Shown here one piece after another: positions 1 through 64,000 of a DNA stretch of 64,000 nucleotides. Numbering within the stretch: position 1 is the first letter of the stretch; each line of letters opens with the position of its first letter. The notes beneath the pieces were generated by a model. That model searched no databases. It had not been told where the DNA came from and saw only the letters and a program-made list of their open reading frames with translations. This DNA is from Pseudomonadota bacterium (GTDB lineage: Bacteria; Pseudomonadota; Gammaproteobacteria; Steroidobacterales; Steroidobacteraceae), in NCBI GenBank assembly GCA_021805865.1, contig JAJZDX010000015.1, positions 1-64,000 on the forward strand. Direction: 5' to 3'. The translations under genes and the position numbers were made by a program.

Positions 1-473
1 GAGCCGACCGTGATTCCCAACTGGCGCGCTTCCCCGCCTCGGATCTCGACGACGGCCTCCACCGGCGTGCCCGAGGAGAGCACCGCCAGCGAGAACGGCT
101 TGGCATGGGCGATGATCTTCTCGATCCGCCCGTCGGGAGCGACGAACAGCATGTCGAGCGGGATATAGGTGTTCTTCATCCAGAATTGCGCGACCTCGGG
201 AGGGCTCATCGGGAAAATCATCCCCTCATCGCGCGGCAGGTCCCGCACGAACATCAGCCCCTGGGCCTGGCGCGCAATGGTGTCCGCGATCCACACCCGG
301 AAGCGATCCAAGCGCCCGCGCGTGGTGATCGTGAGCGTGGCGCGCGGAAAGTGCGACAGGCTCTCGATGGGCATGATCTGCGCCAGTGCCGCTGCCGGCC
401 CGAGCGACAGGACAAGCAGTGCCGTACCCGCGAGCGCCGTGGACAATCGGCTCTTGCAGCGCATTCCCATCAT
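1..473 (-). CDS. DUF192 family exported protein (C-terminus cut by window edge)
   Basis: 157 residues are visible. The N-terminus is a typical signal peptide: a basic start, a hydrophobic run (about residues 11-26) and an Ala-Leu-Ala-type cleavage site. The mature part carries the DUF192 pattern: RQAQGLMFV, then DEGMIFPM, then FWMKNTYIPLDMLFV, then IEKII. DUF192 proteins are small beta-rich periplasmic or exported proteins of unknown biochemical function. The ATG at 473 is immediately followed by a second ATG; an in-frame ATG at 494 is also possible. The gene is divergent from the glucan phosphorylase gene and its 3' end lies outside the window. Confidence 0.85.
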   Translation of the reverse strand, partial: MMGMRCKSRLSTALAGTALLVLSLGPAAALAQIMPIESLSHFPRATLTITTRGRLDRFRVWIADTIARQAQGLMFVRDLPRDEGMIFPMSPPEVAQFWMKNTYIPLDMLFVAPDGRIEKIIAHAKPFSLAVLSSGTPVEAVVEIRGGEARQLGITVG

Positions 474-658
474 GGCGGCCCCCTGGATCTGCATTGGTTT
501 TTGCGGATGAGCGGGGAAGTGTACCCGGTGTGCGCCAGACTGCGCGAGCCGCCGACCGGGGGGTGCGGGGAGCTGCGCGGATCGCGGGATTGATCGGGAC
601 GCCGCCGGCGCCGAGCGGCTAGACTTCGCGTACTGATTCCGGTCCCATTCCAGGTTCC

Positions 659-3226
659 ATGCGCAACACCCTCCTCGAAATCACCCCGGCCGCTCCCGAG
701 GCGCTCTCGCGCCTGCGCGAGCTCGCCAGCAACCTTTTTTTCAGCTGGCACCGACCCATCCGCGCCCTGTTCGAGGACCTCGACCCCGAGCTGTGGCGCC
801 AGTGCGGCGGCAATCCACGGATGATGCTGCGCACGCTCGGGCAGGCGGCGCTCGACCGGGCCGCCCAGGATCCCCTGTACCTCGCCCGCTATCACGAGGC
901 CCTGGCGACGCTCGACGAGTACCTCGCCGCCCGACCGCAAAGCGAGGAGCCGCTGACGGCGTATTTCTGCGCAGAGTACGGCTTCCACGAGAGCTTCCCG
1001 ATCTACTCCGGCGGGCTCGGGGTGCTGGCCGGGGATTACTGCAAGGCCGCGAGCGACGCCGGCGCTCCTTTCGTGGCGGTGGGGCTGCTCTACGAGCAGG
1101 GCTATTTCACGCAGACGGTCGACGACGACGGGGTGCAGCAGGCCGAATACCGCGCGCACGACCCTCGCGATCTGCCCGTGGAGCCGATGCACACCGCCGC
1201 CGGCGAGTGGATCAAGGTCGGCGTGCGCATCGCCGGACGCGAGGTGGTCTCGCGGATCTGGAAGGCGCAGGCCGGCCGGATCACGGTCTACCTGCTCGAC
1301 ACCAACACGCCGGAAAACGCCCCATCGGACCGCGACATCACCCGGCGCCTCTACGGCGGCGACGAGGCGACCCGCATCCGCCAGGAGATGATCCTCGGCA
1401 TCGGCGGGGTGCGCGCGCTGCGTGTCCTGGGACTCTCGCCTTCGGTCTGGCACCTGAACGAAGGCCACGCCGCCTTCCTCATCCTCGAGCTGCTGCGCGA
1501 GCACGCGGCCAAGGGGCTGGCCTTCGACGCGGCTCTCGAGGCCACTGCCGCCGCCTGTGTGTTCACCACCCACACACCGGTCGCAGCCGGCCATGACACA
1601 TTCGGCCATGGACTGATCCTCGATCACTTCCACGACTTCATCCGGGAGCTCGGCGTGCCGGTCGAGCGCTTCCTCGAGCTCGGACACTCGCCCTCGGCGC
1701 CGGGCTATTTCAACATGACCCATCTCGCGCTGAATGGCGCACGGCAGATCAACGGCGTCAGCCGCATCCACGGCGGCGTCTCCCAGCGCCTCTGCGCCAG
1801 CCGCTGGCCCGAGATCCGCCCCGAGGACAACCCCGTCGGCTTCGTGACCAACGGCGTGCACCTGCCGACCTTCCTGCACAAGCTCTGGGCGGAATTCTTC
1901 GATCGCGAGCTCGGTGAGGCATGGCGCAACCACCTGAACGACACCGCATTCTGGGAAAGGCTCCACGGGCTGCCCGATGAGCGCTTCTGGAGCGCCGGAC
2001 AGGAAGTGAAGTCGCGGATGCTCGAGGCGGTGCGAGATCGCCTGCACAGGGAGTACGCCCGCAAGGGATCGAGCCTCGCGCAGCTGCGTCACGTCACCCG
2101 CTTTCTCGATCCCGCCAGGCCCGATGTGCTCACCATCGGCTTCGCGCGCCGCTTCGCCACCTACAAGCGCGCGACGCTGCTGCTGCGCGACCGTGCGCGC
2201 CTGGCGCGGCTCTTGAAGAATCCCGACCGCCCGGTGGTGCTCCTCTTCGCCGGCAAGGCGCACCCGGCGGACGAGCCGGGCAAGCAGGTGCTGCGCGAGA
2301 TCCGCCAGCTCATGACCTCCCCGGAGTTCATCGGCCGGATCGTCTTCCTCGAGGACTACGACCTGCAGCTTGCCCGCTCGCTGGTCTCGGGCGTGGACGT
2401 TTGGCTCAACAACCCCGTGTACCCGCTCGAGGCGAGCGGCACCTCAGGGATGAAGGCGGCCATCAACGGCAGGCTGAACCTCAGCGTTCTCGACGGCTGG
2501 TGGGCGGAAGGGTGGATGCAGGACAATGGCTGGGGCATTCCGCCGGCGCGCGTGCAGGATCCGGAGCGGCGCGACACGCTCGAATCGACGCTGATCCTCG
2601 ACACCCTGGAGGAGGAAGTGATTCCGCTCTACTACGAGCGCTCCGAAGAGGGCTATGCGCGCGAGTGGGTCATGCGCGCCAAGCGCGCCATGAGCACCGT
2701 CATCCCGCGCTTCAACATGGAGCGGATGCTGCAGGACTATTCCCGCAATCTGTACCGCACGGCCGACCGCCAGTACCGCCGGCTCGCGCAGGAGGATTTC
2801 TCCGGCGCCCGGCGCCTCGCGGAATGGAAACAGCGGGTCCTCCAGGCCTGGAGCCGGGTCAGCCTGCGGATGCTCACCGACACGGCGACCGAGCTCACCC
2901 GCGGCGAGTGGCTGCGCCTGCGTGTCGCGGTGAACTTGAACGGCCTCCAGCCCCAGGACGTGCGGGTCGAGTTCGTGGCGCGCCGGCTGCTGCCCGCCGC
3001 CGATCTCGATGCGCCGCCACTGTGCTCCTATGGCCAGACCGGGCGCGAGGGGCTGTGGAAGGCGGTATTCGCGCCCACCGGCGAGTGGGAGGGCGATGGG
3101 GCGGCGGTCTTTGCGCTCGATGCAGAGCCGCCGGGCTGCGGCCAGTTCGCGACCGAGATGCGCATTCATCCCTGGCACGAGCTGCTCACCCACGGGCACG
3201 ACCTCGGGCTCATGAAATGGCTTTGA
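659..3226 (+). CDS. glgP: alpha-glucan phosphorylase (GT35, DUF3417-type)
   Basis: This 855-residue enzyme should release glucose-1-phosphate from storage glucan by phosphorolysis, using pyridoxal phosphate in the cytoplasm. It belongs to the branch with an extra N-terminal DUF3417 region (residues about 10-120), unlike the classical E. coli GlgP/MalP type. The PLP-binding motif EASGTSGMKA is intact, with the lysine at about residue 599. FCAEYGFHESFPIYSGGLG (about 104-122) and NEGHAAF are further family blocks. The ATG at 659 gives the usual N-terminus. The next two genes on the same strand make ADP-glucose and process alpha-glucan, so the three probably form a glycogen-turnover operon. Confidence 0.95.
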   Translation: MRNTLLEITPAAPEALSRLRELASNLFFSWHRPIRALFEDLDPELWRQCGGNPRMMLRTLGQAALDRAAQDPLYLARYHEALATLDEYLAARPQSEEPLTAYFCAEYGFHESFPIYSGGLGVLAGDYCKAASDAGAPFVAVGLLYEQGYFTQTVDDDGVQQAEYRAHDPRDLPVEPMHTAAGEWIKVGVRIAGREVVSRIWKAQAGRITVYLLDTNTPENAPSDRDITRRLYGGDEATRIRQEMILGIGGVRALRVLGLSPSVWHLNEGHAAFLILELLREHAAKGLAFDAALEATAAACVFTTHTPVAAGHDTFGHGLILDHFHDFIRELGVPVERFLELGHSPSAPGYFNMTHLALNGARQINGVSRIHGGVSQRLCASRWPEIRPEDNPVGFVTNGVHLPTFLHKLWAEFFDRELGEAWRNHLNDTAFWERLHGLPDERFWSAGQEVKSRMLEAVRDRLHREYARKGSSLAQLRHVTRFLDPARPDVLTIGFARRFATYKRATLLLRDRARLARLLKNPDRPVVLLFAGKAHPADEPGKQVLREIRQLMTSPEFIGRIVFLEDYDLQLARSLVSGVDVWLNNPVYPLEASGTSGMKAAINGRLNLSVLDGWWAEGWMQDNGWGIPPARVQDPERRDTLESTLILDTLEEEVIPLYYERSEEGYAREWVMRAKRAMSTVIPRFNMERMLQDYSRNLYRTADRQYRRLAQEDFSGARRLAEWKQRVLQAWSRVSLRMLTDTATELTRGEWLRLRVAVNLNGLQPQDVRVEFVARRLLPAADLDAPPLCSYGQTGREGLWKAVFAPTGEWEGDGAAVFALDAEPPGCGQFATEMRIHPWHELLTHGHDLGLMKWL

Positions 3227-3284
3227 TTCGCCTTTGAGGCTGATACGATAGGGCAACGGACCAGCCAGCCTCGGGGGGCCTTTG

Positions 3285-4556
3285 ATGCGACAACCTGCGC
3301 GCGCCTCATCCGGTCGGTATGTCAGCCGCCTGACCGGCGGCACCTTGGCGCTGATCATGGCCGGCGGGCGCGGGGAGCGGCTGAAGGACCTCACGGCCAA
3401 TCGCTGCAAGCCGGCCACGCCCTTCGGCGGGAAATTTCGCATCATCGACTTCGTGCTCTCGAACTGCGTCAATTCCGGCATCCGCCAGATTTCCATCCTC
3501 ACCCAGTACAAGGCACAATCGCTCATCGCGCATGCGCAGCGCGGCTGGAGCTACCTGAGGGGCGAGTTCGGCGAGTTCGTGGAGGTGGTGCCCGCCCAGC
3601 AGCAGTGCGGCCCCGACTGGTACCGGGGCACGGCCGATGCGGTCTACCAGAACATCGAGCTCATCCTCTCGCACCGGCCGAAGCACGTGCTGGTGCTCGC
3701 CGGGGACCACATCTACAAGATGGACTATGGCCCGATGATCGCCTACCACGTGGAGAAAGGCGCTGACGTCACGATGGGCGTGGTCGCGGTGCCTGCAAGC
3801 GAATCGCGGCACTTTGGCGTGCTCACCGCCACGGAATGGAACCGGGTGACGAAGTTCACCGAGAAGCCGGCCGTGCCCGACACCCTGCCGGGCAAGCCGG
3901 ACGCGATCCTCGCCTCGATGGGCATCTACGTCTTCAACACACGCCTTCTGGAGATGATGCTGAGGGAGGATGCGGCCAATCCTTCCTCGTCGCACGATTT
4001 CGGCAAGGACATCCTGCCGAAGGCGATCGCCGACACGCTGCAGGTGTTCGCCTACCCCTTCCAGGACGTCAAGACCCGGGCTCAGAGCTACTGGCGAGAT
4101 GTCGGCACGCTCGATGCCTATTACGAGGCCAACCTGGAGCTGGTGCACGTCGCGCCCGAGCTCAACATCTACGACGAGGACTGGCCGATCTGGACCTACC
4201 AGGTGCACCAGCCCCCGGCCAAATTCATCCTCAACGAGGACGGCCGGCGGGGCATGGCGATCAATTCCATGGTCTCCGGCGGCTGCATCATCTCCGGCGC
4301 CCACGTGAGCGAGTCGCTGCTGTGCTCCAACGTGCGGGTGGAGGAGCGCAGCACCATCGAGCGCGCCGTGGTCCTGCCGAACGTGCACGTCGGGGTGGAC
4401 TGCCACATTCGCGGCGCCATCATCGACGAGGGCAGCGAGATCCCGGACGGCATGAGCATCGGCATCGACCGCGAAGCCGACGACAGGCGGTTCCTCGTCA
4501 CAGAGAAAGGCGTCGTGCTGGTGACGACCGAGATGCTGCGCCGGCTCTCGCCCTGA
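3285..4556 (+). CDS. glgC: glucose-1-phosphate adenylyltransferase
   Basis: This is ADP-glucose pyrophosphorylase, the committed step of bacterial glycogen synthesis (glucose-1-phosphate plus ATP gives ADP-glucose). At 423 residues it has normal length. The nucleotidyltransferase signature LIMAGGRGERL is followed by KPATPFGGKFRIIDFVLSNC. The substrate motif WYRGTADAVYQN and the loop LAGDHIYKMDY are present, and a left-handed beta-helix follows in the last ~120 residues. A G-rich ribosome-binding site at 3271-3278 suits the ATG at 3285 better than the in-frame TTG at 3282. It lies 58 bases behind the phosphorylase and 7 bases before the GH57 gene, and is probably co-transcribed with both. Confidence 0.96.
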   Translation: MRQPARASSGRYVSRLTGGTLALIMAGGRGERLKDLTANRCKPATPFGGKFRIIDFVLSNCVNSGIRQISILTQYKAQSLIAHAQRGWSYLRGEFGEFVEVVPAQQQCGPDWYRGTADAVYQNIELILSHRPKHVLVLAGDHIYKMDYGPMIAYHVEKGADVTMGVVAVPASESRHFGVLTATEWNRVTKFTEKPAVPDTLPGKPDAILASMGIYVFNTRLLEMMLREDAANPSSSHDFGKDILPKAIADTLQVFAYPFQDVKTRAQSYWRDVGTLDAYYEANLELVHVAPELNIYDEDWPIWTYQVHQPPAKFILNEDGRRGMAINSMVSGGCIISGAHVSESLLCSNVRVEERSTIERAVVLPNVHVGVDCHIRGAIIDEGSEIPDGMSIGIDREADDRRFLVTEKGVVLVTTEMLRRLSP

Positions 4557-4563
4557 GATACCC

Positions 4564-6270
4564 ATGACATCCACTGCGCGCCTGCCGGTCGTCCTCCTGT
4601 GGCACATGCACCAGCCGCAGTACCGGGATGCGCTCACCGGTCAGTACGTGCTGCCGTGGACCTACCTGCACGCGATCAAGGACTACACGGACATGGCCGC
4701 GCATCTGGAGGCCAATCCGGATGCGCGCGCGGTCTTCAACTTCACGCCGGTGCTGCTCGAGCAGATCGAGTCTCTGGCGCAGGCCGTGGCGGAGCACCTG
4801 CGCTCGGGGCAGCCCCTGCCGGACCCTGTACTCTCGCTCCTCGGCCCCGATCCGGTGCCGGCCGAGCCGGCCGCGCGCCTCGAAAGCCTGCGCGCGTGCC
4901 TGCGCGCCCAGCGCAAGCAGATGATCGAGCGCTTCGGCCCGTATTTGGAGCTTGCATCGATCGCCGAAACGCTCGCCACGCCCGAGCGGGTGAGCTACGC
5001 CTCGGACCAGTTCATCCATGACCTTGCCGTCTGGTACCACCTTGCCTGGGTCGGGGAGACCGTGCGCCGGACAGACGCGCTGGTCAGCCGCCTGACCGAG
5101 CAGGGCCGTGGCTTCACAGGCGGGCAGCGCCGCGAGCTGCTGGCCCTGATCGGCAACCTGCTCTCCTCCATCGTGCCGCGCTATCGGCGCCTGTGCGAGC
5201 GCGGGCAGTGTGAGCTGTCGGTCACCCCCTACGGCCACCCCATCGTGCCGCTGCTGCTCGACTTCCAGTCGGCGCGGGAAGCCATGCCCAACCTGCCGCT
5301 GCCGCGCCATGTCGCCTACCCCGGCGGCGCCGAGCGCGCCGAATGGCACGTGAGGGAAGGACTGCGCCTTTTTGCGCAGACATTCGGGATGCGACCCTCC
5401 GGCTGCTGGCCTTCGGAAGGGGCGGTCAGCCGCGCAACGCTCGAGCTGCTCGATGGCGCCGGATTCAAGTGGGTGGCGAGCAGCGCCAATGTGCTGCACG
5501 GCTCGCTGCAACGCACGGGCGGGCAGCCGGGCCAGGGCGCCCGGGACCCGCAAGCCTTCAATCGCCCCTATCGTCTGGCTGACGCCTCCCTGACGCAGTT
5601 CTTCCGTGAGGACACGTTGTCGGACCTGATCGGTTTCACCTACGCCACCTGGCACGGCGATGACGCCGCGCATAACCTGGTCGAGGCCCTGGCGCAGCTG
5701 TCCCGCCAGTACGCGGATTCCCCCGGCCACGTCGTGCTGATCGCCCTCGACGGGGAAAACGCCTGGGAGCACTATCCGTTCAACGGCTACTACTTCCTGC
5801 GTGCGCTGTATTCGCTCCTCGGCGCGCACCCGCTGCTGGAGCTGATGACCCTCGGCGAGTGCGTGAATCGGGGCCTCAAGCCCGCGACTCTGCCGCAGGT
5901 GACGGCGGGCAGCTGGGTTCACGGGACGCTCACGACCTGGATGGGCGATGCCTCCAAGAACCGCGCCTGGGAGCTGCTGTGCGAGGCCAAGCTCGCCTTC
6001 GATGCGGCGGTGGCCGGCCTCGACCCGGGGCGCCGGCTCGCCGCCGAGCGACAGCTCGCGCTGTGCGAGAGCTCCGACTGGTTCTGGTGGTTCGGCGACT
6101 ACAACCCGGCGGAGGCCGTCAGTCAGTTCGACGCGCTCTACCGGCGCCAGCTCTCGCGCCTGTACGAGCGGCTCGGCAAGCCGGCGCCTGAGAGCCTCGC
6201 GCAGCCGATCGCCACCGGCCGCGGCAGTCCCGAGCACGGCGGCGTCATGCGCCGCTCCTACGCCAGCTGA
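4564..6270 (+). CDS. glycoside hydrolase family 57 protein (amylase/4-alpha-glucanotransferase-like)
   Basis: The 568-residue protein has the five-block layout of GH57 retaining enzymes. The N-terminal block is LLWHMHQPQY (about 11-20). The block holding the likely nucleophile Glu is CWPSEG (about 281-286). The block with the likely acid/base Asp is ALDGENAWEHY (about 392-402). No signal peptide is seen, so it should act in the cytoplasm. GH57 includes alpha-amylases, 4-alpha-glucanotransferases and branching enzymes; sequence alone does not separate these here. Its place 7 bases after glgC makes glycogen remodelling the natural role, and it could supply branching or debranching because neither glgB nor glgX is in the window. 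Confidence 0.85.
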   Translation: MTSTARLPVVLLWHMHQPQYRDALTGQYVLPWTYLHAIKDYTDMAAHLEANPDARAVFNFTPVLLEQIESLAQAVAEHLRSGQPLPDPVLSLLGPDPVPAEPAARLESLRACLRAQRKQMIERFGPYLELASIAETLATPERVSYASDQFIHDLAVWYHLAWVGETVRRTDALVSRLTEQGRGFTGGQRRELLALIGNLLSSIVPRYRRLCERGQCELSVTPYGHPIVPLLLDFQSAREAMPNLPLPRHVAYPGGAERAEWHVREGLRLFAQTFGMRPSGCWPSEGAVSRATLELLDGAGFKWVASSANVLHGSLQRTGGQPGQGARDPQAFNRPYRLADASLTQFFREDTLSDLIGFTYATWHGDDAAHNLVEALAQLSRQYADSPGHVVLIALDGENAWEHYPFNGYYFLRALYSLLGAHPLLELMTLGECVNRGLKPATLPQVTAGSWVHGTLTTWMGDASKNRAWELLCEAKLAFDAAVAGLDPGRRLAAERQLALCESSDWFWWFGDYNPAEAVSQFDALYRRQLSRLYERLGKPAPESLAQPIATGRGSPEHGGVMRRSYAS

Positions 6271-6388
6271 CCGTACCCCCCCGATGAGACAAGCGCGCTT
6301 CATACATTGGCGGAAATCGCCGGGGCAATTTCCGCAATACCCCACACAGCTACCGCGGGCTAGGGAACGGCCCCGCGCCCGCTGCGCC

Positions 6389-6862
6389 GTGTCACCGGCG
6401 CTTCGCGTTGGAAAGACTGTGCTTCTTCTGCCGCTGCTGTGCTGCCTCGCCGCGCTCGCCGGCTGCGCCCTGCTCGTCTCCAGGCTCACACCTCCCCGGC
6501 TCTCCATCGTCAACGTGCACGTCCGGCGCGCCGATTTCTGGCAGCAGCGTCTGCGGATGCGCGTGCGCGTGCACAATCCCAACAACCTCGATCTTGGCGT
6601 GAAGACCGTGAGCTACGTGCTCGACATCGACGGGCAACGCATCGCCAGCGGAATTTGCGCCCAGGGCTTCACGGTGCCGGCGCACGGCACGGCGGAATTC
6701 GACACACAGGTCACCGCCAACATGGCGGGCGCCCTGCTCACTGTACTGGCCCAGGGCCGCAGCCGCCCGGTGCACTATCGCCTGCGGGGCAGAGTGGAGC
6801 TCTCCCGCGGCTGGCTGCGCTCGCTGCCCTTTGACGAGCGCGGCTCGTTCACCCTGCAGTAG
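6389..6862 (+). CDS. LEA14-type (LEA type 2) lipoprotein
   Basis: The 157-residue product starts with a lipoprotein signal peptide: a hydrophobic core (VLLLPLLCCLAAL) followed by the lipobox LAGC at about residue 26. The mature part contains the LEA14/Water-stress pattern MRVRVHNPNNLDLGVKTVSY, and then a beta-sandwich-like sequence. Family members are small membrane-anchored proteins linked to desiccation or stress in plants; the bacterial role is unknown. The frame is open back to an ATG at 6284, but that start would place 43 residues ahead of the signal core, so the GTG at 6389 is preferred. Neither start has a clear ribosome-binding site. Confidence 0.75.
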   Translation: MSPALRVGKTVLLLPLLCCLAALAGCALLVSRLTPPRLSIVNVHVRRADFWQQRLRMRVRVHNPNNLDLGVKTVSYVLDIDGQRIASGICAQGFTVPAHGTAEFDTQVTANMAGALLTVLAQGRSRPVHYRLRGRVELSRGWLRSLPFDERGSFTLQ

Positions 6863-7070
6863 TCCCTCGGCGGCTCACGAGCGGCAAAGGCGTGGCGCCG
6901 GAGCGCGAGCGCCGGAGCAGGTTTCCCCCGGACGCTGAAAAATCAGGAAGCTCTTGCGCGAGCCCCCGGGGCCGGATCCACGGCGTTCCGGGAAGACCGG
7001 ATCAGGGGAGCGCTGCGACCGCAGAAGCGGCGCAGGCCGCACAGCCTCACGGTCATTTTGCGATGGGCTC

Positions 7071-9113
7071 TCACTCCTCCTCCGAGCGCGGCCGGTACGC
7101 CTGCACCAGCTCCTGCTGGCGCCGCGCCGGCACCGGATCGTAGTGGCTGAGGGCCATGACGTAACTCCCCTGGCCGCCGGTGAGCGCCTTGAGACGCGAC
7201 TGATAGTCGGTGATTTCCGAAAGCGGCACCAGCGCCGAGACCGTCGCCCGCTGTCCCGGCAGCGCCTGGTTGCCGTTGATGCGCGCGCGCTTGGTGGCGA
7301 GGTCGCCCGTGATATCACCGATGGCGCTCGCCGGCGCGGTGATCTCCAGGCGAACGATGGGCTCGAGCACGATGGGGTTGGCCTTGTGGATCGCATCGAG
7401 GAACGCCTTGCGGCCCGCCGACACGAAGGCAACCTCCTTCGAGTCGACCGGATGGTGCTTGCCGTCCTGCACGGTGACGCGGATATCCTGCAGCGGAAAG
7501 CCCGCGAGCGCGCCCTCCGAGAGCACCTGCCGCACGCCCTTCTCCACGGCCGGGATGAACTGGCCCGGAATGGCCCCGCCGACCACCTCGTCCACGAACT
7601 CGAAGCCCGCGCCCCGAGCGAGCGCCTCGACGCGCAGGAACACCTCGCCGAACTGGCCCGCCCCGCCGGTCTGCTTTTTGTGGCGGCTGTGCCCGTCCGC
7701 GGCGCGGGTGACCGTCTCGCGGTATGGAATGCTGGGCGGGTGGGTGTTGACCTGCACGGAGTAGCGCTCGCTCATGCGCTCGAGCAGCACCCGCAGGTGC
7801 AGCTCGCCGGCCCCGTAGAGCACCGTTTCGTTGACCGTCGCGTGTTGCTCGATCCGCACGCACGGGTCTTCCGCGGTCAGTTTGTGCAGTGCATCCGCCA
7901 GGCGCTGCTCGTCGCCGCGGCGCTGCGGCTCGATGGCGAGTCCCAGCATCGGCGGCGGCAGCGCGACGGGCTTCAAGTGATACTGATCCTCGTCATGGGA
8001 ATCGTGCAGCACCGCGTCGCGATGCAGATCCTCCACCTTGGCGATGGCGCAGATATCACCGGGACCGGCCTGCGGGATCTCCACAGTGTCCTTGCCGAAG
8101 AGGCGATAGAGGTGCGCCACCTTGAAGGGCTTGCGCGCATCCCCGACGAACAACTGCGATCCCGTACGCACCGTGCCCTGATGCACGCGCACCGCGCCAA
8201 GCTTGCCGACGTACGGATCGATGGCGACCTTGAAGACATGAGCCACGACGTGCTTGTCAGGGTCGGGCGATACCTGCACCCGCCGCGCCGACTCGCCCGC
8301 GCCTTTTAGAAAGGGCGGCGGGTTGCCTTCGGCCGGATTCGGCATCAGGCGCGTGAAGACCTCGAGCAATTCCGCGACGCCGGCCCCGGTCTCGGCCGAG
8401 GTGAAGCAGACGGGCACCAGGTGCCCCTCGCGCAGCGCCTGCTCGAACGGCTCGTGCAGCTGCTCGGGCGTCAATGCCTCGCCCTGCTCGAGGTAAAGCG
8501 CCATGAGCCGCTCATCGAGCTCGACGACCTGGTCGACGATGTGCGTGTGCGCCGCCTCCACCGTGGAGAAATCCACCGGCGCACCACGCGGCTGGAAAAA
8601 ACAGTCGGCCACCGCCGTGCCGATTCCGGACGGCAGGTTGACCGGCAGGCACTCCGGGCCGAACTGCTCGCGCAGCCGCTCGAGCACATCGGCGCTCTTG
8701 GCTTCGTGGCTGTCGATCTTGTTGACGATGAGCAGACGGCCGAGGCCTCGTTCGCGCGCAAAGTCCATCAACCGCCGGGTGGTGGTGTCCGGGCCGCTCA
8801 CGGCACTGATGACCACGGCCACCGCCTCCACGGCCTCCAGCACCGAGAGCGTGCGGCCGAGGAAATCGGGATAGCCGGGCGTGTCGATGAGGTGGATGCG
8901 GGTGGACCCGTGCTCGAAGGTCATGATCGCCGGATCCAGGGAGTGCTGCAGGGCCCGCTCCTGGGGATCGAAGTCCGAGACCGTGGTGCCGCGCTCGAGG
9001 CTGCCCTTGGCGCGGATAGCGCCCGCGGTGAACAGCAGGCTCTCGGCGAGCAGCGTCTTCCCCGCCCCGGCAGCCCCCGCGAGCGCGATGTTTCGGATGC
9101 CCGTGTGGCCCAT
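7071..9113 (-). CDS. elongation factor G-like GTPase (FusA2 type)
   Basis: The 680-residue protein has the full EF-G domain order: a GTPase domain (1 to ~265), a beta-barrel domain II, and domains III-V to the C-terminus. G motifs visible are the P-loop GAAGAGKT (about 13-20), DTPGYPDF and NKID. The first differs from the canonical GHVDAGKT of translational EF-G, and the switch I region reads RGTTVSDFDPQE, both typical of the EF-G-like paralogue group. These paralogues are of uncertain function; some are poor translocases or act in ribosome recycling. The ATG at 9113 has a good GGGGGA site 4 bases upstream. An in-frame ATG at 9140 has none. Confidence 0.9.
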   Translation of the reverse strand: MGHTGIRNIALAGAAGAGKTLLAESLLFTAGAIRAKGSLERGTTVSDFDPQERALQHSLDPAIMTFEHGSTRIHLIDTPGYPDFLGRTLSVLEAVEAVAVVISAVSGPDTTTRRLMDFARERGLGRLLIVNKIDSHEAKSADVLERLREQFGPECLPVNLPSGIGTAVADCFFQPRGAPVDFSTVEAAHTHIVDQVVELDERLMALYLEQGEALTPEQLHEPFEQALREGHLVPVCFTSAETGAGVAELLEVFTRLMPNPAEGNPPPFLKGAGESARRVQVSPDPDKHVVAHVFKVAIDPYVGKLGAVRVHQGTVRTGSQLFVGDARKPFKVAHLYRLFGKDTVEIPQAGPGDICAIAKVEDLHRDAVLHDSHDEDQYHLKPVALPPPMLGLAIEPQRRGDEQRLADALHKLTAEDPCVRIEQHATVNETVLYGAGELHLRVLLERMSERYSVQVNTHPPSIPYRETVTRAADGHSRHKKQTGGAGQFGEVFLRVEALARGAGFEFVDEVVGGAIPGQFIPAVEKGVRQVLSEGALAGFPLQDIRVTVQDGKHHPVDSKEVAFVSAGRKAFLDAIHKANPIVLEPIVRLEITAPASAIGDITGDLATKRARINGNQALPGQRATVSALVPLSEITDYQSRLKALTGGQGSYVMALSHYDPVPARRQQELVQAYRPRSEEE

Positions 9114-9183
9114 CACTTCCCCCACCGCACCACCCACCATGCCGGCAGGGTACTCCGGCCCATGACGTCTCGCAAAACGCCGC

Positions 9184-10545
9184 CTACGGGGCGGTGAGTT
9201 CGAGAACGAGTCCGGCCTGATTGACCGTGGTGAGCAGCACCGGCCGGCGCCACACCCGCTGCAGATAGTCGAGCACCCTGCGGCTGCGCTCGAGGTCGAG
9301 GCCGCGGCCATCGAGCGTGTGATCGTGCACCAGCTCGAGCGTGCCGTCGGCGCGGATGTGCTGCGCCACCACCGTGGGCGCGCCGAAGTTGTATTTGGGC
9401 GCGAGAATCGCCTCGTGCAGCGCATTCAGGTCCGGCTCCAGCACCCTGATCTGCCCGTCGCGGGCGCTGTAGCGAAACAGCTCCAGCTCATCGGCCAGCT
9501 CGCGTGTCAGGTGGTTGCGGATGAAGCCGAAGTCATCGTCCTGCGCGCGGATGGCGAGAGCCCCGTCCATCCCTTCTTCCTCGACGATTTTCTCCCACAT
9601 CGAGAACCCGAGGTGGTACGGATTGAGCCCGAGCGCCACCTGGCTGTCGGCGGCTACCGGCCGGACCACGTCCGAGTGGCACTTCACGGCATCCAGGTAG
9701 GCCTGCTGCGGGATGAAGTCCGCCTCGCGCAGCAATCGCGCGTGCCAGTACGAGGCCCAGCCCTCGTTCATGATCTGGGTGGCGAACACCGGATAGAAAT
9801 AAAAGGACTCCTCGCGCACAGCCAGGAAGATGTCCCGCTCCCAACTTTCCATCTCGGGAGCGTATTGGGCCACGAACCAGAGCAGATCACGCTCGGGGTG
9901 CGGCGGCACGGGTGCGCGCTTTTTGATTTCCGCACCGGCGGGGGCGGCCGTCGGCTCCAGCGCCGCGAAGCGCTTGCGGAACTGGTCATCGGCGATGACC
10001 TTGACCGCCTCGATGTACTGCGGATAGCGCGGCCGGCGCAGCTCCTGGTCCACGTCGATATGCTGCTCGAGCGCCAATGCCGCATCCAGCACGGTCTCCA
10101 CCCGTTCCATGCCTTGCGTCTCGATCGCCTGTTGGATCTGGCGCGCGTGGTTGGCGGCGTGCTCGACGATGTGCTCGCTCACCTGCCGCTGGCAGCGCTG
10201 GAAGAGCAGGTTGTTTCGCGAGAAGTCCGCGTGCCCCAGCACATGCGCCGTCACCAGAACGTTCTCGGCCAAGCCGTTGCCGGAGGCGAGGTAGGCGTGT
10301 CCCGGGTTGCCGGGAAAGACCACCTCGAAGAGGCGTGAATGGCCCATGTGCCGCTGAATGAGCTGGTAGATGTAGCGGAGTCCGAACGACCAGTGCGGCA
10401 TGCGCACCGGCAGGCCGTAGACGGCGATCTCCATCATGAACGAGTCCGGCACCGCCTCGAATTCGACCCGATGGAACGACAATCCCGATCGGGTGGCGAG
10501 CTCCTCGATGCGCTGCACGTAGTCCTGCCAGGTCGCCTCGCTCAT
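9184..10545 (-). CDS. SpoVR family protein (YcgB-like)
   Basis: This 453-residue soluble protein matches the SpoVR/YcgB family along its length. It has FPGNPGHAYLASGNGLAENVL, VREESFYFYPVFATQIMNEGWASYWHARLL, and LGLNPYHLGFSMWEKI. The name comes from a Bacillus spore-cortex gene, but in Proteobacteria it is a conserved third member of the yeaG-yeaH-ycgB set and its biochemistry is unknown. The start ATG overlaps the stop of the DUF444 gene by 4 bases (ATGA), which argues for translational coupling. It is the last gene of the prkA operon; the EF-G-like gene begins 70 bases downstream. Confidence 0.93.
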   Translation of the reverse strand: MSEATWQDYVQRIEELATRSGLSFHRVEFEAVPDSFMMEIAVYGLPVRMPHWSFGLRYIYQLIQRHMGHSRLFEVVFPGNPGHAYLASGNGLAENVLVTAHVLGHADFSRNNLLFQRCQRQVSEHIVEHAANHARQIQQAIETQGMERVETVLDAALALEQHIDVDQELRRPRYPQYIEAVKVIADDQFRKRFAALEPTAAPAGAEIKKRAPVPPHPERDLLWFVAQYAPEMESWERDIFLAVREESFYFYPVFATQIMNEGWASYWHARLLREADFIPQQAYLDAVKCHSDVVRPVAADSQVALGLNPYHLGFSMWEKIVEEEGMDGALAIRAQDDDFGFIRNHLTRELADELELFRYSARDGQIRVLEPDLNALHEAILAPKYNFGAPTVVAQHIRADGTLELVHDHTLDGRGLDLERSRRVLDYLQRVWRRPVLLTTVNQAGLVLELTAP

Positions 10546-11711
10546 GCGCCCTCCGCCGCGCGGCTTTCCGCCGAGAAGAAATGCCGCACGGCACCCCAGA
10601 CGTCCTCGAAATCGATGAGCGCATAGCTGCCCGTCGCTCCACCGGCTGCCGCGAGCTCCGCGAACAGCCGTCCGGTCTCGGTGTCGAGCTGACGCGAAAG
10701 GCCGGTAGACACCTCCACGTAACCGGTGAAGCAGGCATCGGCGGCGATGGCCGCAAGACCCTCGCGGGCCTCCGCGGAATCGCCCACCGAGTTGTCGCCG
10801 TCGGAGGCATAGAACAGATAAATGTTGCAGGTCGCGGGGTGGTAGCGGTCTTGGATGATCTCCCGCACCTTGGCGAATCCGGTGGACGCCACGGTGCCGC
10901 CCGAGCCGCTCACCTGGAAGAACTCCGGCTCGGAGAACTCCCAGGCCTCGGTGGTGTGAGCGACGAACACGGTCTCGAGCGAGCGGTATTCCCGCCGTAA
11001 GCCCTGCACCGTCCAGAAGAAGAAGGTCTTGGCAAGCTTGCGGTCCCGGTCCGACATGCTGCCGGAGACATCGAGAAGGAAGAACACCGCGGCACGCATC
11101 GCCGGCCGGCGGCGGCGCGCGAGCTGCCGATAGCGCAGGTCCTCGTCGGTGAAGGTCGGGATCGCTCCCGGAGCGCCGCGCCGCTTCACCAGCTCTTTGA
11201 AGGAGCGGCGCCGGTCGAGCCGTGAGCGGGCGCCACGGCGGTCCCACCCCTCGCGCACCCACTCGGATTCCTCTGAAGGCCCTGCGCGGGCCTTGAGGTT
11301 GGGAAGCTGCATCTCCTCCCACAGCCAGTCCACGATGTCATCGATCTTGAGCTCGAGCAGCAGCTGGACCTCGCCCTCTTCCCGGCCCCCGGGTCCCTTC
11401 TCGCCGGAGCCGCCGGTCTGCGCGGGGTCCGCGAACACATCGCCGGGCTTGACCTTGCCCTGGCCTGCGCCCTGGCTTTCCTCGGGCCTGCGCAGACGGA
11501 AGTGATAGTGCTCGAGCATTTTCATCGGCACCCGCACCGTGCGCGCCCCACCGGTGATCAGATCGCCGCCCGCAACGATCTGCGGCAGGTGCTTGCGCAC
11601 GGACTCTCGCACCTTTTCGTCGTGCCGCAGCCAATCACGCGCGCCGCGGGAGAACAGGTCGTACCATCGGGCGGCATCGAGCGGTTGATGGGGATCGGTG
11701 GGCATATTCAT
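10542..11711 (-). CDS. yeaH: DUF444 / YeaH family VWA-like protein
   Basis: The 389-residue protein belongs to DUF444 (E. coli YeaH). The C-terminal half resembles a von Willebrand A domain with an intact MIDAS-type motif LLDVSGSMSDRDRK (DxSxS, about residues 215-228), and the N-terminal half is basic and Gly-rich. In enterobacteria YeaH is produced with the kinase YeaG under nitrogen limitation and stationary phase, and the pair acts in the same pathway. It sits 9 bases after prkA and overlaps the SpoVR start by 4 bases, so the three genes read as one operon. Confidence 0.93.
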   Translation of the reverse strand: MNMPTDPHQPLDAARWYDLFSRGARDWLRHDEKVRESVRKHLPQIVAGGDLITGGARTVRVPMKMLEHYHFRLRRPEESQGAGQGKVKPGDVFADPAQTGGSGEKGPGGREEGEVQLLLELKIDDIVDWLWEEMQLPNLKARAGPSEESEWVREGWDRRGARSRLDRRRSFKELVKRRGAPGAIPTFTDEDLRYRQLARRRRPAMRAAVFFLLDVSGSMSDRDRKLAKTFFFWTVQGLRREYRSLETVFVAHTTEAWEFSEPEFFQVSGSGGTVASTGFAKVREIIQDRYHPATCNIYLFYASDGDNSVGDSAEAREGLAAIAADACFTGYVEVSTGLSRQLDTETGRLFAELAAAGGATGSYALIDFEDVWGAVRHFFSAESRAAEGA

Positions 11712-11720
11712 GATCGGCCG

Positions 11721-13694
11721 TCACTCCTGCGCGAGCAATGTCGTGACGTAACTCAGGGCTTCCTTCGCACTATACTCGTCATAGCCGTATTCGTTGATCA
11801 AGCGCTGCTGCACGACCGAGATCTTCTGCCGCGCGTCCTCGTCCGGCCGGGCGGCGGAGGTGACCAGCCTCAGCACATCGCGCCGCTCCTCGAACAAATA
11901 CTGCTCGATGGCCTCGCGCATGCGCGCGTGGCTCGCGAGCTTGAACTTCTCCCCTGCCTTGAACGCGACCATCGCCTTGCGCACCACCTCCTGACGGAAA
12001 GACAGCTTGCCCGAATCCGACACCTTGATCTTCTCCTCGACCGAGCGCAGGAAGCGCTCGTCAGCGGGCCGGGCTTCCCCGGTGATCGGGTCGGCGACCT
12101 GCCGGTGATCGAGCGAGGCCTCGACCTCGTCGAGGTATTTCTCGAGCAGCTGCTGCGCCTCCTCCTCGAACGAGGCAAACATGGCGCGGTGCACGTCCTC
12201 CTTGACCCAGCGGTTGTAGAACTCCTTGCGCGCGGTGACCAGGTGATCGATCCAGGCCTTCTTCTGCTTGGCCTCCATGCGTGCGTCGCTCTCGATGGCG
12301 TCCTTCAGCGCGAGCAGCAGCTCCATGCTCGTGAGGCTGTGAGTGGTGCCGCGGGTGATGGCGGTGGAGATCGCGTTGATCACGAACCGCGGACTCACCC
12401 CGTTCATGCCTTCGTCGGGGGACTCGGAGCGCAGTCGCACCGCCTCGGTCTCGGGCACTCCCTCGATGGCCTCGCCGGAATACAGGCGCAGCTTCTTCGC
12501 CAGATCGAGCCCTTCGCGCTCGGGCTTGGTGAGGCGCGTCAGGATCGCGAACACCGCCGACAGGTTGAGCACGTGCGGGTCCAGATGCACGTTGCGGAAG
12601 GCGGCAGCGCCCGAGACGAGCTTCTGGTAGATGCGCGATTCATCCTTGTACGAAAGCGCATAGGGCACCTTGATGATCACCATGCGATCGAGCAGCGCCT
12701 CGTTCTCCTTCTCCTGAAGGAATTTGTGGAATTCGGCGAGATTGGTATGCGCAAGCACCGTCTCGTCGAGGTGAATGAGCGGAAAGCGCGAAACCTTGAC
12801 GTTCTTCTCCTGTGTCAGGGTGAGCAGGAGGTACAGGAACTCCCGCTTCACCTTGAGGATCTCGATCATCTCCAGCAGGCCGCGGCTCGCCGAGTACACC
12901 GCCCCGGACCACGACCAGGCGCGCGGATCGCCCTCATCGCCGATCTGTGCGACTTTGGCGAGGTCGACGGAGCCGACCAGGTCCGCGATGTCAGCCGTCG
13001 TCGGGTCGTGCGGCGCATAAGTGCCGATGCCGAAACGCGAGGCCTCCGAGAGAAAAATGCGCTCGACCGGCACGCTCACGAAGTCCCCTTCGAACTCCCG
13101 CTCGACGTAGTCACGGGCCCAGGGGGAGAGCTCGCCTTGAATGGCCACGCCATAGCGCTCGCGGAACTCGGCCCGCAGGCTCGCCGGAACGAGGTTCAGC
13201 GGATTCTCGTGCAGCGGCGAGCCCTTGATGGCGTAGAGCGCGCCTGCCTCCGTGCGGCTGTATTCCTCCATGCAGCGCTTGAGCAGAATGGCGAGGGTCG
13301 ACTTGCCCCCCGAAGGCGGTCCCAGGAGCAGCAGGAGCCGCCGCCCGACATCAGAGCCGCCCGCGGCCGCCTTGAAATACTCGATCACCCTCGAGAGCGG
13401 CTCGTCGATACCGAACAGCTCACGCCTGAACAACTCGCGGGCGCGCTCGCTCTCGCTCGCCTCGCTCCGGGTGAGTTGCCCGTGCCAGCGCAGCATGTCC
13501 CAGATGTACTCGTGACTGCTGCGCGCCAGAGCCGAGGGATTGGCCGGCAGGACACCGGCGAGGAACTCACCGAAAGTCCCTTCCCAGCGTTGCGCGCGAT
13601 GCAAGCGACTGAAAGAACTCAAGGATTCGATGAAAGCTGAATGGTCGATGAATGTACCCGAGCGCCCCCCGGGATCAGCGGCAAGTGATCGCAT
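11721..13694 (-). CDS. prkA: PrkA family serine protein kinase (YeaG-like)
   Basis: The 657-residue protein combines an N-terminal AAA-type module with the Walker A sequence LLGPPSGGKSTLAI (about 125-138) and a C-terminal PrkA kinase-like domain. E. coli YeaG is a stress kinase induced by nitrogen starvation; Bacillus PrkA has a role in sporulation and may be an AAA protease. The GGGAGG ribosome-binding site ends one base before the ATG at 13700 but seven bases before the ATG at 13694, so the latter is chosen. It is the first gene of the prkA-yeaH-spoVR operon. The 635-base region upstream has no gene I can support. Confidence 0.95.
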   Translation of the reverse strand: MRSLAADPGGRSGTFIDHSAFIESLSSFSRLHRAQRWEGTFGEFLAGVLPANPSALARSSHEYIWDMLRWHGQLTRSEASESERARELFRRELFGIDEPLSRVIEYFKAAAGGSDVGRRLLLLLGPPSGGKSTLAILLKRCMEEYSRTEAGALYAIKGSPLHENPLNLVPASLRAEFRERYGVAIQGELSPWARDYVEREFEGDFVSVPVERIFLSEASRFGIGTYAPHDPTTADIADLVGSVDLAKVAQIGDEGDPRAWSWSGAVYSASRGLLEMIEILKVKREFLYLLLTLTQEKNVKVSRFPLIHLDETVLAHTNLAEFHKFLQEKENEALLDRMVIIKVPYALSYKDESRIYQKLVSGAAAFRNVHLDPHVLNLSAVFAILTRLTKPEREGLDLAKKLRLYSGEAIEGVPETEAVRLRSESPDEGMNGVSPRFVINAISTAITRGTTHSLTSMELLLALKDAIESDARMEAKQKKAWIDHLVTARKEFYNRWVKEDVHRAMFASFEEEAQQLLEKYLDEVEASLDHRQVADPITGEARPADERFLRSVEEKIKVSDSGKLSFRQEVVRKAMVAFKAGEKFKLASHARMREAIEQYLFEERRDVLRLVTSAARPDEDARQKISVVQQRLINEYGYDEYSAKEALSYVTTLLAQE

Positions 13695-14329
13695 GGCCAT
13701 ACCTCCCGTTTCAAAACGGCAGTGAGGATCGCGCCTGGTGCCCTCGCCTTACGATCGGATCCAACGCCTCGCACGGCGTCACGGCTGCCCAACTCCCGAT
13801 CCCGATGCCCTGCTCCATTTAAGACGACCGCCGTGAGGAATCGTTCCGGTACGGCTGCGGTGCACCGCTTTGCCCGCTTGCCGGTCCGCCTGCACATCGA
13901 TGGTGCACCGCGCACCATCGACGCGTATGCCGGTCTCGCTGACCGCCTCATCGAGTAGCCGTCCCTGGCGCCCGCACCGCCGCCCTGGCCCAAGGCCCGC
14001 CGCCGGCGCAGCTCACCTCGCACTCTGCTTGCGATCATCGGCCTCGCCGCCCCGGAAGTCGAGATTACCCCCGGACATGGCTTTGAGATAAGCTTCCCGG
14101 GATTCGCGCCAGTGCCGCTTGTCGAAAGTGAGCACCGCTTCCGGTTCCGCCGCGCCGGCCCCGCGATCCGATCGATAATGTGAACGGCGACACTGCGCGC
14201 CACGGCCACGACCTGCTAAAAAAAAACGCACGGCGCCAATGACATGCCCGCGGCGGGAGGGTACCGGAGATCGGTACGCTGCAGGCTGCAAGCGCGCGAG
14301 CGCGTCTGAGAAGAACATGGAGACCGGTT
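13695..14329. other. gene-free region between prkA and the TonB/CheA cassette
   Basis: This 635-base stretch between divergent operons must carry both promoters. The only clear structure is the inverted repeat at 13897-13921. A minus-strand reading near 14020-14150 encodes VLTFDKRHW followed by a charged tail, which resembles the C-terminal end of a PIN-domain protein, but the frame upstream of it does not match and no start or partner is visible. I do not annotate it as a gene. Confidence 0.5.
13897..13921. repeat. perfect inverted repeat, 10-bp arms, 5-base loop
   Basis: TCGATGGTGC, then ACCGC, then GCACCATCGA. The arms are perfectly complementary. No T-run follows on either strand, so it does not look like an intrinsic terminator. 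It lies about 200 bases upstream of prkA and could be an operator for a dimeric regulator. Confidence 0.5.
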
Positions 14330-16405
14330 GTGGCCCATCCCGCATCAAAAGCCTCTCAAGACCTCGCCGGTGCCCCCGCAGCCCCGGGCTCACCGTCCTT
14401 CGTCCAACATCCGGCGGATCTTGCCGCGCTCACCGGACGCGATGACTTCCTGCTCGAGCTCGGTGAGCTGCTCGGCGGACGGGCGAGCGTGCATCCGGCC
14501 GACTCCATCGAGGCGGCGCTCGAGCGTCTCGGCGAGGCGCGAGGCACCCGGGTGCTCGCGATCGACACCCGCGACACCGGCGATGTGCGCGTCAATGTCG
14601 CACGGGCCTCGCAGCAGACCCCCGACGCCCTCATCCTGGTGTTTACCGAAGCGCAGTCTGAGAAGGAGACCGCCGCCGCGCTGAAGGGCACCAGGGTGTT
14701 TGCCGTCCTGCCCGTCCCGCTCGAAGCGGATAAAACCGCGGCGGTGCTGGAAGCGGCGCTGACTCACGCCGGCCGCGGCGCCGCGGATCGGCATTCAGCT
14801 ACCCGTGATGCAACTTATGACATGACACGGAGATCGGCGGCGGACACGGAGGAGCCGCCGGCCCGGCGCGGGATGCTCTGGGCGGGCATGGGCGCGGCCG
14901 TCGTGGCGCTTGCGGCGGGCGCCGGCTGGTACCTGCTGCGCAGTGGGGCGCCGGCTGCGGCGAGCGCCCGGGGCCGCATCGCCGGCTCCCATGCGCTCAC
15001 CCGGCACGCAGCGGCATTTGCGCAGCCCATGGTGGACACCTCGATCGTGCGAGGGCGCGTCGACGTTCTGTTGGACAAAGCCAGCCGGGCCATGTTCGAG
15101 AGGCATTTCACCACGCCCAGAGGCGCCAATGCCCTGGTGTATTACCGCTCCGTGCTGGCCGCCGACCCGGCCAACGGCGAGGCCCGCAACGGTCTGCAGC
15201 GGGTCGGAAACGTGCTGATCTCGCGGTTCGATGACACGATGAGCCGCGCGCAGTACCCGCAGGCGGCGCTGGCGCTCGCCACCCTGAGGGTGGCCGAGCC
15301 GACCGACCCGCACATTGCATCTTTCCAACGCAGACTCTACGCGGCAGAGATCTCCCAGGCGGTTGCGAGCGCACATCCCGGGCGGGCGGCGGCCCTGTTG
15401 GCTCAGGCCGCCCGGGCGGGGGTGCCGGCCGTGCAGCTGCGCACCTGGCGGGCGCAGCTTTCGCAGATGAAACAGCACCGGAAGGTCCAGAGTCTCGCTG
15501 CGGCGATCACCGGGGATATCGGCGCCGATGATTTCAACGGTCCGACCGGCGCGCTGGCGGAGCTTGCGCAGCTGCGCACGGCGGCGCCCAAGGCGCCGGG
15601 CACGCGGCGCGCCGGGCGAGCCCTGGTCAGGGCCTTGCTCGCGAAAGCCGCTCGGGATGCGCTGGCCGGCAACACCACCGAGGAGAGCAGCTGGCTGAGC
15701 GCGGCCCGATCCATCGGCGCATCCCCCGGCGACATCGAGGCGTTCGAGCAGAGCCTTGTCGCAGCGCGGGCGCAGGCGGCCCAGGCCAAGGTGACTCGAC
15801 TGCTCGCGCTCGCACGCGAGCGCCTCGGCAGCGGCGCGCTCACCCGGCCGCACGGCGACAGCGCTGCGTATTACCTGACGGCCCTCGAGCAGACGCATCC
15901 GACGGGTGCCGCCCTCGCGGCCGAGCAGCAGGCCCGGGGCGAGCTCGCCGGGAAGCTCCTCGACCGCGCCGAGGCCGAGGCGACAGCCGGCAAGGGCACC
16001 GCGGCGCAGGCCGATGTGTCCGAGGCCCGCCTTTGGGGCGCCGATGGGGCCGCGATCCGTTCGGCCAGGAGCGCGATCACCGCCTCGCTGCGGCGGGCGC
16101 AGCAGCCCACCGCGGCCGATCTCGAGCAGCTTGCCGCCAAGCTCGTTCGGACGCGCTATTTGCCGCCTTCGTATCCCGAGCATGCGCTTGCAGATCGAAT
16201 CGCGGGACAGGTCACCGTGCAATACGTCATCGACAAGAAGGGCTTCCCGCGGGATGTGCGCGTGATCTCGGCGCGGCCCGCCGGCGTATTCAACCGCGCC
16301 ACTCTCTCTGCGATCCGGGCATGGCGCTACCGGCCGGCGAGATTCCGCGGCCACCCGGTCGACGTACCGGTCCGCACCCTCATCCGGTTCGTGCTGCCGA
16401 ACTAG
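14330..16405 (+). CDS. TonB C-terminal domain membrane protein with receiver-like N-terminus
   Basis: The 691-residue protein has an unusual layout. Residues ~25-150 resemble a response-regulator fold, with alternating beta/alpha segments (VLAIDTRDT, DALILVFTEA, VFAVLPVPLEADK). The acidic pocket is incomplete, so it may be a pseudo-receiver. One membrane helix follows at ~181-206, then ~390 residues of Ala/Leu/Arg-rich helices with TPR-like spacing. The last ~85 residues are a TonB C-terminal domain (ITVQYVIDKKGF-like strand, then AIRAWRYRPARFRG). A GGAG site 7 bases ahead supports the GTG start. No ExbB/ExbD genes are nearby. The following kinase starts 36 bases downstream, so a signalling or envelope-coupling role seems more likely than classical iron uptake. 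Confidence 0.8.
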   Translation: MAHPASKASQDLAGAPAAPGSPSFVQHPADLAALTGRDDFLLELGELLGGRASVHPADSIEAALERLGEARGTRVLAIDTRDTGDVRVNVARASQQTPDALILVFTEAQSEKETAAALKGTRVFAVLPVPLEADKTAAVLEAALTHAGRGAADRHSATRDATYDMTRRSAADTEEPPARRGMLWAGMGAAVVALAAGAGWYLLRSGAPAAASARGRIAGSHALTRHAAAFAQPMVDTSIVRGRVDVLLDKASRAMFERHFTTPRGANALVYYRSVLAADPANGEARNGLQRVGNVLISRFDDTMSRAQYPQAALALATLRVAEPTDPHIASFQRRLYAAEISQAVASAHPGRAAALLAQAARAGVPAVQLRTWRAQLSQMKQHRKVQSLAAAITGDIGADDFNGPTGALAELAQLRTAAPKAPGTRRAGRALVRALLAKAARDALAGNTTEESSWLSAARSIGASPGDIEAFEQSLVAARAQAAQAKVTRLLALARERLGSGALTRPHGDSAAYYLTALEQTHPTGAALAAEQQARGELAGKLLDRAEAEATAGKGTAAQADVSEARLWGADGAAIRSARSAITASLRRAQQPTAADLEQLAAKLVRTRYLPPSYPEHALADRIAGQVTVQYVIDKKGFPRDVRVISARPAGVFNRATLSAIRAWRYRPARFRGHPVDVPVRTLIRFVLPN

Positions 16406-16441
16406 ATCGGAACCCAAGACAACACCAGGGCAAGGCTTGTC

Positions 16442-18577
16442 ATGCAATTCTCAGGCTCAGATCGAAACGGCAGACTGCTCATCGCCGGTGCCGCCGCAGC
16501 CATCGCAGCCGTCATGGTGCTGGTGCTCATCGCCGGGTTCCGGCTGGCGACCCAAATCCGCGCCAGCGTCGGAGCGCTGCAGAGAACCAGCTCGCTGCAG
16601 ACCTATCCTGCGGTCATCTCCCAACAGTTGACGGCCCTGCGCCAGCGGCTCGGCACCCTGGAGTACACCGGTCACGTGCACCGGGAGCTCGCCCGCACCG
16701 TGCAGAATTTCAACAGACGTTTGTCCGGGGTCGAGCGCCGCAACCTCGACCCGGCGGCGGTCCGGCACGCCGAGCGCCTGTGGCAGAACTACACCCCGGT
16801 GCTCGCGCCCGTGCTCGCCTTCTCCGGGGAGCCCTATGACGATACCGACACCGGCAGCTCGCTGTCGGCGAGCGGCCGCAAGTATTACGACGAGGTGCGG
16901 CAAGCGGGCATCTTCGCGCAGGGAAACGCTCCGGTCCTGCACAGCGAGCTGGCCGCCGTCTCGGCCGCGCTGCAGGCGCGTACTTCCGCTGCGGCCGCGC
17001 GCCTTCGCACGCTGCTGCTCGCCGGCGTGCTGGCGGTTCTGCTGCTCGCGCTGGCGGCCGCCTACCTTCAGCTCTCCCGTGCGCGGCAGCAGCGGGCGGC
17101 GCGCGAGGCCCAGGATCAGACCCGCGACATCCTGAAGACCGTGCGCGAAGGCTTCTTTCTTCTCGACGCCGACTACCGCATCGGTGCGGTGTGGTCGGAA
17201 GCCCTGACGCACCTGTTCGGGCGCAGCGATTTCAAGGGCCTCGCTTTCGAAGAGCTCCTGCGGGACAAGGTGCCCGCAGACACTCTGGCCACTGCGGTGA
17301 AGTACATCAAGCTCCTGTGGGGGGAGCGGGCGCGCGAGAACCTGATGAAGAGCATCAACCCGCTGGGGCAGCTCGAGGTCAGCATGGACAATGGACGCGG
17401 CGGCAAGGAGAGCCGCTTTCTGCAGTTCGATTTCCATCGCGTGATGGGCCCGAAGGGCGTCAAGCACGTGCTGTGCGCCGTCGGCGACATCACCTCGAGC
17501 GTGCTGCTTGCCAGGGAGCTGCAGGAGGCCCAGGAAAACGCCCACTCGCAGCTCGACATGATGATCGGCATGCTGCATGCCGATCCTCTGCAGGTGAGCG
17601 CCTTCCTCGACAGCGCGGCCGCGGGCCTGAAGCACGTCAACACCATCATGAAGGAGCCGGCGCGCACCGACGGCGAGTTCCGCAAGAAGCTCGCCGGACT
17701 CTCGCGCGAGCTGCACTCGATCAAGGGGGAAGCCTCGGCGCTCAGCCTGATGAGTGTCGCCGAGCGGGTCCACCACCTGGAGGATATGGTGGCGGAGCTC
17801 AAGGCCAAGAGCGACCTCACGGGCAACGACTTCCTGCCCGTGGTGCTGAAGCTCGATGAGCTGCTGGCGCACCTGCGTGGCGTCAGGGAGATGACCGCGC
17901 GCCTGGTGTCGCTCAAGGAAGGCCCCGCCGGGGAAGGTACGGCGAGCCTGCCGCAGTTGCGAATCGGCGATGCCGAGGCACCGCAGGCGGGGCGGCCCGT
18001 CCGAGCGACCGTCGATCTTGGCGCACTGCTCGAGCAGCTGGCCGGCAAGCTGGCAAGCGACCACGGCAAGCAATTCAGGCTGACGCTGACTGGTCTCGGC
18101 GAGGTGCCTGCGGGCTATCTCGACACCGTGAAGGACTGCGCCATTCAGATGTTGCGCAATGCCGCGGTGCACGGCATAGAGGCGTGCGAGACGCGCCGCA
18201 CCGCCGCCAAGCCCGAGATCGGCGAGGTGCGCCTGGAGTTCCGTCGCCTGGAGGCGGGATACGAGTTCGTTTTCCACGACGACGGCGCGGGCCTCTCGCC
18301 CGAGGCCTTGAAGGAGGCGGCAGTGCGCAAGAACGTCATCACCGCAGAGGAAGCCGCGGCGCTCGACAACCGGGCGGCGCTGGCGCTCATCTTCCGGCCC
18401 GGCTTCTCGACCCGCGACAGCATCTCGATGGATGCCGGGCGCGGCACCGGCATGGATCTCGTGGCGCGCGCAGTGTACGGTCTTGGCGGCAAGATCGGCG
18501 TCAGCACCAATCCGGGCCGCTTTACCCGCTTCAAGATCACCTTGCCGGCGGCCGGCGCGGCCTCCGCGGTGGCTTGA
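16442..18577 (+). CDS. CheA-like membrane histidine kinase with PAS and HPt domains
   Basis: This is a 711-residue inner-membrane protein. Two membrane helices (~12-33 and ~186-208) enclose a ~150-residue helical periplasmic sensor. A PAS-like segment follows (~230-340). An HPt domain has the phospho-acceptor motif LHSIKGEA with His at about residue 425. The C-terminal HATPase domain has CheA-type boxes: MLRNAAVHGIE, DDGAGLS and GRGTGMDLV preceded by GFSTRD. Neither the P3 dimerisation helix pair nor a CheW-like P5 domain is evident, so this is not an ordinary chemotaxis CheA. The His likely passes phosphate to the CheY-like protein encoded 24 bases downstream. Confidence 0.88.
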   Translation: MQFSGSDRNGRLLIAGAAAAIAAVMVLVLIAGFRLATQIRASVGALQRTSSLQTYPAVISQQLTALRQRLGTLEYTGHVHRELARTVQNFNRRLSGVERRNLDPAAVRHAERLWQNYTPVLAPVLAFSGEPYDDTDTGSSLSASGRKYYDEVRQAGIFAQGNAPVLHSELAAVSAALQARTSAAAARLRTLLLAGVLAVLLLALAAAYLQLSRARQQRAAREAQDQTRDILKTVREGFFLLDADYRIGAVWSEALTHLFGRSDFKGLAFEELLRDKVPADTLATAVKYIKLLWGERARENLMKSINPLGQLEVSMDNGRGGKESRFLQFDFHRVMGPKGVKHVLCAVGDITSSVLLARELQEAQENAHSQLDMMIGMLHADPLQVSAFLDSAAAGLKHVNTIMKEPARTDGEFRKKLAGLSRELHSIKGEASALSLMSVAERVHHLEDMVAELKAKSDLTGNDFLPVVLKLDELLAHLRGVREMTARLVSLKEGPAGEGTASLPQLRIGDAEAPQAGRPVRATVDLGALLEQLAGKLASDHGKQFRLTLTGLGEVPAGYLDTVKDCAIQMLRNAAVHGIEACETRRTAAKPEIGEVRLEFRRLEAGYEFVFHDDGAGLSPEALKEAAVRKNVITAEEAAALDNRAALALIFRPGFSTRDSISMDAGRGTGMDLVARAVYGLGGKIGVSTNPGRFTRFKITLPAAGAASAVA

Positions 18578-18600
18578 GGCTCGCTGCGGAGCTTGGGGCA

Positions 18601-18990
18601 ATGGGCGCGGCAGAGAGCAGCGGCAGGCGGCAATTTCGGCTGTTGATCGTCGATGACTCCAACATCATGCGGCGGCGCATCGAGCGTTCGCAGCGTTTCG
18701 AGGAGCTCGAGGTGGTCGGCACGGCGGGCGACGGGCTCGAGGCGCTCGAGCTGGCGCGCCGCACCGATCCGGACCTCGTCACCATGGACCTGACCATGCC
18801 GCAGATGGACGGGATCGAGTGCATCTCCAGACTGATCGCCATGAAGCCCTCGTTGCGCATCCTCGTGATTTCGGCGCTCTCGGACAAGGCGACGGCGGTG
18901 CAGGCCATGGAGCAGGGAGCCAATGGCTTCCTGCACAAGCCGTTCACCGACCGGCAGTTGAACGATGCGATCGCAGAGCTGATATCCTGA
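18601..18990 (+). CDS. CheY-like single-domain response regulator
   Basis: The 129-residue protein is one receiver domain. The acidic pair is in LLIVDDSN (about 14-21), the phospho-acceptor Asp in VTMDLTMPQMDG (about residue 62), the conserved Ser in VISALS, and the Lys in FLHKPF. There is no output domain, so it should act by protein contact or as a phosphate relay or sink. It begins 23 bases after the CheA-like kinase, its likely donor, and is followed by a CheX-like gene whose product may dephosphorylate it. Confidence 0.93.
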   Translation: MGAAESSGRRQFRLLIVDDSNIMRRRIERSQRFEELEVVGTAGDGLEALELARRTDPDLVTMDLTMPQMDGIECISRLIAMKPSLRILVISALSDKATAVQAMEQGANGFLHKPFTDRQLNDAIAELIS

Positions 18991-19024
18991 ACGGCGGGAC
19001 TCGAGAGCTAAAGAGCGCCTCAGA

Positions 19025-19471
19025 ATGCTGCGCGAAGAAGAACTGAAGACCTTCGTTGACGGCACCACCCGGTACTTCGAGGTGGCCGCACAGCAGCCGG
19101 CCACCATCGGCTCGCCGTACCTGCTCGAGGGTGATCTGGCGGTACACGATTACACCGGCGTCATCAGTGTGTCGGGCAAACGGGAGGGCGTGGTGTATTT
19201 CACCGCGCCGCGGGCCATGCTGACGGTGCTGCTGATGAAGATGCAGGAAAGCGATTTCAGTCACGAGAACATGCGCGACCTAGTCGGCGAGGTGGCCAAC
19301 ACCATCTCCGGCAATGCCCGCAAGGACTTCGGCCACGACTTCGTGATCTCGGTGCCGAGCGTGCTCACGGGCGATAAGCCCGAGATCCCGCGAAAAGCCG
19401 GCATGCGCTCCTTCGTCATTCCCATCAACTGGCGCAGTCACTCCGCCAAGCTGGTGGTGTCGTTGACGTAG
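19025..19471 (+). CDS. CheX-like phosphatase domain protein
   Basis: The 148-residue protein has the CheX/CheC-like pattern. The central helix DLVGEVANTISGNARKDF carries the E-x2-N pair that dephosphorylates CheY-P in CheX and CheZ-type enzymes. A hydrophobic strand pair and SVPSVLTG complete the fold. It lies 34 bases after the CheY-like gene in a kinase-receiver-phosphatase set. Its 3' end overlaps the 3' end of the minus-strand btaB gene by 47 bases. Confidence 0.87.
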   Translation: MLREEELKTFVDGTTRYFEVAAQQPATIGSPYLLEGDLAVHDYTGVISVSGKREGVVYFTAPRAMLTVLLMKMQESDFSHENMRDLVGEVANTISGNARKDFGHDFVISVPSVLTGDKPEIPRKAGMRSFVIPINWRSHSAKLVVSLT

Positions 19472-20198
19472 CGGGCTTGCGGCCGATGAAGATGTAGTAC
19501 GGCGCAGTCACGCCCGGCAGGTACGGCACGCTGCCCCGCCGCTCAAGAAGCAGCCCCTGCGGCATCGCCGCCTCGAGCGCCTCGAGATGCCCGGGATCGA
19601 GGCTGACCCCGTCGTGGGCGAACCAGCGGCGCCAGAGCCACCTTTCCCAAGCCGGATGGCGCACGTGCCGGGCCGGCGGCGTTGCGGATGAGACGTAGAA
19701 ATCGACCACCCCGAGCGTGCCGCCGGGCCTGAGCAGGCGCAGCGCGTTGGCGAGAGCCGCCCTCCAGTCCTCCATCATCGTCAGCGCATAAGAGAAGTAG
19801 ACGCAGTCGACCGGCTGCGCCGAGCGATAGGCGCCGACCTCGGCTTCCACGACCTCGACGTTGGCGTGGCGCGCAGCCCGCGCCCGCGCCCGCTCCAGAA
19901 GCGCCGGGCACAGATCTACGAGGGTGAGCCGGCTCAGCGCCGGGAGCCGCTCGCCGAAGCGCTCGAGGTTCTCGCCCGTGCCGCAGCCAAGCTCCACGAC
20001 CACCGACCCGGAGTACGCCGGCAGCCGGCCGATCAGCTCCTCCCGTCCGTGCAGCAGCCGAGCGCGGAAGGCGTCATAGCGAGTGGCCTGCGGCGCGTAG
20101 AACGCCTGCAGCCGCTCGCGGGCATTGCCCGAGCGGGGCAGGCCGCGCAGCATGCGCCAGAGGACTCTGGAGTCGGCGAGCAGATCAGGCGGCGACAT
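19425..20198 (-). CDS. btaB: betaine lipid N-methyltransferase BtaB
   Basis: This 257-residue SAM-dependent methyltransferase has the glycine-rich motif VVELGCGTGENL (about 64-75), then LTLVDLCPALLERARA and the motif-IV-like YFSYALTMMEDW. BtaB adds three methyl groups to diacylglyceryl-homoserine to give the betaine lipid DGTS. The assignment rests on its place directly after btaA, with which it overlaps by 14 bases. The ATG at 20198 opens right at the family-like start; in-frame ATGs at 20219 and 20231 are also possible. Its C-terminal codons overlap the convergent CheX-like gene. Confidence 0.85.
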   Translation of the reverse strand: MSPPDLLADSRVLWRMLRGLPRSGNARERLQAFYAPQATRYDAFRARLLHGREELIGRLPAYSGSVVVELGCGTGENLERFGERLPALSRLTLVDLCPALLERARARAARHANVEVVEAEVGAYRSAQPVDCVYFSYALTMMEDWRAALANALRLLRPGGTLGVVDFYVSSATPPARHVRHPAWERWLWRRWFAHDGVSLDPGHLEALEAAMPQGLLLERRGSVPYLPGVTAPYYIFIGRKPATSTTPPAWRSDCAS

Positions 20199-21381
20199 CG
20201 CAAATGTGAAAGCCCGCATAGGTATGAACACGGTCCTGTGCGGTGAGCTCGTGTGCGAGCCGCTCGTGAAAGACGAGCAGCTGGGGCAGCCGGGCGCCGT
20301 CGATGTCGATCGTCTGCAGGTAACGCGGACGGCGATGCGCGCTACGGAAGATCAACCGCGCTCCGGGGGTGGCATGACGCAGGATCTCGCGCCACTCCCC
20401 GGTCAGCGCCTGTCGGTCGTGGCTCGCCATCCAGTCCATGTGATCGAGCAGAATGAACTTCGAGATCCGCTCGTCCGATCCACGCAAGAACCCGGTCACC
20501 GTCGCGGTATGCGGCACGATGCGCTCGGCGAGCCCGGCCTTGAGCGCCGCGAAGTTCTCCGGCCTGAGGTACTCCGGGCAACAGGAGCGGGTATACCGGC
20601 CCTCCAGGTACAGCCGCCAGAAGTAATTCGTCGCCAGGGGCAGGTGACAGAGCACGTATTCCACGCAATCGCGCACGTAGCCTGCGACACCATCGGCGTG
20701 CTGCGCCTCGACCTCTCGGCGCTGCGGCCGCGGAACCCCGAGCAAAGACAGCGTCAGCTGCCGCGACAGCGCCCAGCTCATCCCCGCCCCCCACATCAGC
20801 GGGCCGACCCGCTCGGCATAAATCGCCCGCTGCTCCTCGAGCGAGCCGGCGCCGAACAAGGCGCGAACGCACGCCGACAGGCGCGGGCGTGCCGCGAAAT
20901 ATGCCCTGAACGCGCAGGCGACCAGGCCGGAGAGGCCGTGGAAATAAAAGCTGCCCCGGCGGCTCGTGAACCACACGTGATTACGGTCCCAGTACTCGCG
21001 TGCGAACGGCGAGAGCTGCTCGCGCAGCCCGTGCAGGTAGAGCGGCTGGAAACCGGAGTGATAGCCGCCGCCGAATATCCGGAAGAAATCCTCGAACCCG
21101 AGCGAGCGCACTCCCGCGAGCTTCAGCTCAAGGAGCGCCGTCTGCCGGGGATTGGCGTCCACGGCATGAATGCGCCGCGGTGCGAGCAGCGCGTAGTCGA
21201 GTGCATTGCACCCGGCGCTGGTGATCACGAGCAGCGTGTCCCGCGAGTCGATGGCGAGCGCCTGCCGGTCGACCGCCGGATCCTCCCAGCACGTGTTATA
21301 GACCAGGGACCTCGAGTACAGCGCCTGAAACAAGCGCTCGTCGATCCGCTCGCTGAGTTTCGCCAGGTACCGCAATGACAC
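20185..21381 (-). CDS. btaA: diacylglycerol 3-amino-3-carboxypropyltransferase BtaA (DUF3419)
   Basis: BtaA moves the 3-amino-3-carboxypropyl group of S-adenosylmethionine onto diacylglycerol, the first step to betaine lipid DGTS. The 398-residue sequence shows the DUF3419 features: LVYNTCWEDPAVD near the N-terminus, LLVITSAGCNALDYAL (SAM site) and IHAVDANPRQTALLELK, with SKFILLDHMDWM near the C-terminus. No ATG is available. The GTG at 21381 is chosen because the Pho boxes at 21417-21460 and a possible -10 at 21406-21411 lie just upstream; a GTG at 21405 is the alternative. It forms an operon with btaB and lies just downstream of kdpE on the same strand. Confidence 0.92.
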   Translation of the reverse strand: MSLRYLAKLSERIDERLFQALYSRSLVYNTCWEDPAVDRQALAIDSRDTLLVITSAGCNALDYALLAPRRIHAVDANPRQTALLELKLAGVRSLGFEDFFRIFGGGYHSGFQPLYLHGLREQLSPFAREYWDRNHVWFTSRRGSFYFHGLSGLVACAFRAYFAARPRLSACVRALFGAGSLEEQRAIYAERVGPLMWGAGMSWALSRQLTLSLLGVPRPQRREVEAQHADGVAGYVRDCVEYVLCHLPLATNYFWRLYLEGRYTRSCCPEYLRPENFAALKAGLAERIVPHTATVTGFLRGSDERISKFILLDHMDWMASHDRQALTGEWREILRHATPGARLIFRSAHRRPRYLQTIDIDGARLPQLLVFHERLAHELTAQDRVHTYAGFHICDVAA

Positions 21382-21416
21382 GTCACACCGCAATGAGCTT
21401 GTCACACGTTAGCCGA

Positions 21417-21460
21417 GCGGCATGTCAGCGCAATGACAGCGGGATGACGGTCCTATGACC
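21417..21460 (-). promoter_or_regulatory. tandem Pho boxes (four 11-bp repeats) upstream of btaA
   Basis: Read on the minus strand from 21460 the sequence falls into four consecutive 11-base units: GGTCATAGGAC, CGTCATCCCGC, TGTCATTGCGC, TGACATGCCGC. The shared core is N-GTCAT at an exact 11-base period. This is the layout of PhoB boxes (direct 11-base repeats with a TGTCA core). A -10-like TAACGT follows at 21411-21406, the expected spacing for a PhoB-activated promoter. PhoB regulation of btaAB is established in Rhizobiales and Rhodobacter; here it is inferred from the repeats. Confidence 0.72.
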
Positions 21461-21475
21461 GCCGCGGCTCTCCGC

Positions 21476-22174
21476 CTAGGTCTCGTCGGCGCGCAGGCGG
21501 TAGCCCAGGCCCGCCTCGGTGATCAGGTAGCGCGGCTTGTGCGGATTGGGCTCGATCTTGGCGCGCAGGCTCTTGATGCAGACCCGCAGGCCCCTCGAGT
21601 CGCCAAGCCGCTCCGGCCCCCAGACCTCGCGGATGAGCTGATTCTGGGTCACGATGGCCCCGAGGTGCCGCGCCAGGCACTCCAGTACCCGGTACTCGAG
21701 CGGCGTCAGATGCACCTCCGCGGAGGGCGTGCGCGCCTCGCGCTTGGCCAGATCGAGCTCGAGCGGGCCGAGCTTCAGGGCCGAAGTCTGCTCCGGGCCG
21801 CGCACATTGCGTCTGAGCGCCGCACGCACCCGGGCGAGCAGCTCCGGGGCGCTGAAGGGCTTGGTCACGTAGTCGTCCGCGCCGCCATCGAGTGCGGCGA
21901 TCTTCTGCTCTTCCATCGCGCGTGCGGAGAGCACGATGATGGGCACGGGCGACCAGGCGCGCACACGCCGGATGATCGCCTGGCCATCGCCGTCCGGCAG
22001 ACCGAGGTCGAGGATCAGCAGGTCCGGCTTGTGGCTGCGGGTCTCGATCTCGGCGCGCAACGCCGAATCGGCCTCGATCACCCGATAGCGCTCGGCCTCG
22101 AGCAGCACCTTCAGCACGTTGCGGATCGCGGGCTCGTCCTCGATCACCAGGATCTGGTGCATCGCCTCCGTCAC
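21476..22174 (-). CDS. kdpE: KdpE response regulator
   Basis: The 232-residue OmpR-type regulator has an N-terminal receiver (IEDEPA acidic pair, phospho-Asp in LILDLGLPDGDG at about residue 56, Lys in TKPF) and a C-terminal winged helix (LTPLEYRVLECL, RVCIKSLRAKIE). KdpE activates kdpFABC at low potassium or high osmolarity. Its start overlaps the kdpD stop by 4 bases. Confidence 0.96.
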   Translation of the reverse strand: MTEAMHQILVIEDEPAIRNVLKVLLEAERYRVIEADSALRAEIETRSHKPDLLILDLGLPDGDGQAIIRRVRAWSPVPIIVLSARAMEEQKIAALDGGADDYVTKPFSAPELLARVRAALRRNVRGPEQTSALKLGPLELDLAKREARTPSAEVHLTPLEYRVLECLARHLGAIVTQNQLIREVWGPERLGDSRGLRVCIKSLRAKIEPNPHKPRYLITEAGLGYRLRADET

Positions 22175-24882
22175 GCGCTCTCCCCGGTCGGCAGCGTGAA
22201 CTCGAAGCGCGCGCCGCCGCCCTCGCGCCTGTGCGCCTCGATCTCGCCGCCGTGGGCGCGCACGATGGCGCGGCAGATCGCCAGGCCGAGGCCGGCGCCG
22301 GCCACGGCGCTTTCACCGCTGCCCCGCTGAAACTTCTCGAAGAGCTGCTCCGGATCACCCGGCGGAAACCCCGGTCCCTCGTCCTCGACTACCACACGCA
22401 CCAGGCTGCCCTCGACGGCCGCGTTCACGCGGGCGTGGGTGCCGGCCGGAGTGTACTTGGCGATGTTGTCGAGCAGATTCGCGAAGACCTGCACGATGAG
22501 CCCGGCGTCGACGTGCACCGGTGGCAGGTCCGGCGGCAGATTGAGATCCACGGCGTGGTCCTTCAGGCGCTCCTCGAGCCGCTCGAGCGCCGCGCCCACG
22601 AGGTCCTCGAGCCACTGCCAGTCGCGCAGCAGCGCCACCTGCCCCGACTGGAACCGCGTCAGATCGAGCACGTTGGACACGAGATCCGACATCTCGCGGG
22701 CCTTGCGCTCGATGGAGGCGGCAAGCGTGGCGCGCAGATGCGCATCGAGCGCCTCGCCCCGCTCCGCCAGCGTGCTCGCCGCGCCGGCCATCACCGCGAG
22801 CGGCGTGCGCAGATCGTGTGAGATCGAGGCGAGCAGCGTGTTGCGCAGACTCTCGCGCTCCGCGGCGAGGCTCGAGGTCTGCGCCACATCCGCCAGGCGC
22901 GCCCGCTCGATGGCCAGTCCGATCTGACCGGCAAAGGTATCGAGCAGGTGGCTCTGCTCGGGCAGCAGCACACGCCGCGGATTGGTGGGCAGAACCGCCA
23001 GCACGCCGCTGTGGCGCTGCTCGTCGCCGAGCGGCACATACAGCGCCGGGGCGGCGGGCAGCGTGTCGGAGCCCAGGCCCGCCCGGCGGCCGTGATCACC
23101 CACCCATTGCGCCACCGCGAGGTCGGCGCCGCGGAAGGAGCTCTCCGTAGGAGCGCCGGAGGGTCGGCGGAGCTTGCCTTCCTCGTCGGGCAGCAGCACC
23201 ACCGCTGAGCACTGGAAGACCTCGGCGACGTGGCGCACCGCCACCCGCGCGATTTCCTCGATGCCGCGCGTGACGGCCAATTCCCGGCTCATGGCATAGA
23301 GCATCGCCGTGCGCCGCTCGCGCGCGCCGGCAACACTGGTCTGGCGGCGGACGTTGGCCGTCAAGGTGGAGATCACCAGGCCTATGGTCAGCATGGCGGC
23401 AAAGGTGATGACGTATTGAACGTCGGAGATCGCGAAGGTGAATCGGGGCGGCACGAAGCAGAAGGCGAATGCCGTGACATTGACCACGGCGGTGAGCGCG
23501 GACGGCCCGCGCCCGAGCCGCAGCCCCGCGACGGTCACCCCCAGCAGGTAGACCATGGCGAGATTCGACAGCTCGAAGCGCGGATACATGGCAAACGCCA
23601 GCAGAGTAGACATCGCGCTCACCCCGAGCGCCCAGCCGTAGCGCTCCCACCGGATGGTCTGCGGGAGGCTCTGCGAGCCCGGCCGCGCCGCCGATGAGGG
23701 CGAGGCGGGGGGGCCGCCCGCCGGCGCGATCACGACCACATCGAAGCCGCGTGCGTTGCGGACGAGATGAGTCGAAGTGGATGGCCGAACCCATGCTTTC
23801 CACGCCCGTCGCTTGGGCGCGCCGACCACCAGACGCGTGGCCCGGCGCGTCTGCGCGTATTCGAGGAGCGCCGCGGCGGCCGAGGGACCGTCGAGAGTCA
23901 CGGTCTCCGCGCCCAGCGACTCCGCCAGGCGCAGCACATCGATGCGCCGGTTGCGGTCGGCGTCGGACAGGTGCAGCAGCGCCGGGGTCTCGACATACAC
24001 CACCGTCCAGCGCGCCGCCATCGCATCGGCCATGCGCTTGCCGGCGCGCACCAGCTGCTCGGCCTGATCGTCTGGGCCGACCGCCACCAGGATGCGCTCG
24101 CCGGCGATGCGGGCGCGGGCTCGCTCCGGATGCAGTGCCCGCGAGGCGGCCTCGACGCGCTCGGCGACGCGGCGCAAGGCGATCTCGCGCAGCGCCATGA
24201 GATTGGGCTTGCGAAAGAACCGCTCGACCGCGGTGGCGGCGGCGGCATCGGCGACGTAGACTTTACCGGCCTGCAGCCGCGCCAGCAGGTCATCCGCCGG
24301 CAGATCGATCAGCTCGATGTTGTCGGCCTCGTCGAAGACTCTGTCGGGCAGAGTCTCGCTCTGGCGAACGCCCGTGGTCTGGTAGATGAGATCGTTGAGG
24401 CTCTCGATGTGCTGGACGTTGACCGTGGTCCACACGTTGATGCCGGCTTCGAGCACTTCCTCGATGTCCTGCCAGCGCTTGGGGTGGCGCGGCTGGGGGA
24501 CGCCGCCGGTGAGATTGGAGTGGGCAAGCTCATCGACCAGCAGGATGCCCGGGCGCCGGGCGAGCGCCGCGTCCAGGTCGAATTCGTGGCGAACGATGCC
24601 CCGATAGCTGACGGCGAGCGTCGGCAGCCGCTCGAGCCCCTCGGCGAGACGCTCGGTCTCCACCCGGCCGTGCGGCTCGAGGTAGCCGATCACGACGTCG
24701 GTGCCCGCCGCCTTGACGACGCGCGCCGCTTCCAACATCGAGAAGGTCTTGCCGACGCCGGCGGAGGCGCCGAAGAAGATCCGCAGCTTGCCGCGGTTTG
24801 CACGCGCCTCCTCGGCCTGCACATGGGCGAGGAGCTGGTCCGGATCGGGCCGGGATTCCCCCCCCGGGCTGGTGCGATTCAT
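22171..24882 (-). CDS. kdpD: KdpD sensor histidine kinase
   Basis: The 903-residue kinase has the complete KdpD order. An N-terminal KdpD domain holds Walker A GASAGVGKT (about 38-46) and LVDELAHSN. A universal-stress-protein-like domain (~250-375) is followed by four membrane helices (~405-500), a GAF domain, HisKA (SISHDLRTPLAVM) and HATPase (NLLDNIAKYTPAG, DEGPGF, GAGLGLAICRAI). It senses potassium limitation and turgor and phosphorylates KdpE. The gene follows kdpC after 81 bases. Confidence 0.97.
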   Translation of the reverse strand: MNRTSPGGESRPDPDQLLAHVQAEEARANRGKLRIFFGASAGVGKTFSMLEAARVVKAAGTDVVIGYLEPHGRVETERLAEGLERLPTLAVSYRGIVRHEFDLDAALARRPGILLVDELAHSNLTGGVPQPRHPKRWQDIEEVLEAGINVWTTVNVQHIESLNDLIYQTTGVRQSETLPDRVFDEADNIELIDLPADDLLARLQAGKVYVADAAAATAVERFFRKPNLMALREIALRRVAERVEAASRALHPERARARIAGERILVAVGPDDQAEQLVRAGKRMADAMAARWTVVYVETPALLHLSDADRNRRIDVLRLAESLGAETVTLDGPSAAAALLEYAQTRRATRLVVGAPKRRAWKAWVRPSTSTHLVRNARGFDVVVIAPAGGPPASPSSAARPGSQSLPQTIRWERYGWALGVSAMSTLLAFAMYPRFELSNLAMVYLLGVTVAGLRLGRGPSALTAVVNVTAFAFCFVPPRFTFAISDVQYVITFAAMLTIGLVISTLTANVRRQTSVAGARERRTAMLYAMSRELAVTRGIEEIARVAVRHVAEVFQCSAVVLLPDEEGKLRRPSGAPTESSFRGADLAVAQWVGDHGRRAGLGSDTLPAAPALYVPLGDEQRHSGVLAVLPTNPRRVLLPEQSHLLDTFAGQIGLAIERARLADVAQTSSLAAERESLRNTLLASISHDLRTPLAVMAGAASTLAERGEALDAHLRATLAASIERKAREMSDLVSNVLDLTRFQSGQVALLRDWQWLEDLVGAALERLEERLKDHAVDLNLPPDLPPVHVDAGLIVQVFANLLDNIAKYTPAGTHARVNAAVEGSLVRVVVEDEGPGFPPGDPEQLFEKFQRGSGESAVAGAGLGLAICRAIVRAHGGEIEAHRREGGGARFEFTLPTGESA

Positions 24883-24963
24883 GCCCGGACCGCGTCGTGC
24901 AGCCGGGATCGCCCGCGGGCGATCCCGCTCCCCCGGAAAAGCGTGGCGCGAGCGCAGGTCCGC

Positions 24964-25617
24964 TCAGTGAATCTGATCGAGAGCCAGGTTGAGTTCAAGT
25001 ACGTTGACGCGCGGTTCCCCCAGCACACCGAGCAACCTACCCTTTGCGTGCGCGGCAATCAATGCCCGCACGCGGCCCACGCTGAGGCCTCTGGCGCGGG
25101 CCACCCGGCCGGCTTGATAGTAGGCCGCCGCCAGGCTGATGTCCGGATCGAGGCCGCTTGCCGAGGTGGTCACCAGATCCACGGGTATGCGCGCATCATT
25201 GCCCGGATCGGCGGCCCGCAGCGCGGCGATGCGCGCCTGGACGGCCGTGATGAGCGCCGGGTTCAGCGGACCGAGATTCGAGCCGCCGGAGTCCAGGCCG
25301 TTATAGGGCTGGGGACTGGTGGCCGACGGCCGGCTCCAGAAATAGCCCGGATTGCTGAACGGCTGGCCGATCAGGCGCGAGCCCACGATCCTGCCATTGC
25401 GCACGATGAGGCTGCCCGCGGCCTGGGCAGGAAAGATGACGCTGGCGATCCCCGTCACCAGGAACGGATAGACGATGCCGAGCAGCGCGGTCATGACGAG
25501 CAGCAGCGCGATCGCGGGGCGGAGGATCGCCTTGGCCGGCCCTTCATGGGCCACGCCCCCGCCATCGCGGGGGCCGCGCGTACGCGCGTCATGATTTGTT
25601 CCCGACGATTCATTCAT
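24964..25617 (-). CDS. kdpC: KdpC, potassium-transporting ATPase subunit C
   Basis: The 217-residue protein has one membrane helix (~33-55) and the KdpC periplasmic domain: GSRLIGQPFSNPGYFWSRPSAT, then YNGLDSGGSNLGP, then DLVTTSASGLDPDIS. KdpC stabilises the KdpFABC complex. The ATG at 25617 has a GAGGGG site 8 bases upstream and is 11 bases after kdpB. The N-terminal cytoplasmic leader (about 30 residues) is longer than in E. coli. Confidence 0.96.
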   Translation of the reverse strand: MNESSGTNHDARTRGPRDGGGVAHEGPAKAILRPAIALLLVMTALLGIVYPFLVTGIASVIFPAQAAGSLIVRNGRIVGSRLIGQPFSNPGYFWSRPSATSPQPYNGLDSGGSNLGPLNPALITAVQARIAALRAADPGNDARIPVDLVTTSASGLDPDISLAAAYYQAGRVARARGLSVGRVRALIAAHAKGRLLGVLGEPRVNVLELNLALDQIH

Positions 25618-25628
25618 GGCGTGGCCCC

Positions 25629-27692
25629 TCAGGCGAGATGCAGAAACGACAGGCACATGTCGATGAGCTTGATGCCGATGAACGGCACGATGATGCCGCC
25701 CAGACCGTAGATCAGGAGGTTGCGCCGCAGCAGCTGTGCGGCCCCGAGCGGCCGGTAGCGCACGCCCTGCAGGGCAAGCGGGATGAGCGCGACGATGACC
25801 AGGGCGTTGAAGATCACCGCCGAGAGGATCGCCGAGAACGGGCTCGTCAGGTGCATGATGTTGAGCGCATCGAGCTGCGGATAGGTGGTGGCGAAGGCCG
25901 CCGGGATGATGGCGAAGTACTTGGCCACGTCGTTGGCGATGCTGAAGGTCGTGAGCGAGCCCCGCGTCATCAGCATCTGCTTGCCGGTCTCCACCACTTC
26001 GATGAGCTTGGTGGGATTGGAGTCGAGATCGACCATGTTGCCGGCCTCCTTGGCCGCCTGGGTACCGGTGTTCATCGCCACCGCCACATCCGCCTGCGCC
26101 AGCGCCGGCGCGTCGTTCGTTCCATCGCCGGTCATGGCCACCAGACGCCCCTGGGCCTGGTGGCTGCGGATGAGATTCAACTTCGCCTCCGGGGTCGCCT
26201 CGGCCAGGAAGTCATCGACGCCCGCCTCCGCCGCGATCGCCGCGGCCGTGAGCGGATTGTCACCGGTGATCATGATGGTCTTGATGCCCATCCGGCGCAG
26301 CTCACCGAAGCGCTCCTTGATCCCTCCCTTCACGATGTCCTTGAGCTCGATCACGCCGAGCACGCGCGGACCGTCGCTCACCAGCAGCGGCGTGCTGCCT
26401 CGGCGCGCCACCTCCTGCACCGTGCCGAGCACCGCCCGCGGAAACACCTGACCGAAGGATTCCACCTGCTTCTGGATGGCATCCGCGGCGCCCTTGCGGA
26501 TCTGTCGGCCGTCGATGTCCACTCCGCTCATGCGCGTATGGGCGGAGAACGGCACGAACGTGCCGTGCAGCGAGGTCAGATCACGCTCGCGCAGCCGGAA
26601 GCGCTGCTTGGCGAGCACCACGATGCTGCGGCCCTCGGGGGTCTCATCGGCGAGCGAGGCGAGCTGCGCGGCCCCGGCGAGCTCCTCCTCGGTGACGCCG
26701 GCCGCCGGAATGAACTCGGCGGCCTGGCGGTTGCCGAGCGTGATGGTGCCGGTCTTGTCGAGCAGCAGCACGTCCACATCGCCCGCCGCCTCCACCGCCC
26801 GCCCCGACATGGCGATGACATTGGCCTGCATCATGCGGCTCATGCCCGCGACCCCGATCGCCGACAGCAGTCCTCCGATGGTGGTCGGGATGAGGCATAC
26901 CAGCAGCGCAATCAGCGCCGTGATCGTGACGGGGGTGCCGAGCTTGGTGACCGCCACGCTGTAGAGCGAGAACGGCAGCAGGGTCGCCGTGGCGAACACG
27001 AACACGAGCGTGAGGGCCACCAGCAAAATGGTGAGGGCGATCTCGTTCGGCGTCTTCTGCCGCTTGGCGCTCTCGACCATCGCGATCATGCGGTCGATGA
27101 AGGTCTCACCCGGGTTGGCGGTGATGCGCACGACGATCCAGTCGGACAGCACGCGTGTGCCGCCCGTGACCGAGGAGAAATCGCCGCCCGACTCGCGGAT
27201 GACGGGCGCCGACTCCCCGGTGACGGCGCTTTCGTCGACCGAGGCGGCGCCCTCGATCACTTCGCCGTCGCCGGGGATGAAATCGCCCGCCTCCACCAGC
27301 ACGACCTCGCCCTTTCGCAGCCGGTCGGCCCTGACGCGGGTCACGCGCGAGCGGTCCCTGGCATCGGCCAGGCGCTTCGCCTCCACCGTCTGCTTCAGGC
27401 CCTTCAAGCTCGCGGCCTGCGCCTTGCTGCGCCCCTCGGCCAGCGCCTCGGCGAAGTTGGCGAACAGCACCGTGAACCACAGCCAGATCGCGACGGCGAA
27501 GATGAACCACGCCGGAGCCTCGCCATAGCCGAGGAGGGCCTGGACCCACAGCGCCGTGGTGAGAATGCTGCCGATATAAACGACGAACATCACCGGATTG
27601 CGCCACTGCACGCGCGGATCGAGCTTGCGCAGCGAATCGGCGACAGCCGGGCCGATCAGCGAGCGATCGAACATCGAGAGCTTGCGGCGCAT
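25629..27692 (-). CDS. kdpB: KdpB, potassium-transporting P-type ATPase subunit B
   Basis: This 687-residue P-type ATPase carries the phosphorylation motif [12 protein letters not shown], the A-domain loop [12 protein letters not shown] (TGES), the nucleotide-binding region and the hinge [17 protein letters not shown]. It hydrolyses ATP to drive potassium uptake through KdpA. It starts one base after the kdpA stop. Confidence 0.98.
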
Positions 27693-27693
27693 G

Positions 27694-29499
27694 TCAATGA
27701 CTCCAGAGCATCAGGTGCTCGACGATGGGCCCGAGCGCGAGCGCCGGTACGAAGGTCAGCGCGCCGACCAGCAGCACCGTGCCGATGAGCAGGACAATGA
27801 ATGTGGGGCCATGAGTGGGCATGGTGCCCTCTGTGACCGGGATGCGCTTCTTGGCCGCGAGCGAGCCGGCGACCGCGAGCACCGCGGCAATGGGCCAGAA
27901 GCGGCCGATCCACATGGCCAGGCCGAGCGCGGTGTTGTAGAACAGCGTATCGGCGCCGAGACCGGCGAACGCGCTGCCGTTGTTGTTGCTGGCCGAGGTG
28001 AAGGAGTAGAGGATCTCGCTGAAACCGTGCGCGCCGGGATTGGCGACGCCCGCCTGGCCGGCTTTCACGCTCACCGCCACGGCCGTGCCGACCAGGGCGA
28101 TGAGGGGCATCACGAGGATGGCGATCGAGCTCATCTTCATCTCGAACGCCTCGATCTTCTTGCCGATGTATTCCGGCGTTCTTCCGATCATCAATCCGGC
28201 GATGAACACCCCGATGATGGCGAAGATCAGCATCGAGTACAGGCCCGACCCCACCCCGCCGAAGACGACCTCCCCGAGCATCATGTCAAAGAGCGGCACC
28301 ATGCCGCCGAGCGGCATGTATGAATCTTCCATGGAATTGGCCGCGCCGGTCGAGGTGGTGGTCGCGAGCGTGGCGAACAAGGTCGATCCGGAGATGCCGA
28401 AACGCACCTCCTTGCCCTCCATGTTGCCGCCGCTTTGCAGGGCGCTCGCGGTCTGGTTCACCCCGAGCGCGGCGATGCGCGGGTTGCCGGCCTGCTCGCT
28501 GTGATTACACAGGGCGTAGAGACCGACAAACAGGATGGCCATCGCCGCGAGCACCGCCCAGCCCTGGCGCGTATCGCCGACCATGTGACCGAAGGTGTAG
28601 GTGAGGGCGGCGGGAATCACGATGATCGCCAGCATCTCCAGGAGGTTCGTGATTGCATCCGGGTTCTCGTAGGGATGCGCGGAATTGGCGTTGAAGAATC
28701 CGCCGCCGTTGGTGCCGAGCTCCTTGATGCTCTCCTGCGAGGCGACCGGCCCCATGGGCAGGGTCTGGGTGCGCGTCGTCACGGTCTGCATCACCGGCTT
28801 GCCCGCGGCGTCCGTGACGGGATTCCCGGCCGCGTTCACCTGCTGCTGCTGATAGGTGACGGGCGCGAGCATCGTCACCTTCTTGTAGGGGCTGAAATTC
28901 TGGATCACCCCCTGGCTCACGAGCACGAGGGCGAGCACGAAGGCGATCGGCAGCAGCACGTAGAGCGTCACGCGGGTGAGATCCCTCCAGAAATTGCCGA
29001 TGGTCCTGGCCGTGTGGCGCGCCAGTCCCCGGATCAGCACCACCGCCACCACGATGCCGGTGGCGGCGGACATGAACTGCTGCACCACGAGACCGGCCAT
29101 CTGCGTGAGATAGCTCATCGTGATCTCGGGCGTGTAGCTCTGCCAGTTGGTGTTGGTGATGAAGCTCACCGCCGTGTCGAACGCGGAGTCCGGCGAGGGG
29201 GCGAAGAGGTGCTGCGGATTGAGCGGCAGCCAGTACTGCAGGCGCTGCAGCGCGTAGAGCAGCAGCGCGCCCAGGGCGTTGAACACGAGCAGCGCGACCG
29301 CGTAGCGCTTCCAGCCCATCTCCTCTTCCGGATCGATCCCGCAGAGGCGGTAGATCCCCGCCTCCACGCGCCGTCCCGCGCGCAGAGGCCAGATGGGCGC
29401 GCCTTCCATCACGTGGGCGATGTACAGGCCGAGCGGCTTCACGCACAGGAGCGCGACGCCGAGGAAAAGAGCGAGCAGCCCCCAGGATTGAACGGTCAT
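27694..29499 (-). CDS. kdpA: KdpA, potassium channel-like subunit
   Basis: The 601-residue membrane protein of about ten helices belongs to the superfamily of K+ transporters. The selectivity-filter segment [18 protein letters not shown] is visible in the middle of the protein. The start ATG shares its A with the kdpF stop codon (TGATG), so kdpF and kdpA are translationally coupled. Confidence 0.97.
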
Positions 29500-29588
29500 C
29501 AGAATCTCTCCGGCTTGAACAGCGCGTAGAACAGATAGACGGTCAGCCCGAGGGCGAGCAGCCCGCTGATTGCGTAGAAGGCGCTCAT
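29499..29588 (-). CDS. kdpF: KdpF small subunit
   Basis: A 29-codon gene encoding one membrane helix: start MSAFYAISGLLALGLTV, end FKPERF. Length, helix and terminal motif fit KdpF, the lipid-like stabilising subunit of KdpFABC. Its ATG overlaps the stop of the preceding 30-codon gene by 4 bases (ATGA) and its stop overlaps the kdpA start. It is too short for default gene callers. Confidence 0.9.
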   Translation of the reverse strand: MSAFYAISGLLALGLTVYLFYALFKPERF

Positions 29589-29677
29589 TCGATGTCTCCG
29601 AGGCGTCCGATCGCCCAGACGATCCAGTGGGTCACGGCGTAGAGCGTCGCGAGGATGAGAAGAAAAAGGATGTCCAC
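29585..29677 (-). CDS. 30-residue membrane protein at head of the kdp operon
   Basis: A GTG start at 29677 is preceded by a very strong ribosome-binding site, GAGGAGG, seven bases upstream. It reads VDILFLLILATLYAVTHW, then IVWAIGRLGDIE, and stops within the kdpF start codon (4-base overlap). The product is a single hydrophobic helix with a charged C-terminus. Short membrane peptides in this place occur in other proteobacterial kdp operons but are usually left out of annotations. The role is unknown; coupling to kdpF translation or a further small KdpFABC subunit are both possible. Confidence 0.7.
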   Translation of the reverse strand: MDILFLLILATLYAVTHWIVWAIGRLGDIE

Positions 29678-29828
29678 GGCCGTTCCTCCTCGGGAATGCC
29701 TCTTCGTCCCGGATGGACGGGAGGTGGGCGCGAAAACTACCCGGCCGGGCGTGAGGGCCGGGTTAAGAATTCCTCCGGCCATTCCCCGGCCTCGCTCCCG
29801 CCGTGACGGGGAGTGCGCCTGCGCGCTG

Positions 29829-29849
29829 TGAATTGCTTCCGGCAATTCA
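29829..29849. repeat. inverted repeat between kdp and ldcA, 8-bp arms
   Basis: TGAATTGC, then TTCCG, then GCAATTCA. The arms are perfect. It sits 70-90 bases upstream of the ldcA start and about 150 bases upstream of the kdp operon start, in the only promoter region of the two divergent units, so it may be an operator. Confidence 0.4.
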
Positions 29850-29917
29850 TTCGATCCGCTGGCGGTGGAGACGCCGCTGGCGGACAATGGCACGTTGGCA
29901 AGCCATACGCCCGTTGC

Positions 29918-30823
29918 ATGCCCCAATTACCCTTCCGCGCCTTTCCGGCTCTGCACCCCGGCGACCGGGTGGCCGCCGTCGCGCCGGCGGGCCCGTTCGA
30001 TCGGGCGGCATTCGAGGGAGGCGTGGCGGTGATCGCGGAGCGCTACCGCGTGCAGTTCGACCCCGGAATACTGGCCCGGCACCGGTACCTGGCGGGGGGG
30101 GACCTGCGGCGGCTCGCGGAGCTCTCGGCCGCCCTGGCCGATCCGCGGATCAAGGCCGTGTTCTGCGCTCGCGGCGGCTATGGCGCTCTGCGGCTGCTGG
30201 CGGGCCTGGCCGGCGTGTCCTGCTCGCCGAAGCCTTTGATCGGCTTCTCGGACATCGCGGCGCTGCATGCCTGGCTGCAGCGCGAGGGCCAGATCAGCGT
30301 GCACGGCCCCGTGCTCACCCAGCTCGGCAAGCTGGGCGAGCCGACCCGCGAGCGCCTGTTCACCCTGCTGGAGAGCCCCTTGCCGGCGGCACCCCTGCAG
30401 GGCGTCGAAACCTACGTCGCGGGCGTGGCGGAAGGGCCGCTGCTCGGCGGCAACCTCACAGTGCTCACCCGGCTGCTGGGGACACCGTTTCTGCCGCCGC
30501 TCGAGGGAGCGATCCTGCTGCTCGAGGACGTCGGCGAGCGCCCCTACCGGCTGGACCGCATGTGGACCCATCTCGCCCTGGCGGGGGTCTTGCGCCGGAT
30601 CCGCGGCATCGTCCTCGGCTCGTTCACGGCCTGCGAGGAGCGGGATGCCGATTACACGAGCACCGATGTGCTCAAGGATCTCGCCTGCGCCACCGGCCTG
30701 CCGTGCGCGGCGGGCTTTCCCATCGGGCACGGTGAGATCAACGAGCCGGTACCCCTCGGGGCGCGGGTGAGACTGGACGCCGGCTCTGCCACCCTGACCT
30801 TCCTGGAAAGCGCCGCGCGCTGA
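29918..30823 (+). CDS. ldcA: LD-carboxypeptidase (muramoyltetrapeptide carboxypeptidase, S66)
   Basis: This 301-residue cytoplasmic enzyme removes the terminal D-Ala from muropeptide tetrapeptides during murein recycling. The S66 catalytic set is present: the Ser nucleophile in LIGFSDIAAL, the Glu in LLEDVGERPYRLDRM, and the His in FPIGHGEINEP. The oxyanion-region sequence ARGGYGALRLL also matches. The ATG at 29918 is chosen for the normal length; the frame is open further upstream. It is divergent from the kdp operon. Confidence 0.93.
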   Translation: MPQLPFRAFPALHPGDRVAAVAPAGPFDRAAFEGGVAVIAERYRVQFDPGILARHRYLAGGDLRRLAELSAALADPRIKAVFCARGGYGALRLLAGLAGVSCSPKPLIGFSDIAALHAWLQREGQISVHGPVLTQLGKLGEPTRERLFTLLESPLPAAPLQGVETYVAGVAEGPLLGGNLTVLTRLLGTPFLPPLEGAILLLEDVGERPYRLDRMWTHLALAGVLRRIRGIVLGSFTACEERDADYTSTDVLKDLACATGLPCAAGFPIGHGEINEPVPLGARVRLDAGSATLTFLESAAR

Positions 30824-30890
30824 CGACTACCGCGCCGCTGCGGTTTGCTGCACGATACGCACCGCTGCCTGCGCTACACGAGTCGGAGCC

Positions 30891-31529
30891 ATGCACTCCA
30901 GAGCGGACATCGAGCGGATCCTGAAACTCTCGCCGGTCATGCCGGTGGTCGTCATCGACGAGGCGGACATCGCGCCCGAGCTGGCGCGCGCGTTCATCCG
31001 GGGCGGCATCCACGTGCTGGAGGTCACTTTGCGCACGGCTGCGGCGCTGCGTGCCATTGAGCTCATCGCACGGGAGGTACCGGAAATCTCCGTCGGCGCC
31101 GGCACGGTGCTGTCGGCGCAGGACTTGCGCGCCGCCGCCAACGCCGGCGCCACGTTCGCGATTTCCCCGGGCGCCACGAGTGCCCTGCTCGAGGCGGGAC
31201 TGAACGCCCCCATCCCCTACCTCCCGGCCGTCGCCACCGCCTCGGAGCTGATGGCCGGCCTCACCCATGGCTATCACTGCTTCAAATTCTTTCCCGCCGG
31301 GCCCGCAGGCGGCACGGCAATGCTCAAGTCCTTCGCCGGCCCTTTTCCCCAGGCGCGCTTCTGTCCCACGGGCGGCATCACGCAGGAAACCGTCGGCGCC
31401 TATCTGGCTCTGCCCAATGTGCTGTGCGCGGGCGGCTCCTGGCTGTCGCCGGCGCCCGCCCTGGCGGCACGCGATTGGAAACGGATCGAAGTCCTGGCGG
31501 CCGAAGCCGCCGCCGCCAGAAGAACTTGA
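30891..31529 (+). CDS. eda: 2-dehydro-3-deoxy-phosphogluconate (KDPG) aldolase
   Basis: The 212-residue class I aldolase cleaves KDPG to pyruvate and glyceraldehyde-3-phosphate (Entner-Doudoroff pathway); some members also act on 4-hydroxy-2-oxoglutarate. The Schiff-base lysine is in HCFKFFPAGPAGG, the catalytic Glu in HVLEVTLRT, and GAGTVL and FCPTGGI are present. No edd gene is in the window. It starts 67 bases after ldcA on the same strand. Confidence 0.95.
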   Translation: MHSRADIERILKLSPVMPVVVIDEADIAPELARAFIRGGIHVLEVTLRTAAALRAIELIAREVPEISVGAGTVLSAQDLRAAANAGATFAISPGATSALLEAGLNAPIPYLPAVATASELMAGLTHGYHCFKFFPAGPAGGTAMLKSFAGPFPQARFCPTGGITQETVGAYLALPNVLCAGGSWLSPAPALAARDWKRIEVLAAEAAAARRT

Positions 31530-31644
31530 GCCGCTCTTGAGCGTCAAATCGCGAACCCTCCCCCTAGGCGACCCCTCTCACCTGCGCGCGTGGTGGGGGC
31601 TTTCGCTCAACTGACGCGCCTGCGGCCACATCGTGGCAAACGCC

Positions 31645-32358
31645 ATGCCGATCCGAACCCGACTCCTTCCCTGCTGCGCCGCGCTTCTGGCCGTAACCGT
31701 CGCGGGGTGCGCCTCACACCGGCTGTTGGCCACGGCTCCTGCGGGCCTGCGGCTCAGCGGCAACTGGGCGCTCGACCCGGCCGCCAGCGAGGATACCGCT
31801 CAGGTGGTCGCGCATTTGCAGGCCGAGACCTCAAATGCCTTGCACCTGCGGCCGCAGCGGGCGGGCGGCGGACCCGCCGGGGCCGGGGGAAGGCGCCGGG
31901 GCATGGGTCGGGACGCAGGCGCGGGCGCGCCGGGCGGTGCCGGCCGGGCCGGGCCGCAGGCATCGGCCCCCGCGCGATTCCATCCGGCGCCGGGAGCGGC
32001 ACTGATCCAGGAATTTCTCTCCAACGTCCCCGGCAACAACCTGACGATTACGGTCCGGCCGGGCTCGATCACCGTCGCCTCCGATGACTCATCGCAGCAA
32101 TACGCGTCCGGCGTGCGCACGGCGGTGGAGTGGGGGCGGATCAGCGCGGAGCAGATCTCCGGCTGGCAGGGCCGGCGGTACGTCATCGACACCCGGCCCG
32201 AGTGGGGACCTGCGATCACGCAAAGCTACGCCCTGGCGCCTGACGGCATGCTCGTGGTGACACTCAGGCTGCAGGGCAACGGGATCGAGGCCATCCTGAC
32301 ACGACGCTACCGGCGCACCAAACACGCGCCGCCCGTGCTGCTTCCCACGAGCGACTAA
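31645..32358 (+). CDS. uncharacterised lipoprotein
   Basis: The 237-residue product has a lipoprotein signal ending in the lipobox VAGC (about residue 22 from the ATG). A Gly/Ala/Arg-rich low-complexity stretch (~75-110) follows, and then a C-terminal domain with beta strands (LTITVRPGSITVASDD, YVIDTRPEWGPAITQSY, MLVVTLRL). I do not recognise a family with confidence. A GTG at 31633 is an alternative start. The stop overlaps the convergent rhomboid gene by 4 bases. Confidence 0.75.
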   Translation: MPIRTRLLPCCAALLAVTVAGCASHRLLATAPAGLRLSGNWALDPAASEDTAQVVAHLQAETSNALHLRPQRAGGGPAGAGGRRRGMGRDAGAGAPGGAGRAGPQASAPARFHPAPGAALIQEFLSNVPGNNLTITVRPGSITVASDDSSQQYASGVRTAVEWGRISAEQISGWQGRRYVIDTRPEWGPAITQSYALAPDGMLVVTLRLQGNGIEAILTRRYRRTKHAPPVLLPTSD

Positions 32359-33302
32359 CGCCACCATAAGGCAAACCCCCACGCCACCGTCATGATGGTT
32401 ACCGCGGCGAGCCCCGCCGGCCACTGCCGCATCCGGGGAAGGCGTCGCTCCATGCCCGGCCGGGCCGCCGCCCAGCCGAGCATCACACCGAAACCGAAGC
32501 CCAGCAGATGCGCCATCACATCCGTGTGCTTGCCGGCGGTGCCCAGCCATGCGAGCAGGACCACACCGGCCCCGAGCGGCCCCCAGCGCCGCAGCCAGCC
32601 CTGTGCGTCCGCCTTTTCGCGCCGCCACGTGTGCGCCGCCATCAGTCCGAGCGCCGTAAACACCGCAGTCGAGGCGCCCGCGGAACGATACCAGGGAGGC
32701 GCGATGAAGCCTTCCAACAGGTTGGCGAGACCCGCACCCACGACGATGAGCAGCCAGGCGGTGCCGACCCCGAGCTGGCGGGCGGCAAGGTACCCGAACC
32801 AGATGCCCGCGAGCAGGTTGCCGGCGAGGTGCGGGCCGCTCAGGTGCAACGTCAGCGAGGTCCACGCGCGCCACCACTGGCCGCTCCGCACGCCCGCCCC
32901 GTACAGATCGCCCCTCGCAAAGGCGTCCAGGCGCACCAGGCCGCTCGAGATCATATAGGCGACGCCGATCAGCCATGCCGCGTAGACCGCGCACCCCACC
33001 CACGCGTTGGGATAGAGCAATCGGGCCGGTGCAGCCGGCGGCGCCTCGGCGCTCTCGGCCTCGTACTCCCTCAGCTCGGCCGCCGCCCGAGGCACGTCCG
33101 ACTCGCCCACCTGCACCAGAAACTGTCCATCGTATTCGATCACCCGGCTCGGGATGCCGACGGCCGCCAGCACGAATGAGCGCTCCTCGCAGCGCGCACG
33201 GCCGCGGGACCGGTAGACTTCGATCTCCGGCTCCATCACCCGTACAGGCGCCGCGGAAGCAGGCACGCCGGCGGCAGAATGAGCGTGCGGATGGGAACCC
33301 AT
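32355..33302 (-). CDS. rhomboid family intramembrane protease with N-terminal DUF2007-like domain
   Basis: The 315-residue protein has a soluble N-terminal domain (IEVYRSRGRARCEERSFVLAAVGIPSRVI, about 24-75) resembling the DUF2007 putative signal-transducing domain. Six membrane helices follow. The rhomboid elements are there: HLAGNLLAG, the catalytic Ser in the segment AGASTAVF, and the catalytic His in VMAHLLGFGFG. The usual GxSG is GAST here. The ATG at 33302 is chosen; an ATG at 33236 would remove about 22 residues. Divergent from hemN. Confidence 0.85.
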   Translation of the reverse strand: MGSHPHAHSAAGVPASAAPVRVMEPEIEVYRSRGRARCEERSFVLAAVGIPSRVIEYDGQFLVQVGESDVPRAAAELREYEAESAEAPPAAPARLLYPNAWVGCAVYAAWLIGVAYMISSGLVRLDAFARGDLYGAGVRSGQWWRAWTSLTLHLSGPHLAGNLLAGIWFGYLAARQLGVGTAWLLIVVGAGLANLLEGFIAPPWYRSAGASTAVFTALGLMAAHTWRREKADAQGWLRRWGPLGAGVVLLAWLGTAGKHTDVMAHLLGFGFGVMLGWAAARPGMERRLPRMRQWPAGLAAVTIMTVAWGFALWWR

Positions 33303-33418
33303 GACCGAGACAGCATGCTTGCGGACCGATCCTACTTGTGTAAAGTACGTATGTGCCACGATGCACCCCCGTGGGACGCTGACTTGACGCAGCACGGCGC
33401 CGGGCTCGGCGCACCTCC

Positions 33419-34813
33419 ATGAACGACACCCCTCCATTCGACCGCGAGCTCCTGCGCCGCTATGACCGGCCCGGCCCACGCTACACCTCCTACCCGACCG
33501 CGCCGCAGTTTCAGCCCTCCTTCGGCGCCGGGCAACTGCGCGAGCACATCCGGCTGAGCAACGCCCGCGCCCGTGCGCTCTCGATCTACGCGCACATGCC
33601 CTTCTGTCTCAGCCCGTGCTTCTACTGCGGCTGCAACCGGGTCATCACGCGCGATACCGCCCGGGGGGAGCGCTATCTGGCGCGGCTGCTGTCGGAGGTG
33701 GCCCTGGTCGGGCCGCTGTTCGACCACGGCCGCGAGGTGCTGCAGGTGCATCTCGGCGGCGGCACGCCCAACTTTTTCACCCCGATGCAGATCGGCCGAC
33801 TGCTCGAGGCCTTGGCGCGGCAGTTTCACTTGAGCTCCCATCCGGGGCGGGACTTCTCCATCGAGCTCGATCCGCGCACGGTGCGTGCCGGGGATATCGC
33901 CGCGCTCGCCGGACTCGGCTTCAACCGCGCCAGTCTCGGCGTGCAGGACTTCGACCCGCAGGTGCAGCAGGCGGTCAATCGCATTCAGACCGTGGAGCAG
34001 ACCCTGGACGTCATCGAAGCGTGCCGAGTGAATGGCATGCGCTCGGTCAACGTGGATCTGATCTATGGGCTGCCGCTTCAGACTCCCGCGGGGTTCGGCG
34101 AGACGCTCGGCACCATCATCGAGGCTCGGCCCGACCGGCTCGCGGTCTACGGCTATGCGCACCTGCCGCAGATCTTCAAGCCGCAGCGCCAGCTCGATAC
34201 CACCTTCCTGCCCCACCCCGAGACGCGCATCGCGCTGCTGAAGCTGGCCATCGAGCGGCTCTCGGCCGCGGGCTACCGTTACATCGGGATGGACCACTTC
34301 GCCCTGCCGCAGGACGATCTCGCCCGCGCTCAGGTTGCCGGAGGGCTCCATCGCAACTTCATGGGCTATACCACTCATGCCGACTGCGACCTGCTCGGCC
34401 TCGGCGTGAGCGCCATCAGCCACGTCGGCGCGAGCTTCAGCCAGAACCACCGCGACCTGCCGGGCTGGGAGATGGCAATCGATGAGGGCCGGCTGCCCGT
34501 GTGGCGCGGCCTCTCCCTCGATGAGGACGACCTCGTGCGGGCCGATGTCATCCAGCAGCTGATGTGCCGCGCAACCGTCGACATTGCGGCCGTCGAGTCG
34601 CGCCACCACATCGCGTTCGCCCGCTACTTCGCGCAGGCGCTTACCCGGCTCGGGCCGCTCGAGGCGGATGCTCTGGTCACGATCACACCCGCGACGATTG
34701 AAGCCACCCCGCGCGGGCGGATGCTGCTGCGCCTCATCGCCATGTGCTTCGATCGCTACCTGGAGCCGGCCGGCCAGCCGGCCGAAGCGCCGCGATACTC
34801 CAAGGTCGTCTGA
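33419..34813 (+). CDS. hemN: oxygen-independent coproporphyrinogen III oxidase
   Basis: This 464-residue radical-SAM enzyme decarboxylates coproporphyrinogen III in anaerobic haem synthesis. The [4Fe-4S] motif CLSPCFYC (CxxxCxxC, about 66-73) is followed by an extra Cys, as in true HemN. The N-terminal RYDRPGPRYTSYPTAPQF, HLGGGTPNFF, and MDHFALPQDDLARA complete the assignment and set it apart from the shorter HemW. Its presence suggests growth at low oxygen. I see no convincing FNR site in the 116-base gap to the rhomboid gene. Confidence 0.96.
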   Translation: MNDTPPFDRELLRRYDRPGPRYTSYPTAPQFQPSFGAGQLREHIRLSNARARALSIYAHMPFCLSPCFYCGCNRVITRDTARGERYLARLLSEVALVGPLFDHGREVLQVHLGGGTPNFFTPMQIGRLLEALARQFHLSSHPGRDFSIELDPRTVRAGDIAALAGLGFNRASLGVQDFDPQVQQAVNRIQTVEQTLDVIEACRVNGMRSVNVDLIYGLPLQTPAGFGETLGTIIEARPDRLAVYGYAHLPQIFKPQRQLDTTFLPHPETRIALLKLAIERLSAAGYRYIGMDHFALPQDDLARAQVAGGLHRNFMGYTTHADCDLLGLGVSAISHVGASFSQNHRDLPGWEMAIDEGRLPVWRGLSLDEDDLVRADVIQQLMCRATVDIAAVESRHHIAFARYFAQALTRLGPLEADALVTITPATIEATPRGRMLLRLIAMCFDRYLEPAGQPAEAPRYSKVV

Positions 34814-34871
34814 GCTCATTGAAACGCGCCGGGTCCGCGCATCGTGCCTGCCACTCCCGGCGGCCCACCGA

Positions 34872-34899
34872 TTGACAGCGCTGACATTTACTCTATCGT
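34872..34899 (+). promoter_or_regulatory. promoter and LacI-type operator of the regulator gene
   Basis: TTGACA (34872-34877), a 16-base spacer, and TATCGT (34894-34899). The operator TGACAGCGCTGACA at 34873-34886 overlaps the -35 and spacer and is a near-perfect palindrome with a central CG, as expected for LacI-family dimers. Transcription would start within a base or two of the ATG at 34906, so the message is probably leaderless. The overlap suggests autorepression. Confidence 0.65.
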
Positions 34900-34905
34900 A
34901 CGGCC

Positions 34906-35964
34906 ATGAGCAAAGCGGCGGGGCCGGGACGGCAGTCCACGACAATCGAAATGGTGGCGGACCGTGCGGGCGTGTCCTCTAAGACCGTCTCGCGCGTCAT
35001 CAACAACGAGCGCAGCGTGCGCGCCGAAACCCGCACGCGGGTTCTGGAGGCGATCAAACAGCTCGACTACCAACCGAGTCTGAACGCGCGCGGACTCGCG
35101 GGCGACCGCTCGTTTCTGGTCGGGCTCTTCTACGACAAGCCGGGAGATTATCTCAGCGAGTTTCAAACCGGCGCCGTGCAGCGCTGCCGGGAAGCGGGCC
35201 TGCACCTGATGGTGGAGCCGCTGGAGACCGCGAGCGCCGACATCGCGCGCGACGTGAGCGCGCTCATCCGGCAGCTGCGGCTGGAGGGGGTCATTCTGGT
35301 GCCACCTCTCAGTGATAACGCGGACGTCCGTGACACCTTGGCGGTGGCCGGAATTCCGGCGGTGCACATCGCGCCCATGCACGCGCCGGCCGACTCCCCT
35401 TCCGTGGACACGGATGATCGCACGGCGGCCCGCAAGCTCACCGCGCAATTGGTCGGGCATGGACATCGCCGGATCGCCTTCATGCTCGGCCGGCCCGACC
35501 ACCGCGCCACCGAGCAGCGCTACCTTGGGTTCACCGATGTCATGCATGCGCACGGACTCGCCGTCGACCGGCAGCTGGTGCGGGCCGGCAATTTCGAATT
35601 CTCCGATGGACTCGAATGCGCCCGCAGCATCCTCGAGGCGCTTCCCCGCCCGACGGCCATCTTCGCGAGCAACGATGACATGGCGGCGGCGGCTGTGTGT
35701 GTGGGTCGCCAGATGGGGCTTGCCCTGCCGGAGCAACTCTCGATCGTCGGTTTCGACGATGCGCCGGTCGCCACCATGATCTGGCCGCAGCTGAGCACGG
35801 TGCGCCAGCCCGTCAGGGCCATCGCCCGGATCGCCGCCGATCTCATCATCGAGCACAGGCCGCACCAGCACGGCTGGCCGCGGCCCGTGCCGCGGCCCAG
35901 GCTCGATCTGGAGCTGGTGTTGCGAGGCTCGATCGCCCCACCCCCCGCCGCGCGCGCAGCGTGA
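34906..35964 (+). CDS. LacI family transcriptional regulator
   Basis: The 352-residue repressor has an N-terminal HTH (IEMVADRAGVSSKTVSRVINNERSVRAETRTRV split across about 14-46) with the LacI recognition helix and hinge (YQPSLNARGLAG). A periplasmic-binding-protein-like effector domain follows (FDDAPVATMIWPQLSTVRQP). The effector is likely a sugar. A matching palindrome at 37235-37256 suggests it controls the AGE-family epimerase gene, which is convergent with it 57 bases away. There is no ribosome-binding site upstream of the ATG. Confidence 0.93.
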   Translation: MSKAAGPGRQSTTIEMVADRAGVSSKTVSRVINNERSVRAETRTRVLEAIKQLDYQPSLNARGLAGDRSFLVGLFYDKPGDYLSEFQTGAVQRCREAGLHLMVEPLETASADIARDVSALIRQLRLEGVILVPPLSDNADVRDTLAVAGIPAVHIAPMHAPADSPSVDTDDRTAARKLTAQLVGHGHRRIAFMLGRPDHRATEQRYLGFTDVMHAHGLAVDRQLVRAGNFEFSDGLECARSILEALPRPTAIFASNDDMAAAAVCVGRQMGLALPEQLSIVGFDDAPVATMIWPQLSTVRQPVRAIARIAADLIIEHRPHQHGWPRPVPRPRLDLELVLRGSIAPPPAARAA

Positions 35965-36021
35965 CCTGCGGAGATGGAATTGACGCCCTGACCCCCTCCC
36001 CCGGCGGGGCAAGGCGCATCC

Positions 36022-37314
36022 TCAGGCCGGCAAGGCCGCGGCGAGCTCGCCGATCGCACAGACGATGGCCTGGAAACTGCTCCCCGGCGAGGGCTCGCGG
36101 ATGAACTCCCCGCCGGGCTTTCTTCGAACGTGCCATAACCCACGCGCGCCGCTATCGAGGAAGCGCTGCAGTACTTCCGCGGCCTGTCCCGCGAGCGGCC
36201 AGCAGCGCGCCTCGCCGAGAAGGGCGCCGCGCGCCAGCGCCTTCAGCCGCCCGGCCTGCGCCCACAGTCGTGCCCGCGAGTCCTGGACGGTCATGTCCGG
36301 AAGCAGCGCATTCACGGCCACACCGTTTCGCAAGCCGTGCGTCTCGCCGATCTCGAGGAGCCGGGCGGCCGCCCGACGAGCCCGCGCGTCCGAGCCGCGG
36401 CGCATCAGCAACCAGGCCCACTCGAACTGGTGGCCGGGCTCGATGAGTCTCCCCGCCCCGCCCGGCAGCGCCGCCGAGCCCCCTGCAAAATGCTCGTGCA
36501 ACACTCCGCATTGCGGATCGATCAGCCGATCGAGCGCGAGGCGGGTCAGCTCCTCGGCCAGGCGGTGCCAGCACGACTCTTCGCTGATCGCCCTCCAGGC
36601 GAGCGCGGCCTCGAGCAGAAGCAGGTGCGGCCTTGACAGCAGAGCGCGTCCACCCAGGCCGGATACAAACCCGTCATCCGGCTGCCTGAACTGCGCCTCG
36701 ATGGCCCCCAGCAGCGTCCTCGCCTGTGCAAGCAAATCCGAAGAGCCGCCCCAAAACCGGTGTGCCTCGGCAAAGGCAAGCAGCGCGCACGCCTGATCCT
36801 CGAGCAGCGCCCGGTCGTCGACGACATGGCCGTCCGGCGCAACGAGCGTCCTGAACAGCCCATCGCTCCTGCGGTAGCGCTTGAGGAAATGATCCAGCCC
36901 CGCGGTAAGGAGCCTGCGCGCATCGCCGGTCCATCCGAGCTCTCCCGCGCGCGCGAAACAATAGATCTGGCGCACCTGCACGCATGCCCGGCGGGACTCG
37001 CCGAGCACCGGCCCTGCGGGCGTGAGCCGCTCTTGAAAGCCACCGTGGACAGGATCCCAACCGTCTCTCGCCCATACCGGATATGCATCATCCAACAGCC
37101 AGCGCCGCAACCTCACCAAGGCTTGGCAAGCCTTGGCGGAGGAGTCCTCCGGTGCCGGCCAGCGCTCAGAGGCCGTTCCGGCATCGCGAACGGAGCGCTC
37201 GCGATGGGTGGCACGCGCGATTTCGCAATCATTCTGAATGACAGCGCTGTCATTCAATGGTACAAAAAACGATGCTCCGGTGCAGCTTCGTCCTGCCTTC
37301 GCTACTTCTGACAT
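36022..37314 (-). CDS. AGE family epimerase/isomerase (N-acylglucosamine 2-epimerase-like)
   Basis: The core (from RRWLLDDAYPVWARDG) is an (alpha/alpha)6-barrel of the AGE superfamily, which interconverts sugars such as N-acetylglucosamine/N-acetylmannosamine, mannose/fructose or cellobiose/glucosylmannose. Visible family blocks are HGGFQERL, RRACVQVRQIYCFARAG, LLEDQACALLAFAEA, EPGHQFEWAWLL and the C-terminal SSFQAIVCAIGEL. The exact substrate cannot be told. The start is uncertain. The ATG at 37314 has a strong G-rich site but adds ~65 residues without family resemblance, across a perfect operator palindrome. A GTG at 37116 would give a family-like N-terminus (364 residues). Confidence 0.82.
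   Translation of the reverse strand: MSEVAKAGRSCTGASFFVPLNDSAVIQNDCEIARATHRERSVRDAGTASERWPAPEDSSAKACQALVRLRRWLLDDAYPVWARDGWDPVHGGFQERLTPAGPVLGESRRACVQVRQIYCFARAGELGWTGDARRLLTAGLDHFLKRYRRSDGLFRTLVAPDGHVVDDRALLEDQACALLAFAEAHRFWGGSSDLLAQARTLLGAIEAQFRQPDDGFVSGLGGRALLSRPHLLLLEAALAWRAISEESCWHRLAEELTRLALDRLIDPQCGVLHEHFAGGSAALPGGAGRLIEPGHQFEWAWLLMRRGSDARARRAAARLLEIGETHGLRNGVAVNALLPDMTVQDSRARLWAQAGRLKALARGALLGEARCWPLAGQAAEVLQRFLDSGARGLWHVRRKPGGEFIREPSPGSSFQAIVCAIGELAAALPA
37235..37256. promoter_or_regulatory. perfect 22-bp palindrome, LacI-type operator
   Basis: The core is AATGACAGCGCTGTCATT, extended symmetrically to 22 bases. It contains TGACAGCGCTGTCA, which differs at one base from the site over the LacI-family gene's own promoter (34873-34886). 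It lies inside the 5' part of the AGE-family gene if that gene starts at 37314. Confidence 0.75.
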
Positions 37315-37439
37315 GTCACCCCCCTCTTTCTGAGACTTCCCCCGTCTGGGGCACAGCCGCATCTATGAACAAGGCCCAGCTCATTTCGTTGCATTCTAGC
37401 AACAGTTTGACAGGTAGATTGATTTGGCCTCTGAATTTC

Positions 37440-37469
37440 AAAATACGCCCACTCCTTGAGAAGCGTCAA
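37440..37469 (-). promoter_or_regulatory. candidate sigma-70 promoter for the AGE-family gene
   Basis: On the minus strand TTGACG (37469-37464), 18 bases, TATTTT (37445-37440). It lies in a markedly AT-rich pocket (about 37360-37460) that stands out from the high-GC surroundings. Transcription would begin near 37433, about 120 bases before the ATG at 37314. Confidence 0.45.
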
Positions 37470-37610
37470 GCACGCCACGAAGAGTCCTGGATGTCCCGGA
37501 AACGGGATCCTTCCCCTGGCCATCGGGGATGAAGCACGATCCTCACCGGGCGCGAGCAGGCCGGCGCCATTGGCCCGGAGCACCGGAGGGGCCTGCGGCG
37601 TACCCGGCAC

Positions 37611-39041
37611 TTAGATTCGAATCCGCTGCCAGGCGCGCGACCGCCAGCGCCAAAAAAGCGCTGAGCCGAGCAGCACTACGTAGACGATGACGGCCATCCA
37701 GCCGCCGCGCGCACCCCAGCCAAACTGCGGCAGGAAGTGAAACCAGCCCTGCCCCGGGGCGAAGGTAAACGTTTACGCGAGCGGCAGGAAGATCAGCCAG
37801 CACACCGGGAACATCAGCGCCGCCGGCACCCGCACGTCACCCGCACCTCGCAGGCACATGCTGCTGCCCAGGTTGAGCCCATCGAAGAATTGGTAAGCCG
37901 CCGCCAGCCACAGCAACCGCGCACCGAGGCGGGCCGCGGCCGTCGAGGCCGCATCGTGGGCGCCGGCGAAAAGCGGCATCAGCCATGGGCCGAACGCGGC
38001 CAGGATCACCCCGATGCCGCCCATCACCAGCGCCGCCATCAGGATCACCCGCGAGCCGAGGCGCAGCGCCCACTGCCGATCACCTGCCCCGATCGACTGG
38101 CCGACCAGCGTGGCGGCGGCGGTGGCGATGCCGATGCCTGGCATGTAGCAGATGGAAGTCAGCACCGTCACCATCTGCGTGGCTGCGCCCGCCACGGTGC
38201 CGTAACGGACCTGCATCATCTGGAACACCGAGAACCCCAGCACGTCCGCCGCGGGCATCAACCCCATGGGCAGTCCCAGTCGCAAGTGACGTCGGATGCG
38301 ACCCCACACGGGACGCCAGGTGAGATGGGAGCGGAAGGAGGCGCGAAACGGCGCCCTGAGGAACAGCACGAAGCCCAGCGCAAACGCCACCGCCTGCGCG
38401 GCGTTGCTCGCCCACGCCGAGCCGGCCACGCCCCATCCCAGGTGGAAGATGAACAGGTCATTGAACACCGCGTTGGCGACGGCCGCAGCCGCCGCCACCG
38501 CGAAGCTGACACGGGTGCGGCCGATTCCGTTGAAGAATCCCATCATCGCCCAGGCCGCCACCGCGAACGAGGCCCCGCCGATGCGTGGAAACCAGAACTG
38601 CTGCGCCAGGTGATCGATACGCGGGCTGAACCCGAAGGGCATCAGGATCACACCGCCCACCGCGCCGAGCGCGACGCACACCGGCGCGATGCACAGGGTG
38701 AGCCAGAGCGCCGTCCATGCGGCCTGCGAGGCGCGGCGGTACCGGCGCGCCCCGTGGGCGTGGGAGGTCAGCGTCTGCACCGCCATGCTGGCCCCTCCCA
38801 GCAAAAACAGCACGCCCAGGATGAGCCACTGCACGGCTCCCACCGCAGCCAGCGCCGCGGTGGAAAGGTGCCCGATGAACCACATATCGGTGAGATTGAG
38901 GATCACCTGCACCGCGCTGTTGGCCATCAACGGCAGGGCGAGCGCCCAAACCGCACGCAGATCGATGCGCGCGCATCCCTCGGCATCGAAGCGTTGCGCC
39001 GGAGGGCGTCTGGACAGCGGCAGGGTCGAGGCAATGTCCAT
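37611..39041 (-). pseudogene. MATE family efflux transporter interrupted by an in-frame TAA
   Basis: The reading frame encodes a MATE multidrug/Na+ or H+ antiporter of the usual length (about 475 residues, 12 helices). Visible features are MWFIGHLSTAALAAVGA in the N-lobe, GRTRVSFAVAAAAAVANAVFND, and the C-lobe LVGQSIGAGDRQWA and SSMCLRGAGDVRVPA. Codon 423 is TAA (37773-37775). The same frame then continues for 53 codons (TFTFAPGQGWFHFLPQFGWG and so on, through the last membrane helix WMAVIVYVVLLGSALFW) to a TAA at 37611. A single substitution thus removes the last helix. The truncated product (422 residues) may be non-functional or may still fold; readthrough is not excluded. The start ATG at 39041 lacks a clear ribosome-binding site. 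Confidence 0.85.
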
Positions 39042-39121
39042 TGGGGGGCTCGGACAGGCGGGCGGGCATTTTCGCACAACACCCTTTACGGCACGGCCCC
39101 GACCGGGCACCGTACCGTCCC

Positions 39122-40150
39122 ATGGCGACTCAAAGAAAAACCGCCGCCGTCCTTGCCCGTGCGGCGGCCCGCAAGCGTACTCAGGGCAAACGCACGCGGG
39201 GCAAGCTGGCCCCCGGCGGAGAAAGCCGAGGCCTCACCGCCGCCGAGGTCGCCCTGGGGGTCGACGATCCGCAGGTGGCGCCGCTTGCGGCATGGGTGCG
39301 CCAGGCGGGGGGGACGCCGGTCGGCGCGTATCGCGATCCGCTCGGCGGGCGGCCGCTGTTGCTCGCCTCGCTGCCACTCGCAACCGTGCAGCCCACTCCT
39401 TTTCAACGCGACCTCTCTCCCACCCATACCAAGCGCCTGGCGGAGCGCATCGCCGAGGCCGGCGCGTTTCTCGATCCCCTGATCGTCGTGCGCGGCGAGG
39501 ATGGCAAGCTCTGGACGCCGAATGGCCGGCACCGGCTCGCCGCGGCCAAGGTGCTGGGATTGCGGCAGATCACGGCGCTGATCTCCCCCGACGAGGCGCT
39601 CTCCTATCGCATCCTCGCGCTGAACACGGAGAAGGCCCACAACCTGCGCGACCGCAGCCTGGAAGTCATCCGCATGGCGCGCAGCCTCGCGCAGAAAGAC
39701 AAACGCTCGAGCGAGGCCTCGCGTGCCGCCGAGTTCGAATCCCCCGAGCTGCTCACCCTCGGGGTGATCTACGAGCGCTCGGGACGCTTCGCCGCAGGCG
39801 CCTACAGCGCCTTTTTGAAGAAAGTGGACCGCTTCAGCGACCGCCCGCTCGCCATGAGCCTGCGCCGGCGCGAGGACTATGCCGCCCGGCTGCTGGACAT
39901 CGACGCGCAGGTCAAGCGAATCGTCGAGGCGCTGCAGTCGCGGGGTTTCCGCTCACCGTACCTGCGCAATTACGTGGTCGCGCGCATCAACCCCGTGCGA
40001 TTCCACAAGACTCCCAAAGACGGCGAGCCGCCGATGCCGCTCGCGCAGGCCCTGACGCGCATGCTCGCGACGGCGCGGGCTTTCAAGCTCGACTCGGTGT
40101 CACACGCGGACCTGGCGTGGGTGGCCGTGGGCGCCGCCGCCGCGGAGTGA
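39122..40150 (+). CDS. stand-alone ParB/Srx-like nuclease-domain protein
   Basis: The 342-residue protein has a ParB N-terminal-type domain. QPTPFQRDLSPTHTKRLAERI (split about 92-112) and FLDPLIVV are followed by the signature TPNGRHRLAAAKVLGL, in which GRHR is the GERR-like box. An Arg/Lys-rich N-terminus and a long helical C-terminal region follow. There is no ParA gene or parS-like repeat nearby, so it is more likely a ParB-related DNA- or nucleotide-binding protein than the chromosome partition protein. Confidence 0.8.
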   Translation: MATQRKTAAVLARAAARKRTQGKRTRGKLAPGGESRGLTAAEVALGVDDPQVAPLAAWVRQAGGTPVGAYRDPLGGRPLLLASLPLATVQPTPFQRDLSPTHTKRLAERIAEAGAFLDPLIVVRGEDGKLWTPNGRHRLAAAKVLGLRQITALISPDEALSYRILALNTEKAHNLRDRSLEVIRMARSLAQKDKRSSEASRAAEFESPELLTLGVIYERSGRFAAGAYSAFLKKVDRFSDRPLAMSLRRREDYAARLLDIDAQVKRIVEALQSRGFRSPYLRNYVVARINPVRFHKTPKDGEPPMPLAQALTRMLATARAFKLDSVSHADLAWVAVGAAAAE

Positions 40151-40203
40151 GTGCAGGTCGCGGCGTCGGAACCAGACCAGGGATCACTCCGACCCCTCGA
40201 CAC

Positions 40204-41757
40204 TCAGTGCAAGTGCGCAGCCTTTGCCAGCCAGCGGGCCGCCGCCGAGGGTGTGCGCTTCGCGGCCGTGCGTTCCACCATGTAGTTGGCGTGGCGCATC
40301 AATTTGATCGGGATCGCGCCGATCAGCGGCTCGAGCGCCCGCCTGAGCACCGGGTCGGAAGCACGCTTCGGGGAGAGCAGCACCACCGCATCGTACGGCG
40401 GGATCGCGTGCAGAGGATCTTTCAGCACCACCAGATGATCCGCGGCGATGCGCCCGTCGCTCGAGAATGCGGTAATGACATCGACTTCGCGGCTCATCAG
40501 CGCTTTGTACATGAACGTCGGCTCGTACGAGCGCTCCGCCCGAAAATGCAGCCCGTACCGCTCCTTGAGCATCCGCCACTCGGGGCGCGCGAAGAACTCC
40601 AGGTCCCCGCCGATGGTGAGACTGGGGGCGACCCGCGCCAAGTCCTGAATGGTGCGGATTCCGAGCCTCGCGGCCTCCCCACGGCGCATCGCGAGCACAT
40701 AGGCGTTCTCGAAGCCAAGGGGGCCGAGCACCACCACGCCGTAGCGGCGGCGCAGCTGCACACTCAGGTCCCGGAGCATCCGTCTCTGACCGGGCATGTC
40801 GGTTCGGTGCAGAATGTTGGTCCACAGCGTGCCGGTGTAATCGACATACGTGTCGATCTCGTTGGCCGCCAGCGCGCGGAAGGCGAACACGGAGCCGAGA
40901 TCGGTGCGCTCCCTGACCGCATAGCCTTGCGCGCGGATGCGGCTCGAGATCAGCGAGGCGAGAATGTACTGCTCGGAAAAATCCTTCGCGCCGACGACAT
41001 AACCTGCATCGCGGCCGGCGCGCAGGGGAACCGCGGCGGCCGCCGCCACCCCGAGCAGCAGCAGACCGAGCCCGGTCCAGGCGAGTCTCGGCCGCCGGCG
41101 GCCGAGACCGAGCTCGATCAGCGCCAGCAGCTGGTCGGTGAGCAGCGCGAGCGCAACGGCCACACCGCAGCCGAACAGCACCCACACCCAGTCCTCCACC
41201 TGCAGCCCGGTGAAGATGTAATTGCCGAGACTGGTCTGACCGACGGGGGTCGCGAGCGTCGCCGTGCCGATCACCCACACCGCCGAGGTGCGCAGGCCCG
41301 CCATGAGCATCGGGGCGGCGAGCGGCAGCTCGACCCGCAGCAGCCGCTGCCGGTCGGTCATACCGACGCCGCTCGCGGCCTGCAGGATCGCCGGGTCGAG
41401 GTTGAGGATGGCGGTGATGCCGTTTCGCAGGATGGGCAGGATGGAGTAGAGCGTCAGGGCGAGGAGCGAGGGCAGGAAGCCGAGCGCCGAGAAGCCGACT
41501 CCGAACAGGTGCTTGCAGAGCGAGGACAGGCCGAGCAGCAGCGGATAGAACAGCGCGAGCAGCGCGATGCTCGGCACCGTCTGGATGAGGCTCGCCACCG
41601 CCAGCACCGGCCAGCGTACGCGTGCGCTGCGCCGGGCGGCAATCAGCAGCGGCACGCTCACGAGCAGCCCCAGGGCGAGCGAGGCCGCGCTCAGCAGCAC
41701 GTGCTGGCTCAAGTAGTCCGGCAATACACGCAGCGCCGAGCTCAGGCGCTCAGTCAC
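40204..41757 (-). CDS. osmoprotectant ABC transporter permease fused to substrate-binding protein (OpuC-like)
   Basis: The 517-residue protein has about six membrane helices in the N-terminal half with the permease EAA-type loop (GVGMTDRQRLLRVELPLAAPMLMAGLR). A seventh hydrophobic segment (~235-255) leads into a C-terminal OpuAC/ProX-type binding domain (VVGAKDFSEQYILASLIS, EIDTYVDYTGTLW, FMYKALMSREVDVITAFSSD). Such proteins import quaternary ammonium osmolytes such as glycine betaine, carnitine or choline. The GTG start at 41757 overlaps the stop of the ATPase gene by 8 bases. Confidence 0.92.
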   Translation of the reverse strand: MTERLSSALRVLPDYLSQHVLLSAASLALGLLVSVPLLIAARRSARVRWPVLAVASLIQTVPSIALLALFYPLLLGLSSLCKHLFGVGFSALGFLPSLLALTLYSILPILRNGITAILNLDPAILQAASGVGMTDRQRLLRVELPLAAPMLMAGLRTSAVWVIGTATLATPVGQTSLGNYIFTGLQVEDWVWVLFGCGVAVALALLTDQLLALIELGLGRRRPRLAWTGLGLLLLGVAAAAAVPLRAGRDAGYVVGAKDFSEQYILASLISSRIRAQGYAVRERTDLGSVFAFRALAANEIDTYVDYTGTLWTNILHRTDMPGQRRMLRDLSVQLRRRYGVVVLGPLGFENAYVLAMRRGEAARLGIRTIQDLARVAPSLTIGGDLEFFARPEWRMLKERYGLHFRAERSYEPTFMYKALMSREVDVITAFSSDGRIAADHLVVLKDPLHAIPPYDAVVLLSPKRASDPVLRRALEPLIGAIPIKLMRHANYMVERTAAKRTPSAAARWLAKAAHLH

Positions 41758-42523
41758 GCGCGCGCTCCTCGAGGAGCGCCCGCACACGCTCCGCCTGGCG
41801 GCGCGGCATGTCCATCAGGGTGCGCACCTCGGGATCGGGATGGCCGCTCAGCAGGTCGTGCGGCTCGCCGTCGGCGACGATGTTGCCGGCGCGCATGACC
41901 ACGATGCGCTCGGCAAGCAGGACCGCCTCCAGGATGTCATGGGTGACCATGAGCGTGGTGAGGCCCATGCTCTCGTGGAGGCGGCGGTACTCCGCGCCGA
42001 GCGCGTCGCGCGTGACCGGATCGAGCGCTCCGAACGGCTCGTCCATCAGCATGATGTACGGGCGGGCCGCCAGCGCCCGCGCGATTCCGACGCGCTGGCG
42101 CTGGCCGCCGGAGAGCTCCGACGGCAGCCGCGCCAGATAGGAGCGCGGCAGGGCGACCAGATCGATGAGCTCCTCGACCCGTGCGCGGATCTGCGGCTCC
42201 GGCCAGCCGATGAGCCTCGGGGTGATCCCGATGTTCTCGGCGATGCTCAGGTGCGGAAACAGCCCGATTCCCTGGAACACATAGCCGATCCGCCGGCGCA
42301 GCGTGTGGGGCGCGACGGTGCGCACGGGCTCCTCATCGATGAGGACTTCGCCTTCCTGCGGCTCGATCAACCGGTTGATGGTCTTCAGCAGCGTCGTCTT
42401 GCCCGAGCCGGAATCCCCGACGATCGCCACGAAAGTGCGCGCCGGCACCCGCAGATTGACGCGCCGTACGGCGAAACTCGCTCCTCCGTCGAATGACTTC
42501 GAGACGTTCTCGACGGCGATCAT
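41750..42523 (-). CDS. osmoprotectant ABC transporter ATP-binding protein
   Basis: The 257-residue ATPase has Walker A GDSGSGKTTLL (about 36-46), a Q-loop (GYVFQGIGLFP), the signature LSGGQRQRVGIARAL, Walker B YIMLMDEPFGALDP and the H-loop VTHD. It lacks the CBS pair of the longer OpuCA/ProV enzymes. It energises the permease/binding-protein fusion encoded directly downstream. Confidence 0.94.
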   Translation of the reverse strand: MIAVENVSKSFDGGASFAVRRVNLRVPARTFVAIVGDSGSGKTTLLKTINRLIEPQEGEVLIDEEPVRTVAPHTLRRRIGYVFQGIGLFPHLSIAENIGITPRLIGWPEPQIRARVEELIDLVALPRSYLARLPSELSGGQRQRVGIARALAARPYIMLMDEPFGALDPVTRDALGAEYRRLHESMGLTTLMVTHDILEAVLLAERIVVMRAGNIVADGEPHDLLSGHPDPEVRTLMDMPRRQAERVRALLEERARD

Positions 42524-42557
42524 TCGTCAGATGGCGCCGGTCGCTCGGCGCGGCCGC

Positions 42558-43496
42558 TCAGGAGGGCGCACGCAGGACTTGCGTGTGCTCGCCGCGACCG
42601 ACCCGCACGAAGCGGGTGCCGACCGTGCGGTTGCGTCCACTCACCACCTTCACGATCTCCCCGAGCGGCGCGGCCTGCACGTCCTCGCGCGGCCGGGAGA
42701 CGAACAGCTCCGCCTGGAAGCGTCCCTCGGATTCCAGACCGGCGGTCTCGATGCCGAGATTCTCGAGATTGCCCAGGCATTGGGTGAATTCCTGGACATC
42801 GCGGAAGCGGCGCTGCACGAACGTGGCGCCGGCGAGGCGCTCCGTGACGAGCCCGTGCCTGGCGGACTCCTCCGCAATGGCATCGTAGGGAAACATCCGC
42901 AACACGAACGACACGACCCACGGCGCCCGGGCCATCGACCCGAGGACGGCGCGAAAAGTCCGCTCCGTCACATAGCCGACACAACCGGTCGACAGGATGA
43001 CATCGGCGCGGCGGATCCGCTCGATGTCGCGGGGCGCGGGGGTGGAGGATTCGAGATTGGCGACGATGCCCTCCTCGAGCAGACCTACCGAGACCCCGTA
43101 GCGCACCGCCGGCGCCGACACGTCCAGGCCGATGAAGCGCGCGATGCCGGTCTCCGGCCAGCCGGCATAGTAGTTGCGATCGAGACGCGCCAGATCATCG
43201 GCGCTGAGCGCTGCCATGTCGGCGTTGACGTAGCGCCTGCGCAGCCTGCGGAAGCTCAGTGGATAGCGGTGCACGGCCGCATTGATGCCGTACGAGCAGC
43301 CGATATCGAGCACGGTTGGGGCGGTGTCGTAGCGGCGCTTCCTGGCGGCGAGAATCTGCCGGATGATCGGCGCGGCCACGTCCGGAATGATGTAGTCGAG
43401 CGCTCCGAGAACGGAGAAGTAGCCGCGCGGATCATCCTGCAGGTATATGTCGTCGAAGTTCGCCTTCGAGGCGTTGAGGCTGGCGAACGGCTGCAT
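42558..43496 (-). CDS. uncharacterised class I SAM-dependent methyltransferase-like protein
   Basis: The 312-residue protein has a SAM-binding motif I (TVLDIGCSYGINAAV, about 60-74), then IGLDVSAPAVRYGVSVGLLEE (motif II) and VILSTGCVGYV in the position of motif IV. The N-terminus begins MQPFASLNASKANFDDIYLQ. I do not recognise a specific substrate family. The ATG at 43496 has GGAG six bases upstream. It lies 34 bases before the osmolyte importer ATPase on the same strand, so the three genes may be co-transcribed. Confidence 0.75.
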   Translation of the reverse strand: MQPFASLNASKANFDDIYLQDDPRGYFSVLGALDYIIPDVAAPIIRQILAARKRRYDTAPTVLDIGCSYGINAAVHRYPLSFRRLRRRYVNADMAALSADDLARLDRNYYAGWPETGIARFIGLDVSAPAVRYGVSVGLLEEGIVANLESSTPAPRDIERIRRADVILSTGCVGYVTERTFRAVLGSMARAPWVVSFVLRMFPYDAIAEESARHGLVTERLAGATFVQRRFRDVQEFTQCLGNLENLGIETAGLESEGRFQAELFVSRPREDVQAAPLGEIVKVVSGRNRTVGTRFVRVGRGEHTQVLRAPS

Positions 43497-43699
43497 GTTG
43501 GTCTCCTTCGCGATCAGTGGGCGCCAGCGCGCTGATCGATCGTTGAACGGGCGGGCGGCCGGTCCCTTCGGCCGCAAGTGCATCCGCGAGGATAGTGGCT
43601 CCCGGGCATCAATGCAACCCCGGCCATGTCGCGCGGGGACTCAACAGACTCGAGGACCGATGCGCGCCGCCGCGGCCAGGGCGCCGGGGCGCGTCGGCC

Positions 43700-44890
43700 A
43701 TGCACGACAACACAACGCGTGCGCCGGCGGCCACGCGTTGCACGCCGGATTGCGGGCAGGCGCGGCTGCGCTATGCTTCCGGCGTGACACACATCAGTCA
43801 GCATCTGCTCTCTCTGATGCCCATCCTGCGCAACACGCCGTTCGCCTGGCTGCAGGGCCTCGGCGCAGCCGTCATTATCTTCGGCGCCTCGATGCTCGCG
43901 AGACATCTCGGGCGCGCCTACGATCGGCGGCTGAGAGCGGCCGCACGCGCCGATCTCGTGGCCATGGCCTTCCAGGTGATGAGCCGCACGAGCACGTTCT
44001 TCCTCGTGTCGATGTCGATCTTCTTCGCGCTGCAATTCTTCCGCTGGCCGGCACGGGAGCGCATGGCGATCGACGACACGATCGTCGTGGTGATCTTCTG
44101 GCAGGTGGGCGTGTGGGGAAGCGCGGCGATCACCGCTTGGCTGGAGCACAGGCGTCGTGCCCAGCGCGCCGACAACCTTGCCGCGACCAGCTCGCTCGGG
44201 GTGATCGGCTTCATCGGCAAGGCCGTCGTCTGGACGATGGTCGTTTTGCTGGCGCTCGAGAACCTGGGCGTGGACATCACGACCCTGGTGGCGGGTCTCG
44301 GGGTGGGCGGTGTTGCGGTGGCGCTCGCCATGCAGAGCATCCTCGGCGACCTGTTCGCCTCGCTGTCGATCACCTTCGATCAGCCGTTCTTCGTGGGCGA
44401 TTTCATCACGGTGGATAACTTCCAGGGCACCGTCGAGCACATCGGCGTCAAGAGCACGCGCCTGAGCAGCATCTCCGGCGAGCAGATCGTGCTGTCGAAT
44501 TCCGACCTGCTCAAGAGCCGCCTGCGCAACTACGGGCGGATGCACGAGCGGCGCGTGCTGTTCACCATCGGGGTGACCTACGAGACGCCTGTGGAGCTGC
44601 TCGAGCGGATCCCGCAGATCCTGTGCACGATCATCGAAGGGATAGCCGATACCCGCTTCGACCGTTGCCATTTCTCGAACCACAACAGCGCATCGCTCGA
44701 CTTCGAGACCGTCTATTACGTGCTCACGGCCGACTACAAGCGCCACATGGATATCCAGCAGGAGATGCGCCTGAAGCTTCACCGCGAGTTCGCCCGGCTC
44801 GGCATCGAGTTCGCCTATCCGACGCAGCGCCTCATCATGGAGCGGGCCGGCGCACCGGGCGCCCGCCACCCCCCCGCCCCTCCCGGCTAG
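43700..44890 (+). CDS. MscS family mechanosensitive channel
   Basis: The product has up to 396 residues and three to four N-terminal helices. The TM3 pore helix has the MscS pattern GLGVGGVAVALAMQSILGDLFASL and is followed by the beta domain FFVGDFITVDNFQGTVEHIGVKSTRLSS. A cytosolic vestibule domain (LSNSDLLKSRLRNYGRM) completes it. The channel releases solutes on hypo-osmotic shock. The start is uncertain: the ATG at 43700 adds about 28 residues compared with a GTG at 43784, and neither has a strong ribosome-binding site. Divergent from the methyltransferase-importer genes. Confidence 0.92.
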   Translation: MHDNTTRAPAATRCTPDCGQARLRYASGVTHISQHLLSLMPILRNTPFAWLQGLGAAVIIFGASMLARHLGRAYDRRLRAAARADLVAMAFQVMSRTSTFFLVSMSIFFALQFFRWPARERMAIDDTIVVVIFWQVGVWGSAAITAWLEHRRRAQRADNLAATSSLGVIGFIGKAVVWTMVVLLALENLGVDITTLVAGLGVGGVAVALAMQSILGDLFASLSITFDQPFFVGDFITVDNFQGTVEHIGVKSTRLSSISGEQIVLSNSDLLKSRLRNYGRMHERRVLFTIGVTYETPVELLERIPQILCTIIEGIADTRFDRCHFSNHNSASLDFETVYYVLTADYKRHMDIQQEMRLKLHREFARLGIEFAYPTQRLIMERAGAPGARHPPAPPG

Positions 44891-45014
44891 CCCGGCCCTC
44901 AGGGCGGATCACGGTCTCACCGGGCCGCCCCTCCCCTCTCCGGGGCAGGCGGACACCTAAGCCGGCCCGCCCATGAAAATTTTCGCGAAACCCCCGAAAA
45001 GCTCCCTGCCGGGA

Positions 45015-45042
45015 TTGACCACAAGCGACAGACGGCTATTAT
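45015..45042 (+). promoter_or_regulatory. sigma-70 promoter upstream of gltB
   Basis: TTGACC (45015-45020), a 16-base spacer, TATTAT (45037-45042). It lies in the only AT-richer part of the gap and points to gltB, with the start of transcription near 45049. Confidence 0.55.
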
Positions 45043-45204
45043 CGGATCCATATCGGCGGTCGAGACCGCACGTGCCGACCTGTGCAAAGGCCAGGACGGT
45101 GCCGCGATCCGCCTCATCACTTCTTAGAATCAGCGGGAGCCATCGGTGACGCACGTCCCCATCCAAGGGGTGCCGCCGGTGCGAGGGAACTTGCGCCCGT
45201 GAAT

Positions 45205-45351
45205 ATGGCCCATCGGTTCGCTGTGCGAGCAGGCGACGCGGCGCTGCGGTACACCCCGCAGGCATGCTCCGCCTCGGTCACCGCGGGAATCGCTGGGATG
45301 GCCGGCCATGCGGCGCCCCTGGCGGCTTTGGCCGGGTCCACCAACTTGTGA
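45205..45351 (+). CDS. possible 48-residue leader ORF before gltB
   Basis: ATG at 45205 (or GTG at 45199) to TGA at 45351. The product [20 protein letters not shown] (then an Ala/Gly-rich tail) resembles no family I know. It stops so close to the gltB start that the gltB ribosome-binding site GAGG overlaps its stop codon, which would fit translational coupling. It may be chance. Confidence 0.2.
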
Positions 45352-45359
45352 GGCCGATC

Positions 45360-48300
45360 ATGCGACATCAGCGCACACCCCGGGGCGCCCGGGGCCTGCC
45401 GCGCCGCCCGCCGGGCACCCCCGGAAAGCAGGGGCTGTACGACCCGTGGTACGAGCACGAGTCCTGCGGCGTGGGCTTCGTGGTGGACATCCAGGGCCGC
45501 AAATCCCATCGCATTCTCGAGCAGGCCATCCAGGTGCTGCGCAACCTCGATCACCGGGGCGCCTGCGGCTGCGAGGTGAACACGGGCGACGGCGCCGGCG
45601 TGCTCATCCAGATGCCGCACGCCTTCCTGCGCGAGGTGGCGCGAAAAAGCCACCTGCAGCTGCCCGGACCGGGCGAGTACGGCAGCGGCCTGATCTTCCT
45701 GCCCCGCAACCCCACCCGGCGGCGGCGCATCGTCGAGCTGTTCGAGCATATCGTGCAGTCCGAGGGGCAGGTCGTGCTCGGGTGGCGCACGGTGCCGACG
45801 AACAATGCCTCGCTCGGCGAGACCGCCAAGGCGGGCGAGCCGTTCATCCGCCAGGTATTCATCGGGCGCGGCCCCGAGGTCAGGGAGGAGATGGAATTCG
45901 AGCGCAAGCTGTTCATCATCAGAAAACGGGCCTACAGCGAGATCCGTGAATCCACCATCGACGGGGCGGAGTACTGGTACATCTGCAGCCTGTCGCACAA
46001 GACGATCGTCTACAAGGGGATGCTGCTCACCGAGCAGCTCACCCAGTACTACCCCGATCTCAGGGATCCGGCGGTCGAGACCGCCCTCGCGGTGGTGCAT
46101 TCGCGCTTCAGTACCAACACCTTCCCCAGCTGGGACCGGGCGCACCCCTACCGCTACCTCGCGCACAACGGGGAGATCAACACCCTGCGCGGCAATTTCA
46201 ACTGGATGAAGGCCCGCGAGGCGCTGTTCGAGTCCGACCTGTTCGGCGAGGACACCCCGAAGATCCTGCCCGTGGTCAACCCCAACGGGAGCGACTCGGC
46301 CATGCTCGACAATACGCTCGAGCTCCTGGTGCTCTCGGGCCGCTCCCTGGCACACGCCATGATGATGCTGATCCCGGAGCCCTGGTCGAACCACGAGACC
46401 ATGGACGACGACCGCCGGGCGTTCTACCAGTATCACTCCAGCCTGATGGAGCCCTGGGACGGGCCGGCATCCATCGCCTTCACCGATGGCCGGCAGGTCG
46501 GGGCGGTGCTCGACCGCAACGGCCTCAGGCCGTCGCGCTACTACGTCACCCGCGACGGACTGGTGATCATGGCCTCCGAGGCCGGCGTGCTCGATGTGCC
46601 GCCCGAGGACGTGGTGCAAAAGGGACGTCTGCAGCCGGGCCGGATGTTCCTCGTCGACACCGACCAGGGCCGCATCATCGACGACGAGGAGATCAAGCGC
46701 GCCGTCAGCGCCCAACAGCCCTACCGGCAGTGGCTCGACCAGCATCTGGTGTACCTGATGGATCTGCCGCCCGTGACCGAGCTGCCGACCTCGGATCCCG
46801 AGACGCTGCTCGAGCGCCAGATCGCCTTCGGCTACACGTTCGAGGATCAGCGGCTGCTGCTTGCGCCCATGGCGCGCAACGGCGTCGAGGCCGTCGGCTC
46901 GATGGGCAACGACGCGCCGCTCGCGGCCCTCTCGGACCGCCCGCGCCTGCTCTATGACTACTTCAAGCAGCTGTTTGCGCAGGTGACCAATCCGCCGATC
47001 GACTGCATCCGCGAGGAGCTGATCACCGCCTCGGAGGTGTGGCTGGGCTCGGAGGGAAACCTGCTGCAGCCGCAGCCCTCGGACTGCCGGCGGCTCGAGC
47101 TCAAGGGTCCCATCCTCACCAACGAGGAGTTCGCGAGAATCCGGCGCATGGCGCTGCCCGGCCTGAAAGTCGGGGCGCTGTCCATCCTCTTCCGCGCCAC
47201 CCGCGGCGAGAAGGGCCTCACCAAGTCCATGGAGGAGCTGTGCCTGGCGGCCCGCAGGCTGATCGAGGACGAGGAAGTCAACATCCTGGTGCTGAGCGAC
47301 CGCGGGGTGGCGCGCGGGTTTGCCGCGGTGCCGGCGCTGCTCGCGGTGAGCGGCCTGCATCATTACCTCATCCGCGAGGGGCTGCGCACCCGCGTCAGCA
47401 TCGTGTTCGAGACCGGCGAGGCGCGCGAGGTCCATCACTTCGCGCTGCTCATCGGCTACGGCTGCTCGGCGGTCAATCCATACCTCGCTTTCGAGACATT
47501 GGAGAGCATGATCCGCGAGGGCCTGGTCACCAACGTCGACACCACGCTCGCCTGCAAGAACTACGTCAAGGCGGCGACCAAGGGCGTGATCAAGGTCATG
47601 TCCAAGATGGGGATCTCGGCCGTGCAGAGCTATCACGGCGCCCAGGTGTTCGAGGCCGTGGGGCTGCGCCAGGACGTGATCGACGAGTACTTCACCTGGA
47701 CCGCATCGCGAATCGGCGGCATCGGGATGGAAACGATCGCGCACGAGGTGCTGATGCGCCACCACGCGGCCTTCCCGGCGCGCAAGACCAACGGACACGC
47801 CCTGCAGGCCGGCGGCCAGTACCAGTGGCGCGCCGACGGCGAGCACCATCTGTTCAACCCCGAGTCGATCCACCGCCTGCAGAAAGCGGTGCGCACGGGC
47901 AGCTACGACACATACAAGTCCTACGCCAGGCTGATTGACGACCAGTCTCGTCAGCTCGCAACCCTGCGCGGATTGATGGAGTTCGTGCCGTTCGAGCCGG
48001 TGCCCCTGGAGGAGGTCGAGCCCGTCGAGAGCATCCTCAAGCGCTTCAAGTCCGGCGCCATGTCGTACGGCTCGATCAGCAAGGAAGCGCACGAAACGCT
48101 CGCGGTCGCCATGAACCGCATCGGCGGCAAGAGCAACACCGGTGAGGGCGGCGAGGATCCGGCCCGTTACACCCTTGAGCCCGGCGGCGACTCGCGCAAC
48201 AGTGCCATCAAGCAGGTGGCCTCGGGACGCTTCGGCGTCACCAGCCAGTACTTGGTCAACGCCCGGGAGCTGCAGATCAAGATGGCCCAGGGCGCCAAGC

Positions 48301-50000
48301 CCGGCGAGGGGGGGCAGCTGCCCGGCAGCAAGGTCTACCCCTGGATCGCCAAGACGCGGCACACCACCGCGGGCGTGGGACTCATCTCCCCGCCGCCGCA
48401 TCACGACATCTATTCCATCGAGGACCTGGCCGAGCTGATCCACGACCTGAAGAACGCCAACCGCGAGGCGCGGATCAGCGTGAAGCTGGTGTCCGAGGTG
48501 GGCGTGGGGACCATCGCCGCGGGAGTCGCCAAAGCGCATGCGGACGTGGTGCTGATCAGCGGCTACGACGGCGGCACGGGCGCATCGCCGCAGACCTCCA
48601 TCACTCACGCCGGCCTGCCGTGGGAGCTCGGCCTCGCGGAAACTCATCAGACCCTGGTGTTGAACAATCTGCGCAGCCGCATCGCGGTGGAAACCGATGG
48701 GCAGCTGAAGACCGGCCGTGACGTCGTCATCGCCGCGCTGCTCGGCGCGGAGGAGTTCGGCTTCGCCACCGCCCCTCTGGTGTCGATGGGCTGCATCATG
48801 ATGCGCGTCTGTCACCTCAATACCTGTCCGGCGGGAATCGCGACCCAGGATCCGCGGCTGCGCGAGAAGTTCGCCGGCAAGCCCGAACACGTCGTGAGCT
48901 TCATGCGCTTCGTCGCGCAGGACATGCGCGAGATCATGGCGGAGCTCGGCTTTCGCACCGTCGAGGAAATGGTCGGCCGGGTCGATCGCCTGCGCATGAA
49001 GCGGGCCGTGGATCACTGGAAGGCCAAGGGCTTCGACTTCAGCCACATCCTCTATCAGCCCGATGTCGGCGAGGAAGTGGGCCGCTTCCGGCAGATCGAG
49101 CAGGATCATGGCCTGGAGAAGTCTCTCGACCTGTCGGAGCTGCTGCCGCTCTGCCGCCCTGCCATCGAGCGCGGCGAGAAGGTGCGCGCAGAGATGCCGA
49201 TCCGCAACGTCAACCGCGTGGTCGGCACCATTACGGGCAGTGAAGTCACGCGCAAGTACGGATCCGCGGGTCTGCCCGAGGACACCATCCGCATCCACTT
49301 CAAGGGCACCGCGGGACAGAGTTTCGGTGCGTTCATGCCGCGCGGCATGACCTTCGTGCTGGAAGGGGATGCCAATGACCATCTGGGCAAGGGTCTCTCG
49401 GGCGGGCGGCTCATCGTATTTCCGCCCGCCGGCTCGCCGTTCGCTCCGGAGGAGAACATCATCATCGGAAACGTCGGCCTTTATGGCGCCACCGATGGCG
49501 AAGCCTATATCCGCGGCATGGCCGGCGAGCGCTTCGCGGTACGCAACAGCGGCGTCGATGCGGTCGTGGAAGCGGTGGGCGACCACGGCTGCGAGTACAT
49601 GACCGGCGGGCACGTGGTCGTGCTCGGCCCCACGGGGCGCAACTTCGGCGCCGGCATGTCAGGCGGCGTCGCCTACGTGCTCGATGAGGCCGGCGAGTTC
49701 CCCTCGCGCGTGAACACTCAGATGGTCGGGCTCGAGCCCCTCGAGGACCCACGACAGATCGCCCGCGTGCGCGCCATGATCGAGCGGCACCGAGACTTCA
49801 CCGGCAGCGCCCGCGCCGGCCACGTGCTCGAGAACTGGCAGCGCCTGCTGCCGCAGTTCGTGTGCGTGGTGCCCAAGGACTTCAAGCGCGCCGTGGCTTC
49901 GCTCGAGCGCGCGCACAGCCAGGGTCTGAGCGGGGACGAGGCCGTCATGGTGGCCTTCGAAGAGAACGCGCGCGACCTGGCGCGCGTCGGCGGAAACTAG
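45360..50000 (+). CDS. gltB: glutamate synthase (NADPH) large subunit
   Basis: The 1,546-residue enzyme makes glutamate from glutamine and 2-oxoglutarate with GltD. The amidotransferase nucleophile Cys follows the propeptide at about residue 36 ([11 protein letters not shown]), so maturation would remove ~35 residues. The central and FMN-binding domains include [27 protein letters not shown] and [11 protein letters not shown]. The 3Fe-4S motif is CxxxxxCxxxxC within [12 protein letters not shown], preceded by GC. The C-terminal beta-helix ([20 protein letters not shown]) is complete. The ATG at 45360 has GAGG six bases upstream. gltD follows after 67 bases. Confidence 0.97.
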
Positions 50001-50067
50001 CTCATGGCGCGGGAGCGGGCATCCCGCCCCCCGTCCTGGATGACCTTGGCTGATTGTTGAGTAAAGT

Positions 50068-51552
<1,485 letters not shown>

Positions 51553-51575
51553 CGGACCGCAGGATCGCGGAGCCG

Positions 51576-54500
51576 ATGAGCGCCCAACCCGACCCCAAGC
51601 ACCCGACCGGGGAAACGGCCCGCTTCGCCGAGCCGGCGGCCCGGCTGCGCGAGATCCCCTACAACTACACCTCGTTCTCCGACCGGGAGATCGTGATGCG
51701 GCTGCTCGGGCCGCGCCACTGGGCGATCATCGAGGAGCTGCGGCGCGAGCGGCGCACCGGCCGCTCGGCTCGCATGCTCTACGAGGTGCTGGGCGACATC
51801 TGGGTGGTGCGCCGCAATCCCTACCTGCACGATGACCTGATCGAGAACGCGCGCCGGCGGCGACTGCTCATCCAGGCCCTGCACCATCGTCTGAGCGAGA
51901 TCGACCGGCGGCGCGATGCCGCCGCGGACGGGGAGCGGTACGATCAGGTAGGGGAGCTGCTGACCGCCGCGCGCGCGGCCGTGCACAGCTTCGAGTCGGA
52001 TTTCGACGACTGGACCGTGCTGCGGCGCCGCGCGCTGCGCGCTCTCAGACGGTACACACGCCCGGACAATATCCGGTTCGACGCCTACGCCCGCGTCTGT
52101 CATGTCACAGACGCGACCGATTGGCGGGTCGAATACCCATTCGTGGTGCTGATGCCGGATACCGAGGCGGAGATCCCCGGCCTGGTGCGGGCATGCATCG
52201 AGCTCGGCCTCACCATCATTCCGCGCGGCGGCGGCACCGGCTACACCGGCGGCGCCGTGCCGCTGACCCCTCTTTCCGCCGTCATCAACACCGAGAAGCT
52301 CGAGCGCCTCGGCACGGTCGAGCACCTGACACTGCCGGGGCTCGAGCAGCCCGTCCCGACGGTGTTCACCGAGGCCGGCGTGGTGACCCGCCGCGTCGCC
52401 GACGCCGCGGACAGGAGCGGACTGGTGTTCGCCGTCGATCCGACGTCCGCCGACGCCTCCTGCATCGGGGGCAATATCGCCATGAATGCCGGCGGCAAGA
52501 AGGCGGTTCTCTGGGGCACGGCGGTCGACAACCTCGTCTGGTGGCGGATGGTCGACTGCGAAGGCAACTGGCTCGAGGTCAGCCGGATCGCGCACAACCG
52601 CGGCAAGATCCATGACGTGGAGACGGTCGAGTTCGAGCTCCTGTGGAAGGACGGCCGCTCGTTGCCGGATCAGGCGCCCGTGCTGCGTGAGGGGCGGCTC
52701 AGCATCCCCGGGCGCAAGTTCCGCAAGGCGGGCCTCGGCAAGGACGTGACCGACAAGTTCCTCGGCGGCCTTCCCGGCGTGCAGAAGGAGGGATGCGACG
52801 GTGTCATCACCTCCGCCCGCTGGGTGCTGCACCGCGCCCCGAGCCACACGCGCACCGTGTGCCTGGAGTTTTTCGGCCAGGCGCGCGAGGCGGTGCCGAC
52901 CATCGTGCAGATCAAAGACTACCTGGACGGGCTCGCTCCCCGCGGAGTGCGGCTGGCGGGCCTCGAGCACATGGACGAGCGCTACCTGCGCGCCGTCGGC
53001 TACACGACGAAGTCCCGCCGCGGCGCGCTTCCGAAGATGGCCCTGTTCGGCGATATCGTCGGCGACGACGAAACCGCGGTCGCCACCGCCGCCTCCGACG
53101 TCACCAGGATCGCCAATACCCGCAGCGGCGAGGGCTTCATCGCGGTCAGCGCCGAGGCCCGGCGCAAATTCTGGCTGGACCGCTCGCGCACCGCCGCCAT
53201 CGCACGCCACACCAACGCCTTCAAGATCAACGAAGACGTGGTGCTGCCGCTCGGGCGCATGGGCGAGTACACCGACGAGATCGAGCGCATCAACATCGAG
53301 TTGTCGATCGCCAACAAGTTGAAGCTGCTCGATGAGCTGGACGCCGTGTTCGCGGCGCCGCCGCCGCTCGCCCGCGCCGAGGATCTGGAGCTCGGCAATC
53401 TGCCGGACACCGAAGTGATCGGCGAGCGGGCCTCGCAGGCACGCCAGCTCATCGCCGAGGTGCGCAAGCGCTGGAGCTGGCTCGCCTCTTGCCTCGACGC
53501 GAGCCTGGCCGATGCGCTGCCGCAGCTCATCGGGCTCGGATACGCTCCCCTGGAACAGGAGCTGCGCGCGCGCCTGCAGGGAACGTCCCGGCCGAGAGTG
53601 TTCGACGTACTGCAGGACCGGACGATCCGGGTATCATGGAAGCGCGAGCTTCGGGAACCGCTGCAGCGTATCTTTGGCGGACGGATCTTCGCCCCGATCC
53701 TCTCCGCATGCGAGGACGCGCATCGGCGCGTACTGCGCGGCCGCGTCTTCGTCGCCCTGCACATGCACGCCGGCGACGGCAATGTACACACCAACATCCC
53801 GGTCAACTCGGATGATTACGAGATGCTGCGCACGGCCACGGCGGCGGTCACGCGGATCATGGGGATCGCGCGCCGCTTGGACGGGGTCATCTCCGGCGAG
53901 CACGGCATCGGCATCACCAAGCTGGAGTTCCTGGACGAGGCGGAGACGCGGGAGTTCCGGGCCTACAAGCAGAGCGTCGATCCGGATGACCGCTTCAACA
54001 AGGGCAAGCTCTTTCCGGGCGGGGATCTGTCCAATGCCTACACGCCGAGCTTCAACCTCCTCGGCCACGAGTCGCTCATCATGCAGCAGTCGGCGATCGG
54101 GGAGATCTCCGACGCCATCAAGGATTGCCTGCGCTGCGGCAAGTGCAAGCCGGTCTGTGCCACGCACGTGCCACGCGCCAACCTGCTCTACAGTCCGCGC
54201 AACAAGATCCTGGCGACATCGCTCCTGATCGAGGCATTCCTCTACGAGGAGCAGACCCGCCGCGGCGTCAGCATCCGCCACTGGGACGAGTTCTCCGACG
54301 TGGGCGATCACTGCACGGTCTGCCACAAGTGCCTCACGCCCTGCCCCGTGGACATCGACTTCGGAGACGTGTCGATGTCGATGCGGGACCTGCTGCGGCG
54401 CATGGGCCAGAAGCGCTTCAACCCCGGCACGGCCGCGTCCATGTTCTTCCTGAACGCGACCAACCCCGAGACCATCCGTCTCACCCGCAAGCTCATGATC

Positions 54501-55532
54501 GGGTGGGGCTACAAGGCGCAGCGGGCCGGGCATCGGCTGCTCAAGGGCCTGGCGCGCGCGCAGACCCGCCGCCCGCCGGCCACCACCGGCAGGCCGGGGA
54601 TGGCCGAGCAGGTGGTGCATTTCGTGAACAAGAAGATGCCGGGCGGGCTGCCGAAGAAAACCGCGCGGGCGCTGCTCGACATCGAGAATCCCGCCTACGT
54701 GCCGATCATCCGCGATCCGGCGACGACCGCCGAGACCGAGGCGGTGTTTTATTTCCCGGGCTGCGGCTCGGAGCGGCTGTTCTCGCAGGTCGGGCTCGCC
54801 ACCCAGGCGATGCTCTGGCACGTGGGGGTGCAGACGGTGCTGCCGCCCGGGTACCTGTGCTGCGGGTATCCGCAGCGGGGCGCGGGAGAGTTCGACCGCG
54901 CGGAGAAGATCACCACCGACAACCGGGTGCTGTTCCACCGTGTGGCCAACACCCTCAACTACCTCGACATCCGCACGGTGGTGGTGAGCTGCGGCACCTG
55001 CTACGACCAGCTGCTGGGCTACAAGTTCGAGGAGATCTTCCCCGGCTCGCGCATCATCGACATTCATGAGTACCTGATGGAGAAGGGCGTGCGGCTGGAA
55101 GGCGTCACGGGGGCACGTTACATGTACCACGACCCCTGCCACTCGCCCATGAAGCGCTACGATCCGCTGAAGGTCGTCAACGCGCTGATGAACGAGACGC
55201 ACAACGGCCGTATCGAGAAGAACGACCGTTGCTGCGGGGAGTCCGGCACGCTCGCACTGTCCAGGCCGGATGTGTCCACGCAGGTGCGCTTCCGCAAGGA
55301 GGAGGAGGTGCGCGCCGGAGCCGAAAAGCTCCGCCTCGCCGGGGCAGGTCAGGTCAAGGTGCTGACATCCTGCCCCTCGTGCCTGCAGGGCCTGAAGCGG
55401 TACAACGAGGACGCCGATCTCGATGCGGACTACATCGTGGTCGAGATCGCCCGGCACATCCTCGGGGAGAACTGGATGGCCGATTACGTCGCCCGCGCCA
55501 ACGACGGGGGTATCGAGCGGGTGCTGGTCTGA
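51576..55532 (+). CDS. DUF3683 FAD-linked, Fe-S and CCG-domain oxidoreductase
   Basis: A single 1,318-residue polypeptide joins parts usually found in separate proteins of D-lactate/glycolate-type dehydrogenases. An N-terminal DUF3683 region (to ~180) precedes an FAD-binding PCMH domain ([17 protein letters not shown], about 211-227) and an FAD-oxidase C-terminal domain ([29 protein letters not shown]). A ferredoxin-like pair of Cys clusters ([25 protein letters not shown]) is followed by two CCG domains ([19 protein letters not shown]). The substrate is a 2-hydroxy acid by family, most likely D-lactate, but cannot be fixed. It follows gltD by 23 bases and may share its transcript. Confidence 0.88.
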
Positions 55533-55545
55533 GACCGACGCCGCC

Positions 55546-56124
55546 TCAGGATGCGGGAGGATCGATCGCGATCGGCTTGTTGAATCGGCTGAAGTCGGCG
55601 ACGATGTTGACGCGCTTGCCCTTGATCATCACCCCGTTCATGATCGCACGCACCGGCAGCCGATCGGCGCCGATGTACAGAGTCTCGGTTACACCGCGCA
55701 CGACACAGCTGTAAGCATGCACGCTCCTGCCATGGAGCGTCCGCATGCCGAGGTCGCGGGCCGTTTTTTCGAGGTCCGCCCTCGAGGCGCCCGCGAGCGG
55801 ATCGCTCTTGCTCTTTTTCGCCATCCGCTGCGAAATCAGGGTGCCGTAGCGCGGCGGCAGCTCCACCGCATGGCCGTCGGTGACCATGTAGACATTCTTG
55901 CCGATGATCACTTCCTGAAGGTTGCGGGAGGGCACGAATCGCCAGCGGTCGGGCGCAGAGTACTCGACGACCAGCGTTTTGCCGCTGGCGAGGTGCTCCT
56001 CGATCCGCCAGGAGGTCGCCTTGAAGAAGGCCGCCCGCATCTGGGCAAGATCGGCATAGGGGCTGGCGAAGGCCGTGGTGGACAAAAGCAGGCCCGCGAC
56101 GAGGCCGACGCACACTTTCTTCAT
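55546..56124 (-). CDS. exported LolA-fold-like protein of unknown function
   Basis: The 192-residue protein has a clear signal peptide (MKKVCVGLVAGLLLSTTAFA, cleaved after about residue 20). The mature part is rich in beta strands (RIEEHLASGKTLVVEYSAPD, NVYMVTDGHAVELPP, ETLYIGADRLPVRA) and resembles the LolA/LppX fold of lipid- or lipoprotein-binding proteins; this is a fold impression, not a family assignment. A GGGAG site precedes the ATG at 56124. Its 3' end lies 13 bases from the convergent DUF3683 gene. Confidence 0.75.
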   Translation of the reverse strand: MKKVCVGLVAGLLLSTTAFASPYADLAQMRAAFFKATSWRIEEHLASGKTLVVEYSAPDRWRFVPSRNLQEVIIGKNVYMVTDGHAVELPPRYGTLISQRMAKKSKSDPLAGASRADLEKTARDLGMRTLHGRSVHAYSCVVRGVTETLYIGADRLPVRAIMNGVMIKGKRVNIVADFSRFNKPIAIDPPAS

Positions 56125-56591
56125 GTTTCGAGCTCCCCCTGGCCCGTGTTCCGGGCAGCCTGCGCTCCTTTTAACCGTTTCCCCGCGAGACGGCAAGCCG
56201 CCCCGTGGCCAGATGAGTCGCTGCGGCTCGCGCGCTTGAGGATGCATCCACGATGCCGCGCAAGGTCTTCCCACGGCGCCTTGCTGGCGTGGCCGGTGAG
56301 CTGAGCAGCCAGCATCGCAAGCTCGCCGAACACTCGCTCTGCCCGGGAGTGCCGAAGCGTGCTCCGGGGTGCAACCGCAGCGAGTCAGCAGGCTTCTGCG
56401 GCTCGCGCGAGCCAAGTACACCTACGCTCATGATGCCCCTTCGCAGGAGAAGTTCGCCGTCCGATGTCGATGCGGGACGAGATCAGGCCCCACCAGGTGG
56501 CGTCGCACCGACGCCGGCCGTTGCGCCGCCCAGCCCTGTGGCTCCCCGAACCCGCGTCGGCCTGCGCGATGTCGTTGGCACAAAGGCGCTC
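56125..56591. other. gene-free stretch between two minus-strand genes
   Basis: No reading frame in this 467-base region resembles a known protein, and I see no tRNA, repeat or T-run hairpin. It should hold the promoter of the exported protein gene starting at 56124 and the 3' end of the SpoIIM/RDD transcript. Confidence 0.4.
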
Positions 56592-57593
56592 TCAGCGCGT
56601 TGTTTCCTTTGCCTTTGCTTTGGGAATCAGCCGGCCGCCGAGCCACAGGAGCATCAGTGTCCAGTATCCGAGCCCCACGGCGAGGCGCACCGGAATCGAC
56701 ACCGCCGCGCGAGGCGACAGAAACCCTTCGATCAGGCCGGAGCCGAGCAGCAGCAGCGCACAGGCGAGCAGCAGGGGGCCGAGCTGCGCGGCCCGGCGGC
56801 GGAGGGACTCCGTGCGGGTGGAATGCACGGGTCGGATGACGGCCTCGCCGAGCGCCGTACCGGCGGCCGCGGCCAGGCACATGACCGACAGTTCCACCGG
56901 GCCGTGCGCGAGCGTGAATTTCACCAGCCCGAGCTCGAGGCCGTGCTGGTGAGTGAAGGCCAAGAGCCCGCCGAGCATCAGTCCGTTGTAGGCGATCATG
57001 TAGAAGGCTCCCAGCCCGAACAGGATGCCCGAGCAGAACGCCCCCAGAATCACCATCACATTGTTGGAAAAGATGCGTGCCGACAGCAGCGCCGGCGGCG
57101 CGAGATTGAGCACCTGGTAGGTCCACAGGTGTCCGCGCTCGACGCCGTCGATCATCCGCGGGCTCGCGATCAGGGTGACCAGCGCCGGGTAGGTATCGAT
57201 CAGCCACCAGCCCGCGAGAGCGCTCGCCACGAGCAGCGCCGCGAGCCACAACGCCAGCGTCCTCACGGATGCGGCGGCCGCGGGAATCTCGTCACGAATC
57301 AATCTCAGCCATCTTGAGCCCGTGAGCCGCGGCGCGCGGTTGATCGCCGCGTGCAGCGTTGCGCAGGTGTTCTGCAGGGCGGCGGTCAGTAAGCCCGCCG
57401 GCATGAGCTCACGCGCGCTCGCCAGATGCTGGGTCAGGACACGGTAGGTCCGCAGGGTGTGCAACGCCTCATCCACCGTGGCATGGGGACGCCGCGGTGC
57501 CGCCGCAGCCTCCGCCGCGAGCGCCTCCCACCGAGGCGCCTGCGTACGGATCCAGACCGCTGCCGGCGATTCAGTGTCTGGACTCGCCGGCAA
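56592..57593 (-). CDS. SpoIIM / DUF95 family membrane protein
   Basis: The 333-residue protein has a ~90-residue soluble N-terminus and about five membrane helices with the DUF95 pattern (SNNVMVILGAFCSGILFGLGAFYMIAYNGLMLGG in pieces, HGPVELSVMCLAAAAG). Stage II sporulation protein M homologues in non-sporulating bacteria typically sit next to RDD, MoxR and DUF58 genes, as here. A TTG at 57593 is the best start; it overlaps the RDD gene end by 23 bases and has no strong alternative. Confidence 0.88.
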   Translation of the reverse strand: MPASPDTESPAAVWIRTQAPRWEALAAEAAAAPRRPHATVDEALHTLRTYRVLTQHLASARELMPAGLLTAALQNTCATLHAAINRAPRLTGSRWLRLIRDEIPAAAASVRTLALWLAALLVASALAGWWLIDTYPALVTLIASPRMIDGVERGHLWTYQVLNLAPPALLSARIFSNNVMVILGAFCSGILFGLGAFYMIAYNGLMLGGLLAFTHQHGLELGLVKFTLAHGPVELSVMCLAAAAGTALGEAVIRPVHSTRTESLRRRAAQLGPLLLACALLLLGSGLIEGFLSPRAAVSIPVRLAVGLGYWTLMLLWLGGRLIPKAKAKETTR

Positions 57594-58311
57594 GCAGCGC
57601 CTCCAGGCGGCCTTGCAGGGCGCGACTGCTCAACGCCTCGCCGCGCCGCGGATCGAATCCGGGATCGAGCTTGCAGAGCAGCTCGCGCGCCAGCCGGACA
57701 CGCCGGGCCTCCTCCAGCGACCGCCAGCGATCGAGCAGATCGTGGATCAGCTGCAGCGCCTCGGCCGACAGCGCCGTGCGCTGCATTTGCGCGCTCAACC
57801 GGCTGAGGGACTTCACGGAATCGGCCTCATCGAGCACCAGCACGGTGCCCGCCACCATGTCCCCGAGCCGCACTCGCTGCTTCGTGAGCATGCAGCAAGT
57901 GAGACCGACGACGTAAAACACCGGTAGAGCATCGATCAGGCGGAAGAGATTGCGGATGAGCAGCGCGCCCGTTCCGGGAGTCGCACCCTCGAAGGTGGCG
58001 ATCCGGGCGCCCGCCTTGCGCAGGCCCGGAGTGCGGCCCCGCATGGCCACCTCGAGCACGGGCTGATAGAGAAAGTAGGTCGCCAACGCGAGAACGACGG
58101 CTGCGACCATCACCGTGTGCGCAAGCGGCGCATCGGCTGCGATCCGCGGCAGCAGCCGCAGCAGCGACCCGGCCAGCAGCCACGCCAGCGCGAGCAACAG
58201 TCGGATCAACCAGTCGGTCAGAAAGGCGTAGCTGCGCGTGCCGGGGCCGGCGATCCGGACCCTCATGTCGACACCCGTCAGGCTGCTGACGGTGAGCTCT
58301 TCCTCGGCCAT
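57571..58311 (-). CDS. RDD family membrane protein
   Basis: The 246-residue protein has three membrane helices and the name-giving R and D residues (RSYAFLTDWLIRLLL near the N-terminus, GRTPGLRKAGARI, RVRLGDMVAGTVLVLDE). RDD proteins are poorly characterised; some affect ion homeostasis. It is the first gene of the minus-strand arm of the MoxR-type cluster, divergent by 102 bases from the plus-strand arm. Confidence 0.9.
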   Translation of the reverse strand: MAEEELTVSSLTGVDMRVRIAGPGTRSYAFLTDWLIRLLLALAWLLAGSLLRLLPRIAADAPLAHTVMVAAVVLALATYFLYQPVLEVAMRGRTPGLRKAGARIATFEGATPGTGALLIRNLFRLIDALPVFYVVGLTCCMLTKQRVRLGDMVAGTVLVLDEADSVKSLSRLSAQMQRTALSAEALQLIHDLLDRWRSLEEARRVRLARELLCKLDPGFDPRRGEALSSRALQGRLEALLAGESRH

Positions 58312-58329
58312 CCGGTTAAGATGAAATGG

Positions 58330-58359
58330 TTGCCCGCCAAGACCGAGCTTAGCTATTCT
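58330..58359 (+). promoter_or_regulatory. candidate promoter for the plus-strand MoxR-cluster genes
   Basis: TTGCCC (58330-58335), 18 bases, TATTCT (58354-58359). It lies in the 102-base divergent gap, about 55 bases before the ATG at 58414. Confidence 0.4.
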
Positions 58360-58413
58360 GCCCGGTCTGGACAAGGCGGACGCACGCCCGCACCCTCACA
58401 ACTGCGCGGAGCG

Positions 58414-59337
58414 ATCATGAAGTACGTGGCACCATCGGAGCCTCAGCCGATCGGGGGTGTCCTCGATGACTGGCTGCGCCTGTTCCGCTGCTCTTTTCGC
58501 CGCTGTTGGCCCCTGGCCTTGATCGCAGCCGGCGCAGGCATGGCGCTGCAGCTGATCGCCATCCCAAGGCCTCCTCGCCCGGGCTTGTCCCTGCTGCAGT
58601 ATTTGCAGCAGACAGCCTCCATGGTGCATACGCCTCAGATCATCGTCGGCGACGTCATCTTCTGGCTGATCGTCCTGGTGGTGTACGGGGCGTTGCTTGC
58701 GCAACAGGCGGCCGTGGCTCGAGGCGATGAGTCCCTGTCGATCGGTGACTCGCTCTCGGCGGGCCTGCGCCGACTGCCGCGCATGCTGCTCGGAGGATTG
58801 CTGCTCGCGCTGATTCTCGGGGTGATCATCCTGCCGGCGGCAATCAGCGCAGGTCTGCTCATCGGCCTGCATCAGGCGGGCCGCGAGCCCGTCCCGCTGC
58901 TCCTCGGAGCCGCCGCCGGCATGCTTGCGCTGGCGCTCCTGCTGCTCTACGTGTGGGTCCGCCTGGAATTCTGGCTGCCGGTCATGTTCGTGGAGAACTG
59001 CGGCGGCGCGGCCTGCCTCGGCCGCAGCTGGCGCCTGGTGAAGGGGCACTGGTGGCGGGTCACGGCGATCACCTTCGTGGCGGGCATCATCATGTGGATC
59101 CTGAATCTCGCCATCGGCGGCACCCTCGGCCTGATCGGCGGATTCTTCGCCTCGCACGGTTTCAGCCCCGGCGACATCCTGTACCGGATACGCATCGGCG
59201 CGGCCCTCGCCCTGCTCGCCCGGCTGGTCACGATGCCGCTGCTCGCTGCGATGTGGCTCGCGATCTACCACGACCTCAGGCTGCGCCTCGAGGGCTTGGA
59301 TCTCACCGCGCGCGCGGAGGCGCTGGGCGGCCGCTAA
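58414..59337 (+). CDS. multi-pass membrane protein of the MoxR cluster
   Basis: The 307-residue protein has about six membrane helices and a cytosolic N-terminus (PIGGVLDDWLRLFRCSFRRCW). GRSWRLVKGHWWRV before the fifth helix is a motif shared by membrane proteins of the YciC/glycerophosphoryl-diesterase-type membrane-domain group. It has a GGAG site six bases ahead of the ATG and is followed after 3 bases by the next gene, so the plus-strand arm reads as one operon to 63775. Confidence 0.75.
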   Translation: MMKYVAPSEPQPIGGVLDDWLRLFRCSFRRCWPLALIAAGAGMALQLIAIPRPPRPGLSLLQYLQQTASMVHTPQIIVGDVIFWLIVLVVYGALLAQQAAVARGDESLSIGDSLSAGLRRLPRMLLGGLLLALILGVIILPAAISAGLLIGLHQAGREPVPLLLGAAAGMLALALLLLYVWVRLEFWLPVMFVENCGGAACLGRSWRLVKGHWWRVTAITFVAGIIMWILNLAIGGTLGLIGGFFASHGFSPGDILYRIRIGAALALLARLVTMPLLAAMWLAIYHDLRLRLEGLDLTARAEALGGR

Positions 59338-59340
59338 GTC

Positions 59341-60282
59341 ATGCTGGCCCGAGGGGTGTTGGGACTGACGGTACTGGCGCTCTCGCTCGGCGCGCCGCTC
59401 AGGGCCCGGCCAGCGCCCGCCGCCCTCGCCCGGGTCGCCCACTGCGCCTTGCACGCGAAGTCGACGCTCGTGGGTCTGGCGGCGCTGCGTGCCGCCTGCC
59501 CGGGCATCGGCAAGGCGATCGAGGGTCTCGGCCTGACCACGTTCCTGCCCGATCACTGGCGCAGGAGCCTCACCCCGCGCGCGCTCGCCGGCCTGAGCGC
59601 GCTGGCGAGCCGCTATGGCGGCCGGCCGCTCTCGACCGCCCCCGAGCCTTTCGTCCTGCGTGCCATCGCCCGGACGCTCAAACCTCCGGTGCCGCCGCCC
59701 GGCTGGTGGGAGCGGGTCAAGGTATGGCTATGGCGCCGGGCAGGGCCGATTTTTCACCGGCTACGGCAGTGGCTGGACTCCGTGGCGCGCAGCCCCGCGC
59801 ACCGCGCCATGGCCTACGCGCTGCTCTACGCTCTCGGCGGGCTCCTTCTGCTCACCCTCGCCGTGCTCGCCTACATCGAGTTGCGCTCGGCGGGACTCAT
59901 CGGCTCCAGGCGCCGCACGGCCCGCTCGCGCCCGCGTGCTGGCGCCGCAGCCCGCTCGATTGCCGCCTGCCCCGGCGGCGAGCCGGACTGGAGCCGGCTG
60001 CGCGCCCGGCCGGCTCGCCTGTTGCGTGTGCTCATCGAGGCTCTCGCGAGCACACAGCGCATCGAGCGCGACTGGCACCTCACCTTCCATGAGATCTCCG
60101 CACGGGCGCGCTTCGACTCCCCGCGTCAACGGGAGGACTTCGAGCAGGTCGTGCGGCTCGCCGAGCGCGAGCTCTACGGGCCGGGAGGGCCGGCCCCCGT
60201 ACCCGAGGAGACATTGCGAGCAGCAAAGGCCCTGCGTGCCGAGCTGCTGGCGCCGGCCACAGGCCCGGTCGGTGCGCCATGA
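59341..60282 (+). CDS. DUF4129-like membrane protein
   Basis: The 313-residue protein has a signal-like N-terminus, a periplasmic region with an Arg-rich linker, a membrane helix (~160-182) and a cytosolic C-terminal domain. That C-terminal domain (LLRVLIEALASTQRIERDWHLTFHEISARA, read in pieces) occupies the usual place of the DUF4129 domain in MoxR/DUF58 clusters. Similarity is by context and layout, so the family name is tentative. It overlaps the next gene by 4 bases. Confidence 0.65.
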   Translation: MLARGVLGLTVLALSLGAPLRARPAPAALARVAHCALHAKSTLVGLAALRAACPGIGKAIEGLGLTTFLPDHWRRSLTPRALAGLSALASRYGGRPLSTAPEPFVLRAIARTLKPPVPPPGWWERVKVWLWRRAGPIFHRLRQWLDSVARSPAHRAMAYALLYALGGLLLLTLAVLAYIELRSAGLIGSRRRTARSRPRAGAAARSIAACPGGEPDWSRLRARPARLLRVLIEALASTQRIERDWHLTFHEISARARFDSPRQREDFEQVVRLAERELYGPGGPAPVPEETLRAAKALRAELLAPATGPVGAP

Positions 60283-61520
60283 GGGAGAGGCTGCTCACGC
60301 TGCTGTTCGCGGCCGGTGCACTGGCTCTGTTCTACGTGTTGTTCTTCCCCAAACCGCATCTTCGGCCCACCGCCCTGGGCTTGCCTCTGTCGACGGACGC
60401 CCGCCCGGAAGGGTATCTGGCGATCTGGCGCTGGCTCGCCAGGGAGCACATTCCCCGGTTGAGCCTGCGTCACCGCTATGGGAGGCTTCTCTCTCTCTCG
60501 CCTTCGAAGGGCAACCTGCTCATCATCACGCTGCCGCAGCGGCTGCCGGCGCACCAGATCGAGCGCACCAGGCTGCTGAGGTGGGTGGCTCGAGGCAACA
60601 CGCTGCTGATCGCCGCCGCGCTCGATGATGAGCCGGCCTGGGCGCCCGGCATGGACGATGCGGCGATGATGCGCTTCCTCGAAAGCGCCGCCGGCCTGAC
60701 ATTCACGCCTGCGTCCGCCTCCACCCTGCTGCGCTCGATCACCGCGAGCCGCCTCGACATCCGCCCCCAGGGCGCGCAGCCGCTGCTGGCCGGGGTCGGG
60801 CGGATCACCGCTTTGCTGCCGCTGCCCTCCCGCTCCTGGCACGCGCACCTGAGGAACGGCGGATTTCCCGCCGGGGTTGCCGGCCTGCCTCTGCAGCTCG
60901 CGGCGCGCAGCGACAACGGCACGCCCGCCCTGTGGCTGGAGCGCCTGGGCTCCGGCCAGATCATCCTCAGCGCCGTTGCGAGCCCGTTCTCCAACGCGGG
61001 ATTGACGTTTCCCGGCAACGCACGGCTCCTGTCCAACATCATCGCATGGTCCCGGGGCCCGAGCGGAGCGGTCGTGTTCGACGATGCACACGAGGGACTC
61101 GCCGCCTTCTACGACGCCCGGGCATTCTTCGCCGATCCGCGCCTGCACGCCACGCTGGCCTGGATCGTGGGCCTGTGGCTGATACTCGTCGTGGGCGTGC
61201 GGCCCCTGCGGGCAAGGTCCCCGGGCTGGCGGCCGCTCGATGAAACCGCCTACGTCGAGGGCAGCGCTCGCTATCTCGCAGCCGTGGTCGATCCCGGCGA
61301 GGCCGCGCAACGTATGATCGAGGACTTTTTCCGCGACCTGCCCGGACGTCCGCCGCAATCCGCAGCGGACGGCTGGCAATGGCTCGAAGCGCGGCGGAGC
61401 ATTGCGAGCGCCGACCGGGAGGCGCTGCGGACCTGCTACGAGCGCGCCCGTGCCGGCAGGCGAGTCAATCTGGTCCGGCTGCAGAATCTCCTGGCACAAC
61501 TACGCAAGGCAACGGCATGA
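60279..61520 (+). CDS. DUF4350-type membrane protein
   Basis: The 413-residue protein has an N-terminal helix (~5-25), a DUF4350-like soluble domain with a GATase-like fold (LSTDARPEGYLAIWRWLAR, LLIITLPQRLPAHQIE, WVARGNTLLIAAALDD) and a second helix (~288-306), followed by a cytosolic tail. Its job is unknown. It overlaps both neighbours by 4 bases, which indicates tight coupling with the DUF4129-like and MoxR genes. Confidence 0.8.
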   Translation: MRERLLTLLFAAGALALFYVLFFPKPHLRPTALGLPLSTDARPEGYLAIWRWLAREHIPRLSLRHRYGRLLSLSPSKGNLLIITLPQRLPAHQIERTRLLRWVARGNTLLIAAALDDEPAWAPGMDDAAMMRFLESAAGLTFTPASASTLLRSITASRLDIRPQGAQPLLAGVGRITALLPLPSRSWHAHLRNGGFPAGVAGLPLQLAARSDNGTPALWLERLGSGQIILSAVASPFSNAGLTFPGNARLLSNIIAWSRGPSGAVVFDDAHEGLAAFYDARAFFADPRLHATLAWIVGLWLILVVGVRPLRARSPGWRPLDETAYVEGSARYLAAVVDPGEAAQRMIEDFFRDLPGRPPQSAADGWQWLEARRSIASADREALRTCYERARAGRRVNLVRLQNLLAQLRKATA

Positions 61521-62467
61521 ACGCACTCGAGGATCTCGAACTCCGCATCCAGGGGTGCCTGGAAGGCACGGTGATCGGCCTGCGGGAACTGATCCGCGCG
61601 CTGGTGATCGCCGTGGTCTCACGCGGACACGTGCTGGTCGAGGGCGCTCCGGGGCTCGGCAAGACCCTGCTCGGCAAGACCCTCGCGGCGGCGCTCTCCG
61701 GCCGCTTCACGCGCATCCAGGGCACGGCGGACCTGATGCCATCGGACATGACCGGCGTGCATGTCCTCGATGAGGCCAGCCGCAAATTCGTGCTCCACCC
61801 CGGACCGGTGTTCACCGATGTGCTGCTGGTCGATGAGATCAACCGCGCCAGCCCGAAGACGCAATCCGCCCTCCTGCAGGCGATGGAGGAGCGCCAGGTC
61901 TCCATCGACCGGCAGACCTATCGTCTGCCGGGCGGGTTCCTCGTGATCGCCACCCAGAATCCACACGAGTTTGAAGGCACGTTTCCTCTACCCGAGTCCC
62001 AACTCGACCGTTTCATGATGCGCGTCGACGTCGGCTACCCGCAGACCGGGGATGAAGCCCGCGTCCTCGACCGCTACGGCACGATCGCCGCGGGCGCCAC
62101 CGCGCCCGAGGGCGCGCCCGCGGCGACCATCACTGCCGAGCACATCGAGGCGGCGCGCGAATACGCCGACCACGTGCACGTTTCAGCCGAGTTGACGGGC
62201 TACGTGCTCGCGATCGCAAGAGCTTCGCGCGAGCACGGGCAGATTGCGCTCGGACTGTCCACGCGCGGCGCACTGGCCTTGATGCGCGCCGCGCGGGTCG
62301 CAGCCGGGCTGCGCGGCTCGGAGTTCGTCACGCCGGACGATGTGAAACTCGTGGCCCCGTGGGTCATCCCGCACCGTCTCAATCTCACCTCCGAGGCGGC
62401 GCTGGAGGGCCGAAGCGATCGCGAGCTCGCAGGCACTTTGCTCGAGCGAGTGCCGGTGCCGCGCTGA
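61517..62467 (+). CDS. MoxR family AAA+ ATPase
   Basis: The 316-residue ATPase has Walker A EGAPGLGKTLLGKTL (about 42-56), Walker B VLLVDEINRASPKTQSALLQAMEE, sensor 1 IATQNP and the Arg finger region SQLDRFMMR. MoxR enzymes are thought to act as chaperones that mature or insert metal cofactors into partner complexes, often with VWA proteins. Its usual partner, a DUF58 protein, is encoded 15 bases downstream. Confidence 0.95.
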   Translation: MNALEDLELRIQGCLEGTVIGLRELIRALVIAVVSRGHVLVEGAPGLGKTLLGKTLAAALSGRFTRIQGTADLMPSDMTGVHVLDEASRKFVLHPGPVFTDVLLVDEINRASPKTQSALLQAMEERQVSIDRQTYRLPGGFLVIATQNPHEFEGTFPLPESQLDRFMMRVDVGYPQTGDEARVLDRYGTIAAGATAPEGAPAATITAEHIEAAREYADHVHVSAELTGYVLAIARASREHGQIALGLSTRGALALMRAARVAAGLRGSEFVTPDDVKLVAPWVIPHRLNLTSEAALEGRSDRELAGTLLERVPVPR

Positions 62468-62482
62468 CAGCCGGATCCTGCG

Positions 62483-63775
62483 GTGAGCCTGCGACGCAAC
62501 GCCCTGCTGCTGGCTCTGTTGACCGGCGTGCTTGCCATATTCGGGCAGTGGGACCCGGCGCTCGCCCGATGGTGGTGCCTGCCCGCCGGAGTGTTGCTCG
62601 CCGGCCTCGCCTGGGAGGCTGCCGCGACCGGTCGCTGCCGCGTGCAGCTGCGACTCGCCGGACCCGAGCGCTGGCGGCTCGGACGCTGGCATGCGATGCG
62701 GCTGGTGTTTGCGCAGAGCGCTCGCGGCAGCGCATGGATCCAGGTCGTTCTGGCGGCGCCGGCGGAATTCGCCGCGGAGCCGCGTGTCGAAACGTTGCGC
62801 CTCGTCCGGGATCGCGAGACGACGGCCACGCTCGAGGCCAGCGCGCGCCGCCTGGGCCGGCACGAATGGCCGGCGCCGAGGATGCGGCTGTCGGGACCTC
62901 TGCAATTGGCCTGGTGGCCGAAGCGTATTGCCGTCGACTGCGTGGTCACCGTGGTTCCCGACGTCGTCAGCCGGCCCACCGGCGCCACCGCCGACACCAA
63001 GGGCGGAGAGCAGCGCGCCCATGTTGCCGCCGGCGGCGTAGCCGAGATTCTGCAGCTGCGCGAGTACCGGCACGGCGATCCGCTGCGCCTGCTCGACTGG
63101 AAGGCGAGCGCGCGTCGCGGCAGGCTGATCAGCCGCGAGTTGGCCGAGGAGCGGCACTTGGAGATCATGATCGCGGTCGACGCCGGAAGATCGAGCGGAC
63201 TTGCGGCCGGCGAGATCGACCGTCTCGGTCTTTACGTCAATGTCGCCGCGCGTCTGGCGCAGAGGGCCTCGGAAATGGACGACGCCGTGGGTGTGCTGGT
63301 GTTCGCCTCACAGCCTCTCGCGCTGTTGCCGCCCGCCCGCGGTGAGGCGGCCGTCGTGCGCATCCGCCGGGCGCTCGCGGCCTGCCGCGTGCAGCCGGGC
63401 ATATCCAACCCCGCCCTCGCCGCCGCCCGCATCCGCGCGATGAGCCACCGGCGAACCCTGGTCGTCTTGCTGACGGACCTGGCGGACGCCTCGGAAGATC
63501 AGCTCCTGCAGGCGGTGCGCCTGCTCAGCCCCAAGCATTTCACGTTCATCGCAGGGCTGGAGAATCCGAGCATCGTGGCGTTGCCCCTGGCGCGGGCGGA
63601 GGAGCCGCTGGCCGCGTACCGCACGCTCGCGGCAACCGAGTATCGGCACGCGCTCTCGAGCAATGTGCGCGCCCTGCGCGCGCTCGGCGCCGCGGCCATC
63701 GCCGCCCGGCCCGAGCACCTGGATCGGGCGGTGCTTGCCGCTTACCGTGAGGTGCGCCATCGGCGCAGGGTCTGA
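62483..63775 (+). CDS. DUF58 family protein (MoxR partner)
   Basis: The 430-residue protein has two N-terminal membrane helices (~7-45) and the DUF58 block LREYRHGDPLRLLDWKASARRGRLISRE (read in pieces, about 192-219), followed by a VWA-like domain (EIMIAVDAGRSSG, TLVVLLTDLADASE). The MIDAS motif is degenerate (DAGRSSG). It begins with GTG 15 bases after moxR and is the last gene of the plus-strand arm. Confidence 0.9.
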   Translation: MSLRRNALLLALLTGVLAIFGQWDPALARWWCLPAGVLLAGLAWEAAATGRCRVQLRLAGPERWRLGRWHAMRLVFAQSARGSAWIQVVLAAPAEFAAEPRVETLRLVRDRETTATLEASARRLGRHEWPAPRMRLSGPLQLAWWPKRIAVDCVVTVVPDVVSRPTGATADTKGGEQRAHVAAGGVAEILQLREYRHGDPLRLLDWKASARRGRLISRELAEERHLEIMIAVDAGRSSGLAAGEIDRLGLYVNVAARLAQRASEMDDAVGVLVFASQPLALLPPARGEAAVVRIRRALAACRVQPGISNPALAAARIRAMSHRRTLVVLLTDLADASEDQLLQAVRLLSPKHFTFIAGLENPSIVALPLARAEEPLAAYRTLAATEYRHALSSNVRALRALGAAAIAARPEHLDRAVLAAYREVRHRRRV

Positions 63776-63828
63776 GGGCGGGGCGGGCACGATGCGCGGA
63801 TCGAGCGCATCTTGATATGGGCGCGGGC

Positions 63829-64000
63829 TCAGGTCGATTTGGGCTCCGTGCGATAGCCGCCGCGGGCGGCGGCCATCCGGTGCGCCGCGGCGCGCAGCAC
63901 CCAGGGGGCGAATCGCTCCAGCGCGACGAACAGCTTGCCGTGGCCGGTGATGATGACTTCCCTGCGCCCCAGGGCGATGGCACGCAGCATCTGGCTCACC
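63829..64000 (-). CDS. short-chain dehydrogenase/reductase, C-terminal fragment
   Basis: Only the last 56 residues lie in the window (the frame runs to the right edge). MLRAIALGRREVIITGHGKL is the typical SDR C-terminal region seen in oxidoreductases of the classical type, and the tail ends YRTEPKST. The catalytic and cofactor motifs are outside, so substrate cannot be guessed. Convergent with the DUF58 gene across 53 bases. Confidence 0.65.
   Translation of the reverse strand, partial: VSQMLRAIALGRREVIITGHGKLFVALERFAPWVLRAAAHRMAAARGGYRTEPKST

Follow-up and report, generated by a model that had tools for sequence, protein, structure and literature searches.

The CheA-CheY-CheX chemistry of chemotaxis is known from Thermotoga and Borrelia, TorT-TorS and LuxP-LuxQ exemplify kinases with periplasmic binding-protein partners, and in TonB a Ser/His motif in the transmembrane (TM) helix serves coupling to ExbB/D. 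According to a survey of CheA proteins, 100% of the CheA proteins in its set have a CheW domain, and CheA lacks a sensor domain (PMC10542144). McpN, which with PilJ and NarX represents the PilJ/NIT-type sensors, is reported to bind nitrate through its PilJ domain (PMC6381276).

The locus studied here lies in a 64,000-nucleotide stretch of DNA (the window, i.e. the whole stretch that was analysed) and encodes a TonB-C membrane protein (TonBC), a histidine kinase, a lone receiver and a CheX. As in CheA-CheY-CheX systems, the cassette has a CheA-type Hpt domain and P4 ATPase, a single receiver, and a CheX with an ExxN motif. By contrast, its kinase has neither a CheW domain nor a P3 hairpin and is itself a membrane sensor, and MCP, CheW and CheR genes are missing from the locus. 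The kinase is similar to PilJ/NIT-type sensors in having a periplasmic helical bundle between two TM helices, in the window copy below Pfam detection, but its output is an Hpt/P4 kinase, as opposed to an MCP or a HisKA kinase. TonBC has the C-terminal domain of TonB energy transducers, but differs from them in its receiver-fold cytoplasmic domain, its TPR-like arm and a TM helix without Ser or His. No published description of this gene set was found in the open-access literature, a scope outside which subscription papers mostly fall, in agreement with the earlier note, which knew of no described pathway with these genes.

The four genes are separated by gaps of 36, 23 and 34 bp among the window's open reading frames (Table 1), and the reading frames and Pfam agree with their assignment in the earlier note, the domain scores being 26.3 bits (Hpt) and 43.7 bits (HATPase_c) for the kinase, 101.1 bits (Response_reg, scanned from 18604) for the receiver and 71.5 bits (CheX, cut-off 27) for the fourth gene. 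The receiver start was taken from the sequence as the ATG at 18601, the list of reading frames having a longer overlapping frame from 18184. The earlier proposal that the kinase carries its own sensor, Hpt domain and ATPase is likewise borne out, by Pfam for the latter two and by a structure model with TM-flanked periplasmic helices for the first. The reported absence of CheW, MCP and CheR holds for the locus and for the window's contig (C5), on which a profile search gave 0 matches each to CheW, MCPsignal and CheR, but not for the genome, in which 5 CheW-domain, 5 MCPsignal, 3 CheR and 1 FliM matches lie away from that contig. There is 1 CheX match in the window's genome. Among the matches listed, several of the proteins closest to the window kinase carry Steroidobacteraceae names in public records.

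Table 1. Genes, domains and key residues of the cassette at 14330-19471; positions are those of the window, residue numbers those of each protein.
Feature	Position	Strand	Description and basis
TonBC	14330..16405	+	691 aa; receiver-fold domain, TM, TPR-like periplasmic arm, TonB C-terminal domain
Pseudo-receiver of TonBC (cytoplasmic receiver fold), residues 28-150	14411..14779	+	five β-α units in model
α1 of pseudo-receiver, residues 38-48	14441..14473	+	8/11 positions invariant in 31 clade rows; predicted kinase-docking face
Asp79 of TonBC, phospho-acceptor position of receiver fold	14564..14566	+	44/44 rows, 11/11 paralogues
Val129 of TonBC, at conserved Lys position of active receivers	14714..14716	+	alignment
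Single TM helix of TonBC, residues 183-203	14876..14938	+	model
TPR-like helical repeat periplasmic arm of TonBC, residues 244-603	15059..16138	+	model; TPR matches on L148, L152, L153
TonB C-terminal domain of TonBC, residues 607-688	16148..16393	+	Pfam TonB_C 63.6 bits; Foldseek 1u07, 6i97_D
KIN, membrane histidine kinase	16442..18577	+	711 aa; TM1-periplasmic helices-TM2-PAS-Hpt-P4
Periplasmic helical sensor of kinase, residues 31-190	16532..17011	+	structure model
PAS-like domain of kinase, residues 233-350	17138..17491	+	strand/helix order in model
Hpt domain of kinase, residues 351-492	17492..17917	+	Pfam Hpt; five helices in model
His425 of kinase, predicted phosphorylated His	17714..17716	+	invariant in 58/58 aligned kinases
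CheA-type P4 ATPase of kinase, residues 520-703	17999..18550	+	
Stand-alone receiver (CheY-like), without output domain	18601..18990	+	129 aa; Pfam
Asp63 of receiver, predicted phospho-acceptor	18787..18789	+	93/93 sequences
CheX phosphatase (predicted)	19025..19471	+	148 aa; Pfam CheX
E89-x-x-N92 of CheX, active-site motif	19289..19300	+	both residues 93/93

It is well supported that the conserved unit, both genetic and structural, is the trio of kinase, receiver and CheX. Comparison began from 109 kinase loci, 29 from whole genomes of the window's order and 80 named (the best 80 of 577 confirmed), from which 3 duplicates (L068, L069, L081) and 6 loci with kinase scores below 250 (L141, L142, L144-L147) were removed, leaving 100 non-redundant loci, with the window itself outside the set. 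A receiver and a CheX were found beside the kinase, on the same strand and within 1.5 and 3 kb, at 92 of these 100 loci, among which the best 80 of 577 are included, Psychrobacter is over-represented and several stop at contig ends; in 87 of the same set both lie downstream of the kinase. CheX was not found nearby at six loci (L063, L112, L122, L130, L133, L137), and the parts of the trio are more widely spaced at two others (L088, L138).

Within the order (196 genomes), a kinase match above 250 bits is present in 30 genomes, the window's included, with up to 5 candidates scored per genome, and a search with the CheX family, run separately, found a match in 31. The kinase occurs with an adjacent CheX in 29 genomes and alone in 1, CheX occurs without such a kinase in 2 (G097, G170), and 164 have neither, a grouping of kinase and CheX that far exceeds chance. 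The trio is complete at 28 of the 29 loci from relatives in the order, the exception being a lone 504-aa kinase (L063, genome G179). In a class-wide sample of 369 genomes (up to 3 candidates scored per genome), the kinase exceeds 250 bits in 12, all of which have CheX beside a copy; counted by copies, CheX adjoins 15 of 17, the other 2 being without an adjacent CheX match. At this level CheX is not exclusive to the trio: compared with the 12 kinase-bearing genomes, CheX is matched at E up to 0.001 in 72 of the 369 (61 exceed the curated cut-off), and the 60 with CheX but without a kinase above 250 bits imply that CheX has other partners too.

Among the matches listed, carriers include Psychrobacter, Moraxella atlantae, Neisseria wadsworthii, Cardiobacteriaceae, Azoarcus, Caenimonas, Parathalassolituus and Peristeroidobacter, to which metagenome-assembled genomes (MAGs) of Verrucomicrobiota, Turneriella and Treponema can be added, the latter two having the receiver and CheX before the kinase. 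With the core present in Gamma- and Betaproteobacteria and, among these matches, a few other phyla, its output would matter in many bacteria. When candidate targets of the receiver were sought in the neighbourhoods of the kinase loci, no constant neighbour besides CheX was seen.

The window kinase combines an Hpt domain with a CheA-type P4 ATPase, as judged by Pfam, profile and structure comparison. Across 58 aligned kinases H425, N573, D613, G615, G666 and G668 are invariant, those in the ATPase belonging to its N, G1 and G2 boxes. A classification as CheA can be ruled out, since the kinase lacks a CheW domain and a P3 hairpin and has periplasmic helices and a PAS-like domain of its own. A CheW (P5) domain is lacking: Pfam gave no CheW match on the window kinase, and 0 to 19 residues remain after Pro702 in 58/58 aligned kinases. 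Where a P3 hairpin was looked for, the model has a low-confidence linker (residues 498-518) and a single helix (520-540), the number of residues between positions 488 and 543 being 54 in the window kinase (median 46, range 29-118 in 58 rows). For alignment A4, 12 proteins were taken from 120 listed.

The PAS-like domain, which the earlier note did not mention, sits between TM2 and the Hpt domain; Pfam gave no PAS match on the window kinase. A kinase profile built from relatives gave weak matches to 7zjr (Protein PilJ) and 6gcv (chemotaxis transducer), and Pfam PilJ matches one relative (L057) at 30.9 bits, the cut-off being 26.6, with no PilJ match on the window kinase, L062 or L123. VIA-align, a poor test of these parts, listed no PilJ or PAS chain for the kinase.

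In the receiver, D18, D19, D63, S/T91 and K113 are each present in 93 of 93 sequences (the window plus 92 loci, from the set that includes the best 80 of 577), so it has the acid pair, acceptor Asp, Ser/Thr and Lys of single-domain response regulators, with no output domain. CheX has the CheX domain and the ExxN active site, E89 and N92 presumably being the active-site positions of the CheX/CheC literature, and among PDB sequences the window protein matches five, annotated as CheX, CheC-like or putative chemotaxis protein. Judging by these invariant residues, the kinase, receiver and CheX all look active. The role of another protein of the CheX family, VC0377 of Vibrio cholerae, is given as undetermined in a study that mentions it (PMC8789113).

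TonBC was modelled by AlphaFold2 with a mean pLDDT of 83.2, and Foldseek with this model retrieved receiver structures (3hv2, 3kcn, 2jk1) as well as TonB C-terminal domain structures. The N-terminal receiver-fold domain is absent from the earlier note. Pfam Response_reg gave no match on the window TonBC and, among four relatives, passed its cut-off only on L152 (42.5 bits), falling short on L148 (19.7 bits) and not matching L150 or L153, so the receiver assignment leans mainly on fold and alignment. The aligned TonBC proteins (44 rows) comprise 15 with known cassette context and 29 database proteins without context, the latter all within the 31-row clade of the window; alignment A3 took 29 proteins, picked for spread, from 120 listed. 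The Lys at the end of β5 that typifies active receivers is retained in 5 of the 44 rows, compared with 10 of 11 paralogues, and is missing in the window; at the loci of all five Lys-keeping rows, TonBC follows CheX. Arg occupies acid-pocket position 37 in 27 of the 44, compared with Asp in 11/11 paralogues. By contrast with α2-α5 (entropy 1.32-1.47), α1 has an entropy of 0.30 in the 31 rows of the window's clade, a conservation confined to that clade and missing in the paralogues and in 13 other cassette copies.

TonBC was found near 33 of the 100 loci (best 80 of 577 included), in 24 cases directly upstream, in 3 about 1.3 kb upstream and in 6 downstream of CheX, which rules out the four genes as a conserved unit. 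Thus, of the four-gene order put forward in the earlier note, the kinase-receiver-CheX part is conserved in relatives, but linkage to TonBC is, within the order, confined to the window's family and variable in position. Of the 24 genomes of that family with the kinase, 23 have TonBC linked to the trio, the exception being the kinase-only G179; none of the 6 kinase-bearing genomes from the order's other families does (the upstream side of one locus, L064, is off the contig). The proposed tie to an envelope-spanning protein stands for the window's family and not for the order's other families, and concerns a protein that also has a cytoplasmic receiver fold, and relatives away from the cassette.

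We tentatively propose, as a reading with somewhat less than an even chance of being right, that the locus encodes a receptor-free switch made from chemosensory parts, with a TonB-armed pseudo-receiver protein as partner of the kinase. The kinase itself would be the sensor, by means of its periplasmic helical bundle and its PAS-like domain. Its CheA-type ATPase would enable autophosphorylation on His425, and the phosphate would pass to the lone receiver at Asp63; this receiver would signal by protein contact and be reset by CheX, via E89/N92. In the window's family TonBC would work with the kinase, its pseudo-receiver (with the acceptor Asp kept, the Lys lost and α1 nearly invariant) docking on the Hpt domain and its periplasmic TPR/TonB-C arm anchoring the complex at the outer membrane or wall; TonBC may be the input partner, a role that solute-binding proteins would fill in relatives. 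Response regulators contact their kinase or Hpt domain through α1; since this helix is nearly frozen in the window's clade, TonBC may dock on the kinase without phosphate switching.

We infer from these sequence features that TonBC is an adaptor and likely an input. The more specific proposal of a trans-envelope adaptor, the arm of which reads the state of an outer-membrane receptor or of the wall, the pseudo-receiver of which docks on the kinase, and which replaces a solute-binding protein, is possible, though doubtful. If correct, TonB would here carry information inward instead of energy outward, and signalling of the envelope state to the kinase through a TonB arm would give the TonB domain a function of a new kind.

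An equally doubtful alternative makes TonBC the output, with the phospho-receiver or the kinase acting on the pseudo-receiver to move or stiffen the TonB arm, so regulating an outer-membrane receptor or contact with the wall. The lone receiver lacks an output domain, and the linkage of TonBC to the trio, its receiver-fold domain with an invariant Asp, and the Lys kept in five cassette copies, all with TonBC downstream of CheX, would accord with such a role; the Val at the Lys position in the window and the common Arg in the acid pocket, however, make switching of TonBC by phosphorylation doubtful, and its TM helix has none of the Ser/His motif of ExbB/D-coupled TonB. Nor can TonBC be a general output, because it was not found near 67 of the 100 loci (again including the best 80 of 577).

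It is unlikely that TonBC is a mere neighbour of the trio, with an independent envelope role like that of its relatives outside the cassette. Eleven TonBC relatives elsewhere in the order have the same layout, and for five of these the genome lacks a kinase match above 250 bits; this suggests that the ancestral role of TonBC was independent of this kinase, which weighs against the adaptor reading too, and the position of TonBC within the cassette varies. Its linkage within the window's family persists despite these differing arrangements, however, and the pseudo-receiver of the window's clade departs from the paralogues at the Lys and acid-pocket positions and in its nearly frozen α1.

With respect to chemosensory arrays, three genomes have the trio and 0 matches to CheW, MCP and FliM, namely that of Neisseria wadsworthii (L098) and two MAGs, L105 and L123, for which a missing match carries less weight; the trio thus apparently works without such arrays. 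In L105, CheX is upstream of the kinase with two genes in between. MCP and CheW, as parts of an MCP-CheW-CheA pathway, were absent both on the window's contig and in these three carrier genomes. Of 16 carrier genomes examined, 3 have no CheW match and 11 no FliM match, the latter ruling out that the trio needs flagella. The earlier description of a self-contained set of kinase, carrier and eraser is therefore retained for the conserved trio, with its invariant catalytic residues and its presence in three genomes without CheW, MCP or FliM matches, and not for four genes. That the trio feeds flagellar or pilus chemosensory systems, the receiver joining their CheY pool and CheX being their phosphatase, is improbable, for although the window's genome has CheW, MCP, CheR and FliM elsewhere and a single CheX match, and the kinase profile gives a weak PilJ-like sensor signal, the carrier genomes without CheW (and MCP) or FliM matches argue against it, as does the finding that CheX adjoins the kinase in 29 of the 31 CheX-bearing genomes of the order. 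A CheA-type core that is transmembrane sensor and kinase in one, served by a dedicated eraser and by no receptor array, would make a reduced system for studying CheA chemistry in the absence of P3, CheW and MCP.

At loci without a nearby TonBC, other periplasmic proteins are encoded beside the kinase. A gene for a solute-binding protein lies directly upstream, on the same strand, at 17 of these 67 loci (from the set including the best 80 of 577), as with the binding-protein partners in TorT-TorS and LuxP-LuxQ, but here with another kinase class, a CheX eraser and, in the window, TonBC in that place. Twelve of the 17 are of the SBP_bac_3 type (10 Psychrobacter, Moraxella and one Neisseriaceae), 3 of the Peripla_BP_4 and 2 of the Peripla_BP_6 type, assigned by Pfam on L088, L105, L109, L112, L122, L123, L126 and L131, and for the remaining nine, all Psychrobacter, by clustering with L109. 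These upstream genes suggest that a periplasmic partner may feed the kinase. The periplasmic neighbour can come from any of three binding-protein families or be a TonB-armed protein, an exchange that points to a plug-in sensor module. The slot that TonBC would have in common with the binding proteins is not strict, given its downstream (6/33) and 1.3 kb upstream (3/33) positions, and a binding-protein neighbour is a minority pattern, since several upstream genes belong to other families or give no Pfam match. Upstream genes of L141 and L125 have no Pfam match; other families found upstream include MscS-type proteins (L102), ABC ATPases (L093, L118, L124) and an ABC exporter (L084). A gene cluster with an NMT1_2 member in L101 was also observed, never directly upstream, up to 6.5 kb from the kinase in L085, L089, L093, L101 and L124.

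On both sides of the cassette in the window, the neighbouring genes listed below lie on the opposite strand, and two of these neighbours recur, each at 7 of 11 relative loci from the same genus, namely PrkA and the KdpE-like gene. The DUF3419 and methyltransferase genes resemble the BtaA-BtaB pair of betaine lipid synthesis.

Genes flanking the cassette in the window
Feature	Position	Strand
PrkA gene and next gene, before TonBC, divergent from the cassette	10542-13700	-
DUF3419 gene, then methyltransferase gene	19425-21405	-
KdpD-KdpE-like pair, after CheX	21476-24882	-

Among the kinase neighbourhoods of other genomes (loci given as L-numbers), the gene content in and around the cassette varies. 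A Ser/Thr protein kinase gene is sited between the TonBC and histidine kinase genes at L049 (8437-9750), and relatives of it adjoin the histidine kinase gene at L056 and L063. In Treponema MAGs (L135, L138 and L140) the order is receiver, CheX, an extra gene and then the kinase, the extra gene at L135 being diacylglycerol-kinase-like, and in a Cardiobacteriaceae MAG (L128) a haem-utilisation (HemS/ChuX) gene (12400-13533) lies directly past CheX.

The number of CheX genes also differs. A tandem CheX pair is present 3' of the receiver at L090, L092, L094 and further Psychrobacter loci, as well as at L131; the GExxN motif is kept in both copies at L092 and in the second copy at L131. At L112, L122 (a short contig) and L133, the kinase adjoins the receiver with no CheX nearby.

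Membrane proteins combining a receiver fold, TM, TPR and TonB_C, for which architecture searches of an open-access library gave no description, also occur in Steroidobacterales apart from the cassette, at L148-L158 and further sites. Those at L151 and L152 are ~950 aa long, with two receiver-like domains.
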